From IMG/VR virus record IMGVR_UViG_3300032053_000099, positions 1 to 54,199 of that record: a DNA stretch of 54,199 nt. One strand, 5' to 3'. Below are positions 1 through 54,199 of the stretch, in pieces; the first letter of the stretch is position 1, and each line of letters begins with the position of its first letter. Both the position numbers and the translations under genes were made by a program. A model generated the notes under the pieces. It was not told the DNA's origin, made no database searches, and worked only from the letters and a program-made list of their open reading frames with translations. This stretch comes from a virus.

Positions 1-442
1 GCCAAACGGAAGCCCGCTGCGAGAGCTTAAGAGGGCAACCGGGGCAAGCCGCCTGACGGGTCCAATTGACAAATAGACGCTAACAGCAAGGGGAGCCGGG
101 GGGATGCCCCAGAGGACGGCGGTCACCGCAAGGCCCAGGACGTTAGTCGCCGGGCAAAACTAAACCGACCGTAGCAGGGCCTGGGAGCCGTGGCGAAAGC
201 CGCAAGGCGGATCAGGCGGGCAGGCAAAAGCCGGGTGAACCGAAGTGGAGGCAACGGTGGGAAGGGAGCCAGTGACTGCGACCGCGAACGGGCTGGCTCT
301 GCTGGCAAGTACCACCGGACTCGTGCGGTTTAAGGCGTCTCGAAGGGAAGCGTAGGAATCCGAGAGGGTTCTGTGGGGCGACTTCGCCCCGCGATGCCAG
401 TGGCCTCTATGGGGTGGACGACCCCGAGGAGGCAAGAAGACG
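1..442. other. Structured noncoding region at window start
   Basis: No convincing gene. The GC-rich stretch has several strong potential RNA stems: GCCTG 179-183 with CAGGC 213-217 enclosing a GAAA-capped hairpin (GTGGC 190-194 / GCCGC 199-203), GAGCCAG 266-272 with CTGGCTC 293-299, and the GGGGCG-ACTT-CGCCCC hairpin 375-390. It may be a leader or ncRNA. The left edge is cut by the window, so a gene end cannot be excluded. Confidence 0.5.
369..390 (+). promoter_or_regulatory. 5' hairpin TTCTGTGGGGCG-ACTT-CGCCCC
   Basis: Six-pair stem 375-380/385-390 with loop ACTT, 52 bases before the first gene. A matching element at 1193-1214 has the same TTCTGTGGGG start and the same ACTT loop, but its stem has changed GGGGCG/CGCCCC to GGGGTG/CACCTC. 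The compensating C-G to T-A change argues for a selected RNA structure in the leaders of these two genes. Confidence 0.5.
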
Positions 443-637
443 ATGGTGGTACAAGTGACCGTGAATGGACAGCCGCTCCGGGACTTTATACAGCAGGAAC
501 GGAGCGATGAGATAACGCAGTTCGTGCGTGATGAACTCCGTGACATGAAGCGCAGCGTCCGGCCTCACATTGCGAGCGCCAGGCCGTTTGCTACGAGCTT
601 CGGTCATGGACCGGCCAAGGTCCTGTACGCAAGGTAG
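443..637 (+). CDS. Small orphan protein, 64 aa
   Basis: Not recognised. A short soluble, charged protein with the N-terminal strand MVVQVTVNGQPL followed by a helical stretch (residues ~12-36) and a basic tail. The ATG is preceded by GGAGG at 428-432 (10-nt spacing), which fixes the start. It sits alone between a 5' hairpin (375-390) and a 3' hairpin (642-661), the same layout as the gene at 1231. Probably a real early-type gene of unknown role. Confidence 0.6.
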   Translation: MVVQVTVNGQPLRDFIQQERSDEITQFVRDELRDMKRSVRPHIASARPFATSFGHGPAKVLYAR

Positions 638-641
638 GCTC

Positions 642-661
642 TGGGAGGGTCCTCCCTCCCA
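642..661 (+). terminator. Hairpin after the 443-637 gene
   Basis: Perfect 8-bp stem TGGGAGGG (642-649) / CCCTCCCA (654-661), 4-nt loop, no U tract. Similar hairpins made of G/A-rich 5' arms follow the next two genes (1132-1161, 1496-1519). They are either rho-independent-like terminators or 3' protective structures. Confidence 0.5.
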
Positions 662-722
662 CAGAGGCCAACTGGCTCGTATCTTACACCCTCCACTGTG
701 AGGGCAATAGGAGACCAGAACC

Positions 723-1106
723 ATGAAAAAAAGCGTGAAGAAGCAACTGAAGAAGCAGGTGAAGAAGCAGGTTGCGAAGGCCGTCATTGGCGACGTGCTG
801 AAAGCGGCTCTCGCTGCTTCCAACTACAAGGCCGTCAAGGGCGAGCTGCGTCCCGTCACATCGGCTGCCATGTACGTCACCATCGGCAACCGCAACGCAG
901 CCTTCATCAACAAGGCGGGCACCGACGAGCCGAACGTCAGGCTCATCACCAGCATTAAACCCAAGGAGTTGGGCCTGAATCCGAAGAACTGGGCCAAGAC
1001 CAACAGCGACCGCGAGTACGCGTTCAGTGGTGACTACGCCACTCTGGGCAAGTCGCTGGCCGTCGCCTTCAAGGCTCTGTACAGTGTGCAGAAGAAAGCG
1101 GCCTAG
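723..1106 (+). CDS. Basic protein, paralogue of the C-terminal domain of the 9375 gene
   Basis: 127 aa. An N-terminal Lys-rich helix (MKKSVKKQLKKQVKKQV) leads into a domain (residues ~22-120) that also forms the last ~105 residues of the protein at 9375-10433: matching blocks include NYKAVKG, INKAGTDEPNVRLITS and FKAL/FKAI. Within this domain 55 bp (900-954) are identical in DNA to 10215-10269, showing recent duplication or gene conversion. The start follows AGGAG (710-714). Function unknown; the Lys tail suggests nucleic-acid or acidic-protein binding (inference). Confidence 0.75.
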   Translation: MKKSVKKQLKKQVKKQVAKAVIGDVLKAALAASNYKAVKGELRPVTSAAMYVTIGNRNAAFINKAGTDEPNVRLITSIKPKELGLNPKNWAKTNSDREYAFSGDYATLGKSLAVAFKALYSVQKKAA

Positions 1107-1131
1107 CCCTGGGCGATGGGAGACAAGACGT

Positions 1132-1161
1132 GTGGGGAGAGACCAAGCAAGGTCTCCCCAC
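1132..1161 (+). terminator. Hairpin after the 723-1106 gene
   Basis: Arms GTGGGGA..GACC (1132-1144) and GGTCTCCCCAC (151-161 of the 1000s, i.e. 1151-1161), with a 2-nt bulge and a 6-nt loop, no U tract. It is the second member of the three-hairpin set at 642, 1132 and 1496. Confidence 0.5.
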
Positions 1162-1192
1162 TGAGCCCTTTCGGACGTTACGCTTTGGAAGC

Positions 1193-1214
1193 TTCTGTGG
1201 GGTGACTTCACCTC
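1193..1214 (+). promoter_or_regulatory. 5' hairpin TTCTGTGGGGTG-ACTT-CACCTC
   Basis: Second copy of the leader hairpin seen at 369-390, here 17 bases before the ATG at 1231. Stem 1199-1204/1209-1214, loop ACTT. It differs from the first copy by a compensating base-pair change. Confidence 0.5.
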
Positions 1215-1230
1215 ATGGAGGGAGTGCGAC

Positions 1231-1479
1231 ATGACCAAACTTGAGAAGGCCAAGAAATTCTTGAACCATGGTTACCCGATCGTCATCGAGGTCCTCCGCC
1301 CGAGGGCTTCCTATGGCCTGCTGCATGACGTCAGCCTCACTGTGGCTGAGGCCAAGGAACTGATGAAGGATATCATAGAGGCCATCGAGGCGGGCCAGGA
1401 AGACGGCAAGTACCCTGACGTGGTGGTCCGGGCTGGAGATCATCGGGGCAAGTCGATCAGCCTTGGGGAGTGGCGGTAG
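1231..1479 (+). CDS. Small orphan protein, 82 aa
   Basis: Not recognised. It reads as beta strand (YPIVIEVL), a turn, a long helix rich in Glu/Ala/Lys (TVAEAKELMKDIIEAIEAG) and a final strand. GGAGGG (1217-1222) precedes the ATG. It is flanked by the repeated leader hairpin (1193-1214) and a 3' hairpin (1496-1519), so it appears to be expressed as its own unit. Unknown function. Confidence 0.65.
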   Translation: MTKLEKAKKFLNHGYPIVIEVLRPRASYGLLHDVSLTVAEAKELMKDIIEAIEAGQEDGKYPDVVVRAGDHRGKSISLGEWR

Positions 1480-1495
1480 TCAGAGCAAGGCAAGA

Positions 1496-1519
1496 GTGGG
1501 AGGCAAGAGGCCCTCCCAC
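1496..1519 (+). terminator. Hairpin after the 1231-1479 gene
   Basis: Perfect 8-bp stem GTGGGAGG 1496-1503 / CCTCCCAC 1512-1519 with an 8-nt loop. Third of the similar 3' hairpins. Confidence 0.5.
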
Positions 1520-1726
1520 AGAGGCTTCCAGGGTAAGACCTTCCGTGACATACGCTTCCTAGACGTTAGCAGCGTAAATCCGCTGCAAGGCTAGGCGTGT
1601 GGTAACGTCTGGTCCCGTCGGCAGTATCGGCCGTGTCAATAATTAGACGAGCGTGGTTAACCGTCCCATGCCCAAAGAGCTCGGGCCGGACTGACGCCGA
1701 CGTGAGGTATCGTCCCTGTCTCAACT

Positions 1727-1879
1727 ATCCAAGAAGGGAGCAGGGACGTTGGCTATCCATCCAAGAAGGAGCCATTGAGCCAAGATAATCTTTCGGTCTT
1801 GACAGGACCGTCCTGTGGTGACAGGTAGAAAGGAACCAGGCTTCGCCAGCGAGAGCCTTCTGCCATCCATCCAAGAAGG
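1727..1879. repeat. Three direct repeats of ATCCAAGAAGG
   Basis: Copies at 1727-1737, 1759-1769 and 1869-1879. The second and third extend leftward as CYATCCATCCAAGAAGG. The first lies in the loop of the GTCCCTG/CAGGGAC hairpin. Uneven spacing (32 and 110). Possible protein-binding sites. Confidence 0.55.
1802..1816. promoter_or_regulatory. 15-bp palindrome ACAGGACcGTCCTGT
   Basis: A perfect palindrome around a central C, overlapping TTGACA at 1799-1804. This looks like a dimeric operator over a -35 element, but no good -10 hexamer follows at the usual spacing. Low confidence as a promoter. Confidence 0.3.
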
Positions 1880-2252
1880 GGTAGACGGCGCTCGGCAAGT
1901 GGACTGAGACTGCCATATCTCAAGCGGCGAGCAGCATGTGGAACCGTATCACCCGCGCAATCAACTAAACCAAAAGTCGCTGTAAGGCGGAGGCCACATT
2001 CCGTTCGTATGCGTGGAAACACTCTGTCCAGCGTGAGTGGCAACACCCTGCCCGCCAATGAGCGGGGAACGCGGAGAATGCGAATCATATCAGGAATTGT
2101 CGGACCTTCCCCTTGCCAGCGACTGAGGAGGCCAGGGGTCACTCTACTATCGTGGCAGGTGGACATTTGTCTTTGGTTGTCACCCACTGCTGCGCTCTGG
2201 CTTCCTCAGTGGCTGGCAAGGACCAGCAAATCAGATCAGACTGGAGGCAATC

Positions 2253-2498
2253 GTGATCCATAAGAGATTGAAGTCCATGGAGTGGTCGAGCTTGGCAGAA
2301 GAGATCCTGGTCACGGCTGAACCACTCATACCACTCGACAAAATCCCATTGGCGATCCGTTTCGCTGAGCAGGAACTTGTCATCAGTCTCAGGGAAGATG
2401 GGCGTCATAACCTGAAGGCTATCGTCCTGCCCTGCGACGTTCGCGCCGCTTTGGACGCCATGAACCTTCGGCCCTGGGGAACGGCATCGCAAGTCTGA
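2253..2498 (+). CDS. Small protein of unknown function, 81 aa
   Basis: Starts with GTG, chosen because GGAGG (2243-2247) sits at the right distance. The product alternates helix (IHKRLKSMEWSSLAEEI) and strands (QELVISLRED, LKAIVLP) and ends with a short helix. No motif recognised. It begins the tightly packed gene run that continues to 7808; the next ATG (2507) follows after an 8-nt gap with GAGGAGAT. Confidence 0.6.
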   Translation: MIHKRLKSMEWSSLAEEILVTAEPLIPLDKIPLAIRFAEQELVISLREDGRHNLKAIVLPCDVRAALDAMNLRPWGTASQV

Positions 2499-2506
2499 GA
2501 GGAGAT

Positions 2507-2833
2507 ATGACGTTAATCAACTGCACGCCCCATGCTATAGTCCTGTGCGGGAGGCCGCTCCTAGCTAGTGGTGTGGTCTCTCGTGTGACTGAGCACGCCA
2601 GTCACATAGATGACCTGGACTGGCTAGGCGGCACGGTACCGCTCGACGCGGTACTCTATGGCGAAGTGGTCGATTTGCCCGATCCTCGGCCATTCACCTA
2701 CTACATCGTTTCTCGGCCAGTGGCAGAGGCTGTCCCGCATCGACTGGACGTGGTATTTCTTACGGACTTTGAGCGGGACGCTGGTGGCCAGGTAGTTGGA
2801 GCGCGTCGGTTGGGCAGGAAGCGGGTGGGCTAA
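2507..2833 (+). CDS. TPHAI-type small phage protein
   Basis: 108 aa. The N-terminus MTLINCTPHAIVL matches a widespread small family of phage and bacterial proteins that begin with 'LNLTPHAI/V', whose function is not known to me. The body is beta-rich, with a central YYIVSRPVAEAV segment and a C-terminal GARRLGRKRVG tail. The start follows GAGAGGAG. Its stop TAA directly precedes the GTG of the next gene. Confidence 0.7.
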   Translation: MTLINCTPHAIVLCGRPLLASGVVSRVTEHASHIDDLDWLGGTVPLDAVLYGEVVDLPDPRPFTYYIVSRPVAEAVPHRLDVVFLTDFERDAGGQVVGARRLGRKRVG

Positions 2834-2834
2834 A

Positions 2835-3047
2835 GTGAAGCGATTTCCCAGACTACCGCGTGCCGACGACTTCCCTCCAGGTGCTTATGGTACGGACACC
2901 AACCGTCTCGTCCATATCTGGCCTGGGGCCAAGCAAGACAAGAAGCGCATCGTGATCCACTGGATGGACGGCCTAGACGCTGGTAAGCCTGTCTGGTGGG
3001 CCAAGAAAGACTTGGAGTTCTTACGTCCTATCGTGGAGGGGGCATGA
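2835..3047 (+). CDS. Small protein with N-terminal RFPR motif, 70 aa
   Basis: GTG start at 2835, right after the upstream stop; the longer open frame would overlap that gene. The N-terminus reads VKRFPRLPRADDFPPGAYG, one of seven proteins here with RFPR at an extreme end. The rest is a small, SH3-like beta domain by eye (RLVHIWPG, KRIVIHWMDG, VWWAKKDLEFL). Function unknown. ATGA overlap with the next gene. Confidence 0.6.
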   Translation: MKRFPRLPRADDFPPGAYGTDTNRLVHIWPGAKQDKKRIVIHWMDGLDAGKPVWWAKKDLEFLRPIVEGA

Positions 3048-3580
3048 AAGTCAAGGTAGTCGGTGGTAGTCTTATGCAGCAGGCGCGCATCAGGTACTAC
3101 TGCGAACAGTTAGTGCCTACAGCATTCCGTAAGCGCAAACTGTTGGGCTTTCTTGAGCGCAAGGGGTTTTCCTTGCTCGCAACAAGCGGGTCCTGCAAGG
3201 GGCTCTTCTCACGTGAGGGCATCAAGGTCTACCGCAGCCATGAATTGGGCTGGCGCAACTACCGCGATAAGGATGGCAAGCGTGGGTTCTTCCGTGCTGA
3301 CCAGGTCGCCATCCACGAACTGATGCACGGCGTCTGGAGTTTTGCGTTTGATGGTGGTATGAGGCAGTCTGTGTATGCCCTGCACGCTGTTGCAAACCCA
3401 CGATATTTCAATTACCCCGACGCTGTACGCCATCCTTCAGAGTGGTTCTGTGACCAGTTCCCGCGTGCCTTCTTATTCAAGAAGACATGCGACCCGGCAT
3501 TGGTACGTTTTCTCAGGGACTGGTACTTCAGCAGGTGCCTGCCTAACATCCGCTTGGAGCGGGATGAGGTAGGAAGATAG
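3044..3580 (+). CDS. HExxH putative zinc metallopeptidase, 178 aa
   Basis: The motif AIHELMHGVW (HELMH at 3314-3328, residues ~91-95) is the zinc-binding HExxH of metallopeptidases, preceded by the hydrophobic/polar pattern usual for that helix. A third ligand is not obvious; candidate His residues follow (ALHAVANP, DAVRHPSEWF). The start is ATG 3044 in an ATGA overlap. No signal peptide, so a cytoplasmic or virion protease role is possible. A second HExxH protein lies at 24224. The family is not identified; inactive relatives of this size exist. Confidence 0.6.
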   Translation: MKVKVVGGSLMQQARIRYYCEQLVPTAFRKRKLLGFLERKGFSLLATSGSCKGLFSREGIKVYRSHELGWRNYRDKDGKRGFFRADQVAIHELMHGVWSFAFDGGMRQSVYALHAVANPRYFNYPDAVRHPSEWFCDQFPRAFLFKKTCDPALVRFLRDWYFSRCLPNIRLERDEVGR

Positions 3581-3591
3581 AGGAGGAAATC

Positions 3592-4893
3592 ATGGCTGCA
3601 AAGTCAGCCCCGTATATCTGGAAGCAGTGCCCGTTCTGCCATAAGGACCTTCCGAAAGGACCCTTGCTGGAAGTGGTGGAGCCAAAGCCGATCATGCGCT
3701 ATCCGCGCTTGCTGGCTACCACGCCTGAACAGGAACGGACGGTGAAGATCATCGAAACCAAGTGCCGTCAGTTCGCCTGTCCTGGCCGTATCGTAAGCGT
3801 CCAGGCTGGCCCGATGGTCACGCAATACGACTTCAGCCCGGATCGCTTCACCCGCGTCCGGCAACTGAAGACCATGCACGAAGACCTTGCCATCGCTATC
3901 CCCGCTGAGGCCGTCACGGTGATGCGTATCCCTGGTCGCATCGCAATGGCCATCACGGTGCCTAATGTGGAGCGCAAGATCGTGTCGTTCAAAGAGTGCT
4001 TGCCCAACGTGGTGACGGTCCGCAACGAGCAGATCCTGCCGATCAACTTCGGTATGGACTCTGTCGGCAATCCTGTGGTCGAAGACCTTACTCGTATGCC
4101 GCACCTGCTCGTCGCGGGCAGTACCGGCAGTGGCAAGTCTGTCCTGCTCAACAACATCATCCTCAGCCTACTCCATGTTCGTAACGCCAAGCAGATGAGG
4201 ATGGTGGTGATCGACCCGAAGAGCGTCGAGTTATTCATGTACAAGGACGTTCCGCACCTGATGCGCCCGCCGGTATGCAGCGTCTTCGACGCCCTGGGAG
4301 CAATGGATGACGTCCTTCAGCACGTCCGCAAGCGCATGGTCATGCTGGAGACCTTCAAGGCCAAGAACCTGGCCGAGTACAACGCGGTCATGCCTGATGA
4401 GGAGCGTAAGCTGCCGTATATCGTTGTGGTCATTGACGAGATGGCCGACATCGTCTTGCAAGAGAAGAAAGCCTTCACGCAAGTGATGGCCCAGCTTTCC
4501 AGCCTGGCCCGCGCCTCGGGAGTCCACGTGATAGCGGCTACCCAGCGCCCGTCAGTAGACGTGCTGTCGGGCAAGATCAAAGTCAACTTCCCCGCTCGCG
4601 TCTGCTTCCGTGTCCCTGGTCATGCTGACAGTAAGACAGTGCTGGGCGTCGGCGCCCACGCTGAGCAGTTGATGGCGCGGGGCGATATGCTGTACTGCTC
4701 GCCAAACCTCCCTGGGTATCTGCGCCTTCACAGTCCGTTGGTTGAGAACTCCGACATCAACGAACAGCTTCTGCTGTCCTTGGAGTGCGGCCACTTCCTC
4801 CGTTGCCCAGCAGACGGTCCCCCGGCTGTACCGCAAGAGTCTGGTGCTCCGAAACTCGAACTCGTCGAGAGAAAGGAAAGGAAGGTGATGTGA
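3592..4893 (+). CDS. FtsK/SpoIIIE-family DNA translocase ATPase
   Basis: 433 aa. Seen: an N-terminal zinc-ribbon-like set of cysteines (CPFC at residues 13-16, then C and C near 62-67), the FtsK beta-domain signature GPMVTQYDF, Walker A AGSTGSGKSV (~174-183), Walker B VVVIDEMADI (~278) and the ATQRPSVDV sensor (~317). Known: FtsK motors pump double-stranded DNA as hexamers. Unlike cellular FtsK it lacks the membrane region and the C-terminal gamma (KOPS-reading) domain. A phage that also has a terminase would not need it for packaging, so a role in genome segregation, recombination or host DNA handling is inferred. MRYPRLLATT near residue 35 resembles the RFPR motif. GGAGGAAATC precedes the ATG. 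Confidence 0.9.
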   Translation: MAAKSAPYIWKQCPFCHKDLPKGPLLEVVEPKPIMRYPRLLATTPEQERTVKIIETKCRQFACPGRIVSVQAGPMVTQYDFSPDRFTRVRQLKTMHEDLAIAIPAEAVTVMRIPGRIAMAITVPNVERKIVSFKECLPNVVTVRNEQILPINFGMDSVGNPVVEDLTRMPHLLVAGSTGSGKSVLLNNIILSLLHVRNAKQMRMVVIDPKSVELFMYKDVPHLMRPPVCSVFDALGAMDDVLQHVRKRMVMLETFKAKNLAEYNAVMPDEERKLPYIVVVIDEMADIVLQEKKAFTQVMAQLSSLARASGVHVIAATQRPSVDVLSGKIKVNFPARVCFRVPGHADSKTVLGVGAHAEQLMARGDMLYCSPNLPGYLRLHSPLVENSDINEQLLLSLECGHFLRCPADGPPAVPQESGAPKLELVERKERKVM

Positions 4894-5081
4894 TGCCGTT
4901 GTACAAGGAAATGCACCGCCGTCGTCGTATGAAGCTGCGGAGGGAATGGGAGTGGCTGAGGCACCTTCATTACCAAGGGGGCGAAGACGCTTCAGCCATA
5001 TTGATCGAGCCAAATCAGTGGGCCGTGAAGAAGTGGGATGCTGCCATAGTAGCAGCAAGGCTGAAAGGAGTACCTGTATGA
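4893..5081 (+). CDS. Small basic, Trp-rich protein, 62 aa
   Basis: Starts at the ATG that overlaps the FtsK stop by one base, and ends in an ATGA overlap with the ligase, so it is translationally coupled to both. The N-terminal half is strongly basic (HRRRRMKLRREWEWLRHL); the second half is helical. It may bind DNA alongside its neighbours (inference). Not recognised. Confidence 0.65.
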   Translation: MPLYKEMHRRRRMKLRREWEWLRHLHYQGGEDASAILIEPNQWAVKKWDAAIVAARLKGVPV

Positions 5082-6112
5082 CGGGCAAGGTCAGTACTGA
5101 GATCCGTGCCTTCCAGGTCCAACATACGTCCAACGGAGCGTACGATCCAGAGGCACTAGCCCTCATCGAACGCAATGATCTCCTGGTGGAAGAAAAGTAC
5201 GATGGCAGCCTCTACGTTGCCAAGTTCTTCGGTAGCAACGTCCAATTCACGTCGCGTCGTGAGAGCAAGAAGACAGGATTACCCTGCGACAAGACGGCCA
5301 ACCTGCCGCATCTGAACCGCTGTCCTGTGTCACTGAACGGCACGGTGCTGCTGGGTGAGATACTTTCCCCAACGAGGGAATTTCATCATGTGTCGGGCAC
5401 GATGAACTCACTGCCAGCGAAGGCGATCGCTTCCCAGGAGGAGCGGGGCTGGCTCCAATACTACGTCTTTGATTGCCTGTGGTACGTGGGTGTTGACGCT
5501 CGCAGCGAACCTCTGACGGTGCGTCGTGAACTAGCAGAGCGTGTTATCCGCGTCTGGGGTGCATTCCAGGCATCCCGCCGTGATAGAGTGCATGGCCATG
5601 TTGGGTGCCCCAGCGATTGCATCCATATCTCTCCAGTCTTGCGTGGCAACTACGGGGAGTTGTTTCGCAAGGTCGTAGCGCGGGGCGGCGAGGGCCTGAT
5701 GCTCAAGGATCCCGACGCGCCATATGGCAAGGGTGTGTTCAAAGTCAAGAAGGCCACGGATGTCTCCGCGTACATCACTGGCTACACGGAAGGCAAGGGC
5801 AAGTACGAAGGTCAGATCGGGGCCATCCGGTTCAGTGTGGGTGGAATCGATCCCATGGTGGCTGAACTCGAAATCGGGCAATGCAGTGGCATGGCCGACG
5901 TTACGCGGGGATATATTTCCAAGAACCGCCGGGCATGTCTCGGCAAGGTCATCGATGTCTGCTGCGAGCCGCCGGACAAGCCGAGTGCCTGGACGGGGCA
6001 GCGGCTCCGGCATCCCAGGTTCATTCGGTTCCGTGATGATCTTTCGCCTTTGCAATGTACGGTCAGCAAAGTGCGGGGCGATTTCATGAAGCTGACAAAG
6101 GTGGGCTCCTAA
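5078..6112 (+). CDS. ATP-dependent DNA ligase
   Basis: 344 aa. Seen: adenylation motif I EEKYDGSLYV (lysine near residue 39, KYDG), motif III LGEI, motif IV GGEGLMLK, motif V FKVKK, and the C-terminal OB-fold end RHPRFIRFRDD typical of phage ligases. Known: it seals nicks using ATP via a lysyl-AMP. Motif I has S where R is usual after KxDG. The start is ATG 5078 (ATGA overlap); the long upstream open frame lies inside the previous gene. It belongs with the replication set but is located 12 kb before the polymerase. Confidence 0.93.
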   Translation: MTGKVSTEIRAFQVQHTSNGAYDPEALALIERNDLLVEEKYDGSLYVAKFFGSNVQFTSRRESKKTGLPCDKTANLPHLNRCPVSLNGTVLLGEILSPTREFHHVSGTMNSLPAKAIASQEERGWLQYYVFDCLWYVGVDARSEPLTVRRELAERVIRVWGAFQASRRDRVHGHVGCPSDCIHISPVLRGNYGELFRKVVARGGEGLMLKDPDAPYGKGVFKVKKATDVSAYITGYTEGKGKYEGQIGAIRFSVGGIDPMVAELEIGQCSGMADVTRGYISKNRRACLGKVIDVCCEPPDKPSAWTGQRLRHPRFIRFRDDLSPLQCTVSKVRGDFMKLTKVGS

Positions 6113-6137
6113 ATTCTTCCAGAGAGGAGAAAGTGAG

Positions 6138-6401
6138 ATGGGAAACATCAGAGGTTTTGGCACCAGTCTGCGCTCCATCCGCCGGGTCATCGAGCGGCAC
6201 AAGGGGTACCCGAATGCGCGCCAGCGCCGTTTCATGAAGCACAGGCAGGCCAAGGAGGAGGAGCAAGAGAAGCACGAGGCCCAGGTCCGCGACATGCGCC
6301 GTCACGCTGGCAACATCGGCCGTATCACTGCGAAGCAGCAGGGCGTCGTCCAGCGCGTCATGTCACGGATGTCGCGCTTCCTGAGAAAGGCCATCGGATG
6401 A
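6138..6401 (+). CDS. Small basic helical protein, 87 aa
   Basis: Predominantly helical and highly charged: RSIRRVIERHKG, a central KEEEQEKHEAQ coiled-coil-like stretch and a basic C-terminal helix (RVMSRMSRFLRKAIG). The start follows GAGGAGAAAGTGAG. Not recognised; nucleic-acid binding is plausible from composition only. ATGA overlap with the next gene. Confidence 0.6.
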   Translation: MGNIRGFGTSLRSIRRVIERHKGYPNARQRRFMKHRQAKEEEQEKHEAQVRDMRRHAGNIGRITAKQQGVVQRVMSRMSRFLRKAIG

Positions 6402-6574
6402 CGAATCCATTTCTGCCATCTGACTTTGAACCACCACCACAGAAGCCGGCATCGCAAGAAGAGGCTGACCGGCTGGACAACGAGGCGGACGAAGACCATC
6501 AACAACCGACGTTCCACGGTCGGAAGAGCGAGATCATATATCGTCCGGCCTGGGCCGATGACAACGACCTGTAG
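6398..6574 (+). CDS. Short acidic protein, 58 aa
   Basis: MTNPFLPSDFEPPPQKPA start, then a Glu/Asp/Gln-rich middle and IIYRPAWADDNDL end. It is coupled to the preceding basic protein by ATGA overlap, which supports its reality. Looks intrinsically disordered. Function unknown. Confidence 0.55.
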   Translation: MTNPFLPSDFEPPPQKPASQEEADRLDNEADEDHQQPTFHGRKSEIIYRPAWADDNDL

Positions 6575-6588
6575 AAAGGAGAGAGCCA

Positions 6589-6759
6589 GTGAGTAAGAAC
6601 AACCTGCACGCGATCGACCGTCGGGATAAAGATCCCGAAGAGAAGTGGGTGAAAGGTGAGTCCCATTTCTGCCAAGCCTGCAAAGCCTACGTCACCAGTG
6701 CCGGTCCTTGCCCCGACCGAGCGAGGTTGTGGGACGGGGAGAAAGGAGCCAAGTCATGA
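6589..6759 (+). CDS. Short zinc-finger-like protein, 56 aa
   Basis: GTG start after GAAAGGAGAGAG. The product has CQAC at ~28-31 and a third Cys (GPCPDRA), a partial zinc-ribbon pattern. It ends in an ATGA overlap with the SWIM protein. Small proteins of this type are common in phage accessory operons; role unknown. Confidence 0.55.
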   Translation: MSKNNLHAIDRRDKDPEEKWVKGESHFCQACKAYVTSAGPCPDRARLWDGEKGAKS

Positions 6760-7097
6760 AGCGCGTCAGTTTCAGGGACTCGGCTAGGAAGACCTGGGTC
6801 CTCGACGAGTGCAACGTCCGCGAGGATGTGGCAGACATCATATCTGATAGCTGGGAACTCCGCGTCTTCAAAGTGACCAGCCCAGACAGCGGCAACGTCT
6901 ATTGGGTGCAAGTCCTGAGAAGACGCGGAGTTCCCAAGGGCAAGAACGAAGAGTGGGATACCCCCGCCGTGTTCTGCAATTGTCCCCATGGTCTGTTCAT
7001 GGCCCCGTTGCAGGTGGTACTCTTTGGACCGTGTGGGTTGGATACCATCTGCAAGCACGTCAAGGTCGTCTGGGACTTTCTGAAGGGAGGGGGATAG
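6756..7097 (+). CDS. SWIM-type zinc-finger protein, 113 aa
   Basis: The C-terminal part has CNCPHG (residues ~70-75) and, about 24 residues further, CKHV: this is the CxCx(n)CxH pattern of SWIM zinc fingers, known to bind DNA or proteins in ATPases, transposases and recombination factors. The N-terminal ~60 residues are beta-rich (FKVTSPDSGNVYWVQVLRR). Start ATG 6756 in an ATGA overlap. It lies directly before the HU-like gene, consistent with a DNA-associated role (inference). Confidence 0.7.
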   Translation: MKRVSFRDSARKTWVLDECNVREDVADIISDSWELRVFKVTSPDSGNVYWVQVLRRRGVPKGKNEEWDTPAVFCNCPHGLFMAPLQVVLFGPCGLDTICKHVKVVWDFLKGGG

Positions 7098-7808
7098 ATG
7101 GCATATCTCCAAGTCACGACCGCCACGCTCCCGCCGCTCAGCACTAAGGAGTCACGCCGTCGCTGCGTCCAGGCCCAGCGTGCTTACAGAGAGGGTCGCT
7201 CCCTGAAGCACCAGAAGCGTGCTGGCCTCAGCAAGGAAGACCTTCAGCAAGTCAACATATTTCGGGAGCTTGGCCTCGACTACACATGCCTGGCCCCCAA
7301 AGAACGGTATCCTGTCATTGCGAGAATGGTGGAAGGCCGCAGAGCAGACACGCTCTCACCCTCCGCGCTCAACTTCCTGCGTGACAACCTTGATGCCCAC
7401 GCTACTTTCAGGGATGGCCGGCAGGTAATCACCTTCGCCCAAAGTGGCGAATCCAAAAGAAAGGGAATCAACGACATGAACTTAGTCAGTGAAGTGGTTA
7501 GTGCGTCCGGCGAAAGCCGGAAGGTTGTGAAGTCCGTCCTGGACAATCTCCAAGCGTACATCTGCGATCAACTGAAGGAAGAGCGCCGTGTCCGCATCCC
7601 TGGCCTTGGCATCCTGGCCCTCAAGTACAGTCCGCCTCGGGAGAAGCGCAAGGGCGTCAGCCCGTTCAGTGGGGAGCCGATGGTGTTTAAGGCGCGACCG
7701 GCCTCCAACAAACTGAAGTTCCGGGTCTGCAAGGAACTGAAGGACTTCTGCGCCGTCCTGCCCGCCGTCGCCCCGAAGAAAAAGAAGGCCAAGAAAACGG
7801 CCAAGTGA
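7098..7808 (+). CDS. HU/IHF-family DNA-bending protein with N-terminal extension
   Basis: 236 aa, against ~90 for normal HU. Residues ~125-225 are the HU fold: helices MNLVSEVVSASGESRKVVKSVL, then RRVRIPGLGILALKY, the DNA-binding arm around SPFSGEPMVF (matching the usual RNPxTGE) and a closing helix. The first ~120 residues (AQRAYREGRSLKHQ, LSKEDLQQVNIF) are a separate basic helical domain I do not recognise. The tail is Lys-rich. Known: HU bends DNA and compacts genomes. The start follows AGGGAGGGGG. Confidence 0.85.
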   Translation: MAYLQVTTATLPPLSTKESRRRCVQAQRAYREGRSLKHQKRAGLSKEDLQQVNIFRELGLDYTCLAPKERYPVIARMVEGRRADTLSPSALNFLRDNLDAHATFRDGRQVITFAQSGESKRKGINDMNLVSEVVSASGESRKVVKSVLDNLQAYICDQLKEERRVRIPGLGILALKYSPPREKRKGVSPFSGEPMVFKARPASNKLKFRVCKELKDFCAVLPAVAPKKKKAKKTAK

Positions 7809-8149
7809 CCACGAGGTTCTGTAACGTCACGCTATAGCACGGCCACGTATCTTGTGGCCGTCCGCCGACTGACAGTTACAGGCGCGGTATCCTGGCCCCC
7901 GGCAGGTGCCGCGCAGACCTCAGGACAGACGTTAGCCTCCACCCAGCGCCCGTCCACGCTGGTGTCGTCTTCTACGTCTGCCTGGGGTCTGCGAGGCATC
8001 TGTCATGGTAATCGAGGCCACGATCCTAGCTTACGACACAGTCGCTCGACGGGGTGCGCGTGTCGGTCAAGGAGCTGCTATCTGCGCTCGGATCAAGGAA
8101 ATACTTTGGAAGTGGTCTCAAGTGGAGCTAAAGACGACATGGAGACGAC
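7809..8149. other. Intergenic region after the HU gene
   Basis: About 340 bases. Begins with the hairpin 7839-7861. The open frames at 7854 and 8005 lack ribosome-binding sites. It contains GACGTTAG at 7926, also present at 139 and 1562 in the other noncoding regions. No promoter can be assigned with confidence. Confidence 0.45.
7839..7861 (+). terminator. Hairpin ACGGCCAC / GTGGCCGT
   Basis: Perfect 8-bp stem 7839-7846/7854-7861 with a 7-nt loop, 30 bases after the HU stop. It lacks a U tract. Likely terminator of the 2253-7808 operon. Confidence 0.5.
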
Positions 8150-8785
8150 ATGGACGAGAATCTGGAGAGGGCTTGGCGAGCCGAGCTATACCCTGGTCGC
8201 ATAGTTGCATATGACGTCTCGGGGCACTCTGGTGAGATACGCAGTCTACACTTCGGAAATGGCGAGCGCGATGCTCGGCCTTGGATAGACGTTTGGAATC
8301 TGAACCGTGGCTACGAGCGGGAAGAGTGGTCTCTGGCGCATATCGCTTTGCGCCGTCCAAGAACTTGCAAACGCTGGCCGCGCCCGTTCCGCTATGCCAG
8401 GCTGACGCCGACGTTTCATTGTCATTGCCCTAGTGGTAAACTGACTGTAAAGGGACCGCATGACGTTATATGTAATCGCTGTGGGTGCGCCATCGGAAGT
8501 GAAAGCTACCCTGACCGTTTCCAAGAAGCCAGCCGGAAGTTAGCGAAGGTGTATGGTCTGCCAGAGGCCAAGGCTTCCGAAAAGCGCATTCTGCCAGCAG
8601 GAGGGCGTGTGAAGCTGGTGGAATATGAGGAGCAGATATTCCGCCGCACATACGTCAAGGAATCGCCCAAAGAGGCGAAGCAATTCCGGGCCAAGGTAGA
8701 CGAGATCCTGAAGAGGGTGGACGCCGAAAGCAAAGCCAAAGGGTGGGGTCAGAAGAAACCTAAACCAAAGAGGTTAGGACGCTGA
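8150..8785 (+). CDS. Zinc-ribbon protein of unknown function, 211 aa
   Basis: Residues ~90-125 hold a four-cysteine cluster: CHCPSGKL, then VICNRCGCAIG, a probable zinc ribbon. The N-terminal part is mixed alpha/beta; the C-terminal third is a basic helical tail (KEAKQFRAKVDEILKRV, KKPKPKRLGR). The start is supported by GGAGACGAC. It overlaps the sigma-like gene by one base. May be a transcription-associated factor given that neighbour (inference). Confidence 0.65.
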   Translation: MDENLERAWRAELYPGRIVAYDVSGHSGEIRSLHFGNGERDARPWIDVWNLNRGYEREEWSLAHIALRRPRTCKRWPRPFRYARLTPTFHCHCPSGKLTVKGPHDVICNRCGCAIGSESYPDRFQEASRKLAKVYGLPEAKASEKRILPAGGRVKLVEYEEQIFRRTYVKESPKEAKQFRAKVDEILKRVDAESKAKGWGQKKPKPKRLGR

Positions 8786-9369
8786 TGTACGATTACGGTG
8801 TAGCTCTGCGACGGTTCGACAAGCTGATACGCTGGACGGCGAGGAAGTATCAGGTGTTGGGCCACCATCATCTGATGCCCCAGGATATCCAGGCCGAAGG
8901 CTACCTGGTCCTGGTCCGCTGCTGCCAGCGTTTCCCGCCGTATCGTACTGGCTTCGCGCGCTTCTTCAAGCGTTCATGGTACAACCGCCTCAAGGACCTT
9001 AGCCGTTTCTCTCATCGTCAGGCCCGTGACGGCGTGACGGTTGAGATACCTGAGACGCTTGTCGATGAGCGCTTCCTCCCCAGCGATAACTTGCGTTCCC
9101 GCATTAGTGAACTGAAACATCGTGTATCACCATTGGCCTTCAAGTTCCTACGCTTATTCACTCAGCCCAACGAGGCTGTTACCCAAGCTGCCTGGCGAGA
9201 CTTCTGTCGCAAGAATAAGCTCGCAGGCTTGGGTATCAAGGTGACAGGGTTCAAGAAGTTTCGCATTCGGCCCAAGCATGTGCAGACGGTCCTTGGCATA
9301 CCGCCGGTCCTAGGCCGGAAGTTGCTGAGGGAACTTAAACAGTCAAACCAACAGCAAAAGGAGCGTTGA
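8785..9369 (+). CDS. Sigma-70-like region 2 protein
   Basis: 194 aa. The N-terminal ~75 residues read like sigma region 2: FDKLIRWTARKYQVLG, DIQAEGYLVLVRCCQRF, FARFFKRSWYNRLKDLSRF (core-binding and -10 recognition helices). The C-terminal half is unlike region 4 and ends in a short basic helix. Known: phages use such compact sigmas for middle or late genes. A second, gp55-like protein is at 29608. The match is by eye; a divergent DNA-binding protein is the alternative. Confidence 0.6.
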   Translation: MYDYGVALRRFDKLIRWTARKYQVLGHHHLMPQDIQAEGYLVLVRCCQRFPPYRTGFARFFKRSWYNRLKDLSRFSHRQARDGVTVEIPETLVDERFLPSDNLRSRISELKHRVSPLAFKFLRLFTQPNEAVTQAAWRDFCRKNKLAGLGIKVTGFKKFRIRPKHVQTVLGIPPVLGRKLLRELKQSNQQQKER

Positions 9370-9374
9370 CGCTT

Positions 9375-10433
9375 ATGATCAGTAAGAAGAAGAAGAAGGC
9401 CAACAAGACGGCCAAGGGCAGGGCCTCGTCAGACGATGAAGACGACGAGGAGGAAGAAACTCCTCGGAAGAAAAAGAAGCCAGCCGCCAAGTCGCCAAAG
9501 TCCAAGAAGCCCCGGGACGACGATGACGATGACAACGGCGACGATGAGTCCGACTCTGACTCCGAGGAAGAGGACGAGGGCGAAGACTCCGACGACGCCG
9601 ATTCCGACGAAGAGGAGGAAGAAGAGGAAGCCCCCAAGAAGAAGAAAAAGGCCAAGGACGACGACGACGAAGAGGAGGAAGAGGAGGAAGAGGAGGAAGA
9701 GGAGGAAGAAGACGAAGAGGAAGAAGCCCCCAAGAAGAAAAAGAAGAAGGCCAAGGACGAAGATGAAGAGGAAGAAGAGGAGGAAGAGGAGGAAGAGGAG
9801 GAAGAGGAGACCGGCCACACGCCTCGTGCCCCCTCGATCCCCGTCCCCAAGGGCATGGAAGACTGCTTCGGGCAGTTCTATGACCCCGATGTGACAGAGT
9901 GCAAGAAATGCACCGAGTCACCGCACTGCAAAAAGCTGATGGCTGCTGGCCGCAAGAAAGCCGAGGAGTCGGCCGGCAAGAAGGGAGACAAGGTGAAGAA
10001 AGTCAAGAAAGCCGAGAAGCCCGAAAGGGAGGAGAAAGTCAAGAAGCACCGTGAGGAAGACGACGAGGAAGAAGCCCCGAAGAAGGCCAGCAGTAGCGGG
10101 ATGGGTGACGTGCTCAAGAGTGCGCTCGCGCGTTCTAACTACAAGGCCGTCAAGGGCAAGCTGAACATGGTTTCTTCCTCAGCGTTGTACGTTACCATTG
10201 GCGGCAAGAAAGCGGCCTTCATCAACAAGGCGGGCACCGACGAGCCGAACGTCAGGCTCATCACCAGCACCTCGCCGAAGAAGCTCGGCCTGGAACTCTC
10301 GGATTGGGGCAAAACGAACAACGTCCGCGAGTACGTGTTCAAGGGCAACTACAAGCTCCTAGGCAAGGCCCTGGCCATCGCCTTCAAGGCCATCCGCAGA
10401 GAGCAGCGATCTGAATCCGAGGACGAAGACTAG
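9375..10433 (+). CDS. Acidic/lysine low-complexity protein with Cys cluster and paralogous C-terminal domain
   Basis: 352 aa; ATG 9375 chosen because AAAGGAG (9358-9364) is too close to the TTG at 9366. Three parts: residues ~1-155 alternate long Glu/Asp runs with PKKKKK blocks; ~160-190 hold CFGQFYDP..CKKC..HCKK, a four-Cys motif of the CFG-x-DP type; the last ~105 residues are the domain shared with the 723 gene (55 bp identical). 104 bp of the acidic/Lys tract (9567-9670) match 21413-21516 in the SSB gene with one mismatch. Probably a disordered, charge-patterned scaffold (inference). Confidence 0.8.
   Translation: MISKKKKKANKTAKGRASSDDEDDEEEETPRKKKKPAAKSPKSKKPRDDDDDDNGDDESDSDSEEEDEGEDSDDADSDEEEEEEEAPKKKKKAKDDDDEEEEEEEEEEEEEEDEEEEAPKKKKKKAKDEDEEEEEEEEEEEEEEETGHTPRAPSIPVPKGMEDCFGQFYDPDVTECKKCTESPHCKKLMAAGRKKAEESAGKKGDKVKKVKKAEKPEREEKVKKHREEDDEEEAPKKASSSGMGDVLKSALARSNYKAVKGKLNMVSSSALYVTIGGKKAAFINKAGTDEPNVRLITSTSPKKLGLELSDWGKTNNVREYVFKGNYKLLGKALAIAFKAIRREQRSESEDED
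9567..9670 (+). repeat. Charge-block DNA repeat, copy A
   Basis: 104 bp encoding alternating acidic runs and a PKKKKKAK block. They match 21413-21516 with a single C/T difference. Coding identity at this level between two otherwise unrelated genes points to recent gene conversion or recombination. Confidence 0.85.
10215..10269 (+). repeat. 55-bp exact repeat, copy 2
   Basis: Identical to 900-954; both encode INKAGTDEPNVRLITS of the shared domain. Confidence 0.9.
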
Positions 10434-10458
10434 CCGACCGAACCCCAAGTGGCACGAG

Positions 10459-10488
10459 ACGGAGGGGCTTTTACAGCAGCCCCTCCGT
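10459..10488 (+). terminator. Hairpin ACGGAGGGGC / GCCCCTCCGT
   Basis: Perfect 10-bp stem 10459-10468/10479-10488, 10-nt loop. It ends the 8150-10433 transcript and lies before the radical SAM start, which argues against the GTG at 10449 as that gene's start. Confidence 0.6.
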
Positions 10489-10508
10489 ACCTCCCTCAAG
10501 GAACTGCC

Positions 10509-11486
10509 ATGAGATACCCAATAGAGCAGCCTCCGCCTTTTGCAGTGCAGATTGAACTGACCGAGGGGTGCAATCTGCGGTGCCCTTTCTGTGCTATATC
10601 TAGTATACGAACCTCTCAAAGCATTTACAAGTTCTTAACTGTCGAGAATGCCAGACGTATCGCGGATGGGATTGGTGACGCCGGTTGGACGCCGCGCATA
10701 GAGTTCGGGATGCATGGTGAACCTACCATCAATCCAAACTGCTGCGAGATCATCTACATATTCCGCAGGCGTCTTCCGGGTAGTCTGATGCTCTTGGAGT
10801 CCAATGGGACAGGCTTCGCCAGTAACACCATTTCCCGTCTGTTCGATGCTTTTGCTGCTGGGCTGGATAACCTGGCAATAGAGGACTATAGGCACGCTAA
10901 GATGTGTGCGCGGATACGCTCTAGGGCCTCGGAACACCCGGTAGACTTTAGTGAGGTTGGCGTTTTCATCTATGACTACCCCCGGGACCCAGAGGGCAAT
11001 CCCCATCGACGTGGCAAAAACAAGAAGCTGATATTCCTGGCCGACCCCACGGTCGCAAAGATCGGCACACACTCGCAGGTACATAACTCAGCGGGTTTGG
11101 CCAAGCCACCTCTGACGAAGCCTCCCACGACCCGTTGTGCGAAACCATTCAGGGAGCTAGCGATTCGGTGGGACGGCAATGTGGCTCTGTGCTGCAATGA
11201 CTGGCGAGGTTGGTACAAGATAGGCAATGTGTTACAGACTCCGGTCGAGGAGCTTTGGCAGCACAGCGCGTTCAATGCTGCGAGATTGAAGCTGTACCAC
11301 GGCCAGCGCGACTTCGGTCCCTGTAACGGTTGCGACGCTCGTAGCTACCGTGTGGGCCTATTGCCCGACAAGTTTGGTAAGGCGAAGCTTCCGGAGCCGG
11401 ATGATGGCACGTTGAGAACGATCAAGCGGGCGCTGTCTGGTGGAACGTACACCCTCCCGGTTCTTAGAGAATGGGAGGAGAGCTGA
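10509..11486 (+). CDS. Radical SAM enzyme with SPASM-like C-terminus
   Basis: 325 aa. Seen: the [4Fe-4S]-SAM motif CNLRCPFC (CxxxCxxC, residues ~23-30), the following GMHGEPTINP strand (GGEP-like), and C-terminal cysteines RCAKPFRELAIRWDGNVALCC then CNGC, the pattern of SPASM/twitch domains that hold extra iron-sulfur clusters. Known: such enzymes do radical chemistry, including isomerisation steps in thymidine hypermodification. It heads the modification cluster, overlapping the next gene TGATG. ATG 10509 chosen for AAGGAA and the upstream hairpin. The substrate is unknown. Confidence 0.88.
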   Translation: MRYPIEQPPPFAVQIELTEGCNLRCPFCAISSIRTSQSIYKFLTVENARRIADGIGDAGWTPRIEFGMHGEPTINPNCCEIIYIFRRRLPGSLMLLESNGTGFASNTISRLFDAFAAGLDNLAIEDYRHAKMCARIRSRASEHPVDFSEVGVFIYDYPRDPEGNPHRRGKNKKLIFLADPTVAKIGTHSQVHNSAGLAKPPLTKPPTTRCAKPFRELAIRWDGNVALCCNDWRGWYKIGNVLQTPVEELWQHSAFNAARLKLYHGQRDFGPCNGCDARSYRVGLLPDKFGKAKLPEPDDGTLRTIKRALSGGTYTLPVLREWEES

Positions 11487-12289
11487 TGAAGCACCCCGAC
11501 CTGAAGATTTACATGGCAGTGCTCAGCCATGGACGCCCGGATAGCGTCAAAGAGGTTGAAGGGTATCTCGGCTGTGAGGCCACATGGTATGTTGGGGAAG
11601 GTGAGTCCAGCAGCTATCGCCGTCATGGAGCTGAGCGTGTGGTGGCAGCCGGAAACCTGCCGGATAGTAGGAACACAGCGTTGGAAGACGCGTGGAAGTA
11701 CGGCTTCACGTGTGTTCAGTGCTCTGATGACTGCCGTCGCTTTAGCATAGCGACAGAGCGTATGGTCAACTTGACGGCCTTGACAACGGCCATCCTCATC
11801 AAGTCGGCGATGGAGGCTGTGGGAGGGGTATATCTGGGAGGAGGGAACTCTACAAGCAACCCCTACATGGCTATCGGTCTTAGGACTGGTAGCAAGCTGC
11901 CCCCACAGCCTTCGGCGCAGCTCATTAGCTACAATCGCCTGGTTCTGGGAGACTTCTCCGTCGTGAGGCCCTGCGGCATATTCTTTGAAGACGACATCCT
12001 CGTCAAAGAGGACTATGCCTACACGTTGAAGCACCTCGTGGCTTTCGGTCGTGTTGTCCGTTGCAACTATATCCTACAGGACTTCCGTCACAGAGCCAAC
12101 CTCGGGGGTGCCAATCTGTGGCGCAATGAAGGTGCTGAGCAGGACGCCTGCAAGAAGATCCTAGAGCGCTGGCCGGGTGTGATACGGCCAGCGAAGCCTA
12201 AGTCCGGGTCTAGCTTCCCAGAGCTGATGATCACGTGGAAGCCCGAATTGCGGGACCACCTTCTGCCTGCGAGGTTTGCTAGGATATGA
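11486..12289 (+). CDS. Glycosyltransferase-like protein (TET-associated GT/GREB-like), probable DNA-modification enzyme
   Basis: 267 aa; ATG 11486 after GGAGGAGAG. The N-terminus KIYMAVLSHGRPDSV and the pattern VVAAGNLPDSRNTALEDAW..CVQCSDDC fit GT-A glycosyltransferases: Rossmann-like strand, a 'SRNxAL' helix and a DxD-like SDD. A later GIFFEDDILV offers a second acidic cluster. Known: Iyer and colleagues described TET-associated glycosyltransferases next to base-modifying enzymes in phages. Position between a radical SAM and aGPT-Pplase gene supports transfer of a sugar to modified bases. Family assignment is by pattern only. Confidence 0.6.
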   Translation: MKHPDLKIYMAVLSHGRPDSVKEVEGYLGCEATWYVGEGESSSYRRHGAERVVAAGNLPDSRNTALEDAWKYGFTCVQCSDDCRRFSIATERMVNLTALTTAILIKSAMEAVGGVYLGGGNSTSNPYMAIGLRTGSKLPPQPSAQLISYNRLVLGDFSVVRPCGIFFEDDILVKEDYAYTLKHLVAFGRVVRCNYILQDFRHRANLGGANLWRNEGAEQDACKKILERWPGVIRPAKPKSGSSFPELMITWKPELRDHLLPARFARI

Positions 12290-13203
12290 ATGTCACAGCA
12301 GCCGTGCTTCATGTGAATCCCACGAATCGTTGGTCCAGCGCTCCAACGGTACGTATCGCTAGATTTGTAGCTGACGCGCTTGGGATACCACTCTTGTGTG
12401 ATGAGGATTCATGCCACGCCAATCGCAACACTAAGTTTGATGTTCTATTTGTGAAGTTTGGAGTGCTGCGGTTCTGTGCGTATCGGGACATCGTCTTTCA
12501 GGTGTACCAGAAGGCAGATTTGATCATCAACCTGGAAAATGACTACGCATTCAAGCCGGACCCAAGGCTTCTCAAGCTGAACCCAAGCTATACCGTCTGG
12601 AGCACAGTGCCCAAGAACTGTGTGGAGGGCGGGCGTTATATCAATTGGAACAAGGCTTCCTGGATTCAAGGGATTAAGCCATCAAAGCATAAGCATTGGG
12701 ACGTCTTGTATCATGGGCGATGGCGCGATGACCGAGAGGCCCTGTTTGCCAGGTACTTCGATACGCCGAGCATCACAGTCAGCGCGCATTCGCGTAGCCA
12801 GCGGAAGTTCCTAGAGCAATACCCTCGTGTGACGCTTGTGCCCCAATTGAAGGACATCACTGAACTGAGGCACGCTGATCTAGGGCTGTATCTTGAAGAT
12901 GTGAAATCCAGTACGCTCTACTGTTCACCGGCACAACGCTTCTATGAGTGCGTGCAGGCTGGCGTGCCTGTGATATTCGACAGTGCGTGCATCCGTACGT
13001 TCTATACTGCGGGGTACGGTGATGTAAGCAATTTCGCTGTCGGGGGTAGTGCGTCTGCACTGAGGATGCTGCGGAGAGCTCCAAAAATTGTAGAGGCACA
13101 AGCCAAGTGGTACCGTGACTACGGTGCTGAACTGAGGCATGAACTGATGGAAGCACTGGCGGAAGAGGGTCTCAAGATTGGGGTGCGAAGATGGCCACGC
13201 TGA
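12286..13203 (+). CDS. GT-B-like glycosyltransferase, putative
   Basis: 305 aa. The C-terminal half shows the GT-B donor-site pattern YCSPAQRFYECVQAGVPVIFDSA (quoted in part: SPAQRFYECVQAGVPVIFD), preceded by alternating strands and helices (DVLYHGRW, ITVSAHSRS, VTLVPQL). The N-terminal domain is Rossmann-like. It ends with RRWPR, close to the RFPR end motif of other proteins here. ATGA overlap with the previous gene. Likely the second sugar-transfer step in DNA modification (inference). Confidence 0.6.
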   Translation: MNVTAAVLHVNPTNRWSSAPTVRIARFVADALGIPLLCDEDSCHANRNTKFDVLFVKFGVLRFCAYRDIVFQVYQKADLIINLENDYAFKPDPRLLKLNPSYTVWSTVPKNCVEGGRYINWNKASWIQGIKPSKHKHWDVLYHGRWRDDREALFARYFDTPSITVSAHSRSQRKFLEQYPRVTLVPQLKDITELRHADLGLYLEDVKSSTLYCSPAQRFYECVQAGVPVIFDSACIRTFYTAGYGDVSNFAVGGSASALRMLRRAPKIVEAQAKWYRDYGAELRHELMEALAEEGLKIGVRRWPR

Positions 13204-14168
13204 TTGACAGGAAACCTTGGCTGCATCTGCCAATCGTCCCACTTATCCAGGAACACCTGGACCAGTTCTACCAGTTCGTCTACGAGCGGCACATGGTCTG
13301 GTTCCGCCGCTTCGCTCTGAAACTGTCTCCACCATGGACAGCAAATCGTTGGCTTCGGGACTACAAGTTCACGAACGTCTACCGTGAACTGGATCGTGGC
13401 ACAGCTTGGCTGATGAGCCATATCCTGAATCCTACTGCACTCGCAGCGGGCAGCCAACACAATCTCTTGTGGCAGGTGGTGTTGTACCGCGTCCTAAACC
13501 GTGTGGAGACGTTCGAGGCTGTCGGTATCCCGTCGTATTCCAAGTGGGAAGCTGACAAGGATATGTTCCGTAGCAACCTGTATGAGTACAAGCGTCGCCA
13601 TGGTCATGTGTTTACTAATGCTCACCTGACGGTTCCTGTCAACCGGCTCGGTGGTGACAAGCTCGCGGCGTATCTGAAAGGGCTGGATGCCTTGCATAAG
13701 CTGGTCCCCAAGCTGTGGATGGAGATAGCAGCCGCTGAAACCATGGAGCAGGTCTTTCGTGCTTTGCAACTGGTGCCATACGTCGGCCCCTTCATAGCCT
13801 ACGAGATCACCGTCGATCTCACATACGGCAAGTTGATACCGTTCACCGAGGACGATTTCGTGAATGCTGGCCCCGGTTGCAAGGTGGGCATCAAGCTGAT
13901 ATTCCCAGAGCGTAGCAAGAAGGACGAGCTTGTGGCAGCGATCCACGAACTGCGGGATAGCCAACAGTACCACTTCCAGCGTCTTAGCTTGGACTTCCCA
14001 TATCTCAACGGGAAGCCGCTGTCGCTGCGCAACATCGAGCACAGTTTGTGTGAATTTTGTAAGATGTGGAAGATCACCCATGGCGTCGGCAAGGCTCGGA
14101 TGCTGTTCAAGCCCAAGTCAACCAACCCCTACGAATCTGCTGCTGGTCAACTTCCCCTGTCATTCTAG
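13191..14168 (+). CDS. aGPT-Pplase / HMUDK-helical family protein, thymine hypermodification
   Basis: 325 aa. Seen: PPWTANRWLRDYKFTNVYRE (family hallmark 'PWT..il..yKFtNvyRElDR'), LDRGTAWL, and a helix-hairpin-helix segment LQLVPYVGPFIAYEITVDL followed by NAGPGCKVG. Known: alpha-glutamyl/putrescinyl-thymine pyrophosphorylases and the helical part of 5-hmdU DNA kinases share this DNA-glycosylase-like fold; they exchange a pyrophosphate on 5-hydroxymethyl-dU for an amine. It therefore marks a thymidine hypermodification pathway. The partner P-loop 5-hmdU kinase is not in this window. Overlaps the previous gene by 13 nt. Confidence 0.82.
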   Translation: MATLIDRKPWLHLPIVPLIQEHLDQFYQFVYERHMVWFRRFALKLSPPWTANRWLRDYKFTNVYRELDRGTAWLMSHILNPTALAAGSQHNLLWQVVLYRVLNRVETFEAVGIPSYSKWEADKDMFRSNLYEYKRRHGHVFTNAHLTVPVNRLGGDKLAAYLKGLDALHKLVPKLWMEIAAAETMEQVFRALQLVPYVGPFIAYEITVDLTYGKLIPFTEDDFVNAGPGCKVGIKLIFPERSKKDELVAAIHELRDSQQYHFQRLSLDFPYLNGKPLSLRNIEHSLCEFCKMWKITHGVGKARMLFKPKSTNPYESAAGQLPLSF

Positions 14169-14177
14169 CGTTTAATT
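14168..14177 (+). promoter_or_regulatory. GCGTTTAATT element
   Basis: Member of the recurrent GCGTTTYATT set, 27 bases before the hydroxymethylase ATG, inside one of the few gaps. Confidence 0.4.
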
Positions 14178-14194
14178 CAATTGGAGGCAATGCA

Positions 14195-15358
14195 ATGCGA
14201 GACTATTTCGGTGCTGGCCTTGGTGCCATGTACCTTCAGTCTTTCCAGGCTATCAAACTCGAGGGTAGGGACATCACTGTGCGCGGTCAGGGATGCCGCG
14301 AGATGCGGTCGCCCGTCGTATTTGAGTACCTGAAACCCGGCTATTGCTGGATGCATATCCCGGGCCGTAGGTTCAATCCGTTCTTCGCCCTGGCCGAAGT
14401 GGTGTGGATACTCTCAGGACGCAACGATGTGAAGTGGCTCGCGTACTTCAACTCCAAGGTCGCTCAATTCTCTGACGATGGCCATACATTCCATGGTGCC
14501 TATGGGGAGAGGCTGCGGGCATGGCCTCGGTTGTATTTCCCTTCTACCGTGTCCGATCCTGCGGACCCCCGGTATCTTGACAAGGTGCCTATTGACCAGT
14601 TCAAGGAAGTCGTTGACAAACTGGAAGCCGATCCAGTTACACGGCAGGCGGTCATGTCGCTGTGGGATCCTGCTAGGGACAATGAGCCAGGGCACCGGGA
14701 TTATCCTTGTAATTCGATCGTCTATCTCAGTCTCCGTGACGGCAAGCTGGACATGACGGTGGTCATACGCTCCAACGATCTCATCTGGGGCGTACCTTAC
14801 AACGCGGTTCAGTTCAGTCATATACACGCCTACATAGCAGGCTGGCTGAACTGCCGAATCGGCACGCTCACGTACTTCATCCAGAACCTGCATTACTATT
14901 ACGATTTGTACCCTGACGCGCTGAAGTCCGTATCGGATGCTGCCCATCGAAAGGACTTATCTTTAGACTTCGCAAGGGGCGATACCCCTGCTGTCGGGGC
15001 GCTCTGCCATCCAGGGTTTGAAACTGTGACGCCCGGCGTGTTTGACAGTACCAGGGAGAATGTGGAGGCTGTGCTGTCCACGAAAGCTGTGCGCCCTTGG
15101 AGTTGGTACTTCGATTCATTCGGGTGCAAACACCCTGTGAACTATTGGACGTTCACGATCCCCCTGATGATCTGGATCTACAGGTCCATCAAGGAGTGTG
15201 CTCCCAAGACGCCAGCGCAGATAGAAGACCTGGTGTGCCATATCCGGGGCGTCGGTGAGCCGTTTACTACCCTTATAATGGATTGGCTGCCACCTAGCAA
15301 TCCTCTGACGCCGGAGCTGAAGGTTATCATGGAAAGGGAGCAGAGCCGCCATGGGTAA
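14195..15358 (+). CDS. Thymidylate synthase-fold enzyme, probable dUMP hydroxymethylase
   Basis: 387 aa; ATG 14195 after TTGGAGG. Seen: catalytic DYPCN (Cys ~172), DGKLDMTVVIRSNDLIWGVPYN (quoted in part: RSNDLIWGVPYN) and FSHIHAYIAGWL, matching the PPCH, RSxDxxLGxPFN and following helix of thymidylate synthase. The Asn at ~203, which selects uracil in TS, is kept, whereas dCMP hydroxymethylases have Asp there. Together with the aGPT-Pplase gene upstream this suggests 5-hydroxymethyl-dUMP production; a plain thymidylate synthase is the alternative. Longer than usual TS (~265 aa), with N- and C-terminal additions. Confidence 0.85.
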   Translation: MRDYFGAGLGAMYLQSFQAIKLEGRDITVRGQGCREMRSPVVFEYLKPGYCWMHIPGRRFNPFFALAEVVWILSGRNDVKWLAYFNSKVAQFSDDGHTFHGAYGERLRAWPRLYFPSTVSDPADPRYLDKVPIDQFKEVVDKLEADPVTRQAVMSLWDPARDNEPGHRDYPCNSIVYLSLRDGKLDMTVVIRSNDLIWGVPYNAVQFSHIHAYIAGWLNCRIGTLTYFIQNLHYYYDLYPDALKSVSDAAHRKDLSLDFARGDTPAVGALCHPGFETVTPGVFDSTRENVEAVLSTKAVRPWSWYFDSFGCKHPVNYWTFTIPLMIWIYRSIKECAPKTPAQIEDLVCHIRGVGEPFTTLIMDWLPPSNPLTPELKVIMEREQSRHG

Positions 15359-15854
15359 GAGTATGAAAGAGGGTGTGGAGAGGCCAGCCGCAGGCTCGCC
15401 TTGGTATCTCATATTTGAGGCGCTAGGGCTGGAGCAGTACGATGAATTAAGGCTGCTGCCAGAGAACTCGCCGCGTGTGCTGGTCATCTGTCGTGGCGGC
15501 AACTCCCGCTCCGTGGGCCTGTCGTTTCTTCTGAAGTACAAGTACAGCGTAGACGCGCTGTCGGCCAGCCTGGAGAAGAACTCAACAGAGACGCTTCGCC
15601 TGCTGTGTGACTGGGCCGACAAAGTAGTCCTCGTGGAAGGGTGGATGTACGAGCCGTTGACCAACTGGCTTCCATATGTCAGCCGCAGCAAGTTCCTGAT
15701 CTTCGATGTCGGTGGGGATTGGGGAGCAAATGGTATGAGTGTGGAGCGGTTGGTCGAGTTCGACTCTCGTATCCAGGAGGTCCTGTCTAAGCTACCAAAG
15801 GCTCATATTGAGCTTGAGCCGTGGTCCCGGAGGTTTAAGCTTATAGAAGACTAA
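15351..15854 (+). CDS. CX5R phosphatase-like protein (low-molecular-weight PTP type)
   Basis: 167 aa. RVLVICRGGNSRSVGLSFLL contains CRGGNSR, the Cys-x5-Arg phosphate-binding loop right after the first strand (Cys ~47), as in low-molecular-weight tyrosine phosphatases. The following WADKVVLVEGWM and a DVGGDWGAN segment could supply the general acid. Overlaps the hydroxymethylase stop. In this context it could remove a phosphate from a nucleotide or modified-base intermediate (inference). Confidence 0.65.
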   Translation: MGKSMKEGVERPAAGSPWYLIFEALGLEQYDELRLLPENSPRVLVICRGGNSRSVGLSFLLKYKYSVDALSASLEKNSTETLRLLCDWADKVVLVEGWMYEPLTNWLPYVSRSKFLIFDVGGDWGANGMSVERLVEFDSRIQEVLSKLPKAHIELEPWSRRFKLIED

Positions 15855-15872
15855 AGTAGAGGGGGAACAAAC

Positions 15873-16343
15873 GTGAGAGCAATAACGCCTGAAAGATTCA
15901 AGGAACTGTACGAACTGGCAAAGCAGAGAGCCAGCGTGCGGAGTGTAGGGCTCGCCGCGTGGGAAGAGGTTTTTCATGACGGCTACACTTGTGCGATGTA
16001 TGACGTTGCCGCCATCCCTACACTGAGGTCCGAGGACGACTTCAGCTTTTCCAGGGTCTGTGGTATCCTGGCCCTGATCGAAGCCAAGAAAGGGAGATAC
16101 TACCAAGCGTCTTGGCAGCGACGCGGCCTGGATTCTGCATACGAAAATATCCGCCGCAAGTTCGACCGTCTGGAAGTTCTCGTTGCGGCGCTCAAAGCCG
16201 GGGAAGGCACAGGCAGCCAGTCCGAGAATATCCTGGAAACGCTCGGAGACGCTGCTGTCTATGCCATCAAGACTATCGTTCTGCTCAGTGAAGCAGACCC
16301 CAACGAATTGCAGAAGTGGCTTGAGGAGGTCCGCCAGATATGA
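15873..16343 (+). CDS. Nmad1/DUF1599-like nucleotide-modification-associated protein
   Basis: 156 aa, GTG start after GAGGGGG. The helical pattern WQRRGLDSAYENIRRKFDRLEVLV then SENILETLGDAAVYAIKTIV resembles the Nmad1 family ('sW..RG....ni.RK..Rl ... D.l.DLa.Ya'), which co-occurs with base modification genes and is distantly MazG/dUTPase-like. If correct it would bind or hydrolyse a nucleotide, perhaps steering pools toward the modified form. Assignment by pattern only. Confidence 0.55.
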   Translation: MRAITPERFKELYELAKQRASVRSVGLAAWEEVFHDGYTCAMYDVAAIPTLRSEDDFSFSRVCGILALIEAKKGRYYQASWQRRGLDSAYENIRRKFDRLEVLVAALKAGEGTGSQSENILETLGDAAVYAIKTIVLLSEADPNELQKWLEEVRQI

Positions 16344-17299
16344 AACCAAAGCCGACGAAAGGTGTAGATGTGGCCCGCGTCTTGGTAACGGGTGCTACTA
16401 GCTTCCTAGGCTGGAATGTCGTCATGGAGCTGGTGAAGCGAGGTTTCTGGGTGCGCGCTGCCGACTTACCCGAAGCCGACTGGTCCGTCTACCCAGTATC
16501 TAAATTTCAGAAGGTAATCTATACAGATGGTGCTACTGTGGAACAGCTTCGGGGGCTGGTGGAGGGGGTGGGCTACGTGTTCCATTTCCATGAGAGCCCA
16601 TGGCTGGCTGGCGTCCCCCTCCACAAAGCAAGGAATGTGGATTACACGTTCAACCTCCTGTCCGCATGCCGCGTTGGCCGCCCGAAGTTCATATTTGCAT
16701 CCACCAGCGAAGTCTACTCCCCGCGTAGACCGGATATGGTCAAGTTACCGAGGGTGGAGTTCGACCGCTTGGCCCCGGTCTCGTGGTTTGGGATAACTAA
16801 GCTCATGGCCGAGCAGTGGGTACAACAATGGACAGGATTCGGGGTCGCTGGCCTCTCACCCGTCACCTTACGCTATTTCTGCCTATATGGTCCTGGGCAA
16901 AAGACGGGGGTTGTCCCGACGATGATAACTCAGATACAATCCAGGCTGCCTGTGGCGATCGACGCTGCGAACCCCTCGGCGGACTACGTGTATATCCAGG
17001 ACGCCGTTGACGCTTCGATAGCGGCCATGAAAGGCCCGCCAGGAGCTATCGTGAATGTGGGTTCCGGTAAGCAGTACACAGATAGGACTGTAGTTCAGAA
17101 GCTCGCCAAGCTCCTGGGCACTACAGTGGCCGTAGCTATACCTGCGGCGGGCAACGCTGTTCAGTATGGCGCGGCCAGCCTGACCTTTGCTGCCAAGGCT
17201 CTGAAATATCATCCAAAGGTTTCCATCGGCGAGGGCCTGGCAGCCACAGTCTCTGAATGGATGAGTCGGCCATTGGAGCGTATCCATGCGAGTGGATGA
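16340..17299 (+). CDS. NAD-dependent epimerase/dehydratase (extended SDR), catalytic Tyr replaced
   Basis: 319 aa. Seen: Rossmann VARVLVTGATSFLGWNV (GxxxFxG), FIFASTSEVYS and SWFGITKLMAEQW. In extended SDRs the last is YxxxK; here the tyrosine position is Phe (FGITK). Known: these enzymes epimerise or dehydrate nucleotide sugars. Located after two glycosyltransferases, it probably prepares an unusual sugar, unless the Phe makes it inactive or reductase-like. ATGA overlap upstream and 14-nt overlap with the polymerase. Confidence 0.8.
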   Translation: MKPKPTKGVDVARVLVTGATSFLGWNVVMELVKRGFWVRAADLPEADWSVYPVSKFQKVIYTDGATVEQLRGLVEGVGYVFHFHESPWLAGVPLHKARNVDYTFNLLSACRVGRPKFIFASTSEVYSPRRPDMVKLPRVEFDRLAPVSWFGITKLMAEQWVQQWTGFGVAGLSPVTLRYFCLYGPGQKTGVVPTMITQIQSRLPVAIDAANPSADYVYIQDAVDASIAAMKGPPGAIVNVGSGKQYTDRTVVQKLAKLLGTTVAVAIPAAGNAVQYGAASLTFAAKALKYHPKVSIGEGLAATVSEWMSRPLERIHASG

Positions 17300-19907
17300 A
17301 GCGTGCGAGCGTTGCGGCTTGTACAAGACTTGCAAAAGTCCCTTCATGCCGGTGACGGGTGCCGAGCGCCCCGTATATCTCTTCGTTGGGGAGGGACCCG
17401 GTGCTGACGAAGATACGCTGAATATGGCTTTCGTCGGTGACTCCGGGGAACTGCTCCGAGAAGACATCGAATCTTCTGGTATCCCATTGGACAAGTGCGC
17501 CTTCACGAACAGCGTCCGCTGCCGTCCACCGAATAACGATATCAAGTTCCAGCCTCGCTGCGTAGAGTTCTGCCGTCCTAAGCTGCTGCGAGAGATACAT
17601 GCCCTGAACCCACGAGTGGTCACCCTTCTGGGCAATACGGCTATAGACGCCGTGGGCCATCTTCGTGGAGTCACCAAGCTGAACGGGGAGGTATTCCAGG
17701 CCAACGGTCGGTACTACGTCATCAGTGTTCATCCATCGTATGCCTTGCGTGGCACGCAGGAGGGGGACAACACAAAGAGGGCTATGCTGCGCCAAGCCCT
17801 GTCCAATGTTTCTGGAGTACTGAAGCAAGGCAAGTCGGGGAAGAAGAAGCACTACATTGTTGTCCGGGACAAGCGGACACTGTACGAGGTTGTTGACCAC
17901 CTGAAGAAGCAGAAAGAGCTGGCGACTGATATTGAGTCCTCGTCATTATCTCCGTATGCCATACATGTCAAGCCCGCTGTCGGCTGTGTCGGCTTCTCGT
18001 GGGAACCGTACCATGCTGCTTGTCTTCCAGTACATGCTAGGGTGGGGGAGAAGATACCTGTCCGTTCGGAGGAGATGCTGGAAGCCATCAAGGAGCTTTG
18101 GGAAGACAAGGCCATCAGGTACATCCTCCACTTCGGGAAATTCGACTACCTCTATATGCTTGTGCTGGAAGGAATCCTTCTGGAGAACTACTGGTTCGAC
18201 ACGGGACAGGCTAGCTACGTGCTGGACGAGCGTAAGGGCATCCATGCATTGAAGCATTGGGCGTGGAAGCTGGAGCGTGGTGGGTATGAACTGCCATTGC
18301 GGGACTACCAGCGAGTGCATCCTGAAGAGCACATGAACCTAGTCCCTGGTAGCATACTGTACCCCTACAACATGGAGGACTGCGACGTTACGGGGGTCCT
18401 CAAGGGCGATCTGTTTCCTAAGCTGAAGGAGCAGGGATTGTACGACAGGCCGTTCCGCTTCCCACAGATGTGGAATAACTGGCTTGCGGCCATGCTGGAG
18501 ATCGCTGGCATTCGCATAGACCTGGCGCGCAACGCAGAACTCTTGGAGGAGTTCCCTGAGAAGATACGTGGCCTTGACAAGCAAGTCCGACGCTTCCCCG
18601 CCGTCGCGGAGTACGAGCAACAGCGATATCGAAAGCTGATGGAGGCCGAGTACGAGCGGGTGTCTGCTTATAAGCGGCCTTTGGCTCCGGAGAAGGTGAA
18701 GGCCCGCGTCTTGGAGCTGACGAAGAACCACTTCGAGCCTTGCAAGTTCACTTCGCCGGACGTCGTGCGGGAGATCATATTTGATGTGCTAGGCTATGAG
18801 CCTCTGTGGGCTACGAAGAAGGGGGACAAGCCTAGCGCCGAGCGTGAAGTCCTGGAGAAGCTGGCAGCAAAGCACCCGAAGGACAAGTTCCTGCCTCTGC
18901 TCGTAGAACGGCGATCGTCGTCTTCATCGTTCAGTAAGTATGTGGCGCCGATTCACGGCTGGGTACTTTCGGATGGCCGCAGTCATAGCGACTTCAACCC
19001 CGCCAGCCAGAAAACGGGCCGTGTCAACAGCTCTAAGCCAGACCACGAGAACCTGCCTAAGCGTCAGAAGATAGCGCCGGTGTTACGTAGCCAGTTCGTA
19101 AGCTCTGGTGACGGTTGGTTCTTGTTGGAAGGTGACGAGAAGCAGGGTGAGCTCAGGCTGATGGCCGACCGCTCCCAGGACAAGAATCTTGTCCACGAGT
19201 TCAATTCCGGTATAGATCCGCACCGGATGGCCGCTGCCAAGTGCTACACAGCCATGCTCGGCCGGGAAGTGAAGTATGAAGACGTCACCAAAGACCAGCG
19301 CAATAATGCTAAGAACGCGGTTTCCTTCGGTATCATCTATGGCAGAGGGGATGAGTCTCTGTCCGCGGATTTAGGTCTCACGTTGGTGCAAGGCAAGAAG
19401 CTGCGTGCTGGCTACTTTGAGCACTACCATGGCGTCGCTGCCTATATCGAAGCCGAGACAGAGAGGCTGCCGAAGGTAGGAGTGGCTATCTCCCACTTCA
19501 ATAGGCATAGGCGCTTGCGTCCTGCTATAGATGACGAAAGGCCGGGGGTAAGAAACGAAGCAATCAGAGAGGGTATCAATGCCCCCATCCAGGGGGACTT
19601 GAGTGATGTAGTTTGGACAGCAGGCCACCGCTTGAGGAAGTGGATGCTGAAGTACCACTTCAAGAGTAAGATCGTCATCATCAACCACGACGCCATCATC
19701 GGTGATATATGGCACAAGGAACTCCAGGACGTGATCGAGATGCAGTACAAGTTCATGACCGACCGCGAGTTCCTTCGCAAGATGACCGGCTGGTACTGTT
19801 CTGTTCCCTTTGACGTGGACTTCACTCTGGGCGCGTCCTTGGCAAATCCAGTGGAGCTGGTAGCCAAGAAGCCGGGTGAGTTCATCATACCGCCGCAATT
19901 TAACTAG
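17286..19907 (+). CDS. Fusion DNA polymerase: UDG (family 4-like) + 3'-5' exonuclease + PolA
   Basis: 873 aa. Domain 1 (~1-170): CERC at ~8-11, GEGPGADED and FVGDSGELL, further Cys residues and VHPSYAL, the motifs of iron-sulfur family-4 uracil-DNA glycosylases. Domain 2 (~185-390): DEDD exonuclease with ATDIESSS (~213) and FGKFDYLYM. Domain 3 (~430-873): family A polymerase, motif A EGDEKQGELRLMA (~615), motif B RNNAKNAVSFGIIYG (~671, Phe at the sugar-discrimination site), motif C INHDAIIGD (~799, Ala for the usual Glu after HD). SPO1-type polymerases, which copy hmU DNA, are known to have a UDG-like domain. Replicative polymerase of this phage. Confidence 0.92.
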   Translation: MRVDEACERCGLYKTCKSPFMPVTGAERPVYLFVGEGPGADEDTLNMAFVGDSGELLREDIESSGIPLDKCAFTNSVRCRPPNNDIKFQPRCVEFCRPKLLREIHALNPRVVTLLGNTAIDAVGHLRGVTKLNGEVFQANGRYYVISVHPSYALRGTQEGDNTKRAMLRQALSNVSGVLKQGKSGKKKHYIVVRDKRTLYEVVDHLKKQKELATDIESSSLSPYAIHVKPAVGCVGFSWEPYHAACLPVHARVGEKIPVRSEEMLEAIKELWEDKAIRYILHFGKFDYLYMLVLEGILLENYWFDTGQASYVLDERKGIHALKHWAWKLERGGYELPLRDYQRVHPEEHMNLVPGSILYPYNMEDCDVTGVLKGDLFPKLKEQGLYDRPFRFPQMWNNWLAAMLEIAGIRIDLARNAELLEEFPEKIRGLDKQVRRFPAVAEYEQQRYRKLMEAEYERVSAYKRPLAPEKVKARVLELTKNHFEPCKFTSPDVVREIIFDVLGYEPLWATKKGDKPSAEREVLEKLAAKHPKDKFLPLLVERRSSSSSFSKYVAPIHGWVLSDGRSHSDFNPASQKTGRVNSSKPDHENLPKRQKIAPVLRSQFVSSGDGWFLLEGDEKQGELRLMADRSQDKNLVHEFNSGIDPHRMAAAKCYTAMLGREVKYEDVTKDQRNNAKNAVSFGIIYGRGDESLSADLGLTLVQGKKLRAGYFEHYHGVAAYIEAETERLPKVGVAISHFNRHRRLRPAIDDERPGVRNEAIREGINAPIQGDLSDVVWTAGHRLRKWMLKYHFKSKIVIINHDAIIGDIWHKELQDVIEMQYKFMTDREFLRKMTGWYCSVPFDVDFTLGASLANPVELVAKKPGEFIIPPQFN

Positions 19908-19911
19908 GACG

Positions 19912-19926
19912 GCGTTTCATATAACG
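19912..19926 (+). promoter_or_regulatory. GCGTTTCATATAACG element
   Basis: Lies 22 bases before the 19934 ATG and shares GCGTTT..TATAACGG with the element at 49825. No Shine-Dalgarno sequence is visible here, so this gene may rely on it. Confidence 0.4.
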
Positions 19927-19933
19927 GAATGCA

Positions 19934-20371
19934 ATGCTAGACTCTATCCCAATCGTAGTCAGGCTTGACGCCAAGAGGGTGCATACAGCAGACCTCTTGA
20001 GAGAGCTTCGTGTCGATAAGTTCCACTTGGAGCGTGAGATATTGGAACAGGCCGGGAAGTACGCCTGGTGGGCCACCCTGTATTCCGAGGTCGAGGCCAA
20101 GTGCGAGCTACTCCGAGAGAAGCTGGAGGGCCTGGAGGCCAGGCTGGCACACAACTTCGTTGAGGGGAGTGAGGCAAAGCATCGTGTCACGGATGTCAAA
20201 TACTACGTCCGTCAGAACGGCAAGTACGCCACGCTCAGGCGTCGCCTTCGCCATTGGGAGAATGCGCTAAGGACCTTGAAGTATGCCGAGAAGGCTTGGA
20301 TGCAGCGGGCCGGGCTGCTACAGACATATTCCGCCAATCAGCGGCAGGACAAGAAGGGAGAGACAGAATGA
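19934..20371 (+). CDS. UvsY-like recombination mediator candidate (coiled coil)
   Basis: 145 aa, almost wholly helical. Pattern LEREILEQAGKYAWWATLYSEVEAKCELL, then HRVTDVKYYVRQNGKYATLRR and a helical C-terminus (each quoted in part: AGKYAWWATLYSE; VTDVKYYVRQNGKY). This resembles small phage proteins with a 'yaw..l....' helix and 'kvT...v......Y..l', which sit beside UvsX/SSB genes and which I associate with UvsY-type mediators that load recombinase on SSB-coated DNA. Here it precedes a gp32-like SSB and UvsX, supporting that role. Similarity is weak. Confidence 0.5.
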   Translation: MLDSIPIVVRLDAKRVHTADLLRELRVDKFHLEREILEQAGKYAWWATLYSEVEAKCELLREKLEGLEARLAHNFVEGSEAKHRVTDVKYYVRQNGKYATLRRRLRHWENALRTLKYAEKAWMQRAGLLQTYSANQRQDKKGETE

Positions 20372-20604
20372 TCCCCGAAGTCATTGTAACTTGCCCCATC
20401 CACGGTTTCAGGTACATCAGTCAGCGCAGTTGCCCTCTATGCAATAACAGGCCCCTTGCTGATTGGTGGATGAAGGGGCAATTCATACAGAAGAGTGCGC
20501 TGGCCGCATCGGTATCCCCCAGCGTGGGGAAGGAGAGTAAGAGCCATGACGATGACGGCGAGTCAAGTACGAGAGCTCCGGGAGAAGAACATCAAGGACC
20601 GTAA
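20368..20604 (+). CDS. Small zinc-binding protein, 78 aa
   Basis: Start ATG 20368 in an ATGA overlap. The N-terminal half has CPIHGFRYISQRSCPLCNN, a C-x2-H...C-x2-C zinc finger; the C-terminal part is disordered and overlaps the next gene's start by 59 nt, so the natural C-terminus may matter little. Unknown role in the recombination block. Confidence 0.55.
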   Translation: MIPEVIVTCPIHGFRYISQRSCPLCNNRPLADWWMKGQFIQKSALAASVSPSVGKESKSHDDDGESSTRAPGEEHQGP

Positions 20605-21664
20605 GCGTAAGGGCGGCGGTGATTGGCTACAAGTCCAGGAGGGTGCCATCTGGGTGCGGTTTGGCCCACCCTGGCATAAGGGTGGGGAGGTCTGGAAGGA
20701 TCGTTTCTTCCATGGCCGGTATCCTAACAAGATCTACTGTGGCCGGAACGACGTCGATGAAGCAACCGGCAAGCGCCGGGCCTGCAAGATATGCAAGCGT
20801 GTGAAGGCTTTGGAAGGTTCCAAGGACGCCTTCTCCAAGGCGCTTTGGGGCCTGCTGAAGCAGAAGCGCGATCATATCTGGAACGTGGCAGTAGCCAAGA
20901 CCAAGGAAGTGAACGGCAGAACGAAGGTCATCGGTCTGAAGACAGGTAAGTTCCAGATATGGTCCCTGGCTGCGCAGTGGCACGACGCGCTGCTCGATAT
21001 CTTCGCTGACGAGGATTACCGGGAAGCCTCCATCTTGGGCGTTGTTGACACCCGCCATGGTCGCTTCATCCGGGTCACGCGTACCGGGACGGACATCGAC
21101 ACCGAGTACACATTCAAGGCTGCTAAGGACGAGTCGCTTCTGGCTGGTACCAAGGAGGAGAGGCTTGCCATACTCAAGACCTTGAACGACTTGGACACCA
21201 TCGTTTCGGGTTCCAGTAGGGAGGAGATGGACGCCTTCCTGCAAGCGGCCGAGAAGGAAGCACGTAAGAAGTCCAAGGCAGCAAAGAAGTCCAGGGATGA
21301 GGACGAGTCCGAGGAAGAGGAAGAGGAGGAAGAAACCGAGGACGAGGAGGAGGAGGAAGAGGAAGAAGCCCCCAAGAAGAAGAAAAAGGCCAAGGACGAA
21401 GATGAAGAGGAAGAAGAGGACGAGGGCGAAGACTCTGACGACGCCGATTCCGACGAAGAGGAGGAAGAAGAGGAAGCCCCCAAGAAGAAGAAAAAGGCCA
21501 AGGACGACGACGACGAGGAAGAGGCCGAAGACGAAGAGGAGGATGACGATGACTCGGAAGACGAAGCTGATAAGACCTTCCGGGAGATGAAGCGTTCCCT
21601 CCACAAGAAAAAGAAGAAAGCCAAGGCCACTTCGGACGACGATGACCAAGACGAACCCTTCTAA
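20546..21664 (+). CDS. Single-stranded DNA-binding protein, gp32-like, with long charge-patterned tail
   Basis: 372 aa; ATG 20546 after AAGGAGAG. Residues ~25-225: basic N-terminus, YCGRN..RRACKICKRV (gp32-type zinc cysteines), HIWNVAVAK and a beta-rich core. Residues ~245-365 alternate Glu/Asp runs with PKKKKKAK blocks. The extreme C-terminus DDDDQDEPF is the acidic tip by which SSBs recruit partners. 104 bp of the tail (21413-21516) are shared with the 9375 gene. Known: such SSBs coat replication intermediates; neighbours UvsY-like and UvsX fit. The huge polyampholyte insertion is unusual. Confidence 0.8.
   Translation: MTMTASQVRELREKNIKDRKRKGGGDWLQVQEGAIWVRFGPPWHKGGEVWKDRFFHGRYPNKIYCGRNDVDEATGKRRACKICKRVKALEGSKDAFSKALWGLLKQKRDHIWNVAVAKTKEVNGRTKVIGLKTGKFQIWSLAAQWHDALLDIFADEDYREASILGVVDTRHGRFIRVTRTGTDIDTEYTFKAAKDESLLAGTKEERLAILKTLNDLDTIVSGSSREEMDAFLQAAEKEARKKSKAAKKSRDEDESEEEEEEEETEDEEEEEEEEAPKKKKKAKDEDEEEEEDEGEDSDDADSDEEEEEEEAPKKKKKAKDDDDEEEAEDEEEDDDDSEDEADKTFREMKRSLHKKKKKAKATSDDDDQDEPF
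21413..21516 (+). repeat. Charge-block DNA repeat, copy B
   Basis: Matches 9567-9670 with one mismatch. See copy A. Confidence 0.85.
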
Positions 21665-21842
21665 TCAGATAGCCTTTCGTATCCGGCTTCTGAGTGAGCT
21701 GGCAAGCTTCATGACGCCAACGGACCTGGAGACCTTCCGTGGCCTGTGTGATAAAGCTACGGAGGGCTCCTTGTCTGAAGGCGATGTGGAGGCCCTGAGG
21801 GTTCTCTACAGCAAGTTTGAATACAAGCCAAGGAACATATGA
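21642..21842 (+). CDS. Small helical protein, 66 aa
   Basis: Overlaps the SSB gene end by 23 nt and the UvsX start by ATGA. Two helices with FRIRLLSELASFM, LETFRGLCDKA and a C-terminal EALRVLYSKFE. No motif recognised; its tight coupling between SSB and UvsX suggests a recombination accessory. Confidence 0.55.
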   Translation: MTKTNPSNQIAFRIRLLSELASFMTPTDLETFRGLCDKATEGSLSEGDVEALRVLYSKFEYKPRNI

Positions 21843-22903
21843 TCATCCGATTCCCAAGAGTGCCCCCTAGCATCAGCGCCAGTTCTATAGCGAAGATAGT
21901 TGGCCGGGTGTCTCGTAGCTTTGGCAAACGCCATAAGCCCACCGCCGACAGTGGGGAAGTAGTAACGACGTTGGGTCATTCCATATTTGCTATCCCCCGC
22001 GAGTACATCCGTACTGGCATCACGCCTTTGGACTGCATCATCAGTGGCGGTAGAGGGTTCCCGACTGGTATCATAGAGATATATGGACCGGAAGGCTCCG
22101 GGAAGTCTGCTGTCATGGAGATGACGCTTGCCTCGGCGCAACGGCAGGGCTATTTCGCTGGTATGTTCCAGATGGAGTACGCCCTAGAGATGCAGCGGGC
22201 TAGGACCGTTGGCTTGGACGAGGAGTCGCTACTGTTGTTCGACGGAGCAGAGACGATCGAAGATGTTTACGACTGCATCCGTACATCAGTAGCTGCCATC
22301 CGTGACGAGGATGAGAGTACACCCATCGTATTCGGTTGGGATACAATAGCATCCACGCCGACTCGTGTAGAATTGGAAGCTAAGAAGGGCTTGGAATCTG
22401 GTGGCATGGGCCAGGGAGCGCGTATGATGTCCAGCCTGTTCCGTAAACTCTGTCGCTTCCTGTTCAAGAACAAGGTGTGCCTCATCTGTGTCAACCAGAC
22501 ACGGATGTCTTTCGGTGGCTACCATCCAACTGAGGTTACATATGGCGGGAAGGCATTGCGGTATTACGCTTGGGTTCGCTGTCGGATCAAGTACAAAGAC
22601 GCAATCGTATCTGGGGACCAGAACGTGGGCATGATGAGCGAGCTCAAGGTCTACAAGAACAAGGTGTTCCCGCCGTTGCGAACGTGCCGTATACCCATAT
22701 TCTGGAGCCACGGGATCGACAACGCCAGAGCGACTTGGGAGTACTCCTTGGATCATGGCCTTATAGAGCGCCGAGGAACGAGCTATCGGTGCCTGGGTGT
22801 GCCTGTCACCCGGAAGACGTTCCCCAGGTTCTACATAACAAATCGTAGGGAGCTGAACTCCAGGCTGGCGCGGCTGTCACGGAAGGAGGGTATCGAGCCA
22901 TGA
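21839..22903 (+). CDS. UvsX/RecA-family recombinase
   Basis: 354 aa. Seen: TGITPLDCIISGG, Walker A YGPEGSGKSAVME (~83), the polymerisation/ATPase core FQMEYALEMQRA, Walker B-like IVFGWDTIAS and VCLICVNQTRMSFGG with GGKALRYYAWVRCRI, all RecA core features. Known: it forms filaments on SSB-coated ssDNA and drives strand exchange and recombination-dependent replication. The N-terminus MIIRFPRVPPSI carries the RFPR motif, and the basic segment after it is not typical of RecA. Confidence 0.9.
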   Translation: MIIRFPRVPPSISASSIAKIVGRVSRSFGKRHKPTADSGEVVTTLGHSIFAIPREYIRTGITPLDCIISGGRGFPTGIIEIYGPEGSGKSAVMEMTLASAQRQGYFAGMFQMEYALEMQRARTVGLDEESLLLFDGAETIEDVYDCIRTSVAAIRDEDESTPIVFGWDTIASTPTRVELEAKKGLESGGMGQGARMMSSLFRKLCRFLFKNKVCLICVNQTRMSFGGYHPTEVTYGGKALRYYAWVRCRIKYKDAIVSGDQNVGMMSELKVYKNKVFPPLRTCRIPIFWSHGIDNARATWEYSLDHGLIERRGTSYRCLGVPVTRKTFPRFYITNRRELNSRLARLSRKEGIEP

Positions 22904-23847
22904 AGACACTCATCCTGGACGGCCATAATGCCTGGTATCGGCTCTGGAAGGTGATGCCGCACTTGAGCACTGATGGCCAGAGGGTGGAACTCATCTACGG
23001 ATTTCTGCGCCTTCTCCGTTCTTTACTGGAGAAGTTTGAGCCTGATAGGGCTATCGTATGTTGGGATGGTGGGGCGTCTCGGATCCGGCTTGAGTTGTTC
23101 CCAGGTTATAAGGGCGCACGGCGGGAACGTAGAGAGCATCAGACTCCTGGGGAACAGCAGAGCTTCCGGGACATGATTGTTCAGTGGACTTCTGTGCAGG
23201 CCGTGCTGGATAGACTTAGTATAGGACAGGCTATGGTAAAGGGCGTTGAAGCCGATGATCTGGTTGCCATGGCTTGTCGTGTACTACCGGGAGGAAAGGT
23301 CATAATATCTGCGGACAAGGACCTCCTGCAACTGATATCCGGGGACGTCTGTGTCTATGCGCCTCACACATCGTTCCACCCGGCGACCTTGTACACTGCC
23401 CAGAACTTCTACCGGCTCTTGGGATTGACACCAAAGCAGTATCTGGAAATGCGCCTGTTGGTGGGCGATAAGAGCGACAATATCCCAGGAGTGGCAAAAG
23501 GCTTCGGTGACGTGACGGCGAAGGAGCTGTTGAACAAATACGGCTCACTCAGCGTACTGCTGGAAGACAGGGTCCGCAAGCGTATCTTAGGCAAGGGAGG
23601 CCGCGTTGCTCTACTGTACTCAAACCCAACCTTGCGGAAGCAGCTAGAACTCAACCGTCAACTCATGGACTTGTCGCTGATGCGTAGCGAAACTGCTGGG
23701 GCAATCATAGAGCAAGCCCATGAGCCTCATAAGATGGACAAGCAGTCTCTGCTTTCATACTTCCACAAGATGTCTTTCGAGTCGCTTGTGAAGGACTTTG
23801 CGTTGTGGGTGCTTCCATTTGAGAACCTGGGAGGCAAAGCAACATGA
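22900..23847 (+). CDS. 5'-3' exonuclease / flap endonuclease (PIN-H3TH)
   Basis: 315 aa. Seen: LILDGHNAWYR, IVCWDGG, VEADDLVAMAC, IISADKDLLQL and VGDKSDNIPGVAKGFG (acidic metal site plus helix-3-turn-helix), the complete set of T5/PolA-type 5' nucleases. Known: it removes RNA primers and flaps; here it supplies the activity missing from the fusion polymerase, which has no 5' nuclease domain. ATGA overlaps on both sides. Confidence 0.92.
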   Translation: MKTLILDGHNAWYRLWKVMPHLSTDGQRVELIYGFLRLLRSLLEKFEPDRAIVCWDGGASRIRLELFPGYKGARRERREHQTPGEQQSFRDMIVQWTSVQAVLDRLSIGQAMVKGVEADDLVAMACRVLPGGKVIISADKDLLQLISGDVCVYAPHTSFHPATLYTAQNFYRLLGLTPKQYLEMRLLVGDKSDNIPGVAKGFGDVTAKELLNKYGSLSVLLEDRVRKRILGKGGRVALLYSNPTLRKQLELNRQLMDLSLMRSETAGAIIEQAHEPHKMDKQSLLSYFHKMSFESLVKDFALWVLPFENLGGKAT

Positions 23848-24224
23848 AGCGTTTTCCAAGGACCTTGCGGCGATACCCAAGAGGGCTAGTCTTAGGAGTC
23901 TATGGTGATTGGCGGCGATACCCTCGTCTGCTTCGCCATCCTAGGTTATCTAGTAAGCAAAGTATAACGTATTGCCCATGTGGACGCCCGAGCAACTTGA
24001 TCATGCAGTACATGCAGCCCCGTGACAAGCGTGGCCGGGTCATGATTGGTGCTGGCTATCTCCCTATGGGCTTCTGTTGTGAGGCTTGTAGGGACTGCCA
24101 ACTATTCCACGATAGACTGGAAGTGACGGCACGTGTTCTTGCTTGGAACAAGACAGGCAGTGCATCCCTGTATGGCGAGAGGGTGACAGAGCCTGAAGTA
24201 CATTTCCGTAGAAAGGTGGTCTGA
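23844..24224 (+). CDS. Zinc-binding protein with repeated RFPR/RYPR/RHPR N-terminus
   Basis: 126 aa. The N-terminus reads MKRFPRTLRRYPRGLV, then RRYPRLLRHPRLSS: four aromatic/His-Pro-Arg units in ~40 residues. Next come CPCG (residues ~47-50) and FCCEACRDC (~77-85), a probable zinc site. Function unknown. The repeated motif is the most elaborate example of the end motif found in six other proteins. Confidence 0.65.
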   Translation: MKRFPRTLRRYPRGLVLGVYGDWRRYPRLLRHPRLSSKQSITYCPCGRPSNLIMQYMQPRDKRGRVMIGAGYLPMGFCCEACRDCQLFHDRLEVTARVLAWNKTGSASLYGERVTEPEVHFRRKVV

Positions 24225-24700
24225 TGCAGCATCAGAGATTCTGGCGGCGGCGTGATGACTACCAGTCGCTTCTACGCGAGGCCAGACAGCTATTTCCCAA
24301 CCTACTGAAGCATGTCAAGCCCGAGCGTGTTCTACTGGTCTCATTCACTGGTCGGAAGTGTAGGTTCATCGCTAGGGTGCGTGCTAACAAGAACCCCTGG
24401 CGTCTAGCCCTACCGCAGTACGACTATGCCATAGAGTTCTGGGCAACGCAATTCGATGAAACCAGCCATGCCTATAAGGTGTTCGTTGTAGTCCACGAAC
24501 TGCTGCACATCCCTAGAGGCGGATTCCTATCAGGTGGCCCATCACACTTGAGGCTGCTGGATCACGACATACAAGACTTCCTATTTCTGCGCAGTCTGTA
24601 TGGGCTTCACCTGGAAGGCGTGGATGACGTGCTGAAGGGGGAGAAGGCTCTGCTCAAGAAAGGGCCGAGGAGATTTCCTAGGCAGTTCATCATAAAGTAG
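24224..24700 (+). CDS. Putative phage metallopeptidase (HELLH)
   Basis: 158 aa. VFVVVHELLHIPRGGFL (HExxH near residues 90-94), then HLRLLDHDIQDF, fits the small 'putative phage metallopeptidase' family (VxxHELxHI ... H). Catalysis has not to my knowledge been shown for the family. The C-terminus ends RRFPRQFIIK, the RFPR end motif in C-terminal position. One-base overlap with the upstream gene. Confidence 0.72.
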   Translation: MQHQRFWRRRDDYQSLLREARQLFPNLLKHVKPERVLLVSFTGRKCRFIARVRANKNPWRLALPQYDYAIEFWATQFDETSHAYKVFVVVHELLHIPRGGFLSGGPSHLRLLDHDIQDFLFLRSLYGLHLEGVDDVLKGEKALLKKGPRRFPRQFIIK

Positions 24701-24712
24701 GAGGAACTGATC

Positions 24713-25489
24713 ATGGCAAGCGAGAGGGGAACGTGCGATAAGTGCCAAGAAGAATCAATCACTGCAGAGGGCAAACTCGTAATTCATCATCGGCTGAAGG
24801 GGCTGAAGGTTTTCATTCGCCTCTGCCCACTCCATGACTCCGCTGAGCGCATCGCGGAGCTGGAACGGCAGTTGGAGCAAGCCACTATCGCTGTAGACCA
24901 AGCGTCCGACACACTGTTTAAGAAAGATGCGCTGATCGCCAACATTACGAAGTCTCTTCCAACCATTGACATGTACCTAGCTACTGAAAAGCTCGAACCC
25001 TCGCCCTGCGGCGTCAAGGGCCATTGCAAGGTGGATTGGACGGAGAGGCGGAATAGTGAGAGACGCATAAACAACCACTGTTGCAACGGGGGCACAATTC
25101 ATTGCCTTGAGCTTCATCCAAGTCGGGTTGGATGCCGACGCAATTTCCCGCGCCGCATCACCAATCTCGGCGGCTACTGCAGGAGATGTAAAGAAATCAA
25201 TAGGGCCTGTGCAGAAGCAGAACTATCCGAAGCGGAAAGGCAAGGAGAGAGAATCGAGAAGGCCGTCACCGAAGCCCTCGAAGCGGCCGGGCAGTATATT
25301 CCCGGCGATCTTCGTGCCCTGGGTTGGTCTGTTGCTACTCATAACGACTATCGGCAAGACGGTAAGTTCCACACCTTCTGGTTGCTCACCAAGAGTGGCC
25401 AGTGTGTAAAGGGCGAGGGTGAAAGCGATGCGGAAGCATTGAATCAGATTCGGGTCGCCATTCGCGGGAAGGCGGTGAAAAGTGGCTAG
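24713..25489 (+). CDS. Zinc-ribbon and coiled-coil protein, 258 aa
   Basis: CDKC (~8-11) with a later C-x2-H (CPLHD, ~39), then a coiled coil (RIAELERQLEQATIAVDQA). A central Cys-rich part follows (PCGVKGHC, NHCCNGG, GCRRNFPRR, YCRRCKE), and the end is alpha/beta (LGWSVATHNDY, GKFHTFWLLTKSGQCVKG). The start follows AGGAGGAACTG. No family recognised. Confidence 0.65.
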   Translation: MASERGTCDKCQEESITAEGKLVIHHRLKGLKVFIRLCPLHDSAERIAELERQLEQATIAVDQASDTLFKKDALIANITKSLPTIDMYLATEKLEPSPCGVKGHCKVDWTERRNSERRINNHCCNGGTIHCLELHPSRVGCRRNFPRRITNLGGYCRRCKEINRACAEAELSEAERQGERIEKAVTEALEAAGQYIPGDLRALGWSVATHNDYRQDGKFHTFWLLTKSGQCVKGEGESDAEALNQIRVAIRGKAVKSG

Positions 25490-25736
25490 AAGGGGAGCAC
25501 AACTTGGGCCTGAGCCGAACTGCCCTCGGTGTGGTGGGCTACATTTCGGCACTGTCGTGTGTCCCTATTTGGACAGGGCCGTGTGTGTCTCTTGCGGACA
25601 GATTATAGAAGCGGAAACCGGTAGTGACTTTAGCGTGTATCTCAACCGGCGCTTTGATGAGTTGGGGCGCGTTCACCATAACGTTTGCAAAGAAACCACG
25701 GCAGCCGCCATTCTCGGGAAGGGTGTGAAGGGATGA
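25482..25736 (+). CDS. Small zinc-ribbon protein, 84 aa
   Basis: GTG start overlapping the previous stop by 8 nt. CPRCGG and CVSCGQ, about 20 residues apart, form a classical zinc ribbon. C-terminal half helical with LNRRFDELGRVHHNVC. Unknown role. Confidence 0.6.
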   Translation: MARRGAQLGPEPNCPRCGGLHFGTVVCPYLDRAVCVSCGQIIEAETGSDFSVYLNRRFDELGRVHHNVCKETTAAAILGKGVKG

Positions 25737-25849
25737 GCGGCCTGATTCTTACACTGGCGATTGTAGCGATATACTTCAGCATCTTTCGCTACAAGCTGGA
25801 ACGTCGCAATGATAGGACCATCGAGTTGCTGAAGAAGGAGAAACCATGA
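25733..25849 (+). CDS. Single-span membrane peptide, 38 aa
   Basis: ATGA-coupled on both sides. Residues ~2-19 (SGLILTLAIVAIYFSIF) form one membrane span; the rest is a charged cytosolic tail (KLERRNDRTIELLKKEK). Could be part of a lysis or membrane-stress cassette with the next two genes, but nothing specific shows this. Confidence 0.5.
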   Translation: MSGLILTLAIVAIYFSIFRYKLERRNDRTIELLKKEKP

Positions 25850-25998
25850 GCGAACCCGACGTAGTTTACTCTATAATAGAAAACATTACGGGCGGTCCTC
25901 TCATCATCTTCTTTCTTGCGCCGCTGATGGGTTATTGCCTAGAGTGGTGGGATGTCTTGCTAGAGAAACATTTTCCAACGGAGGTGAAGAAATGCTAA
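25846..25998 (+). CDS. Small membrane protein, 50 aa
   Basis: Coupled by ATGA. One hydrophobic stretch (GPLIIFFLAPLMGYCL) between a short acidic N-terminus and a charged tail. Overlaps the next gene by 7 nt. Unknown function. Confidence 0.5.
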   Translation: MSEPDVVYSIIENITGGPLIIFFLAPLMGYCLEWWDVLLEKHFPTEVKKC

Positions 25999-26300
25999 CC
26001 AGACGAGGAGCAGTTGCGTTGCTGGCGGTTGTCGCCGGTATTGCATCAAAGCTGACCGCTTCACAGGTACTCGCTACTTTCAAGGGCGTTGTCACCAAGA
26101 AGAAAGAAGCCGCGTACCAAGCATGTCTTGCCAAACACGAGAAACAGAATACCGTCGCTTTCGGATGTATGCCACCCGACCTCGACGCGCCTTTCTGGTG
26201 CGAGATCAACGCCGATAACTGGGGCGGCATTCGCATCGTCTCCGGCAAGGAAACCATTGAGATCACAATGGCGGAAGTGATGGAGGCGCTGAAACTGTAG
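25992..26300 (+). CDS. Secreted or membrane-anchored small protein, 102 aa
   Basis: ATG 25992 preferred for GGAGGTGAAG upstream. The N-terminus TRRGAVALLAVVAGIASKLTA looks like a signal peptide with twin arginine. The mature part has two Cys (GCMPPDL, FWCEIN) that could pair, and the strand GIRIVSGKETIEITM. Likely periplasmic. Unknown role. Confidence 0.6.
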   Translation: MLTRRGAVALLAVVAGIASKLTASQVLATFKGVVTKKKEAAYQACLAKHEKQNTVAFGCMPPDLDAPFWCEINADNWGGIRIVSGKETIEITMAEVMEALKL

Positions 26301-26325
26301 TTCATCCTGGAGTGAAAGGAGCACC

Positions 26326-26601
26326 ATGAAAGAAGAGTCGGGGTGTACAACAAGAGAATCACAGGTCCAACAAGCACTCGCGGCCCTCGAACGAGTTATA
26401 GGAGACTTGAAAACCAGGCCAGAACTTCTAGGCGGGCGACTGATGCGCATTTTGCGGATAGAACCTCCGTCCGCACTTGACACACCCCCGCTCGAAGTCC
26501 GCGGCCTTGCACCGCTGGCCGCTTCGCTACAAGCATTCGCAATGGACCTACGGGTCGTTGACGATGCGCTTGTATCGCTCATCAGCAGGTGCGAAGTCTG
26601 A
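26326..26601 (+). CDS. Small helical protein, 91 aa
   Basis: Start supported by GAAAGGAGCACC. Two long helices (SQVQQALAALERVIGDLK and LAPLAASLQAFAMDLRVVDDAL) linked by a Pro-rich segment. No motif recognised. Confidence 0.55.
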   Translation: MKEESGCTTRESQVQQALAALERVIGDLKTRPELLGGRLMRILRIEPPSALDTPPLEVRGLAPLAASLQAFAMDLRVVDDALVSLISRCEV

Positions 26602-26646
26602 AGAACGCATTGGCGCGACTCAATCGCAAGGAAGGAGGGATGTGGA

Positions 26647-26802
26647 ATGGGTCAAAGACATAATTCTAGCAAGGGCATCGTTTCAGTTGGCTTCGTGATA
26701 GCCGTCATCTGTTCGTGGACAAGAAACGCATCTGTTCTCTATGCGTTCCTTCATGGCCTTTGTAATTGGGGCTACGTGATCTACTTTGCCCTAACGAGGT
26801 AG
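26647..26802 (+). CDS. Small two-span membrane protein, 51 aa
   Basis: AAGGAAGGAGGG precedes the ATG. Two hydrophobic segments (IVSVGFVIAVICSW; LYAFLHGLCNWGYVIYFAL) joined by TRNASV. The pattern 'G.vis.g.viavi.SWt.N.S.l.A.lhg...W.YviYfal' is shared with small phage and bacterial membrane proteins of unknown role. Confidence 0.6.
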   Translation: MGQRHNSSKGIVSVGFVIAVICSWTRNASVLYAFLHGLCNWGYVIYFALTR

Positions 26803-26841
26803 GCACCGTCGCCGGCGCGCTGCCCGAGGCGCTGCCGGTGC
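26803..26841 (+). terminator. GC-rich hairpin before the SbcD gene
   Basis: GCACCG / CGGTGC arms enclose a further GCGC/GCGC stem. Imperfect, no U tract. Possible terminator of the 24713-26802 run. Confidence 0.35.
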
Positions 26842-26847
26842 AATCAT

Positions 26848-27909
26848 ATGATACATGAGGCTAATAGAGTGACACTTAGGTTTCTAGCCACCGGTGATCT
26901 GCATGCTCACAACTGGAAGCAGTTTGCTAGGACTACGCCTGCTGGGCTGAACAGCCGCTTGCATCATATCCTCCAAGTGTTCAAGATCCTTGCGGCCACT
27001 GCCAAAGAGCGGCGCATCAAGAAGGTGCTCCTGAATGGCGACATATTTGAATCGGCCGACTACATAGCGACTGACGTGTATGACGCTGTCTACATGGAGC
27101 TGGAAGCATTGCACCAGGCCGGTCTGGAGGTAGCCATCACCGTCGCCAATCACGACATATCCTCTGCTTCCAAGGCTCGATTAGTACACACTCTCAGGCC
27201 GTTCAGCAGAGTGGCTCAGGTGATAGAGCAGCCGCTGCGCCTCTGGCAGCGGCTGTATGTCATACCATGGATGGAGCCTGACGCCCTGAAGCGAGCTATA
27301 GCAGAGGCGTCTCGTCGAGGTTATGGCCACCAGTGCCTAGTCCTTCATTGTGCTGTACAGGGAGCAAAGACCGGCCCGAAGGACTACCTGCTGCGCTGCC
27401 CAGTCAAGTTGAAAGACTTGTTCCCAGACAAGTGGGACCTCATCTTGTTGAGTGACTTCCACAAGACACAATTCCTCGCTAACAACGTTCTATACCTCGG
27501 CAGTCCTATACAACACACGTTCGGCGAGACGCATCGACCTCGCATTTGGGATGTTAGCCTCAGCGATGATGGCTTCCGCCTCCGTAAGATATTCACAGAC
27601 AGTCTGCCCCGGTTCAAGCGAGCGTCAATCCAGAAGAACTCAGAATTGACCAGGGGGCTTGGAGAGCGGTTGGCTGGCCACTACATAATGGTCCATGCTG
27701 GACGAGCCGTTAGTGAACAGGCGTTAGAGCGGTTCTCGGAGCGGTACCATTTCCAGTATGTGCTGGGCAGGGAGCGGCAAGAGACTGCCGGGGCAAAGCA
27801 AGCCAGTAAGTTGGATGCCGGCGAGTTCATATCCCGGTACGTGTTGGCCAACGCCAGAAAGGCGGACGCGCGACGGCTGGAAGATATGGGCCGGAGCCTT
27901 TGCTCGTGA
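26848..27909 (+). CDS. SbcD/Mre11-like nuclease subunit (T4 gp47-like)
   Basis: 353 aa. Seen: calcineurin-type metal motifs GDLHAHNW, LNGDIFE, VANHD, LHCAVQG and LLSDFHKTQ in the right order. Known: Mre11/gp47 works with Rad50/gp46 to process DNA ends for recombination and host DNA breakdown. Its GTGA overlap with the SbcC-like gene confirms the pairing. The start at 26848 has a poor ribosome-binding site; ATG 26855 is out of frame, so 26848 is kept. Confidence 0.88.
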   Translation: MIHEANRVTLRFLATGDLHAHNWKQFARTTPAGLNSRLHHILQVFKILAATAKERRIKKVLLNGDIFESADYIATDVYDAVYMELEALHQAGLEVAITVANHDISSASKARLVHTLRPFSRVAQVIEQPLRLWQRLYVIPWMEPDALKRAIAEASRRGYGHQCLVLHCAVQGAKTGPKDYLLRCPVKLKDLFPDKWDLILLSDFHKTQFLANNVLYLGSPIQHTFGETHRPRIWDVSLSDDGFRLRKIFTDSLPRFKRASIQKNSELTRGLGERLAGHYIMVHAGRAVSEQALERFSERYHFQYVLGRERQETAGAKQASKLDAGEFISRYVLANARKADARRLEDMGRSLCS

Positions 27910-29603
27910 CTACGTTCCAAAAACTCGTGTTCCAGAATCTATTCAGCTTCGGATGCCGTCAGGCTCTCCAGCTAGAGGACCAGGGTGTTATACAAGTGGT
28001 AGGGAGAAACGTAGACGAGCCCGATGCTGATAGCAATCGTGTTGGAAAGTCAGCCATCATCGAAATCCTAGTTTGGTGCCTGTTTGGTAGGACAATCAGG
28101 TATGGGTTCCGCAACGACTTAGCTGTAAACAGGTTTCATAAGCGAGACGCCTTCGCGACAATCCACTTCTCTGCTAACAGCGTCCCCTATCGGCTTACCC
28201 GGTATCGTAAGCACAAGAAGCACGGCAACGCTCTCCTGTTTTGGCGAGGCAGTAGACTCATATCTAGCCGCCATGAGAAGCTGACGCAGCAGAAGATAGA
28301 GAGCGTCTTGGGGATGGGCTACGATGTCTTCTGTAACTCGGTGATATTTGGAGGGGCTAGGCCGTTCGCCGCTTTGTCAGATGCTGAGCAGAAGAAAGTG
28401 CTGGAATCGTTTCTCCACTTCGAACAGTTCGACATGGCTCTGAAGCGTACCAAGCTGGAGCTGGCCGCGTCTTCCGAGCAGCTAGAGGCGGTCTCAAGTA
28501 AGGTATCCTTGGCACGCGAGGAGCTCGGCAGTTGTTTCTCTAGGCTGACTGCGCTTCGGGAATCCCAGCATGTTGTGTCCAAGGGGCAAGAGGCGAAGCT
28601 GGCTAGGCTGAGGGCGAGGGCATCTAGTCTCAGAGTCAAAAGTGACAGCCTCGGTGTCCTGGACCGTTCAAGTCTTCAGTCTCTACGGTCCGGTAAAGAT
28701 AGTGCTTTAGCCAGACTCAGCGTGGCTGAAAAGAGCATACACAATTGTAAGAAGGCGCTGTTTCTAACCCGGAAGAAGACTTGCCCGGTGTGCCACCAGC
28801 CTATTAACAAGCGTCTGCTCAGAGAGCACATTGCTGGTGAAGTCAAGAAGGCAGAGGGCCAGCGCCAATCTGCTAAGGTGGACCACGATACACTGACAGG
28901 AAAACTGTCGCAGGCTGAGAGACAGGTGAGGTGTCTTTCAAACATAGAGCAGGAGATACAAGGGCTGCGGCGGGAGATAGCTTCCTTGAGGAAAGAGGCA
29001 TCCCAAGACCCTTGGAAGCAGGAGATAGGAGAGCTGATTGACAAGCGTTCTATATTACTATCTCGCATGCTTGTCTTGAGATCCGAGGAGGCGCGCCTCC
29101 ACCGTAAGCTGAAGGACCTGCATTTCTGGGAGGCCGGCTTTGGCAACAAGGGCATAAAGAGCATCGTGGTGCGTGAGGCGTTGCCAACCCTGAACAGCAA
29201 ACTCGTGGACTACGGCAAGATGATATTCCGTGGTTCAGCCAAACTGGAGTTCGTGCCTACTAAGCAGACCAAGAAGGGTGAGGAGCGGGAGCTGTTCCAT
29301 GTCAAGTACGAAGCCAAGAAGGGGGCTGACCTGTATCTGGGAGAGTCTAGCGGCGGTCGCAAGCGTGTTGACATCTGTGTCTTGCTGGTATTCTCGTGGC
29401 TGTCCCACGCCAGTAATCTTCTCCTGGTAGATGAGCTCCTGGATTCTCTGGATGAGACTGGACGGGGGACGGTGATGGATATCCTCAGCACGTTGCGGGG
29501 CACTATCCTGGTGGTTACGCATACTGCTATGGGGAGGACGCAAGGTGGAAAGGTTTGGACCGTCGTTAAGGAAGGCGGAGAAAGCCGAGTAGAGGTAGCG
29601 TGA
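27906..29603 (+). CDS. SbcC/Rad50-like ATPase (T4 gp46-like)
   Basis: 565 aa from the GTG at 27906 (GTGA overlap). Seen: Walker A region SNRVGKSAIIEILVWCLFG (~42-60), long coiled coils, zinc hook CPVCHQPI (~292), ABC signature LGESSGGRKRVDI and Walker B NLLLVDELLDSLDE. The inserted DEPDAD before the P-loop is unusual. Known: an ATP-driven clamp partner of the nuclease encoded just upstream. Confidence 0.9.
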   Translation: MTTFQKLVFQNLFSFGCRQALQLEDQGVIQVVGRNVDEPDADSNRVGKSAIIEILVWCLFGRTIRYGFRNDLAVNRFHKRDAFATIHFSANSVPYRLTRYRKHKKHGNALLFWRGSRLISSRHEKLTQQKIESVLGMGYDVFCNSVIFGGARPFAALSDAEQKKVLESFLHFEQFDMALKRTKLELAASSEQLEAVSSKVSLAREELGSCFSRLTALRESQHVVSKGQEAKLARLRARASSLRVKSDSLGVLDRSSLQSLRSGKDSALARLSVAEKSIHNCKKALFLTRKKTCPVCHQPINKRLLREHIAGEVKKAEGQRQSAKVDHDTLTGKLSQAERQVRCLSNIEQEIQGLRREIASLRKEASQDPWKQEIGELIDKRSILLSRMLVLRSEEARLHRKLKDLHFWEAGFGNKGIKSIVVREALPTLNSKLVDYGKMIFRGSAKLEFVPTKQTKKGEERELFHVKYEAKKGADLYLGESSGGRKRVDICVLLVFSWLSHASNLLLVDELLDSLDETGRGTVMDILSTLRGTILVVTHTAMGRTQGGKVWTVVKEGGESRVEVA

Positions 29604-29607
29604 GCGG

Positions 29608-30342
29608 ATGCCCGTCAAGAAGCAAATCTTTGATGACAAGGTGATGACCAAGAGGATGGCGAAATACTCCTCTCTTGTGCATGGTGCCAGCACGCCCGAC
29701 TCGGATGACCTGCTCCAGATGCGGAATGACATCATGCTGAAGATCCTTCCGCTCGTGGACGCTGCCATCTCCCGTAAACGCTTTTTCTGCAATCGTAAGG
29801 ACCTGAAGCAGGAGTGTGCCGTCAAGGTATTGGCTAACCTGGACAAGTTCGACCCCCAGCGTGGTACGGCCTTCAAGTTCCTGTGGACTACAATCTGTAA
29901 CACCTGCCGTACGATCAGTGGTAGGTTAGGCAAGATAACTCCCAGCTTGGAGGAAGAAGCCAATCGCAAAGAGGCAGAGGCCAAGCCTTCTGGAGAAGCA
30001 CCAGACCGTTCTTATATCTCGACTGCCATCGAGGAAGCTATCTCTGATGCGCTCAAGTCCAACCCCGCCACCAGCAGGTTCCGGCGGAAGAAGTTTGTGT
30101 CGCTCTGTAAGCTCATTCAGGGGTCTGTACTGGACGGGTCCTTTTTCGACGATCGTTCCAGAGTCATCCGTAGGTGCAAAGCAAGAGGCATCTGCTCCAA
30201 CGATGCCAAGCTACTGACTGACTTCGTGTTAGTAAGCCTCCGAAAGCGGCTGTACAATCTTAGACAGGAGCAGGCTTCTCATGGTGAGTACACGGCTACT
30301 GGGCAAACTCAAGTTCCTATTTCCGAAGAGTCTGATCGCTGA
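29608..30342 (+). CDS. Sigma-70-family late sigma factor candidate (gp55-like)
   Basis: 244 aa. Residues ~45-110 resemble sigma region 2: ILPLVDAAISRKRFF, RKDLKQECAVKVLANLDKF, DPQRGTAFKFLWTTICNTC. The rest is not a standard region 4. In T4, gene 55 also lies near 46/47, so position supports the call. It may direct host RNA polymerase to late promoters, for which the GCGTTTCATT elements are candidates (inference). Confidence 0.65.
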   Translation: MPVKKQIFDDKVMTKRMAKYSSLVHGASTPDSDDLLQMRNDIMLKILPLVDAAISRKRFFCNRKDLKQECAVKVLANLDKFDPQRGTAFKFLWTTICNTCRTISGRLGKITPSLEEEANRKEAEAKPSGEAPDRSYISTAIEEAISDALKSNPATSRFRRKKFVSLCKLIQGSVLDGSFFDDRSRVIRRCKARGICSNDAKLLTDFVLVSLRKRLYNLRQEQASHGEYTATGQTQVPISEESDR

Positions 30343-30691
30343 ATTCCACGACGTCTTTGGTGACGAGACTACAGCCAAACTATTGACGATATTTGCGGGG
30401 ACTATCATACGAGTCCCTTCGTCGAGGGACATCACTCGTAGTGAGCAGGCTATCTCGATCTACGAGACTTTTGAGGGTGTAACACCACAGAGTAGAGTGG
30501 CTCTGGCAAACTTGGTATGTAGCCGCTGGAAGCTGAACTCCAAACGCGTCATGGCCATATTCTGTAAGATGCAAAGCGTCGCAAAGGACGCGGCTCGGCT
30601 GCAAGAATCTAACAGTGCTGTTTCCAAGTTGAAGAAAGGGAGGGGTCACCATGAGACCAGGAGGGGGAAGGGCAAAGGGCCACGCTTTTGA
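30281..30691 (+). CDS. Mor-like helix-turn-helix regulator candidate
   Basis: 136 aa. FGDETTAKLLTIFAGTIIRVPSSRDI followed by ISIYETFEG...LANLVCSRWKLNSKRVMAIFCKM (each quoted in part: AGTIIRVPSS; WKLNSKRVMAIF) recalls the Mu Mor/C family: a 'G..iyiP' strand, an 'IY..f' helix and a C-terminal helix-turn-helix. Overlaps the sigma gene by 62 nt and the resolvase gene by 41 nt. Probably an activator. Basic tail. Confidence 0.5.
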   Translation: MVSTRLLGKLKFLFPKSLIAEFHDVFGDETTAKLLTIFAGTIIRVPSSRDITRSEQAISIYETFEGVTPQSRVALANLVCSRWKLNSKRVMAIFCKMQSVAKDAARLQESNSAVSKLKKGRGHHETRRGKGKGPRF

Positions 30692-31229
30692 GAGGCAGGT
30701 AGCCAAGCTGATCATCAAGGCTTTCGCCAGGTTTGGCATCAAGAAGGTAGACTGTTACCGAACGCCATTGTCTGGAGGGCACAGATTTGCTTGCAAGAAG
30801 CAGCCAGGGGACCTTGTCATATCTGCGCGCCTTGCCAAGCTCTTCCCGTTCTGCGTGGAGTGCAAGAATAACGAACGATGGGAGATGTGGCACTTCGTGT
30901 CTGGCCTCCAAGAAGACTCTATTGAAAGCAAGTGGCTGCGCCAGGCTCTTGCTGAGACCACTGGGAAGCGTCACCCGCTTCTGGTATTCAAGAAGAACAA
31001 CATACCTGCGTTCTGTGCCTTGCGCTTGCATGACCTCCATTCTGTGCCTCTCCTGCTCCCAATGCGCTTGCTCCAATCCAAGGCTTTTCTGGAGTTCGAG
31101 TATGACAGCAGCCCTTGGCGTGTGCTGGAATTTGAGAAGTTCTTGGCTTCCTACACAAGGGGCTCCGCGAGACAGGGAGGTCCGAATGAGCAAACCTACC
31201 AATCGCGCTGCAAGAGAATACCAGCGTGA
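30651..31229 (+). CDS. PD-(D/E)XK nuclease, Holliday-junction-resolvase-like
   Basis: 192 aa. Seen: GHAFERQVAKLI (Glu on the first helix), CYRTPLSGGHRF, QPGDLVIS and FCVECKNN, i.e. E...GD...ExK, the catalytic core of PD-(D/E)XK nucleases. Many phages carry this 'RTPlSGg...GDi' type beside recombination genes. Known relatives cut branched DNA, needed before packaging. Start overlaps the regulator gene. Confidence 0.75.
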   Translation: MRPGGGRAKGHAFERQVAKLIIKAFARFGIKKVDCYRTPLSGGHRFACKKQPGDLVISARLAKLFPFCVECKNNERWEMWHFVSGLQEDSIESKWLRQALAETTGKRHPLLVFKKNNIPAFCALRLHDLHSVPLLLPMRLLQSKAFLEFEYDSSPWRVLEFEKFLASYTRGSARQGGPNEQTYQSRCKRIPA

Positions 31230-31623
31230 GCTTGAACGCCTGTCCATATTTGCCCAGGCTCTAGTCACGCAGTTGCCTATGGGCACAGTAGCAGAAACAT
31301 GGGTAGGCAAGGTCGTCTTGCGAGCGGAGGTTACAGTTCTAGCTGACCTGGTACTGAGCTTGTGCCGAGAGGAGCATCCGCTGGTCCTCAGTAGGACAAA
31401 CTTCTTGGATGCAGTGTCACGTGAGCTCCGCAGGCGTATCGCTCAGATTGAGATACACTACGCCGTCAAGATATCCCCAGAAGGGGTGCAAAGTCTGAAA
31501 GACTTAGAAGGGGCACAAGATGCCAGAACCGAAGCAAGACCACCAAGTTCCGGTGAGCACACCTGCGAACCCGACAACGGAAACCACGGTGGTGATCCGG
31601 GAGGATGGGATGGGCAAGGTTGA
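31186..31623 (+). CDS. Helical protein, 145 aa
   Basis: ATG 31186 after AGGGAGG, overlapping the nuclease gene by 44 nt. Helices REYQRELERLSIFAQALV, LRAEVTVLADLVLSLC and AVSRELRRRIAQIEIHY; disordered C-terminus. Not recognised; lies just before TerS. Confidence 0.55.
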   Translation: MSKPTNRAAREYQRELERLSIFAQALVTQLPMGTVAETWVGKVVLRAEVTVLADLVLSLCREEHPLVLSRTNFLDAVSRELRRRIAQIEIHYAVKISPEGVQSLKDLEGAQDARTEARPPSSGEHTCEPDNGNHGGDPGGWDGQG

Positions 31624-31741
31624 AGCAGTATTCTCATCCAAGATGGTCGAGACCGGCCAGCCCGTCTCTCTCAGGTATTCACACGTGGCCGGTCTCTTGC
31701 ATACAGCCGCGTTCCTATTCCTGCATAGGAACGTGAAGTAA
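31520..31741 (+). CDS. Small protein, 73 aa
   Basis: GAAGGGGCACAAG before the ATG. Overlaps the previous gene by 104 nt, with the disordered Pro/Thr-rich N-terminus in the overlap; the second half has TTVVIREDGMGKVEAVF strands and a hydrophobic helix. Unknown. Confidence 0.45.
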   Translation: MPEPKQDHQVPVSTPANPTTETTVVIREDGMGKVEAVFSSKMVETGQPVSLRYSHVAGLLHTAAFLFLHRNVK

Positions 31742-31755
31742 CTACAAGGGGTGCT

Positions 31756-32394
31756 ATGCCCAAGAGGATCCTCAGGTTTCCGCGTCTGAAGAATAGCCTC
31801 ACCAAGACGGAACGCTTCGAGATCATGGTGAAGATGGGCATCCCTCCACGAGGCTACGACGGGAAGCTGACCGACAAGCAGATGTCAATCATCCGCCGTG
31901 TGGCATCTGGGGAGAGCGTACGCAAAGCCTGTGACAAGCTCCATATCGAGACCGACACGTTCTACCGCTGGCGACGCTGCCACAAGCTGTTCGCCAGGAA
32001 GTTGGTCAGGCTGACACAGAGCCACTTAGAGAAGCTGGATGACACCCTCGACGGCGCACTGGTTCGCTCGGCTCGTGTCGTGGAAGAGAACCTGGACAAC
32101 GAGGATCCATATCTACGTGGGCATACAGCACATGCTGTACTGAAAGGCCGAGGCGTGTTCAAGTCTAGTGTCCAGACTAAGGCTGACGTTCACGTCGATG
32201 GTATCGTTCAGCACGATCACGACGTTACCATGAAGCTGCCGCCGGGTTTGCAGCAGGCATTCATGGAGGCCATACTCCGGGTCGCAGTGACTGGCGGTTC
32301 TGTAAGCAAGGTGCTGCCAGAGTCAGAATTGCCTGTCATAGATATTCTAGCTGAAGAGGCTCCTAAGCTGCTGCCTGCTTCGGCCGAGGGTTAA
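31756..32394 (+). CDS. terS: Terminase small subunit candidate
   Basis: 212 aa. An N-terminal helix-turn-helix (SGESVRKACDKLHIETDTFYRWRR, quoted in part: ACDKLHIETDTFYRWRR) followed by a helical oligomerisation segment, as in small terminases that recognise the packaging site. Upstream of TerL by 725 bp, with the tmRNA and a membrane protein between them. The N-terminus MPKRILRFPRLKNS carries the RFPR end motif. Another DNA-binding protein is possible. Confidence 0.65.
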   Translation: MPKRILRFPRLKNSLTKTERFEIMVKMGIPPRGYDGKLTDKQMSIIRRVASGESVRKACDKLHIETDTFYRWRRCHKLFARKLVRLTQSHLEKLDDTLDGALVRSARVVEENLDNEDPYLRGHTAHAVLKGRGVFKSSVQTKADVHVDGIVQHDHDVTMKLPPGLQQAFMEAILRVAVTGGSVSKVLPESELPVIDILAEEAPKLLPASAEG

Positions 32395-32399
32395 GCATG

Positions 32400-32680
32400 T
32401 CAATGGTCAGGAAGGGGTATTGTCGGACGGGGGTTCGATTCCCCCCGCCTCCACCATTATGGGGGCGAAGCGGCTTCGACGGCGATATCTGGCCTGGCCT
32501 TCATGCCGGATGGCGTGGCCACGTTACGGACACGCAAACCAAAACTGCCACTAACCGTGACAGTAACAAGGTGATCCCATTCCCGATGCACATGCGTCCG
32601 GCGAGTGAGATGGCCTTGGCTGCCTAGTCGAGAGATGAAGCGGGGAGTTGGCCCGTCCCGGCAACAGAAACGGGCCTTCG
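32400..32680 (+). ncRNA. ssrA: Circularly permuted (two-piece) tmRNA
   Basis: The acceptor part comes first: T stem GGGGG/CCCCC around TTCGATT (32429-32445), then acceptor strand CGCCTCC, A and CCA (32446-32456). Only TTAT follows before the 5' end GGGGGCGAAGCGGCTTCGACGG at 32461. CGCCTCC pairs with GGGGGCG over seven positions (one G-U). CATGCCGG after the 5' domain matches the PK1 start of E. coli tmRNA. The tag frame runs from resume codon GCC 32547 to TAG 32625: 26 codons starting ATNRDSNKVI and ending SEMALAA. P2 pairing is partly visible (CGATA 32483/TGTCG 32421; CCTTC 32498/GAAGG 32411). Host SmpB would be needed. Outer ends are approximate. Confidence 0.87.
32650..32676 (+). terminator. 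Hairpin closing the tmRNA region
   Basis: Perfect stem GGCCCGT 32650-32656 / ACGGGCC 32670-32676 with a 13-nt loop. Either a late tmRNA helix or the terminator/processing site of the RNA gene. Confidence 0.5.
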
Positions 32681-32698
32681 AATTTAGCAGGAGGCAAC

Positions 32699-33115
32699 AT
32701 GACGTTGTATTTCTGGCTCAACTATCTCCTCGGTGCTATCATCCACATCCTCGTCCGTGGCCGATCGGCGTCCCAAAGCAAGGGCTACAAGACCATCGAT
32801 ATCTGGATCAGGACTTACTGGGTGGTTCTCCTGGCCAGGACTATTCTGGGCGGCGGCCTCTTTGCCCTATGGGTGACAGGCAAGGGCCAGGTCGCTGCTG
32901 CTATGGGCGCTAAGTTGCTGGGGCTGGAGTTTACCATCCCCAACATACCCGTCAATGGTCCCACAGCCTTCTTCTTCGGATACTTTGTGGATTCGATCCT
33001 GGACTGGCTATGCAACAAGGTCCCGTTCCTACGTCGAGAGATACCTCAGCTTAATAACGGCGCTCTGTTGCTCCCGGTGCCCCAACAAGGGCCTCTCAGC
33101 AAGCCTGGAGTCTGA
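32699..33115 (+). CDS. Membrane protein, holin-like by layout, 138 aa
   Basis: ATG 32699 after AGGAGGCAAC. Hydrophobic segments near residues 4-18 (YFWLNYLLGAIIHIL), 36-60 (WVVLLARTILGGGLFALWV) and 88-106 (FFFGYFVDSILDWLC). Three spans with a polar tail would suit a holin, but no lysis gene is adjacent. It lies between the tmRNA and TerL. Confidence 0.5.
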   Translation: MTLYFWLNYLLGAIIHILVRGRSASQSKGYKTIDIWIRTYWVVLLARTILGGGLFALWVTGKGQVAAAMGAKLLGLEFTIPNIPVNGPTAFFFGYFVDSILDWLCNKVPFLRREIPQLNNGALLLPVPQQGPLSKPGV

Positions 33116-33118
33116 CGG

Positions 33119-34354
33119 GTGGCTCAGCCTCTTAAATACCGGAAGTTCAAACAGTCGGACATAGACAAGCTGGCAGCAACGCTGGCCTCTCTGACGACTA
33201 TCAATTCCGTCCGGCAGTTTTTGAGGCAGCATTTCGATAGAGGCTTTCGAACCGCCCTCGCAGCCAGTCACCCCGAGTTCTTCCTTTTCTACTATCTTGG
33301 CTTCCGTCTCCCGGCGCACCAGCGTAGGTGGATTGCTCTCTGGAGGACCGTGAAGTACCTGCTGGAGCTTGCCCCCAGAGACCATGGCAAGTCTTGGATT
33401 TTCAACTATGGCCTGCCACTCCAAGAGGTATACGCGTCGTACGTGCGCAGTGGATTCAAGTCCGTGACGGCTCGCATTCTCAGCTTGACCAAGACGGACA
33501 CTCAAGCAGATAAGTTCTCCAACCAGATACGGGAGACGATCGAGCGGAATACATATCTCAATGAGGACTTCGGTGATATTGTAGACCGCAAGTATTGGTT
33601 GAAGGACCACTTCCGCTGCAAGCGTAGCTTAGTAGACGCGGTAGAGAAGGACTGGACGTATGAAAAGTGCGGTATCCTAGGTGCTATCACGGGAGGCCAC
33701 CAGGACCGCATCATCGGAGACGACTGCCTGGATGACGAGAACACCAAAACAGTGGACCGTATGGACACGCTGTCTGCCTGGTTCTGGGGCACGGTCTGGA
33801 ATATGCGGGAGGTCTATACCAGATTCTCCTTCGTTGGTACGCGCAAGAACAGGCGGGACCTGTATAGCGAATTCCTAGCTAATCCTGTCTGGAAGGCCAA
33901 CGTAGAAAGGGCCATCATCAAGTACCCTATGATCCCGGACCCAGATAAGCCGGGTGCCGAGAAGCAAGGCTGGCGGTATATCACTAGCCGCAAGCGTGTG
34001 ATAGATACTCCTCCTGAGCTGAGGCTGGGGGAAGAGATTGTGGACGTAGAACTGCTGACCGATGATCACATAGTGCTGTGGCCGTCGGAGCCAGCGTATG
34101 ACAACGACGGCAAGCCTGAGCTAGACCCCGACACCGGCTTGCAGAAGGTATTCGGTTGGGGCATCAAGGAACTTCTACTGGACCGCGCTGCCTCAGGGCC
34201 GTTGTACTTTGACAGAGAAAAACAGAACAACATCTCATCGACTGAAGGTGTTATATTTGATAGGGCTTGGTGGAGGTTCTTTGCAACCGAGGAGCTGTTC
34301 TTCAACCCGACCGATGGCTGCGTCTATCTTCAGCCTTCGGCAATAGGAGCATGA
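33119..34354 (+). CDS. terL: Terminase large subunit, ATPase part (no nuclease)
   Basis: 411 aa, GTG start. Seen: the adenine-binding region PAHQRRWIALW, Walker A-like LAPRDHGKSWIF (~84-95), Walker B with catalytic acidic pair RIIGDDCLDDEN (~196) and a coupling-motif-like SFVGTRKNR. The protein stops just where the RNase H-like nuclease domain should begin; that domain is encoded separately at 37389. Known: TerL pumps DNA into the procapsid. Splitting into two polypeptides separated by 3 kb is exceptional. Confidence 0.88.
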   Translation: MAQPLKYRKFKQSDIDKLAATLASLTTINSVRQFLRQHFDRGFRTALAASHPEFFLFYYLGFRLPAHQRRWIALWRTVKYLLELAPRDHGKSWIFNYGLPLQEVYASYVRSGFKSVTARILSLTKTDTQADKFSNQIRETIERNTYLNEDFGDIVDRKYWLKDHFRCKRSLVDAVEKDWTYEKCGILGAITGGHQDRIIGDDCLDDENTKTVDRMDTLSAWFWGTVWNMREVYTRFSFVGTRKNRRDLYSEFLANPVWKANVERAIIKYPMIPDPDKPGAEKQGWRYITSRKRVIDTPPELRLGEEIVDVELLTDDHIVLWPSEPAYDNDGKPELDPDTGLQKVFGWGIKELLLDRAASGPLYFDREKQNNISSTEGVIFDRAWWRFFATEELFFNPTDGCVYLQPSAIGA

Positions 34355-34358
34355 TTTC

Positions 34359-35906
34359 ATGGTAGCGATGCCTGCATCCCTCGGCTTCGATAGCGACGTG
34401 CTCTATGAGCAACGCCTAGCAGATTCCCAGCCTGAGCAGACTGTGCTGACGGTGGAGCAGTTGAACGCCCGCATCCGTGAGTCTCACAAGCTCCACTACA
34501 AGACAGAGTTTCAGGATCTACCTATATCCGTCGAGAACCGTAAAGGCTCCGTCCGTGAAGGCACTGACCCCAAGACAGGCAAGCCGTGGCGTACGAAGAT
34601 GAAGAACCCCTACGGCTATATACGGGGCACTAAGGGCGTAGACGGCGACTCTGTGGATGTCTATCTTGGTCCTGAAGAGGAAGCTGGCAAAGCCTTTGTC
34701 GTGCATCAGAAGGACCCGGAGACAGGCAAGTTCGATGAAGACAAGGTGATGCTTGGCTTCCCTAGCAAGACCAAAGCCAGGAAGGCGTTCCTCAAGCACT
34801 ATGACGACCCTGACTTCCTTGGCCCTATATCTGCTATCCCAATGCCGAAGCTCAAAAAGAAGCTGAAGGCCAAGAAGGCCCAGAAGCTGGTAGCGTCATC
34901 GCGTTTGACAGAGCTTGACGTATTGGCACTAGAGCAGAGGCTGCGCGAGGCCGAGCTACAGGAACACGGCATCAAGGGCATGAAGTGGGGAGTGCATAAG
35001 TTCCAAGTCCACGTCAAGCGCGACTACTCCAAATACTCGGAAGCCAAGTACGACACCAACAAGAAGCGATGGTTGACAACGGCAGGCAAGCCTCTACCAA
35101 AGCATATCCAAGCCTGCTACATCCCGCCAGCTTGGCAGAACGTCAGGTACAGCAACGACCCTGGTGACGATCTACTGGTATCTGGAAGGGACAAGAAGGG
35201 TGTAGGTCATGCGGTGTACTCCGCGAAGTTCAATGCCCAGCAGGCCAATTCTAAATTTGAACGGGTCAGCGAGCTAGACCGGAAGTACAACAGAGTCCTC
35301 GCCTCAGTGGTGAACGACATCCGTATTGGCAAGAATGTGGAAGAGGCTTCTATCCTCCGCCTGGTGATGACAACTGGCCTGCGTCCAGGCTCTGAGAAAC
35401 AGAGAGGCGCTGTGAAGGCATATGGTGCGACCACGCTGGAAGGTCGTCATGTTATCGGCAAGGACGAGAGTTCTATTAGGTTGCGGTTCGTTGGCAAGAA
35501 AGGCGTCAAGATCGACGTTCCAGTTACAGACCACGACGTCGCAAGAGACCTATTGAAGCGTCGCGGCGAGGCAGGTCCTCTGGGGCGCATATTCAATCCA
35601 GGTCCCGGCGAGGCTGTTAGGAGCTACTCGAACACCCAAGATGGGGGAGGGTTCAAAACGAAAGATTTCCGTACCCTTCTCGGCACTCGTGTAGCACAGG
35701 CGGAGAGGGACAAGCTGCCCCCACCGAAGACAGAGAAGGAATACCGTGTGTCTTGCAAAGCCGTCGCCAAGATAGTATCCGAGAAACTGGGCAATACGCC
35801 CAATGTGGCGTTGAAAGCATACATCGCGCCTCACGTATTCGCGGGATGGCGAGTGGGGAAGGGTTGGCGTGTGAGTAAGGTAGTAGAATCTGGGAGGGCC
35901 ACATGA
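34359..35906 (+). CDS. InPase-like domain + GMKWG tag + DNA topoisomerase IB fusion
   Basis: 515 aa. Residues ~48-160 match the phage 'inorganic-pyrophosphatase-like' domain of polyvalent proteins (ISVENRKGSVREG, YGYIRGTKGVDGDSVDVYLG, quoted in part: GYIRGTKGVDGDSVDVYLG). HGIKGMKWGV follows at ~202-211. Residues ~225-515 are topoisomerase IB: TGLRPGSEKQRG (Arg), RLRFVGKKGVK (Lys), KDFRTLLGT (Arg), and LGNTPNVALKAYIAPHVF with the catalytic Tyr at 488. All catalytic residues are present. Known: it relaxes supercoils by nicking one strand. Placed between the two TerL genes, it likely acts during packaging or inside the virion (inference). Confidence 0.88.
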   Translation: MVAMPASLGFDSDVLYEQRLADSQPEQTVLTVEQLNARIRESHKLHYKTEFQDLPISVENRKGSVREGTDPKTGKPWRTKMKNPYGYIRGTKGVDGDSVDVYLGPEEEAGKAFVVHQKDPETGKFDEDKVMLGFPSKTKARKAFLKHYDDPDFLGPISAIPMPKLKKKLKAKKAQKLVASSRLTELDVLALEQRLREAELQEHGIKGMKWGVHKFQVHVKRDYSKYSEAKYDTNKKRWLTTAGKPLPKHIQACYIPPAWQNVRYSNDPGDDLLVSGRDKKGVGHAVYSAKFNAQQANSKFERVSELDRKYNRVLASVVNDIRIGKNVEEASILRLVMTTGLRPGSEKQRGAVKAYGATTLEGRHVIGKDESSIRLRFVGKKGVKIDVPVTDHDVARDLLKRRGEAGPLGRIFNPGPGEAVRSYSNTQDGGGFKTKDFRTLLGTRVAQAERDKLPPPKTEKEYRVSCKAVAKIVSEKLGNTPNVALKAYIAPHVFAGWRVGKGWRVSKVVESGRAT

Positions 35907-37147
35907 TAGACCAGGCCCATTTCGGTACAGTCGAGGACAGGCCAGCCGACTGGCGCAAGGCATTGAAGGACGGAACGCTGAAGGACGAGCCCGACGACGA
36001 CGAGGATCGTCCAGCGACGCCAGACGTTATCGGTATGCTGGGCTTCGACCCTGATGAACCTGATGAACCTGATGAAGGCGGGGAGCCTGCTGAGGAATCG
36101 GGCTTACGTGAGTACGGCACCTTGGGAATGAAGTGGGGAGTCCGCCACGAACGCCCGCATACTGTGGGGGGCCGCCACGTATTAGAACGGCATCCAAATT
36201 TTCAAGCGTTCAAGGACTTCCTTCTAGCCAATGGATACAAGGAGAAGAAGGGTGCATTCCGCTGGCATCAAGGTCCGGCAGGCAACGTTCTACTACAGGT
36301 AGTCGGGGGGACTTGGGAGCTTCAGAGAAATGGGCAACGCCTCGCTCGTGGAGGCACTCTGGAGGGCCTGAAGGCTGCTCTCACTGCTGAATACGCCGCG
36401 CCCCCGCCTAAACCCGCCGATGCTGTTGGTACGATGGCTAGTACTCCGGCGGAAAGTCATCTCCGTAGTAGCCCTATCGCTAGCTCCAAAGAGATTGGTC
36501 ACGGTGTCAGTGGCGCGGAGCTGGTCACTTTCGCAGACGGCTCCAAGGCTGTTTGGAAGGCTGACGACAAGGAGTCCAAAGGCTGCCGTGACAATATATC
36601 AGATGGGTACATGGGTGCCCGAGAGTACGGCGCATGGGTACTAGCCAAGGTGATAGGTATGACGGACTTAGTGACACCAATCGCTAAGCGTACGATCGAT
36701 GGGAAGGTAGGCACATTGTCAGCGTTCCAGGAAGGCGTGGTAGCGAACGCTGTAGACAGAGGCGATAGATTCGACGGTACCCGCGATCTGGCGCGTGCCG
36801 CTGTCTTCGACTTCATCATAGGCAATGAGGACCGTCATACCGGCAACTGGCTCATGAAAGCAGGCAGGTTTCGCTTGATCGATCATGGCCTGTGCTTCCC
36901 GGATAAGGGCAAGTATGTTGGTGAGAATGAGCAGGTCCTGGGGCGTGCTAGAGGCCATCTCGATCTAGAGCTAGAAGGCAAAGATCTTCTGCGCTCCCAG
37001 GCCGACATCTACACCCAGAGGAAAGACAAGATCCTGTCTACACTGGGAAAAGCAGGGTTGCCAAAGGGTTCCTTGGAAGGTGTGGCTGCAAGGATCGATC
37101 AGCTCAGTAAAGCCGCTGAGCTAGGTGGATGGGGGGACTTGAGATGA
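35903..37147 (+). CDS. PI3/4-kinase-like (HipA-related fold) protein with GMKWG tag
   Basis: 414 aa. N-terminus acidic (DDDEDRPATPD), then YGTLGMKWGVRHER at ~71-84 and a small alpha/beta domain. Residues ~190-400: GVSGAELVTF, the ATP-lysine strand KAVWKADDKE, FDFIIGNEDRHTGNW (DRHxxN catalytic loop, ~308) and FRLIDHGLCF (metal-binding D-x-G, ~326). These are the hallmarks of phosphatidylinositol 3/4-kinase and related kinases. The substrate could be protein, lipid or nucleotide. GTGA/ATGA-type overlaps tie it to both neighbours. Confidence 0.72.
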   Translation: MIDQAHFGTVEDRPADWRKALKDGTLKDEPDDDEDRPATPDVIGMLGFDPDEPDEPDEGGEPAEESGLREYGTLGMKWGVRHERPHTVGGRHVLERHPNFQAFKDFLLANGYKEKKGAFRWHQGPAGNVLLQVVGGTWELQRNGQRLARGGTLEGLKAALTAEYAAPPPKPADAVGTMASTPAESHLRSSPIASSKEIGHGVSGAELVTFADGSKAVWKADDKESKGCRDNISDGYMGAREYGAWVLAKVIGMTDLVTPIAKRTIDGKVGTLSAFQEGVVANAVDRGDRFDGTRDLARAAVFDFIIGNEDRHTGNWLMKAGRFRLIDHGLCFPDKGKYVGENEQVLGRARGHLDLELEGKDLLRSQADIYTQRKDKILSTLGKAGLPKGSLEGVAARIDQLSKAAELGGWGDLR

Positions 37148-37392
37148 CATGCCGTCTGTGTATCTTAACACCGGAAGGCAAGAGGAAACTAGTGGGCCTT
37201 ATCTCTCTAGAGAACGGACGCATCAAGGGAAAGCCCGCTCGAGGCTACAAAGAGACCGTGAAAGAGGTCCTCTCCACTAGCTATACACGACACGGTAAAC
37301 GCCTGTCCGTGCTGGCTACTCCTGAACTCTGGCTCAAGAATCTTCCAATCCAATACCACGGGACATACTTCTGGGTAGAGGCTGTCCAGTGA
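37144..37392 (+). CDS. Small orphan between PI-kinase-like and TerL nuclease genes, 82 aa
   Basis: ATGA overlap upstream, GTGA overlap downstream. CRLC at residues 3-6, strands GLISLENGRIKG and VLATPELWLKNL, then YHGTYFWVEAV. Resembles small proteins seen near phage head genes ('FL..Lp..y.GtYl.ae') with no known role. Confidence 0.55.
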   Translation: MTCRLCILTPEGKRKLVGLISLENGRIKGKPARGYKETVKEVLSTSYTRHGKRLSVLATPELWLKNLPIQYHGTYFWVEAVQ

Positions 37393-38042
37393 TCTCCCTC
37401 CGTCCATTGGCCTACGCAGATTTGGCAGTCAAGACAGAACATGATCCTGGAGTGCGCCTGAAAGCTGACGGCAGCGTAGACGCCGACTGGTTCTGTCTGG
37501 CCATCGGTGCCCGCGTACAGCAGTTCATCTACATCCTAGACTTGTACCGCGCCCAGATTACGTTCCCTGAGCAGGTGCGTGCTATCATCAGGGAATACCA
37601 TCGTTGGAAGATCTGGAAGATCGGGATTGAAAGCAATAATTACCAATGGGCACTAGGCCAGCAGATATGGGAAGCCGGCCTGCCTGCCGTGCCAGTACCA
37701 TCCAGCAGCGACAAGGTCTACCGTGCCACGATGGTCACGCCTCACGTAGAGACGGGCCGGGTGCGTTTCCGTGGCGTCATGGAGAATGGCGTGCTAGTAT
37801 CGCATCCTGCACTGCGACGCTTCTTTGTTGAAGCCGCCGACTTCCCGTTCGGCGACAGGGACGACGCCGTTGACGCCGTGGTCGGCCTTATCCAGATGGC
37901 TACCAGCGAGGAGATCATGGGCCAGGAGCTGGCACTTGTGCATAAGCCCGGATACGGCCTAGTAACTACAAGCGGCTCGTACGCAGGTGGTATCAGGCAG
38001 CACAAGCGCGACCCGTTCGACGTTATGGTGTCCAACTACTGA
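37389..38042 (+). CDS. terL: Terminase large subunit, RNase H-like nuclease part
   Basis: 217 aa, GTG start overlapping the previous stop. Seen: first strand LAYADLAVKTEHD (metal-binding Asp), GIESNNYQWALGQQIWEAG (Glu strand; quoted in part), and C-terminal FPFGDRDDAVDAVVGLI, the usual 'hDDxxDA' helix of TerL nucleases. It has no ATPase part. Together with the 33119 gene it reconstitutes a normal TerL. Known: it makes the packaging-initiating and terminating cuts. Confidence 0.87.
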   Translation: MISLRPLAYADLAVKTEHDPGVRLKADGSVDADWFCLAIGARVQQFIYILDLYRAQITFPEQVRAIIREYHRWKIWKIGIESNNYQWALGQQIWEAGLPAVPVPSSSDKVYRATMVTPHVETGRVRFRGVMENGVLVSHPALRRFFVEAADFPFGDRDDAVDAVVGLIQMATSEEIMGQELALVHKPGYGLVTTSGSYAGGIRQHKRDPFDVMVSNY

Positions 38043-38053
38043 GGAGACTTGCA

Positions 38054-38434
38054 ATGGCTTACCGTGGAATCCCGTCAATCGCTTTGAACACAGCAACCGA
38101 TCAGCGACTGAGAGAGTCTTCTCGGTTGAGAGAGTTCGGTGTCAAGGGCATGAAATGGGGCGTGAGGAAGCAAACAGAGTTCAAGGATCGCCATGCACGC
38201 CTCGCTGACCGCATAAGCGACCTCATGGGCAAAGCCACTGAGTGGGATAGCCCTAAGCACAATAAAGCCTACTCAGCCTTAGAAAAGGCAGACATGCTTC
38301 ATGGACGTACTGCCGACGCCATGGACAGGGGGGATTTTGAGAAAGCCCACAGCTTGTTGGGCCGAGCCAAGGCAGCAACAGTTAGGGCGGCTGCTCACAT
38401 GCGGGGCGAGAGACCAATGGTGCCCAACTACTAA
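38054..38434 (+). CDS. GMKWG-tag protein 1, 126 aa
   Basis: GAGGAGACTTGCA precedes the ATG. The first ~40 residues (GIPSI.LNTATD.RLRES.RLREFGVKGMKWGVRK) are nearly the same as in the next gene. The remainder is helical with RLADRISDLMGKA and AMDRGDFEKAHSLLGRAKAA. Probable head-associated small protein. Confidence 0.65.
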   Translation: MAYRGIPSIALNTATDQRLRESSRLREFGVKGMKWGVRKQTEFKDRHARLADRISDLMGKATEWDSPKHNKAYSALEKADMLHGRTADAMDRGDFEKAHSLLGRAKAATVRAAAHMRGERPMVPNY

Positions 38435-38452
38435 CTACTGAGGAGGCTTGCA

Positions 38453-39082
38453 ATGGCTTACATTGGTATACCATCGATTGATTTGAACACAGCAACCGAC
38501 AAGAGACTGAGGGAGTCTCACCGTCTTCGAGAATTCGGCGTCAAGGGGATGAAGTGGGGAGTCAGGAAGGGTGGGCCTAAGGCAAACGAGCAAGTCACGC
38601 ATAGAGGCAAGTCATGGCAGGTCGTAGACCCGCTAGATAGCCAGGGCAACGTGCTCTTGGGGAGGAAGGATGACTCAGGCAGGTGGGCCAAGCTCACGCG
38701 AGTATCTGGCAGTGAACTCGCAGGCTACGAGCATCTGCGTACACCAGCAGAAAAGCCTGGACGGCCAAGCGCAGACCCAGAAGGCGCGAAAGCGTTCAAG
38801 TCCCAGTTCCCCGGAGCAGTCGCTGCCATCAAGGAGATGGCAGGCGGTAACGATGTATCTGAGGGGTACGATCTAGGCAAGGTGGCCGCGGACAAGGGCG
38901 TCATGGCGCTCGCTAAACAGGCTGAGCCTGCGTTCAGAAAGATGCCATCTTCTGACCGCGAGACTCTTGCCTACGGGGAGACGCGGGATCAGTTCCGTAC
39001 CGCAGCTAAGTATGGGACGGCTGGCAAGGCCGCACATCGACTGCTCAGTAGGGTCTTCGATCATGGGTTCGAAAACGACTAG
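38453..39082 (+). CDS. GMKWG-tag protein 2, 209 aa
   Basis: Leader (GAGGAGGCTTGCA) and first ~40 codons duplicate those of the 38054 gene; the bodies differ. After REFGVKGMKWGVRKGG come a small beta domain (GKSWQVVDPLDSQGNVLLG) and a helical C-terminus. So the shared N-terminal module carries different cargo. Confidence 0.65.
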   Translation: MAYIGIPSIDLNTATDKRLRESHRLREFGVKGMKWGVRKGGPKANEQVTHRGKSWQVVDPLDSQGNVLLGRKDDSGRWAKLTRVSGSELAGYEHLRTPAEKPGRPSADPEGAKAFKSQFPGAVAAIKEMAGGNDVSEGYDLGKVAADKGVMALAKQAEPAFRKMPSSDRETLAYGETRDQFRTAAKYGTAGKAAHRLLSRVFDHGFEND

Positions 39083-39093
39083 CTCAGATTCCT

Positions 39094-41808
39094 ATGTCTG
39101 CTCACGTCGCTAACCCTGAGAATGCGCCTCACACAAAGGCCAGAGCGATGCCCGTTTCTACGCCGAAGCGAGCAGCCGCCGTCTCCAAGATCCAGCAAGC
39201 CGGAGACAAGTTCAATACTGGCACGGAGTACAAGCAAGACGACAACGTGCTCCTGACGTTGCTGCCTACTGCCAAGTTCCCTGTCTCTCTCGTCCATGCT
39301 CCTGGCATTACTTCCCCGCTAACGCCCGAAGCAGTCCTGGGCCTCACGGAGCCGGACAAAGCGGCGCAAGGCGACCATATCAACTATCTGAGGGAAGCCG
39401 CCGTCGTCGCTGACATTGACGCCAAGCTGATAGTCAGTGAGCCCAGCGAGATGCGCCGTGGCTGCTTCCGTGAAGTGCATTTCAAGTCCTTGGACGAGTG
39501 GATGAACAGTAAGCACTACCGGAAGCTACGCGAATCCCGGCTGAGGGGTCATGCCATACTGGAAGCCGTTCGCAGACAGGAACGGGAGCAGGATGCTCAG
39601 TTACGAGAATTTAAGCAAGAGGACGAAGACGGTGTATCAGAAACTCCCTACCAGGATACACATCCGGGCATCCGGCTCGACCCTCGCATTGCAGCCAGGT
39701 TCCGGGAAGCTGATGGGCCTATTATAAACCGGCTGAGAGAAGCCATTGGTGACCAGGCGGATATCTTTGCCCAGGACTCTGACCAGACAGCGGTGTCAGC
39801 AGACGCCTGGAGCAGCGGGCGAGATATTGAGTTCACGCCATTGATGGCAGGCCCATACAACAAGCAACTGTATTTCGCGGACTACCTCACGATGCACGCC
39901 CTTGCTCATGAAGCCGCCAATCACAACCCTATTGCCAAGCGTATAGCACAGGTCATCCCCCAGTTCGTGTTGGGCAAATCTGTCAAAGCTACCGTGATGA
40001 AGGCAGCCTTGCCGACGGGCAAGAAGGTCAAGCAGGGGAACAAAGTAGTAGACCAGGTCGTTGATTACAAGCGCAAATCACAAGCTATCCTAGATGAGCA
40101 TTGGCACAAGAACAGGATGCTGATACGTTCCAAGTCCATCCTACGTGACTTAGTGGTATTTGGAGAACAATTCATTCGCTACTTCAATGCACCGTGGGGC
40201 TTGAAGATCAGGCAATTGGACCCTAGCACCGTTTGGGAAATCGTAACGGACGTAGATGACTTGGAAACAGTTTTCTGGTTGCATCAACAGTACCCCACCC
40301 GTTTCCTCTGGATGACCGATGTTGGTGTTCCTACCATCAAGTACATCATCCGTCAGGTGCCCGGACCGCTATTCTACCACATGAAGATCAACGCCTCGGC
40401 CGGTGAGGTCCGTGGCCGAAGCGAATTATTTGCTATACTTGGTTGGCTCAAGAGGCTGAAGGAGTTCTCGAGTGATAGAGTGGTTCGGAACAAAGTCGCT
40501 AACCTGTTCTGTCTGGACATCTCAGTGGAAGGTGGGCCGCAGGACGTCGAGAACGTCCGCGCTCAGTTTGTCACTCCGCCGACTCCAGGCAGCTTCTTCA
40601 TACACAACAAGGCCGCTGAAATCCAGGGCATCCGTGCCGAGATAGGCGCTGGTGATGTTACCAGCGATTGGGAGATGCTACTGACCGTCATATCTGCTGG
40701 CGCAGGTATCAGCAAGGAATACTTGGGTATCTCCTCAGGTGGGAGCAAGGCTGGCGCTTTAGTAGGCACAGAGCCAGACATCAAGACGTTTGAAACATAC
40801 CAGGAGATCATGGAGGACTTCTACCAGCAGGATGCCCAGCGCGTGTTCGACAGATCCAAGGAAATGGGCCGCTTGCCAAAGGGCCTCGATGTCCAGGTGG
40901 AGATGACTTACCCGGCTATCGCCGAGGAGAACCGCAGTGAGAAGCTGAAGGACATCGCCTTCGAAGAGAGCATGAGCCATATGTCGCATCGGCGAGCGGC
41001 TTCTATGGCTACCAAGGAGCTTGGCATCACCGAGTACGACTACGACGACGAGCAGCGGCAAATCGCCGAGGAAGACGCCCAGAAGCAATTGATGATCAAC
41101 CAGGCTTACGGCCAGCTTGTGAAAGGCGCTGACAGCAGCAAGACAGCGCAAGGTGGCTCGGCGGCAGGTGCTCAGGGCGGACAAGGCGGGCAGGGTGCAA
41201 CGTCTGGTGGTATGGGCAAGACTGCCAAGGCTCCTACCAGCACGCCGACGGGCGAAAGCAAGAAAGGCTGGCAAGGGCGGGACCCCCGCGAAGTGCGCGA
41301 AGCCATATTGCATGAGACTCACCGGCTGCGTGTATCCCGGAAAGGGCTGAGGGAGTCTCAGGAAATGGGTGTTAAGGGAATGAAGTGGGGAGAGCAGCAT
41401 CCTAGCTCTATTGGTAAGCGGTTCAGCCGTCATGACGTCGGGAACTTTGATTGGAAGGCGCGTCATCTTGGTACAAACGCTGATGAGGAGCCTACAGCAG
41501 AGGATATTGAAAAGCTAGTGACTGACAACACAGTCTTGACGCCGACGAAGCAGCAACTCGATGGGTTCCTCCAATCTGCCAGGTATGCGTACCAACAGAC
41601 GCACAAACAGAAAGAAGCCTCCAATCTCTCCGTCGGTCGTAAGCGCCAGCTTCAACCCAATCGCCAGCAGCTATCGCAGTTCACTCCAAAGCGGGTGCGT
41701 GACCAGAAGAGCATGGACCGCAACGACATCGTAACACGCGGTCGCCGTGCCGTCCATGGCAAGTACAACGAAGCCAAATCCCGCCGTCGCTTTCCAAGAC
41801 TCAAATAG
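39094..41808 (+). CDS. Portal protein with C-terminal GMKWG tag and RFPR end
   Basis: 904 aa, large for a portal (~450-600). The core (~270-660) shows portal features: SILRDLVVFGEQFIRYF, IRQLDPSTVWEIVTD, FFIHNKAAEIQG, ISKEYLGISSGG and a helical stem/clip region. A Gly/Gln/Ser-rich linker (~690-730) leads to MGVKGMKWGEQHP (~763) and a basic tail ending RRRFPRLK. The N-terminal ~200 residues are extra. Known: portals form the DNA entry ring bound by TerL. The tag shared with four upstream products suggests a common docking or packaging signal. Confidence 0.85.
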   Translation: MSAHVANPENAPHTKARAMPVSTPKRAAAVSKIQQAGDKFNTGTEYKQDDNVLLTLLPTAKFPVSLVHAPGITSPLTPEAVLGLTEPDKAAQGDHINYLREAAVVADIDAKLIVSEPSEMRRGCFREVHFKSLDEWMNSKHYRKLRESRLRGHAILEAVRRQEREQDAQLREFKQEDEDGVSETPYQDTHPGIRLDPRIAARFREADGPIINRLREAIGDQADIFAQDSDQTAVSADAWSSGRDIEFTPLMAGPYNKQLYFADYLTMHALAHEAANHNPIAKRIAQVIPQFVLGKSVKATVMKAALPTGKKVKQGNKVVDQVVDYKRKSQAILDEHWHKNRMLIRSKSILRDLVVFGEQFIRYFNAPWGLKIRQLDPSTVWEIVTDVDDLETVFWLHQQYPTRFLWMTDVGVPTIKYIIRQVPGPLFYHMKINASAGEVRGRSELFAILGWLKRLKEFSSDRVVRNKVANLFCLDISVEGGPQDVENVRAQFVTPPTPGSFFIHNKAAEIQGIRAEIGAGDVTSDWEMLLTVISAGAGISKEYLGISSGGSKAGALVGTEPDIKTFETYQEIMEDFYQQDAQRVFDRSKEMGRLPKGLDVQVEMTYPAIAEENRSEKLKDIAFEESMSHMSHRRAASMATKELGITEYDYDDEQRQIAEEDAQKQLMINQAYGQLVKGADSSKTAQGGSAAGAQGGQGGQGATSGGMGKTAKAPTSTPTGESKKGWQGRDPREVREAILHETHRLRVSRKGLRESQEMGVKGMKWGEQHPSSIGKRFSRHDVGNFDWKARHLGTNADEEPTAEDIEKLVTDNTVLTPTKQQLDGFLQSARYAYQQTHKQKEASNLSVGRKRQLQPNRQQLSQFTPKRVRDQKSMDRNDIVTRGRRAVHGKYNEAKSRRRFPRLK

Positions 41809-41821
41809 TGGGAGGGTGTTT

Positions 41822-42238
41822 ATGAAGCAAGAACAAAAGACGCCGGTCGTGCCTAGGCGAGCAGGCTGGGCAATCAAATCCGGGTTGTCTAACTACGAGG
41901 AGCTGCAATACCATCCGTTGCGCCTGGAGCTGGACTGGAAGAGGAACCCCGAGGACGCCCGGTTGTTCTATGGCATACAGAAGTCCCGAGTGCCTTGGCT
42001 CCTAGACGTGCTAGATTACGTGTCCAAACTGAGGATGCCAGACGCGCCAAGGAACCGATTCTTGCAGCAAGCCGCTGCTATGACAGTCAAACATGGGAAA
42101 GATGGATTGGCCACAGCGGAGCAGTACTTCCGTAACGGCGATCTAGGCCGTGCGCTTATCCAGCAGGACATCGTTCTCCAGTTGGCGCACTCGGCACTCC
42201 TCAATTTTTACAAGGCACTGGAGCTGGAAGTAGCGTAG
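41822..42238 (+). CDS. Head-region protein of unknown function, 138 aa
   Basis: ATG 41822 after GTGGGAGGG. Mixed protein with YHPLRLELDWKRNPED, FYGIQKSRVPWLLDVLDYV and a C-terminal helical bundle. Directly after the portal, so probably structural or assembly-related. Confidence 0.55.
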   Translation: MKQEQKTPVVPRRAGWAIKSGLSNYEELQYHPLRLELDWKRNPEDARLFYGIQKSRVPWLLDVLDYVSKLRMPDAPRNRFLQQAAAMTVKHGKDGLATAEQYFRNGDLGRALIQQDIVLQLAHSALLNFYKALELEVA

Positions 42239-42261
42239 TAACTAATAAGGGGGTAGCTATT

Positions 42262-42570
42262 ATGGAAATAGGACAACGTCCTCCGCTCCACATCCTCAAG
42301 GCTCTGCTCAACGCCGAGCTTCTTCAGCCTTGCAACATCGACGCCCCAAGAGGTGTTGATGTCACCGAGACGCTGTATCCTAACACGATCATCTTGTTCA
42401 CGGGCACCGGGGCAGTGGTATTCGGTGGCTTTCCCTTGCCTGGCTCAGTCGGAGACCACGTCCTTGCAGGCACCGTTGGCGAGTGCTACAAGGTCAAGGT
42501 CATCTACGACAGGAACACGTCGGGCATCGTGGGGATCAAGTTCGTGAAGGGCGTTGTTGAGCCGAGCTAG
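42262..42570 (+). CDS. Beta-rich head-region protein, 102 aa
   Basis: AAGGGGGTAGCTATT before the ATG. Strands TIILFTGTGAVVFGGFPLPG, GTVGECYKVKVIYD and GIVGIKFVKG suggest a small beta barrel (first quoted stretch is 20 residues). Possibly a decoration or joining protein; not recognised. Confidence 0.5.
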   Translation: MEIGQRPPLHILKALLNAELLQPCNIDAPRGVDVTETLYPNTIILFTGTGAVVFGGFPLPGSVGDHVLAGTVGECYKVKVIYDRNTSGIVGIKFVKGVVEPS

Positions 42571-42600
42571 ACATCCTGGTAGGCAGTAAAGGAGAATCTC

Positions 42601-43155
42601 ATGTACGCAACTGTAGCATCGGTAAGCGGTGACTGCTACCTGAAGCGCGATGGTGTAGTCTCAAGGCTGCAAGCCGACGACGACATCCTCGCCGGCGATC
42701 TAATTCGGACTTGGGATGGCATCGTCACTCTGAACTTTGCCAGGGGCGGGAGCATGGAAATCGGTCATGCAGGCCGTCTAAATGTCCCGATCGCCCTTGG
42801 CCCCGACGATTGGCTCGATGCCGTCTGGGCAGAGGTACGAGACTGGCTGGTAACTGCTAACGACTTCTGGCTAGGCGACAACCCCTCAGATAACTTCTCT
42901 CGGGAGGACCGTGGCTGGATGGGCTGTATTGGCGCGCCAGAGGAGACCATCGTCTCGCTGATCAACTTCGATAACCAGCAATGCACCGAAATGGACCTGA
43001 CAGACGTTGAGGGCAGAATCTTGGATGCAGGGTACGAGATCACCGATTCACCCTCAGGTCCCACCATCACTGAGCATCAAGAGATCGATGGTGTGGACAT
43101 GCTGTTCACCTACGACCTGGACCCCTCTGACTTCGCAAACCTGGCCGTGGCCTAG
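42601..43155 (+). CDS. FecR-like beta domain protein, 184 aa
   Basis: The N-terminal ~60 residues follow the FecR/adhesin-retention pattern (VASVSGDCYLKRDGVV, DDDILAGDLIRTWDGIVTLNF; quoted in part) with a gain of 'GDxIxT..g.v.l.f..G...ei'. The C-terminus is acidic. Last gene of the head block before the strong hairpin at 43178. Role unknown. Confidence 0.5.
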   Translation: MYATVASVSGDCYLKRDGVVSRLQADDDILAGDLIRTWDGIVTLNFARGGSMEIGHAGRLNVPIALGPDDWLDAVWAEVRDWLVTANDFWLGDNPSDNFSREDRGWMGCIGAPEETIVSLINFDNQQCTEMDLTDVEGRILDAGYEITDSPSGPTITEHQEIDGVDMLFTYDLDPSDFANLAVA

Positions 43156-43177
43156 CGGGTTTCATCTGTCTCTTTAG

Positions 43178-43212
43178 TGCAGCTTGGCATGACGTTTCTA
43201 TGCCAAGCTGCA
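43178..43212 (+). terminator. Strong hairpin ending the head block
   Basis: 13-bp perfect stem TGCAGCTTGGCAT 43178-43190 / ATGCCAAGCTGCA 43200-43212 with a 9-nt loop. TCTTTAG lies before and TTAG after. Probable bidirectional-looking terminator. Confidence 0.7.
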
Positions 43213-43369
43213 TTAGCTGTAGGACGCCCCAGGACGCGTTGTAACACCCTTTCCGGCCCTTTCCCCGTTAAAAGCCTGCCATCGGTCTTAAAATGCCCGC
43301 TAGACCCCTAGAATCGGCTTCCCCCGAGCCTTCCAACCCTCAAAAGCGTGTACGCTCTCGTGCGTGCTG

Positions 43370-43379
43370 GCGTTTCATT
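43370..43379 (+). promoter_or_regulatory. GCGTTTCATT element
   Basis: Exact copy, 60 bases before the short leader frame at 43430, within the 440-base control region. Confidence 0.45.
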
Positions 43380-43534
43380 AGGTTGTGTAGTACTCTATCT
43401 GTTCTGGTTTCACAACGAGGAGGCCGCTATGGCGGAGGCAACAGACAGTCGTCCAGTCTCATACCTCTGAGAACCGGGCTCTCGGCGGTTGCTTCCCTGT
43501 ACATCACTAACTAACCGATCAGAAGGAAAGCGAA

Positions 43535-43567
43535 CGTGAGAGCCGAAAGGGAAAAGGCTCTCACGTA
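43535..43567 (+). terminator. 11-bp hairpin ACGTGAGAGCC / GGCTCTCACGT
   Basis: Perfect stem 43535-43545/43557-43567 with an A/G-rich 11-nt loop. It could be an attenuator for the 43656 gene. Confidence 0.5.
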
Positions 43568-43655
43568 GAGCATCGAAAAGCCTTTCAGGTGATCACGTCG
43601 AACCTCAACTTGCCTCCAACCCTGAAGTCTTATCGGTGCTCTACGGGAGGGCCAT

Positions 43656-43928
43656 ATGGCAAAGCAAGTCGGAATTGCAGTTTCTGTTTCTGTCCAACGG
43701 GCAGCAGAGCAGGGCGACGACGAATTCCCATATCAGGCCAAAGTAGAACTAGGAACGCGGCTTCTGGGGGAAGACAAAGTTCTCACCATGTCTGCTGCTA
43801 TACGCTTCTTGATATGCACCATCGAGAAGCATGAATCGTTGTTAGTCAGTAAGCTGCACACACAAGTGAGGGAGCTTTACGATGACAAAGAAAAAGAAGG
43901 TAAGGCGCAAGAAGCCAACAAAGGCTGA
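43656..43928 (+). CDS. Small protein, 90 aa
   Basis: CGGGAGGGCC before the ATG. N-terminal strands GIAVSVSVQRAAEQG and YQAKVELGTRLL, then helices (AAIRFLICTIEKH) and a charged tail. First gene of the accessory block. Not recognised. Confidence 0.6.
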   Translation: MAKQVGIAVSVSVQRAAEQGDDEFPYQAKVELGTRLLGEDKVLTMSAAIRFLICTIEKHESLLVSKLHTQVRELYDDKEKEGKAQEANKG

Positions 43929-44016
43929 CTTTGAGAAGTGCCTCAGCGATCCCAAGCTCGCAAGTATTTCAGGTGAGCTAATGTCGGACATCCCACCAAG
44001 GAGGAAGCACCAATGA
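43882..44016 (+). CDS. Basic peptide, 44 aa
   Basis: Overlaps the previous gene by 47 nt; GAGGGAGC precedes the ATG. Starts MTKKKKVRRKKPTKADFEKC. ATGA overlap with the next gene. Unknown. Confidence 0.45.
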   Translation: MTKKKKVRRKKPTKADFEKCLSDPKLASISGELMSDIPPRRKHQ

Positions 44017-44243
44017 CACCTGTTGACTTCGACATATTCCACTTCATCGGAGCCGCGTTCGTGGCTGTCATGGCTCTCCTAGGTGGCATGTTCGCATTGG
44101 ATGCCGTGTTTAAGCATCCTATCACAGACCTGTTTCGTAGGAAGCAACATCGCCAGTTCGAAGTGAGGAAGAAGTACCATGCTAAAGAAATACGTCCTGC
44201 AGTGCGAGAGATGTCGCGCCGAGGAAACCTTCCAAGCTCGTAG
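44013..44243 (+). CDS. Membrane protein, 76 aa
   Basis: One strong span (FIGAAFVAVMALLGGMFAL, ~11-29), then a long basic cytosolic tail (FRRKQHRQFEVRKKYHAKE). Coupled by ATGA; AAGGAGGAAG upstream. Unknown role. Confidence 0.55.
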   Translation: MTPVDFDIFHFIGAAFVAVMALLGGMFALDAVFKHPITDLFRRKQHRQFEVRKKYHAKEIRPAVREMSRRGNLPSS

Positions 44244-44502
44244 CCGTGTCAAGGCGCGCGTCCAGGCCCATGCTAATGGCTAGGCCAGCACTTCAGTAGA
44301 GTCGCCTGCTGCCAGGCACGTCTGTCCCAAGTGTGCTCTCAATTGCCCATCGCTGACGCCCGGCGGAGTGCCTTTCAAGCAGTCCATATTCGTGGGGGTG
44401 CTGTCGGCCGAGTCTATCAAGTTGTTTGGAGTAGAGAGGCAGAGGCGTCCCAAACACGAGTTGGATCACAGAAAGAAAGCGAGGTCAGTATGTGCAACGT
44501 GA
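44179..44502 (+). pseudogene. Zinc-ribbon gene interrupted by an in-frame TAG
   Basis: From ATG 44179 the frame gives MLKKYVLQCERCRAEE and stops at TAG 44281 after 34 codons (..QAHANG). The same frame then continues open to 44502 and supplies the second half of a zinc ribbon, HVCPKCALNC. Related small phage proteins often have a Trp at the stop position, one base from TGG. So this is either a nonsense mutant, a sequencing error, or a truncated but used peptide. Confidence 0.5.
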
Positions 44503-45023
44503 ATACTAGCGGCTGGAAACACTCTATCTGTGACAAGTGCTGGGGGGAGAACTATGCCGCTTGTCTCAATCGTGGAGGTCCACATCGGACTAGCAATCGT
44601 ACTCTGCAAGTCTGCTGCTTCTGTGGTGAGAAGCATAGGAGCGGCGTGTTCATTTGTCGCGATCCACAGGACGAAGTGCTGAAATGCAAAGGCCAGCACG
44701 TGCGTATGCAGCAAAGCAAGGTAGAGATTTACGACGCGTCCGACCGCGCTGTTTGGCATCGCAGACGAATCATGGATGACGGCTGTTTCTGCGTCGCCAT
44801 GCAGCTTCGCCTCACTGGCCACTGGTACCTGAGGATACACTACCACTTCTCGTCGGACGTGTCAATCGTTCAACCTGTAGTCCGACTGAGAGAACTGGCA
44901 TTGAAGAGGTACAGCAAGGCGGCGCTGGCTAAACCCGATCGCTTTGCCCAAGATGGCTACGAGCCGAAACGTGATTGTTGGTGCATCCCTCTGGTTCCCA
45001 AGCGGTGGTGCCACGCGCACTAA
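44490..45023 (+). CDS. Cys-rich zinc protein with extension, 177 aa
   Basis: Start ATG 44490 after GCGAGGTCAGT. Residues 1-75 follow a common small phage pattern: W.HSICDKCW, then VCCFCGEKHRSGVF and CKGQH. The extra ~100 residues (WYLRIHYHFSS, LRELALKRYSKAAL) end with CWCIPLVPKRWCHAH. Likely binds zinc; function unknown. Confidence 0.6.
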   Translation: MCNVNTSGWKHSICDKCWGENYAACLNRGGPHRTSNRTLQVCCFCGEKHRSGVFICRDPQDEVLKCKGQHVRMQQSKVEIYDASDRAVWHRRRIMDDGCFCVAMQLRLTGHWYLRIHYHFSSDVSIVQPVVRLRELALKRYSKAALAKPDRFAQDGYEPKRDCWCIPLVPKRWCHAH

Positions 45024-45067
45024 TCTGGTCGGAGGACCTTAAACTCAATCGAAAGGAGAACAAGCCT

Positions 45068-45367
45068 ATGAGTGAGATAGAGAAGGACATGAAGCAAGCC
45101 CTTGGTGGAGTCGGACCCAAGCGTCTCCCAGCCGCGATCGCGGCCATGGAGCGCCTCGGCAAAGCAGTCAATCAGGTCGCCAACGACGCGGACGACCTAT
45201 TCGTGGCGTTGCTGCCAGCACTGTCCAGCGAATTACCAAGCCGGGGCAAAGGCGCGACGGAAGAGGCCAGCGGCTGCAAGTTCGTGGACCGCGTCAACGC
45301 GCAAGCCAAGACCCTGGAGAACCTGGCGGCGCAACTCAAGGAGGCTGAATCCCGGTTGAGCCTGTAG
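45068..45367 (+). CDS. Helical protein, 99 aa
   Basis: GAAAGGAG upstream of ATG 45068. Helices with IEKDMKQALGGVG, LGKAVNQVANDADDLF and LENLAAQLKEAESRL. Followed by a 12-bp hairpin. Not recognised. Confidence 0.6.
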   Translation: MSEIEKDMKQALGGVGPKRLPAAIAAMERLGKAVNQVANDADDLFVALLPALSSELPSRGKGATEEASGCKFVDRVNAQAKTLENLAAQLKEAESRLSL

Positions 45368-45380
45368 AGCCACGTTACCA

Positions 45381-45420
45381 AGTAGCTCCCAGTCTCTGAC
45401 TCTAGGGGCTGGGAGCTACT
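45381..45420 (+). terminator. 12-bp hairpin AGTAGCTCCCAG / CTGGGAGCTACT
   Basis: Perfect stem 45381-45392/45409-45420, 16-nt loop. Ends the 43656-45367 run. Confidence 0.65.
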
Positions 45421-45431
45421 GCTATCATACA

Positions 45432-45614
45432 ATGACGAAGGTACTGAAGGACGGAGAGCCGCTGATCCTAAGCAACAGGGAACTGTTCCGTTTCACGTGT
45501 TGTGACTGTGGGTTGACCCACAACGTGGTCATTGTCTCAGAGAATAGAACTATCGCCATTGCTGTGGCCAGAAACAAAAGAGCTACAGCAGCCAGGAGGC
45601 GTAAATGTACGTGA
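45432..45614 (+). CDS. Small zinc-knuckle protein, 60 aa
   Basis: CCDCGLTHNVVIV holds a C-x2-C pair after a beta hairpin; basic C-terminus KRATAARRRKCT. Weak start (no clear Shine-Dalgarno), overlapping a 20-codon frame. Unknown. Confidence 0.5.
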   Translation: MTKVLKDGEPLILSNRELFRFTCCDCGLTHNVVIVSENRTIAIAVARNKRATAARRRKCT

Positions 45615-45667
45615 AGGCTTTGGAAGCTACACAGCCAATCCATCAAGTGGTGGAGATTGAGGTCTGA
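45605..45667 (+). CDS. 20-codon peptide
   Basis: AGGAGGCGTAA precedes ATG 45605, and the frame MYVKALEATQPIHQVVEIEV ends at 45667. The strong ribosome-binding site is the only support. May be a real micropeptide or a coupling leader for the next gene. Confidence 0.35.
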   Translation: MYVKALEATQPIHQVVEIEV

Positions 45668-45679
45668 GGAGGAGGAATC

Positions 45680-45910
45680 ATGAGCAAGAGCGAACAAGAC
45701 CACGAAAGAGCAGCAGTGGAGACAGTGAGGGTGGAAGAGATCCTGAAAGCCGCCAACGTGGGAGTGGAGTCAGTTACACCTGTCTACCAGGTGAATCTGA
45801 ACGCCCATGTAACGGAGTTCCATCTCACCGAAGGCTTGGTGCTCTGGCTGATGCATGGTAGAAAGCCAACGAAACCTGTGCCACCTGGCCTTCGCTTTGG
45901 TGGTCACTAG
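45680..45910 (+). CDS. Small protein, 76 aa
   Basis: GAGGAGGAATC before the ATG. Acidic N-terminal helix, then VYQVNLNAHVTEFHLTEG strands and a Pro-rich end. Not recognised. Confidence 0.6.
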   Translation: MSKSEQDHERAAVETVRVEEILKAANVGVESVTPVYQVNLNAHVTEFHLTEGLVLWLMHGRKPTKPVPPGLRFGGH

Positions 45911-45919
45911 GAGGGTAGC

Positions 45920-46267
45920 ATGTTCCACTTCTTTTGGCAGCACGATTGGAAGGAAGAGCAGCGCCAGCTCTACGAACAGAAGCGTCGCTACGTGAGAGGG
46001 TTCCAGGTAGAGGAGCCTTTCACTGTTCCTATCACCATGGTCCTCCAGAAGTGCGCTTGCGGCGCGATGCGCACTTGGGAGTTCGTCGGTCATCTCCCAG
46101 GAAAGGGGAAGGAGGCTGAGATGTTTAAGAACTGCAAGTATTGCAGCAAGCCCGCCGAAGGGAAGTGCGAAATCTGTGGTGCGCCCATCTGCCCAGATCA
46201 CACTGAGTACGCTAGGTACCTGGTAATCTGTACCCCATGCAAGGACAAGGAGGCAAGAGCGTCATGA
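45920..46267 (+). CDS. Multi-zinc-finger protein, 115 aa
   Basis: KCACGAMRTWEFVGH, then CKYCSKPAEGKCEICGAPIC, PDH and CTPC: at least eight Cys/His arranged like B-box or AN1-type cross-brace fingers. Known relatives mediate protein contacts. GGAGGGTAGC upstream; ATGA overlap downstream. Confidence 0.6.
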   Translation: MFHFFWQHDWKEEQRQLYEQKRRYVRGFQVEEPFTVPITMVLQKCACGAMRTWEFVGHLPGKGKEAEMFKNCKYCSKPAEGKCEICGAPICPDHTEYARYLVICTPCKDKEARAS

Positions 46268-46620
46268 ATACAAACACAAAGGTCACTAAAACAGACATGG
46301 CAAAAGGGGTACTTGCACTCGCCGTGATACTCGCCATCGGTACGGGCTGCACTGTGCAAGGCTTGAAGCACAGCGCATTCCTATCCATTGGCGTAGCCCT
46401 GGTGTCCTTCGTCGTTTACGCGAGGCTTCTGACCTGGGAATTGAGTAGGAGGCCTGGTTGGGAGTCTGACCCCAGTCCTAGCTACCCTCGGCATCTCAAC
46501 ACCCACCCGGACAAAGCTGTCTGCGCGAGTTGCGGCACTATCGCTTCGAATCATACAAGAGAGTTCTTGGCTGGTGGCTACTGCACAGGGTTCGTTTGTA
46601 GTAGCAGGGAGGAGGCTTAG
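46264..46620 (+). CDS. Membrane protein with C-terminal Cys pairs, 118 aa
   Basis: ATG 46264 in ATGA overlap. Two hydrophobic stretches (GVLALAVILAIGTGC; FLSIGVALVSFVVYARLL), then a soluble tail with CASCGT and GYCTGFVC, a zinc-ribbon pattern. Unknown. Confidence 0.55.
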   Translation: MNTNTKVTKTDMAKGVLALAVILAIGTGCTVQGLKHSAFLSIGVALVSFVVYARLLTWELSRRPGWESDPSPSYPRHLNTHPDKAVCASCGTIASNHTREFLAGGYCTGFVCSSREEA

Positions 46621-46621
46621 C

Positions 46622-46816
46622 ATGACCGTGAGTAGGTACAGCCCATCGTGGAGACGTTGGCTTCAGCGTCATTGCAAGTTTCTGTTCTCGGTCTGCCCCG
46701 GCAGGAACTACCACTGGCGCTGGGAACTCATCTGCCATTGTGTGGATGGCAATGAAACTGAGGAAGGCCCATCTGTATGGCAGTCAAGGACTAGGACGGC
46801 AAGTGGATCTGCTTGA
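46622..46816 (+). CDS. Small Trp/Cys-rich protein, 64 aa
   Basis: GGGAGGAGGCTTAGC precedes ATG 46622. Aromatic, basic N-terminus (RYSPSWRRWLQRHCKF) with CPGRNYHWRWELICHC. The 3' part beyond ~46750 may be unreliable. Unknown. Confidence 0.45.
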   Translation: MTVSRYSPSWRRWLQRHCKFLFSVCPGRNYHWRWELICHCVDGNETEEGPSVWQSRTRTASGSA

Positions 46817-46913
46817 CGGTGCGAGAGTGGCGTCACGTGGATCAAAGGCTAAAGCTGAAGGTTTGCCTTCCACCAGAGCAGGGTTACAAACGGGGTTAGA
46901 AAGGAGCATTTCC

Positions 46914-47168
46914 GTGGGAAAGCTAAAGAGCAAGTGCATAGTGAAGGACTGTCCTAACAAGCGCAGTCAAGGAGTGTTCGTAGGCGACCTGTGCGCGCCC
47001 TGCCACGATTTCATTACCACAGGAAAGGTAGACTTTGGGAACTGCCAGGCAGGCAGGAATGCGGTGAGCTTCGCTGCGTCAGGACTGAGCAAGCTGATCG
47101 AAACGCACGCCCGACAAGTCGCTGTAATCTTTAATCAGCTTCATCACCAGGTGACTTTCAGGCTGTAG
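46914..47168 (+). CDS. Small zinc-finger protein, 84 aa
   Basis: GTG 46914 chosen because GAAAGGAGC lies just upstream; the longer frame would invade the previous gene. CIVKDCPNKRSQGVFVGDLC..C is a common phage zinc-finger pattern (C-x4-C...C-x2-C). Helical C-terminus. Unknown role. Confidence 0.6.
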   Translation: MGKLKSKCIVKDCPNKRSQGVFVGDLCAPCHDFITTGKVDFGNCQAGRNAVSFAASGLSKLIETHARQVAVIFNQLHHQVTFRL

Positions 47169-47218
47169 CACAGCAGCAGAAGGGCACTAGAGTTCTACCC
47201 AGTCAGAAGGAGGTCAGT

Positions 47219-47470
47219 ATGGTAGTTAGGAAGGGCCGGTGGTATCTGTTGGCTATCCAAGGCCAAGGTCCAGTCATAGTGAAGCGTGGCGCCAGGCATC
47301 AGATGTTCAATGCGCTTCGCAAGACACTGCGGAGGGATGGTACTTCCTATGGTGTCTTTGCCGTGGATTCCAAGGAAGGCCGACTGGCGCAGAAGCTGGC
47401 AGCCCAGTGGAAAGACGGCTGGAAGAAGCGCAAGCCACCTTACGAAGAAGTCATGGAAGACAATCTGTGA
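47219..47470 (+). CDS. Small basic protein, 83 aa
   Basis: AGAAGGAGGTCAGT before the ATG. Strand WYLLAIQGQGPVIVKRG, helix QMFNALRKTLRR, strand YGVFAVDS, then a basic helix. Not recognised. Confidence 0.6.
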   Translation: MVVRKGRWYLLAIQGQGPVIVKRGARHQMFNALRKTLRRDGTSYGVFAVDSKEGRLAQKLAAQWKDGWKKRKPPYEEVMEDNL

Positions 47471-47646
47471 TAGGGGATCGCAAAATTCAGCGAACGGCAC
47501 TAGGGATGACTGCCAAGGGAGTAGCTAGGATATTCCATTGGGTAGTCCCTTGCATGGAAGTGGAGAAGGTAGAAAGGGTAGAGATAGTAGCTGAGCCAGA
47601 GAGAACAGTCGAGCCGTTAGGGACAACAGTAGGAAGGAGAGTCAGT

Positions 47647-47805
47647 ATGTCAGTCGTTAGGAAACTGCTCAAAGTAGGGTACAGGGTTGTAGTGGTGATT
47701 GGTAGCATTCTGGCAGTGATTGGGTGGCTGATGGCCGCGACGGTGGTCGTATTGGCAGTGCAAGGGGTGTTACAGGAGATATTTTGTGGTTGCTGCGCGA
47801 GATGA
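47647..47805 (+). CDS. Single-span membrane protein, 52 aa
   Basis: ATG 47647 has AAGGAGAG; an alternative in-frame ATG at 47506 would add 47 charged residues but has a poor ribosome-binding site. Hydrophobic core VVVVIGSILAVIGWLMAATV ends with CGCC. ATGA overlap downstream. Confidence 0.5.
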   Translation: MSVVRKLLKVGYRVVVVIGSILAVIGWLMAATVVVLAVQGVLQEIFCGCCAR

Positions 47806-48062
47806 GAAGAGCCGACGCGCCAACACCCGCAGAGTTGGAGCAATGGCGCAAGGAAGCAGAGGAGGCCTCTTCAACGAATTCAGGGGCTATCTTAAACCAA
47901 CAGCTTGAAGTGGTTTTCGGCGAATTCAGGGGCTACCTAACCACCCCGTTGTCTAATAACCGAAATCTTAATCAAGTACACAATCCTGTGATCTACTTCA
48001 CAGAACTCTATCACACTCTACAAAACTCTATCACCGTGAAGGAGAACGTACATGCCAACTAA
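47802..48062 (+). CDS. Hypothetical protein, 86 aa (low confidence)
   Basis: Start ATG 47802 in ATGA overlap. It contains a 15-bp direct repeat (CGAATTCAGGGGCTA at 47875 and 47921) whose copies are in different frames; the second reads FGEFRGYL. This hints at a local duplication with frame change. C-terminal part polar and helical. Confidence 0.4.
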   Translation: MRRADAPTPAELEQWRKEAEEASSTNSGAILNQQLEVVFGEFRGYLTTPLSNNRNLNQVHNPVIYFTELYHTLQNSITVKENVHAN

Positions 48063-48273
48063 GAAGCGCAGTAAGAGGTCTAGGTTTCCACGTGTTCTCT
48101 TGCGTCATCCGAGAGAGCAGACGAAGCTGGACATCGTACAATCACGTCTTGCCAAAGACACTCTCTATCAGAAGCTCTTATCTGCCAGAGAGGAAGCCAC
48201 AACTCGCAGGCTGGCTGATGTCATAGAGCACATCAATGCGTCTCTGATGTATCTGCGGCTCTGGTACGTCTGA
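48052..48273 (+). CDS. Small protein with RFPR..RHPR N-terminus, 73 aa
   Basis: MPTKKRSKRSRFPRVLLRHPRE, quoted in part: SRFPRVLLRHPRE, carries the RFPR motif and a second RHPR unit, as in the 23844 protein. The rest is a helical pair (KDTLYQKLLSAREEATTRR; LADVIEHINASL). GAAGGAGAAC precedes the ATG. Confidence 0.6.
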   Translation: MPTKKRSKRSRFPRVLLRHPREQTKLDIVQSRLAKDTLYQKLLSAREEATTRRLADVIEHINASLMYLRLWYV

Positions 48274-48291
48274 TCTGAAAGGGAGAATCAC

Positions 48292-48465
48292 ATGACAAGG
48301 AAGAAGCCACACGCTCTGAAGTTCACATCTGGCTTTGTGCAGTTGCTTTCACATCAGATTTCCAAGCGCCTGGAAGATCCTAAGGATCCAATTCATAAAG
48401 AGTGGCCTAATGCCAGGCTGTTTCTAGCAGCAAAGCAGAAGCGTGAGAAAGGAGTCAAGTCATGA
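48292..48465 (+). CDS. Small basic protein, 57 aa
   Basis: AAAGGGAGAATCAC before ATG 48292; ATGA overlap with the next gene. Helix FVQLLSHQISKRLED and a basic end. Not recognised. Confidence 0.5.
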   Translation: MTRKKPHALKFTSGFVQLLSHQISKRLEDPKDPIHKEWPNARLFLAAKQKREKGVKS

Positions 48466-48857
48466 AAGCTCACATCTGTGGAAACTGCGGTGGTATCCTT
48501 CCCAATCATGGTCTCGGCTGCAAATACAAGAAGGCTGACAGGAAGCGCAGTGGATGGATAGGAAAGAAGCCTGAGCATGGGAGGAAGAAAGTCCTTCTCT
48601 GCGTCATTTCCAAGGACGACAAGGACATCGGTGTCCTCGTATGCAGCACGAACTTGCTTCAGCTTCCTTTCTGCAAGACAGAGTATCGGACTGCTGAAGC
48701 CAAGCACGGCGGAGCCACTCTGGCATGGCAGACAGGAAGCATCAGAATCGAAGTCATATCTGTCTTCTCATGGGACAGATGGAACGCAGCAAGACTTCGC
48801 AACACTCTTATCTATCATGGCCTGAGAACACCACATCACAGGGCAGTCATTTCATAA
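48462..48857 (+). CDS. Zinc-finger-containing protein, 131 aa
   Basis: N-terminal CGNCGGIL and GLGCKYK give three Cys of a zinc site. The body has strands KVLLCVISKDDKDIGVLVC and SIRIEVISVFSW. Unknown. Last gene before the 330-base gap. Confidence 0.55.
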   Translation: MKAHICGNCGGILPNHGLGCKYKKADRKRSGWIGKKPEHGRKKVLLCVISKDDKDIGVLVCSTNLLQLPFCKTEYRTAEAKHGGATLAWQTGSIRIEVISVFSWDRWNAARLRNTLIYHGLRTPHHRAVIS

Positions 48858-49021
48858 CAAGCATACACTCCAGTCACAGCGTAGATAGAGTCTACGTCCT
48901 GCCTCATATCTTCAGATTGCGCGATGTCATTCCACTTACTAAGATCACCCCGAACCGTTTTACAGTGAGACAGATTGAGCCGGGGGGAGGGGGTTCCTTA
49001 CAAGCGCTACGTTCGATGAAA

Positions 49022-49169
49022 TTTCTCTATCTTTCTGCGGTTTTGAGAGAAACCGTCGCGGCCTACGAAATCTGTTAAACTGCCGTTGCAAGCGTGAAAA
49101 GTTTTCTCTATCTTTCTACGTAAGCCTCTGAAAATTTGAGAAATTCTAGGGCTTTCTATCTTTCTGCAG
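49022..49169. repeat. Three TTTCT(C)TATCTTTCTRC repeats
   Basis: Copies 49022-49040, 49102-49120 and 49151-49169, sharing CTATCTTTCT. Copies 1 and 2 each have a GAGAAA downstream that can pair with the TTTCTC at their start. Looks like iterons or tandem regulator sites. Confidence 0.65.
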
Positions 49170-49176
49170 TTTAGCG

Positions 49177-49186
49177 GCGTTTCATT
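49177..49186 (+). promoter_or_regulatory. GCGTTTCATT element
   Basis: Exact copy 15 bases before ATG 49192. There is no Shine-Dalgarno sequence between, so the transcript may be nearly leaderless or use this element. Confidence 0.45.
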
Positions 49187-49191
49187 CAACC

Positions 49192-49815
49192 ATGAAAGTG
49201 CTCATAGCTTGCGAGTTCAGCGGCGTCGTTCGGGACGCTTTCAGGAACTGTGGACATGATGCCGTCAGTTGTGATCTTTTGCCCACCGAGCGTCCGGGGC
49301 CTCACTTCCAGTGCGACATTCGGGAACTAGACTTAGAGCGATACGACCTCGTAATAGCGCATCCTCCATGTACTCACCTCTGTTGCAGCGGCGCGGCATG
49401 GTTCGAACATAAGATGCGTGTGAGATGGTACGCTCTAGAGTTCATAAAGTTCTTCTTTGAGTGTCCGGCTCCCATGGTGGCGATAGAGAATCCGGTAGGC
49501 ATCATATCCACGGTATTCCGTAAGCCAGACCAGATCATTCAGCCTTACGAGTTCGGTGATCCCTACAGCAAAGCAACGTGTCTATGGCTCAAGGGCCTGC
49601 CACTATTACAGCCTACGAACATCGTTGATAGGGGAGAGCGGTGGGTGAGTGCGACAGGATCAGGCAAGTCGATGGCTAGGTGGTACATTAGTGCATCGTC
49701 TAAGGAACGGGGCGTGACGTTTCCAGGTATCGCTGAGGCTATGGCTGTTCAGTGGACGCCTAGATTCAGACGCGCTTATCTGTTCCCAAGGTTCCACTTA
49801 TTTCCCAGGTTTTGA
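49192..49815 (+). CDS. Cytosine-methyltransferase-like protein
   Basis: 207 aa. KVLIACEFSGVVRDAF (SAM-binding strand), GHDAVSCDLLP, HPPCTHLCCSG (motif IV-like PPC) and AIENPVGIIS (ENP). This is the short phage type usually annotated as a C5-cytosine methylase relative; the target-recognition region is tiny. The C-terminus ends YLFPRFHLFPRF, a doubled FPRF. In a phage with modified thymidine it may act in DNA protection (inference). Confidence 0.7.
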   Translation: MKVLIACEFSGVVRDAFRNCGHDAVSCDLLPTERPGPHFQCDIRELDLERYDLVIAHPPCTHLCCSGAAWFEHKMRVRWYALEFIKFFFECPAPMVAIENPVGIISTVFRKPDQIIQPYEFGDPYSKATCLWLKGLPLLQPTNIVDRGERWVSATGSGKSMARWYISASSKERGVTFPGIAEAMAVQWTPRFRRAYLFPRFHLFPRF

Positions 49816-49824
49816 CATCCGCCG

Positions 49825-49838
49825 GCGTTTTATAACGG
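49825..49838 (+). promoter_or_regulatory. GCGTTTTATAACGG element
   Basis: Fifteen bases before ATG 49840; same TATAACGG as the copy at 19912. Confidence 0.4.
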
Positions 49839-49839
49839 T

Positions 49840-50091
49840 ATGAGAGTCCGCTGGCAACATTGTATCCCAGTTGAAGTGCTTATGGAAGCGCACTCCGACA
49901 AAGAGTATGGAGCTCTGTCCAAAGCGTCACAGCACACCGGAGAGGTCGTTGCGACGGTGCGAGCGTTTGGACAGACACGCTTTGTGATAAAGCCTGACGA
50001 CCAGCAGGAGTTTGTTGAAGTGCCCGTCAGAGATTGCACCCCGAACAGCCACCTGCATCTGGCGCTGGAGGACCAAGATGAGCGAACCTAA
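49840..50091 (+). CDS. Small protein, 83 aa
   Basis: No clear Shine-Dalgarno sequence; preceded by the GCGTTTTATAACGG element. Strands VRWQHCIPVEVL, GEVVATVRAFGQTRFVI and EFVEVPV suggest a small beta fold. Unknown. Confidence 0.5.
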   Translation: MRVRWQHCIPVEVLMEAHSDKEYGALSKASQHTGEVVATVRAFGQTRFVIKPDDQQEFVEVPVRDCTPNSHLHLALEDQDERT

Positions 50092-50116
50092 AGCAGGACG
50101 CAAGTACGTCGTAGGA
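50078..50116 (+). repeat. 39-bp exact repeat, copy 1
   Basis: Identical to 50453-50491: both are the first 13 codons MSEPKAGRKYVVG of two neighbouring genes. Confidence 0.9.
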
Positions 50117-50200
50117 CTCACTGAGGCGGGCATCAAGGTTATCCATCTTGGGCTCACCCGTAGAGGCGAGAACGACATCCATATCGGAGGCTTGAAATGA
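50078..50200 (+). CDS. 40-aa peptide sharing its N-terminus with the Nudix gene
   Basis: First 13 codons are identical to the Nudix gene start; the rest (LTEAGIKVIHLGLTRRGEND) is unrelated. Likely left by a duplication of the Nudix 5' end, or a small protein that captured it. ATGA overlap with the next gene. Confidence 0.5.
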   Translation: MSEPKAGRKYVVGLTEAGIKVIHLGLTRRGENDIHIGGLK

Positions 50201-50442
50201 TCGACTACGCAAAGACGCAAGTGGGAGACATCCTAAAGGTAGTAGGCGCAGGCGCTCCGGGATTCGCCGCCGTCGGAGACCTGGTGCGCGTTATAGCGGT
50301 ATATGCCAACTCAGTGAAAGTAGAGGGCAGAGATGGCCGCCGCATAGAGTTCTACTACAACTGCGGCGCTGCGCGTCTGGAAGCAACGGAGTGGAAGAAC
50401 GACTTCGCTGTCGGCTTCCAGATCGAAGTAGAGCAGAGGTAG
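50197..50442 (+). CDS. Small beta-barrel-like protein, 81 aa
   Basis: Strands VGDILKVVGAG, GDLVRVIAVYANSVKVEG and RIEFYYNCGAARLE give an SH3/KOW-like look (DxVxVI...VE). Coupled upstream. Not recognised. Confidence 0.55.
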   Translation: MIDYAKTQVGDILKVVGAGAPGFAAVGDLVRVIAVYANSVKVEGRDGRRIEFYYNCGAARLEATEWKNDFAVGFQIEVEQR

Positions 50443-50452
50443 GAGCAACCAA

Positions 50453-50491
50453 ATGAGCGAACCTAAAGCAGGACGCAAGTACGTCGTAGGA
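50453..50491 (+). repeat. 39-bp exact repeat, copy 2
   Basis: See 50078-50116. Confidence 0.9.
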
Positions 50492-50905
50492 TTTGCCTTC
50501 AACTCAGCGCTGGACAATATCGTGCTGCTCCGAAAGCTCCGGCCGAAGTGGCAGTCTGGTCTGTTGAACGGCGTCGGTGGGCAAGTGGAGAAGGGGGATC
50601 TGTGTGTTGAAGAGGCCATGGCTCGTGAGTTCCAGGAGGAAGCAGCTCTGGTCACCAAGCCATCGGACTGGCGGGTATTTGCCATACTGGAAGACTCCCG
50701 TGGCTGGACTGTACACTTTCTCATGGCCTGCACTTATCTGGGTGGGGTTCGTACCATGACAGATGAGGATGTCTGCGTAGTGCGAGCTGATGAATTGCCA
50801 AAGAACGTGATACCGAATCTCCGGTGGCTGATTCCTATGGCATTGTCTATGGCTTCAGAGCCGAGAGTCGCTTACTTCTCCATAGACGAAGTGCCTCCCA
50901 GCTAG
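50453..50905 (+). CDS. Nudix hydrolase (MutT-like)
   Basis: 150 aa. GVGGQVEKGDLCVEEAMARE then FQEEAAL is a Nudix box with REFQEEA intact (metal-binding Glu pair), Asp for the first Glu, and one residue more than standard between them. Known: hydrolyses nucleoside diphosphate-X, for example damaged dNTPs. In this phage it could clean the nucleotide pool or remove normal nucleotides (inference). Confidence 0.85.
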   Translation: MSEPKAGRKYVVGFAFNSALDNIVLLRKLRPKWQSGLLNGVGGQVEKGDLCVEEAMAREFQEEAALVTKPSDWRVFAILEDSRGWTVHFLMACTYLGGVRTMTDEDVCVVRADELPKNVIPNLRWLIPMALSMASEPRVAYFSIDEVPPS

Positions 50906-50916
50906 AGGGCAGCAAT

Positions 50917-51066
50917 GTGAAAAGGGAGCGACGCCTCAATGCATTGCACGGTGTACATCCCTGGTGCATATTCCATTGGCGAGAGCATCGGGCCAATCTG
51001 GTGCGTGCCTGGAATCGTAAGGTGAGGCAGATTCCACCGGAACGTTGGAATCTTCCAAATCTATGA
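50917..51066 (+). CDS. Small basic protein, 49 aa
   Basis: GTG 50917 after GAGGGCAGC. Basic, Trp-rich (HPWCIFHWREHRANLVRAWN). Unknown; moderate support only. Confidence 0.4.
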   Translation: MKRERRLNALHGVHPWCIFHWREHRANLVRAWNRKVRQIPPERWNLPNL

Positions 51067-51073
51067 GGGTAAC

Positions 51074-51316
51074 ATGAACAACACTCAAGCACCGATGAAG
51101 GCCCTGCTGTGGTTTCATCAGCAGAGATTCTATTGGGCAAACGCCACGTTCACTAAGCCAGGATTATATGTATGGCTGTTCGGCAACAACCGCCGCATCC
51201 TTCCCTGGACTAGAGGTTGGCAACTACTGTACCTCTTTGTAGTGGCGTCCCTACTGGCGCTGTTGTTTACCCGGCTGGGGATCCCTCCTCCGCCGCTGTG
51301 GTTTCTGCATGACTAG
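51074..51316 (+). CDS. Membrane protein, 80 aa
   Basis: GAGGGTAAC before the ATG. Amphipathic N-terminus, then one span (LLYLFVVASLLALLFTRLG) near residues 51-69 and a Pro-rich end. Unknown. Confidence 0.55.
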   Translation: MNNTQAPMKALLWFHQQRFYWANATFTKPGLYVWLFGNNRRILPWTRGWQLLYLFVVASLLALLFTRLGIPPPPLWFLHD

Positions 51317-51325
51317 GGAAATTAG

Positions 51326-51574
51326 ATGCCGTCCAAGATATTCATAGCAAGCGCCGTCCGATTAGGTGCCGCCCTGACGCAGATTTCGGATGAGGAGTTC
51401 AAGGACATCTACAAAGTGGAGAAGTCTGTAATCAAGGGTATGGTGGATCGGCTGGTGGCCCTCATTCTCTACTGTGAGAAAACGCGCGACGAGATGGCAC
51501 TCTCCGAGATGGAGCGACTGACGGAGTATCTGGGCAAAGTCGCCGATAGCGTGCCTGCTCCCAGGATGGGTTGA
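51326..51574 (+). CDS. Helical protein, 82 aa
   Basis: Helices EFKDIYKVEKSVIKGMVDRL and MERLTEYLGKVADS. Weak ribosome-binding site (AGGGAAATTAG). Not recognised. Confidence 0.5.
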   Translation: MPSKIFIASAVRLGAALTQISDEEFKDIYKVEKSVIKGMVDRLVALILYCEKTRDEMALSEMERLTEYLGKVADSVPAPRMG

Positions 51575-51588
51575 TTTTATTGCTCCCA

Positions 51589-51598
51589 GCGTTTCATT
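51589..51598 (+). promoter_or_regulatory. GCGTTTCATT element
   Basis: Exact copy 26 bases before ATG 51615, which also has TTGGAGG, the same arrangement as at 14168. Confidence 0.45.
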
Positions 51599-51614
51599 CT
51601 ATTGGAGGAACACC

Positions 51615-51716
51615 ATGAGTAGAATCATTAACAGACCATACACAGGGAAAGCACTTTCTGCCAAGCCGGTGGATCACATGCTCCCACTGCCGCCGACGCC
51701 ATGGAGGAAGCAGTGA
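51615..51716 (+). CDS. 33-aa peptide
   Basis: TTGGAGGAACACC before the ATG and a GCGTTTCATT element upstream give good start signals. Sequence MSRIINRPYTGKALSAKPVD and a Pro-rich end. Overlaps the next gene by 16 nt. Confidence 0.45.
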   Translation: MSRIINRPYTGKALSAKPVDHMLPLPPTPWRKQ

Positions 51717-51958
51717 GTGGAAGGTCAACGTCTCCTCTCATAGCAATCGTGAAGCCGTCGGACCAGAGAAAGAGGACGCGTGTCTTTCTCATATCCCATC
51801 GCTTCCTGGAAAAGCAGTATGGTGGTACTATGGAGGAGCAGGCCAAGCAGGCTCTGTTGGACTTGAGGGGGCATTTTGGCATCTCAAATGGCGACCGTGT
51901 ATCTGTCCACAGGACCTTGTGTTCAGGGGACGGTCCTACCATCGTGGAGCTGACATGA
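51701..51958 (+). CDS. Small protein, 85 aa
   Basis: N-terminal strand SPLIAIVKPSDQRKRTRVFL, helix MEEQAKQALLDLRGHF, final strand. ATGA overlap with the next gene. Not recognised. Confidence 0.5.
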   Translation: MEEAVSGRSTSPLIAIVKPSDQRKRTRVFLISHRFLEKQYGGTMEEQAKQALLDLRGHFGISNGDRVSVHRTLCSGDGPTIVELT

Positions 51959-52350
51959 GTTCAAACATCTCGGATGTACTAAAGAGCAACCAGTTCATGT
52001 ATCACTGGCGCTGCCGATGCTGCAATCAGCAGGGCAAGTTCATTGTGGCTGGCCGGACCTCCCTAGAGAGGGTTCTAAACACAGCAGAAGCAGGTCACAA
52101 GACAGCCTCTCCACAATGCACCTGGCTCTCAGTGTCCCAGGTAACAGACTCAGGGAACGTGGATCCTGTGCCGCTCAGACTCGCCGACTTCCAGAAGTCT
52201 GGCCTCGCTCCCGACCTGGTGGAGCTCCTTATCTTGGAGCACCAGCGCGGCTGCGACGAGTGCGAGGACGGCCTGGCTGTTTTCTGTACGAGAGGCCATG
52301 AATTGAGGAAGCTGCGTGAGCAGGCTTCTGCGAAAGGAGATCGTGTATGA
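51955..52350 (+). CDS. Cys-rich protein, 131 aa
   Basis: WRCRCCNQQGKFIVAG at ~19-34 and a later GCDECEDGLAVFC give two Cys pairs. ATG 51955 in ATGA overlap. Probable zinc binder, unknown role. Confidence 0.55.
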   Translation: MSSNISDVLKSNQFMYHWRCRCCNQQGKFIVAGRTSLERVLNTAEAGHKTASPQCTWLSVSQVTDSGNVDPVPLRLADFQKSGLAPDLVELLILEHQRGCDECEDGLAVFCTRGHELRKLREQASAKGDRV

Positions 52351-52802
52351 ACGACAAAGTAACTACACTTGTGAGGCCCTTGCTGGTGCTATTGGTTGCG
52401 CTTGTGGCCCTGGTTGTGGCAGGCTATAGCCAGGAGGCTGCCCCCGCTGCACCTGCTGCCCCAGCTCCTGTCGTAGTGGAGAACCCTCCAAAGCTGGCAG
52501 ATGCTCAGGCTTTGCAGATCCGCAATGCGCAGCTAGAGATGTACAAGACTGGCTTGAACTTCCAGAACGCCCAGAATGCCTGCCAGACCGCCGTGGAGCT
52601 GAGGCAGAGTTTCAATAGACAGCTATCCGAAGTGCAGGCGCTGGCAGAGGGCCTAGTCAAGAAGAGTGGGGTTGACCAGGAGAAGTGGGAACTGGACTTG
52701 GAGACTTTGGTCTTCAGGGCGAAAGCGCCAGTGCCAAAACCGGCTCCCCCTCCTGCTGCTAAGGCGGTCAAGAAGGAACTTCCTCCCGCCAAGCAGCAGT
52801 AG
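52347..52802 (+). CDS. Secreted/anchored Ala-Pro-rich coiled-coil protein, 151 aa
   Basis: Signal or anchor segment RPLLVLLVALVALVVAGYS (~10-28), an AAPAAPAAPAP stretch, a coiled coil (~50-115) and a Pro/Lys tail. Layout recalls an inner-membrane spanin or a virion-associated protein, but no partner is seen. ATGA overlap; followed by a hairpin. Confidence 0.55.
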   Translation: MNDKVTTLVRPLLVLLVALVALVVAGYSQEAAPAAPAAPAPVVVENPPKLADAQALQIRNAQLEMYKTGLNFQNAQNACQTAVELRQSFNRQLSEVQALAEGLVKKSGVDQEKWELDLETLVFRAKAPVPKPAPPPAAKAVKKELPPAKQQ

Positions 52803-52823
52803 CCTACTTGGCGTCTCCTGGTG

Positions 52824-52863
52824 CTGAAGGCTTGGGGAACTGCACAACGCGGTTCCCCTTCAG
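52824..52863 (+). terminator. Hairpin before the fibre gene
   Basis: GGGGAAC 52834-52840 / GTTCCCC 52852-52858, extended after a 5-nt bulge by CTGAA/TTCAG. Likely terminator. Confidence 0.6.
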
Positions 52864-52878
52864 TACAAGGAGTCGTCG

Positions 52879-54199
52879 ATGAAAAGGCTTCTAGCCGTCT
52901 TTCTTCTGTTCGTTTCTACCTGCCTTGCTCAAGGCCCTGCTAAGACAACCATTTCGGATACGCTGTACGACTCAAGTGGAAACACCCGAAGCGGCTACCT
53001 GATAATCACTAACCGAACGAATTTCACATCTTCAGACAACTACCCGGTTCCGGCTGGGACAGTCAAGTCAATCGTCTCGGCAGGAACAGTCAACCTCCCT
53101 CTTGTGCCCAACATCGGGGCGACCCCATCGGGTACTTCATACGAGGTCGAGTACCATGTCAGTGGGTTGGTCACGAAAGAGTACTGGGTCGTATCCAGCT
53201 CTGGAGGCCCAGTCAAGATCTCCGATGTGCGAGTAATAACTCCGCCCGTCACCACATACGGAACTTTGGCAATAGCCCAGATCACGCCGCCTGCTCCGTG
53301 TCTGGCTGGCTACTTTGTGGAGTGGAGTGGTACAGGATGGCAGTGCTCCGTGATATCCCCTACGATACCACCAGGCACAGCGAACGAAGTATTTGCCACG
53401 AACACGAGTGGGCTGGGAACAGAGTGGCGAGTCTTTGATGCGCCTGGGGGCACTGGGACGGCTCCGAACTGGGCATTCTCTTTTGGCCACATCTCTCTGA
53501 ACCTGCCTATGGCGGCTTCGGCTGGCACTACGGCTGGTTTGCTTAGCAAGACTCAGTACGATGCTCTGAACGCTAAGCAAGGCACTCCGGTGGTGTTGAC
53601 CACAGATGTCTCTGGTATCCTGCCATCGGCGAACGGCGGAACTGGAGTGGCTTACTTCGGAGCCGCTGGCCCAACAGCGCCCAGAACCTACACATTTCCT
53701 GACAGTCCTCAGACGATGGAGTATCAAGCCAACAAGAACACCCCCTATGGCTACGCAGGACTCGGATCGGACGGATTATTAGCTGCGGCTGTAGGCCAGG
53801 AAGTCTGGTCTATAACGGATCTGCTTGAGTACTCAGGGACTTCAGGAAGTGGAGCCACTGCCATTCGGGCTACTGTATCAGCTCCTTCTACCAACGATGT
53901 ACTGACATGGAGTGGGACGAACTGGATTAACCAACCGGCCACGTTGGCCAGCCTCACCCAGATCACAAACCGTTCTCACACGCTGCTAAGTGATATCGGC
54001 ACCAACAGCCATGCAGCGATCGATAACCACATCTCGGCCGCAACGCCTACGCCGCAGTTCGCCCGTGTTGGCGCTGGACAGGCAGCGGACGCAACCGCGC
54101 CTTTTGCTGGCACCATTGATTCGGCGACAACGAATACCATCCTTGACGTTCTGAAATTGACTCGAAGCACTACCGGCACCGCCGGCGATGGCATCGGTA
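52879..54199 (+). CDS. Tail-fibre-like protein with signal peptide (partial, runs off window)
   Basis: 440 codons without a stop to the edge. AAGGAG before ATG 52879. MKRLLAVFLLFVSTCLAQG is a typical signal peptide. Next is a beta domain (ISDTLYDSSGNTRSGYLIIT .. NLPLVPNIGATPSGTSYEV), then fibre-type repeats: ILPSANGGTG, GLLSKTQYDAL, VLTWSGTNWINQ, SHTLLSDIGTNSHAAIDNH. Known: such motifs occur in phage tail fibres. A cleavable signal on a fibre is unusual for a cytoplasmically assembled virion. Confidence 0.75.
   Translation, partial: MKRLLAVFLLFVSTCLAQGPAKTTISDTLYDSSGNTRSGYLIITNRTNFTSSDNYPVPAGTVKSIVSAGTVNLPLVPNIGATPSGTSYEVEYHVSGLVTKEYWVVSSSGGPVKISDVRVITPPVTTYGTLAIAQITPPAPCLAGYFVEWSGTGWQCSVISPTIPPGTANEVFATNTSGLGTEWRVFDAPGGTGTAPNWAFSFGHISLNLPMAASAGTTAGLLSKTQYDALNAKQGTPVVLTTDVSGILPSANGGTGVAYFGAAGPTAPRTYTFPDSPQTMEYQANKNTPYGYAGLGSDGLLAAAVGQEVWSITDLLEYSGTSGSGATAIRATVSAPSTNDVLTWSGTNWINQPATLASLTQITNRSHTLLSDIGTNSHAAIDNHISAATPTPQFARVGAGQAADATAPFAGTIDSATTNTILDVLKLTRSTTGTAGDGIG

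Follow-up and report, generated by a model that had tools for sequence, protein, structure and literature searches.

Motor and nuclease halves of the large terminase are encoded by separate genes in a clade of phages represented by metagenomic contigs

The coordination of motor and nuclease in the large terminase subunit (TerL), by which cutting is kept silent while DNA is pumped, is usually studied in a single polypeptide. Mixing the separated domains of T4 gp17 reportedly failed to restore packaging, and for this reason an enzyme made naturally of two proteins would be informative. Natural split inteins occur in TerL, AceL-TerL being one. Among published systems with a related organization, a homing endonuclease has split nrdA, the ribonucleotide reductase gene of Aeromonas phage Aeh1 (Friedrich et al. 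2007, as recounted in PMC3322345 and PMC3653736), and PMC10448857 also describes a nucleotide reductase gene that is split by the gene of a homing endonuclease. In the terminase itself, the terL gene of Vibrio phage ICP1 is split by an intron with an adjoining homing endonuclease (PMC10448857), a Campylobacter phage terL bears both an intron and an intein (PMC3322345), and cyanophage Mic1 has an intein-bearing TerL (PMC7156551). In the open-access literature that we searched, we found no paper on a TerL that is permanently composed of two proteins.

The locus described here belongs to a window of 54,199 nt (the whole stretch of viral DNA that was analyzed). As far as the accounts of Aeh1 nrdA go, the two cases are alike in that an essential phage enzyme appears to be permanently encoded in two polypeptide parts and a homing endonuclease is implicated; they differ in that the enzyme here is a terminase, the split is common to a whole clade and the gap contains variable cargo. 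As in ICP1, terL is in two pieces with a homing endonuclease nearby, but the ICP1 gene is spliced at the RNA level, whereas in our locus each half is a complete gene of its own and no intron was recognized. The locus also resembles Mic1 and AceL-TerL in having TerL interrupted in a viral genome, whereas intein sequence is absent at the TerL break.

The ATPase (motor) half, TerL-N, is encoded on the plus strand at 33119..34354 (411 aa, GTG start), and the RNase H-like nuclease half, TerL-C, on the same strand at 37389..38042 (217 aa, GTG start); both were assigned with the PHROG TerL family phrog_38, AF2 models and orthologues, and TerL-C additionally with PF17289. The ASCE ATPase domain of TerL-N, indicated by the conserved HGKSW and DD motifs, phrog_38 and terminase ATPase folds, has LAPRDHGKSW (residues 84-93) as Walker A and IIGDDCLDDEN as Walker B, and TerL-C contains the motifs YADLAVK, GIESNN and GDRDDAVDA. 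The 760-position phrog_38 profile matches TerL-N over positions 266-539 (1.3e-34) and TerL-C over positions 558-706 (5.9e-21); with only about 18 positions between the two matches, the break costs almost nothing and falls between domains. PF17289 (Terminase_6C, the terminase RNase H-like domain) matches TerL-C and not TerL-N. These results bear out the first-pass annotation of this DNA, which had given the same motifs and gene coordinates and had held that TerL-N ends ahead of the nuclease and that TerL-C is nuclease only. A full-length TerL elsewhere, which that annotation had named as contrary evidence, was looked for with phrog_38, and the window record yielded the two pieces with no second TerL or further TerL piece; nor were other TerL pieces found in any of the seven phage records, which may be incomplete, comprising the window and the six relatives described below.

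Searches of PDB profiles with each half gave no matches, and fold comparison was used instead. The AF2 models are fair (mean pLDDT 80 for TerL-N and 77 for TerL-C), and structure prediction of each half had been proposed as a check: the leading Foldseek matches of TerL-N are terminase ATPases (PhiV-1, HK97, T4 and P74-26), and those of TerL-C are terminase nuclease domains (HCMV, HSV-1, RB49 and T4 gp17, D6E and G20c), with modest TM-scores that support the family and not the detail. For either half the top-ranking PDB entry is 8dgc, a TerL bound by Avs3.

Scans of IMG/VR produced six distinct relatives (L001-L005 and L007; L006 was left out as a near-duplicate of L005), and more such scans gave no contigs beyond those already found. 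A scan of genome contigs gave no prophage relatives, and a portal-based scan and a single-sequence TerL-C scan gave no matches, probably because the patterns were too specific. The six relatives are 54-61% identical in TerL-N and 49-58% in TerL-C, and the break falls at the same interdomain linker in each of them, such that in none of the seven phages of this clade are both domains on one polypeptide. Across the clade the halves are spaced 1.1-3.7 kb apart, and all three relative reading frames occur. Distant relatives, on the other hand, encode TerL in one ORF of about 470-535 aa wherever this could be checked (L016-L044, with L040 and L041 excluded from the count as cut off by contig ends, and Bacillus phage BSTP12). 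Single ORFs in the distant relatives combined with a common break in the clade indicate that the split is derived, arose once and was kept. Alignment with the single-ORF TerLs places the break after the last hairpin of the motor domain (in the window, LFFNPTDGCVYL) and before the first nuclease strand, at the end of which TerL-C has its presumed catalytic D11. The two halves give concordant trees, each pairing L001 with the window and L007 with L002, and the pairwise distances of the two halves among the seven phages correlate at 0.90; hence, the halves have travelled together. Taken together, comparison of these sequences shows that one ancestral TerL was divided at the linker joining ATPase and nuclease, and that the two parts have been retained as separate genes throughout the seven-phage clade. 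The same gene order had been proposed as something to seek in phage genomes: the identical break was indeed recovered in six contigs, but the intervening genes differ in each.

The ends of the two genes that face the break are also conserved. TerL-N terminates 4-9 aa past a conserved YL in all seven phages, and the start codon of TerL-C (ATG, GTG or TTG) occupies one alignment column in all seven, lying at an offset of -1 to +3 nt from the stop of the preceding ORF, with 0-21 open in-frame codons upstream. The preceding ORF itself varies, being an ORF of 46-61 aa with (K/R)LTEVKK near its start in four relatives, a HAD gene in L001 and L005, and an 82-aa orphan in the window. This start-at-stop arrangement looks like translational coupling of an independent protein, and the separate starts, separate stops and conserved coupling are what one would predict for the expression of an essential gene in two pieces. 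The earlier proposals that motor and nuclease are separate proteins, and that each has its own start, agree well with the complete domains, the catalytic residues, which do not vary in either half, and the conserved end of one half and start of the other. We therefore consider it likely, from comparative sequence evidence, that this is a stably inherited, functional large terminase encoded by genes in pieces, known here from metagenomic contigs alone.

These same boundaries bear on the possibility that the interval is an intron and that RNA splicing rejoins the halves into an ordinary TerL. The interrupted terL genes of ICP1 and the Campylobacter phage provide precedents, and the TerL-N tail and the TerL-C start would meet near the linker. 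However, Rfam recovers no group I or group II intron core in the window interval or in the six relatives, the interval is made up of long tagged genes in coupled overlaps, its length and content vary in every relative, and the start column of TerL-C is common to all seven phages and coupled in each to the preceding stop. Splicing is thus unlikely, although an intron of a non-canonical type unknown to Rfam could have escaped these searches. It is similarly improbable that TerL-N packages alone, with TerL-C being a nuclease in decay or put to another use. Packaging is possible when the nuclease domain does not work, given that this domain is described as vestigial in the phi29 packaging ATPase (PMC7672431). 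Yet the acidic triad of the C-terminal RNase H-like nuclease (D11, E81 and D158/D159) is invariant in TerL-C of all seven phages, with E81, D158 and D159 being kept in the single-ORF TerLs too, and the TerL-C tree follows that of TerL-N, which argues for continued selection in partnership.

Between the halves the window encodes, as first annotated, three genes, all on the plus strand. The first (34359..35906; PF18823 7e-44, PF01028 1e-16 and PF23847) combines a leader (about aa 8-42), an inorganic pyrophosphatase (InPase) domain (47-170), a GIKGMKWG tag (about 205-214) and a topoisomerase IB (TopoIB) domain (250-489); in the PDB its InPase part matches, and is homologous to, a domain of the solved portal gp19 (9b41), and its TopoIB part matches topoisomerase I (2f4q). 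The second (35903..37147; PF00454 9.4e-11, PF23847 4.9e-4) is a PI3/4-kinase-like protein with the catalytic-loop motif NEDRHTGN, the metal motif IDHG and a GTLGMKWG tag. The third is the orphan ORF (37144..37392; 82 aa from 37144, or 87 aa from 37129), whose stop overlaps the TerL-C start and which has no match in Pfam, PHROG or NCBIfam. These genes had been described as overlapping, which is correct for the 4-nt overlaps at 35906/35903 and 37392/37389 but not for 34354/34359, where the genes are 4 nt apart. The flanking genes, also on the plus strand, include a probable small terminase subunit (TerS; 31756..32394, phrog_1482 6e-7), which is encoded 5' of TerL-N in all relatives, and, downstream of TerL-C, a small protein (38054..38434; PF23847 3e-7), a further protein (38453..39082; PF23847 1.7e-5) and the portal protein (39094..41808; phrog_10963 1.6e-18), each with a GMKWG tag, that of the portal lying in a C-terminal extension (at 41368).

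The tag, G-x-x-G-M-K-W (DUF7211), is thus present on both large intervening genes, and exactly five genes of the window have it, none of them outside the stretch from TerL-N to the end of the portal gene; for the DNA pattern, 0.14 would be expected. In two unrelated actinophages, HazuAndZazu of Streptomyces and Fazel of Gordonia, it is found on every gene between terminase and portal and on one gene before the terminase. The content of the gap differs in each of the seven phages: in L001, a DUF559-type nuclease that matches phrog_3339, a family of homing endonucleases, is followed by a HAD phosphatase bearing a leader peptide; a 752-aa protein of L002 combines a HAD domain, a GMKWG tag and a C-terminus that by eye is ADP-ribosyltransferase-like; in L003 a protein with the tag matches DRAT, a family of ADP-ribosyltransferases; the HAD protein of L004 bears the tag GQKWH; and L005 and L007 have HAD proteins with small ORFs. 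The leader of the window InPase-TopoIB protein matches the leaders of the HAD proteins of L001 (49% over 35 aa) and L005, and the enzymes behind it differ. InPase domains occur in polyvalent phage proteins for which packaging has been suggested (PMC5512222), and here too one is encoded beside head genes, between TerL-N and the portal. The locus thus resembles these virion-packaged effectors, and T4 Alt, in encoding InPase and ADP-ribosyltransferase domains beside head genes, but differs from them in the short tag and in the position of part of the set between terminase halves, with packaging being predicted here.

The simplest reading of these comparisons is that the intervening genes are interchangeable virion cargo or effectors and not motor parts; judging from the tag, the neighborhood and the domain analogies, the tagged cargo is probably carried in or with the virion. 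The leader, the InPase domain, the tag and the TopoIB architecture together lead us to view the InPase-TopoIB protein as such cargo, or a polyvalent effector. The first-pass annotation had instead made the topoisomerase part of the packaging machine, and this fares poorly. Topoisomerase and kinase do share one coupled operon in the gap, and the active-site motifs of the TopoIB domain seem intact; but neither gene is found between the halves in any of the six relatives, and the topoisomerase carries an InPase domain, a leader and a cargo tag shared with unrelated enzymes, an architecture like that of cargo. That either would be a working part of a multi-subunit packaging motor is accordingly very unlikely.

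Least credible of all is a split intein rejoining the halves by protein trans-splicing in the manner of AceL-TerL: in-frame intein-like inserts do occur in the portal genes of four relatives and the window TerL-N ends in GCVYL plus seven residues, but this Cys is not conserved, the few residues after YL and the direct opening of TerL-C with the first nuclease strand leave no room for intein fragments, and none were recognized flanking the break in the window or its relatives, in keeping with what had been noted for the window. Frameshift, assembly error or chance is out, as the identical break recurs in six independent contigs. Likewise rejected was an L-x-P-x-A duplication flanking the break, the stretches concerned being consecutive parts of the linker in the aligned single-ORF TerLs.

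In L001 the gene of a homing-type endonuclease sits right at the break, where it overlaps the stop of TerL-N; L007 has a related one immediately downstream of TerL-C (40% identical to that of L001 over 99 aa). The earlier statement that there is no homing endonuclease holds for the window. An endonuclease of the type found in L001 may have caused the fission, as the Aeh1 nrdA precedent would suggest, though this is a weaker proposal than the others made here; insertion of its gene would have broken TerL, and cargo would later have occupied the tolerated site. Alternatively, the endonuclease may have arrived after the split.

For a two-part terminase, we propose that a single late message would give both TerL-N and TerL-C through coupled initiation, and that the two would assemble non-covalently at the portal, with TerL-N pumping DNA and TerL-C making the genome-end cuts. 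In the corresponding cycle, TerS and TerL would bind DNA, TerL-C would cut, TerL-N would pump at the portal and, once the head is full, TerL-C would cut again. The clade alignment reveals inserts that are absent from single-ORF TerLs in TerL-N (about 272-345) and TerL-C (17-31), and a conserved TerL-C tail with a D-x-F-D-x-F-x-S-x-Y-like motif at its end. These inserts and the tail are candidate docking parts, which could hold the halves together.

If the two-protein reading is correct, covalent linkage of motor and nuclease is not required, and the halves could be titrated, swapped or timed apart; a small group of environmental phages would then be a natural test of whether pumping and cutting need physical joining. 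Rather doubtful, if worth stating, is the idea that the split is adaptive, decoupling the motor from a separate, possibly sub-stoichiometric or timed nuclease, perhaps hiding TerL from Avs3-like host sensors, and making the break a sheltered place where virion cargo can be inserted and exchanged. Avs3 host sensors bind intact TerL, and this part of the idea comes from the match of both halves to the Avs3-bound structure. The GMKWG tag, which recurs between TerL and portal in unrelated phages, could offer a way to find new virion-delivered proteins. Upstream of several of the tags there is an L-x-E sequence, which recalls the site of the T4 prohead protease.

Between the gene for the probable small terminase subunit (TerS) and that for the ATPase half of the large terminase (TerL-N), the window contains a permuted (two-piece) tmRNA gene (32395-32627, + strand), which matches the Rfam model RF04321 with 85 bits against a gathering score of 47 and encodes a tag ending in ...PASEMALAA. 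Permuted tmRNAs are already known from other phages, such as Melnitz (PMC9004378); the six relatives that share the split TerL (L001-L005 and L007) all lack one. The tmRNA gene is separated from TerL-N by a 155-aa ORF with hydrophobic stretches (32648-33115, + strand), which matched nothing in Pfam or PHROG and possibly codes for a membrane or lysis protein.

One short tag, G-x-x-G-(M/Q)-K-W (PF23847; DUF7211), turns up repeatedly between TerL and the portal on genes that are otherwise unrelated to one another, in the window (34359-41808) and in two further sequences, L069 and L070. Phages with such tagged genes have very different hosts, and the tag could be a general virion-cargo signal.

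The portal ORFs of L002, L003, L005 and L007 contain long in-frame insertions, at no fewer than two different sites, which look like inteins; two of them start, as read, with C(F/L)(S/T)GDTEIA(L/M)LDG. The window portal has no such in-frame insertion. Directly 5' of the TerL nuclease half (TerL-C), four relatives have a small ORF that carries the motif (K/R)LTEVKK close to its start (L002:12766-12936, L003:10702-10887, L004:11121-11261 and L007:10120-10302).
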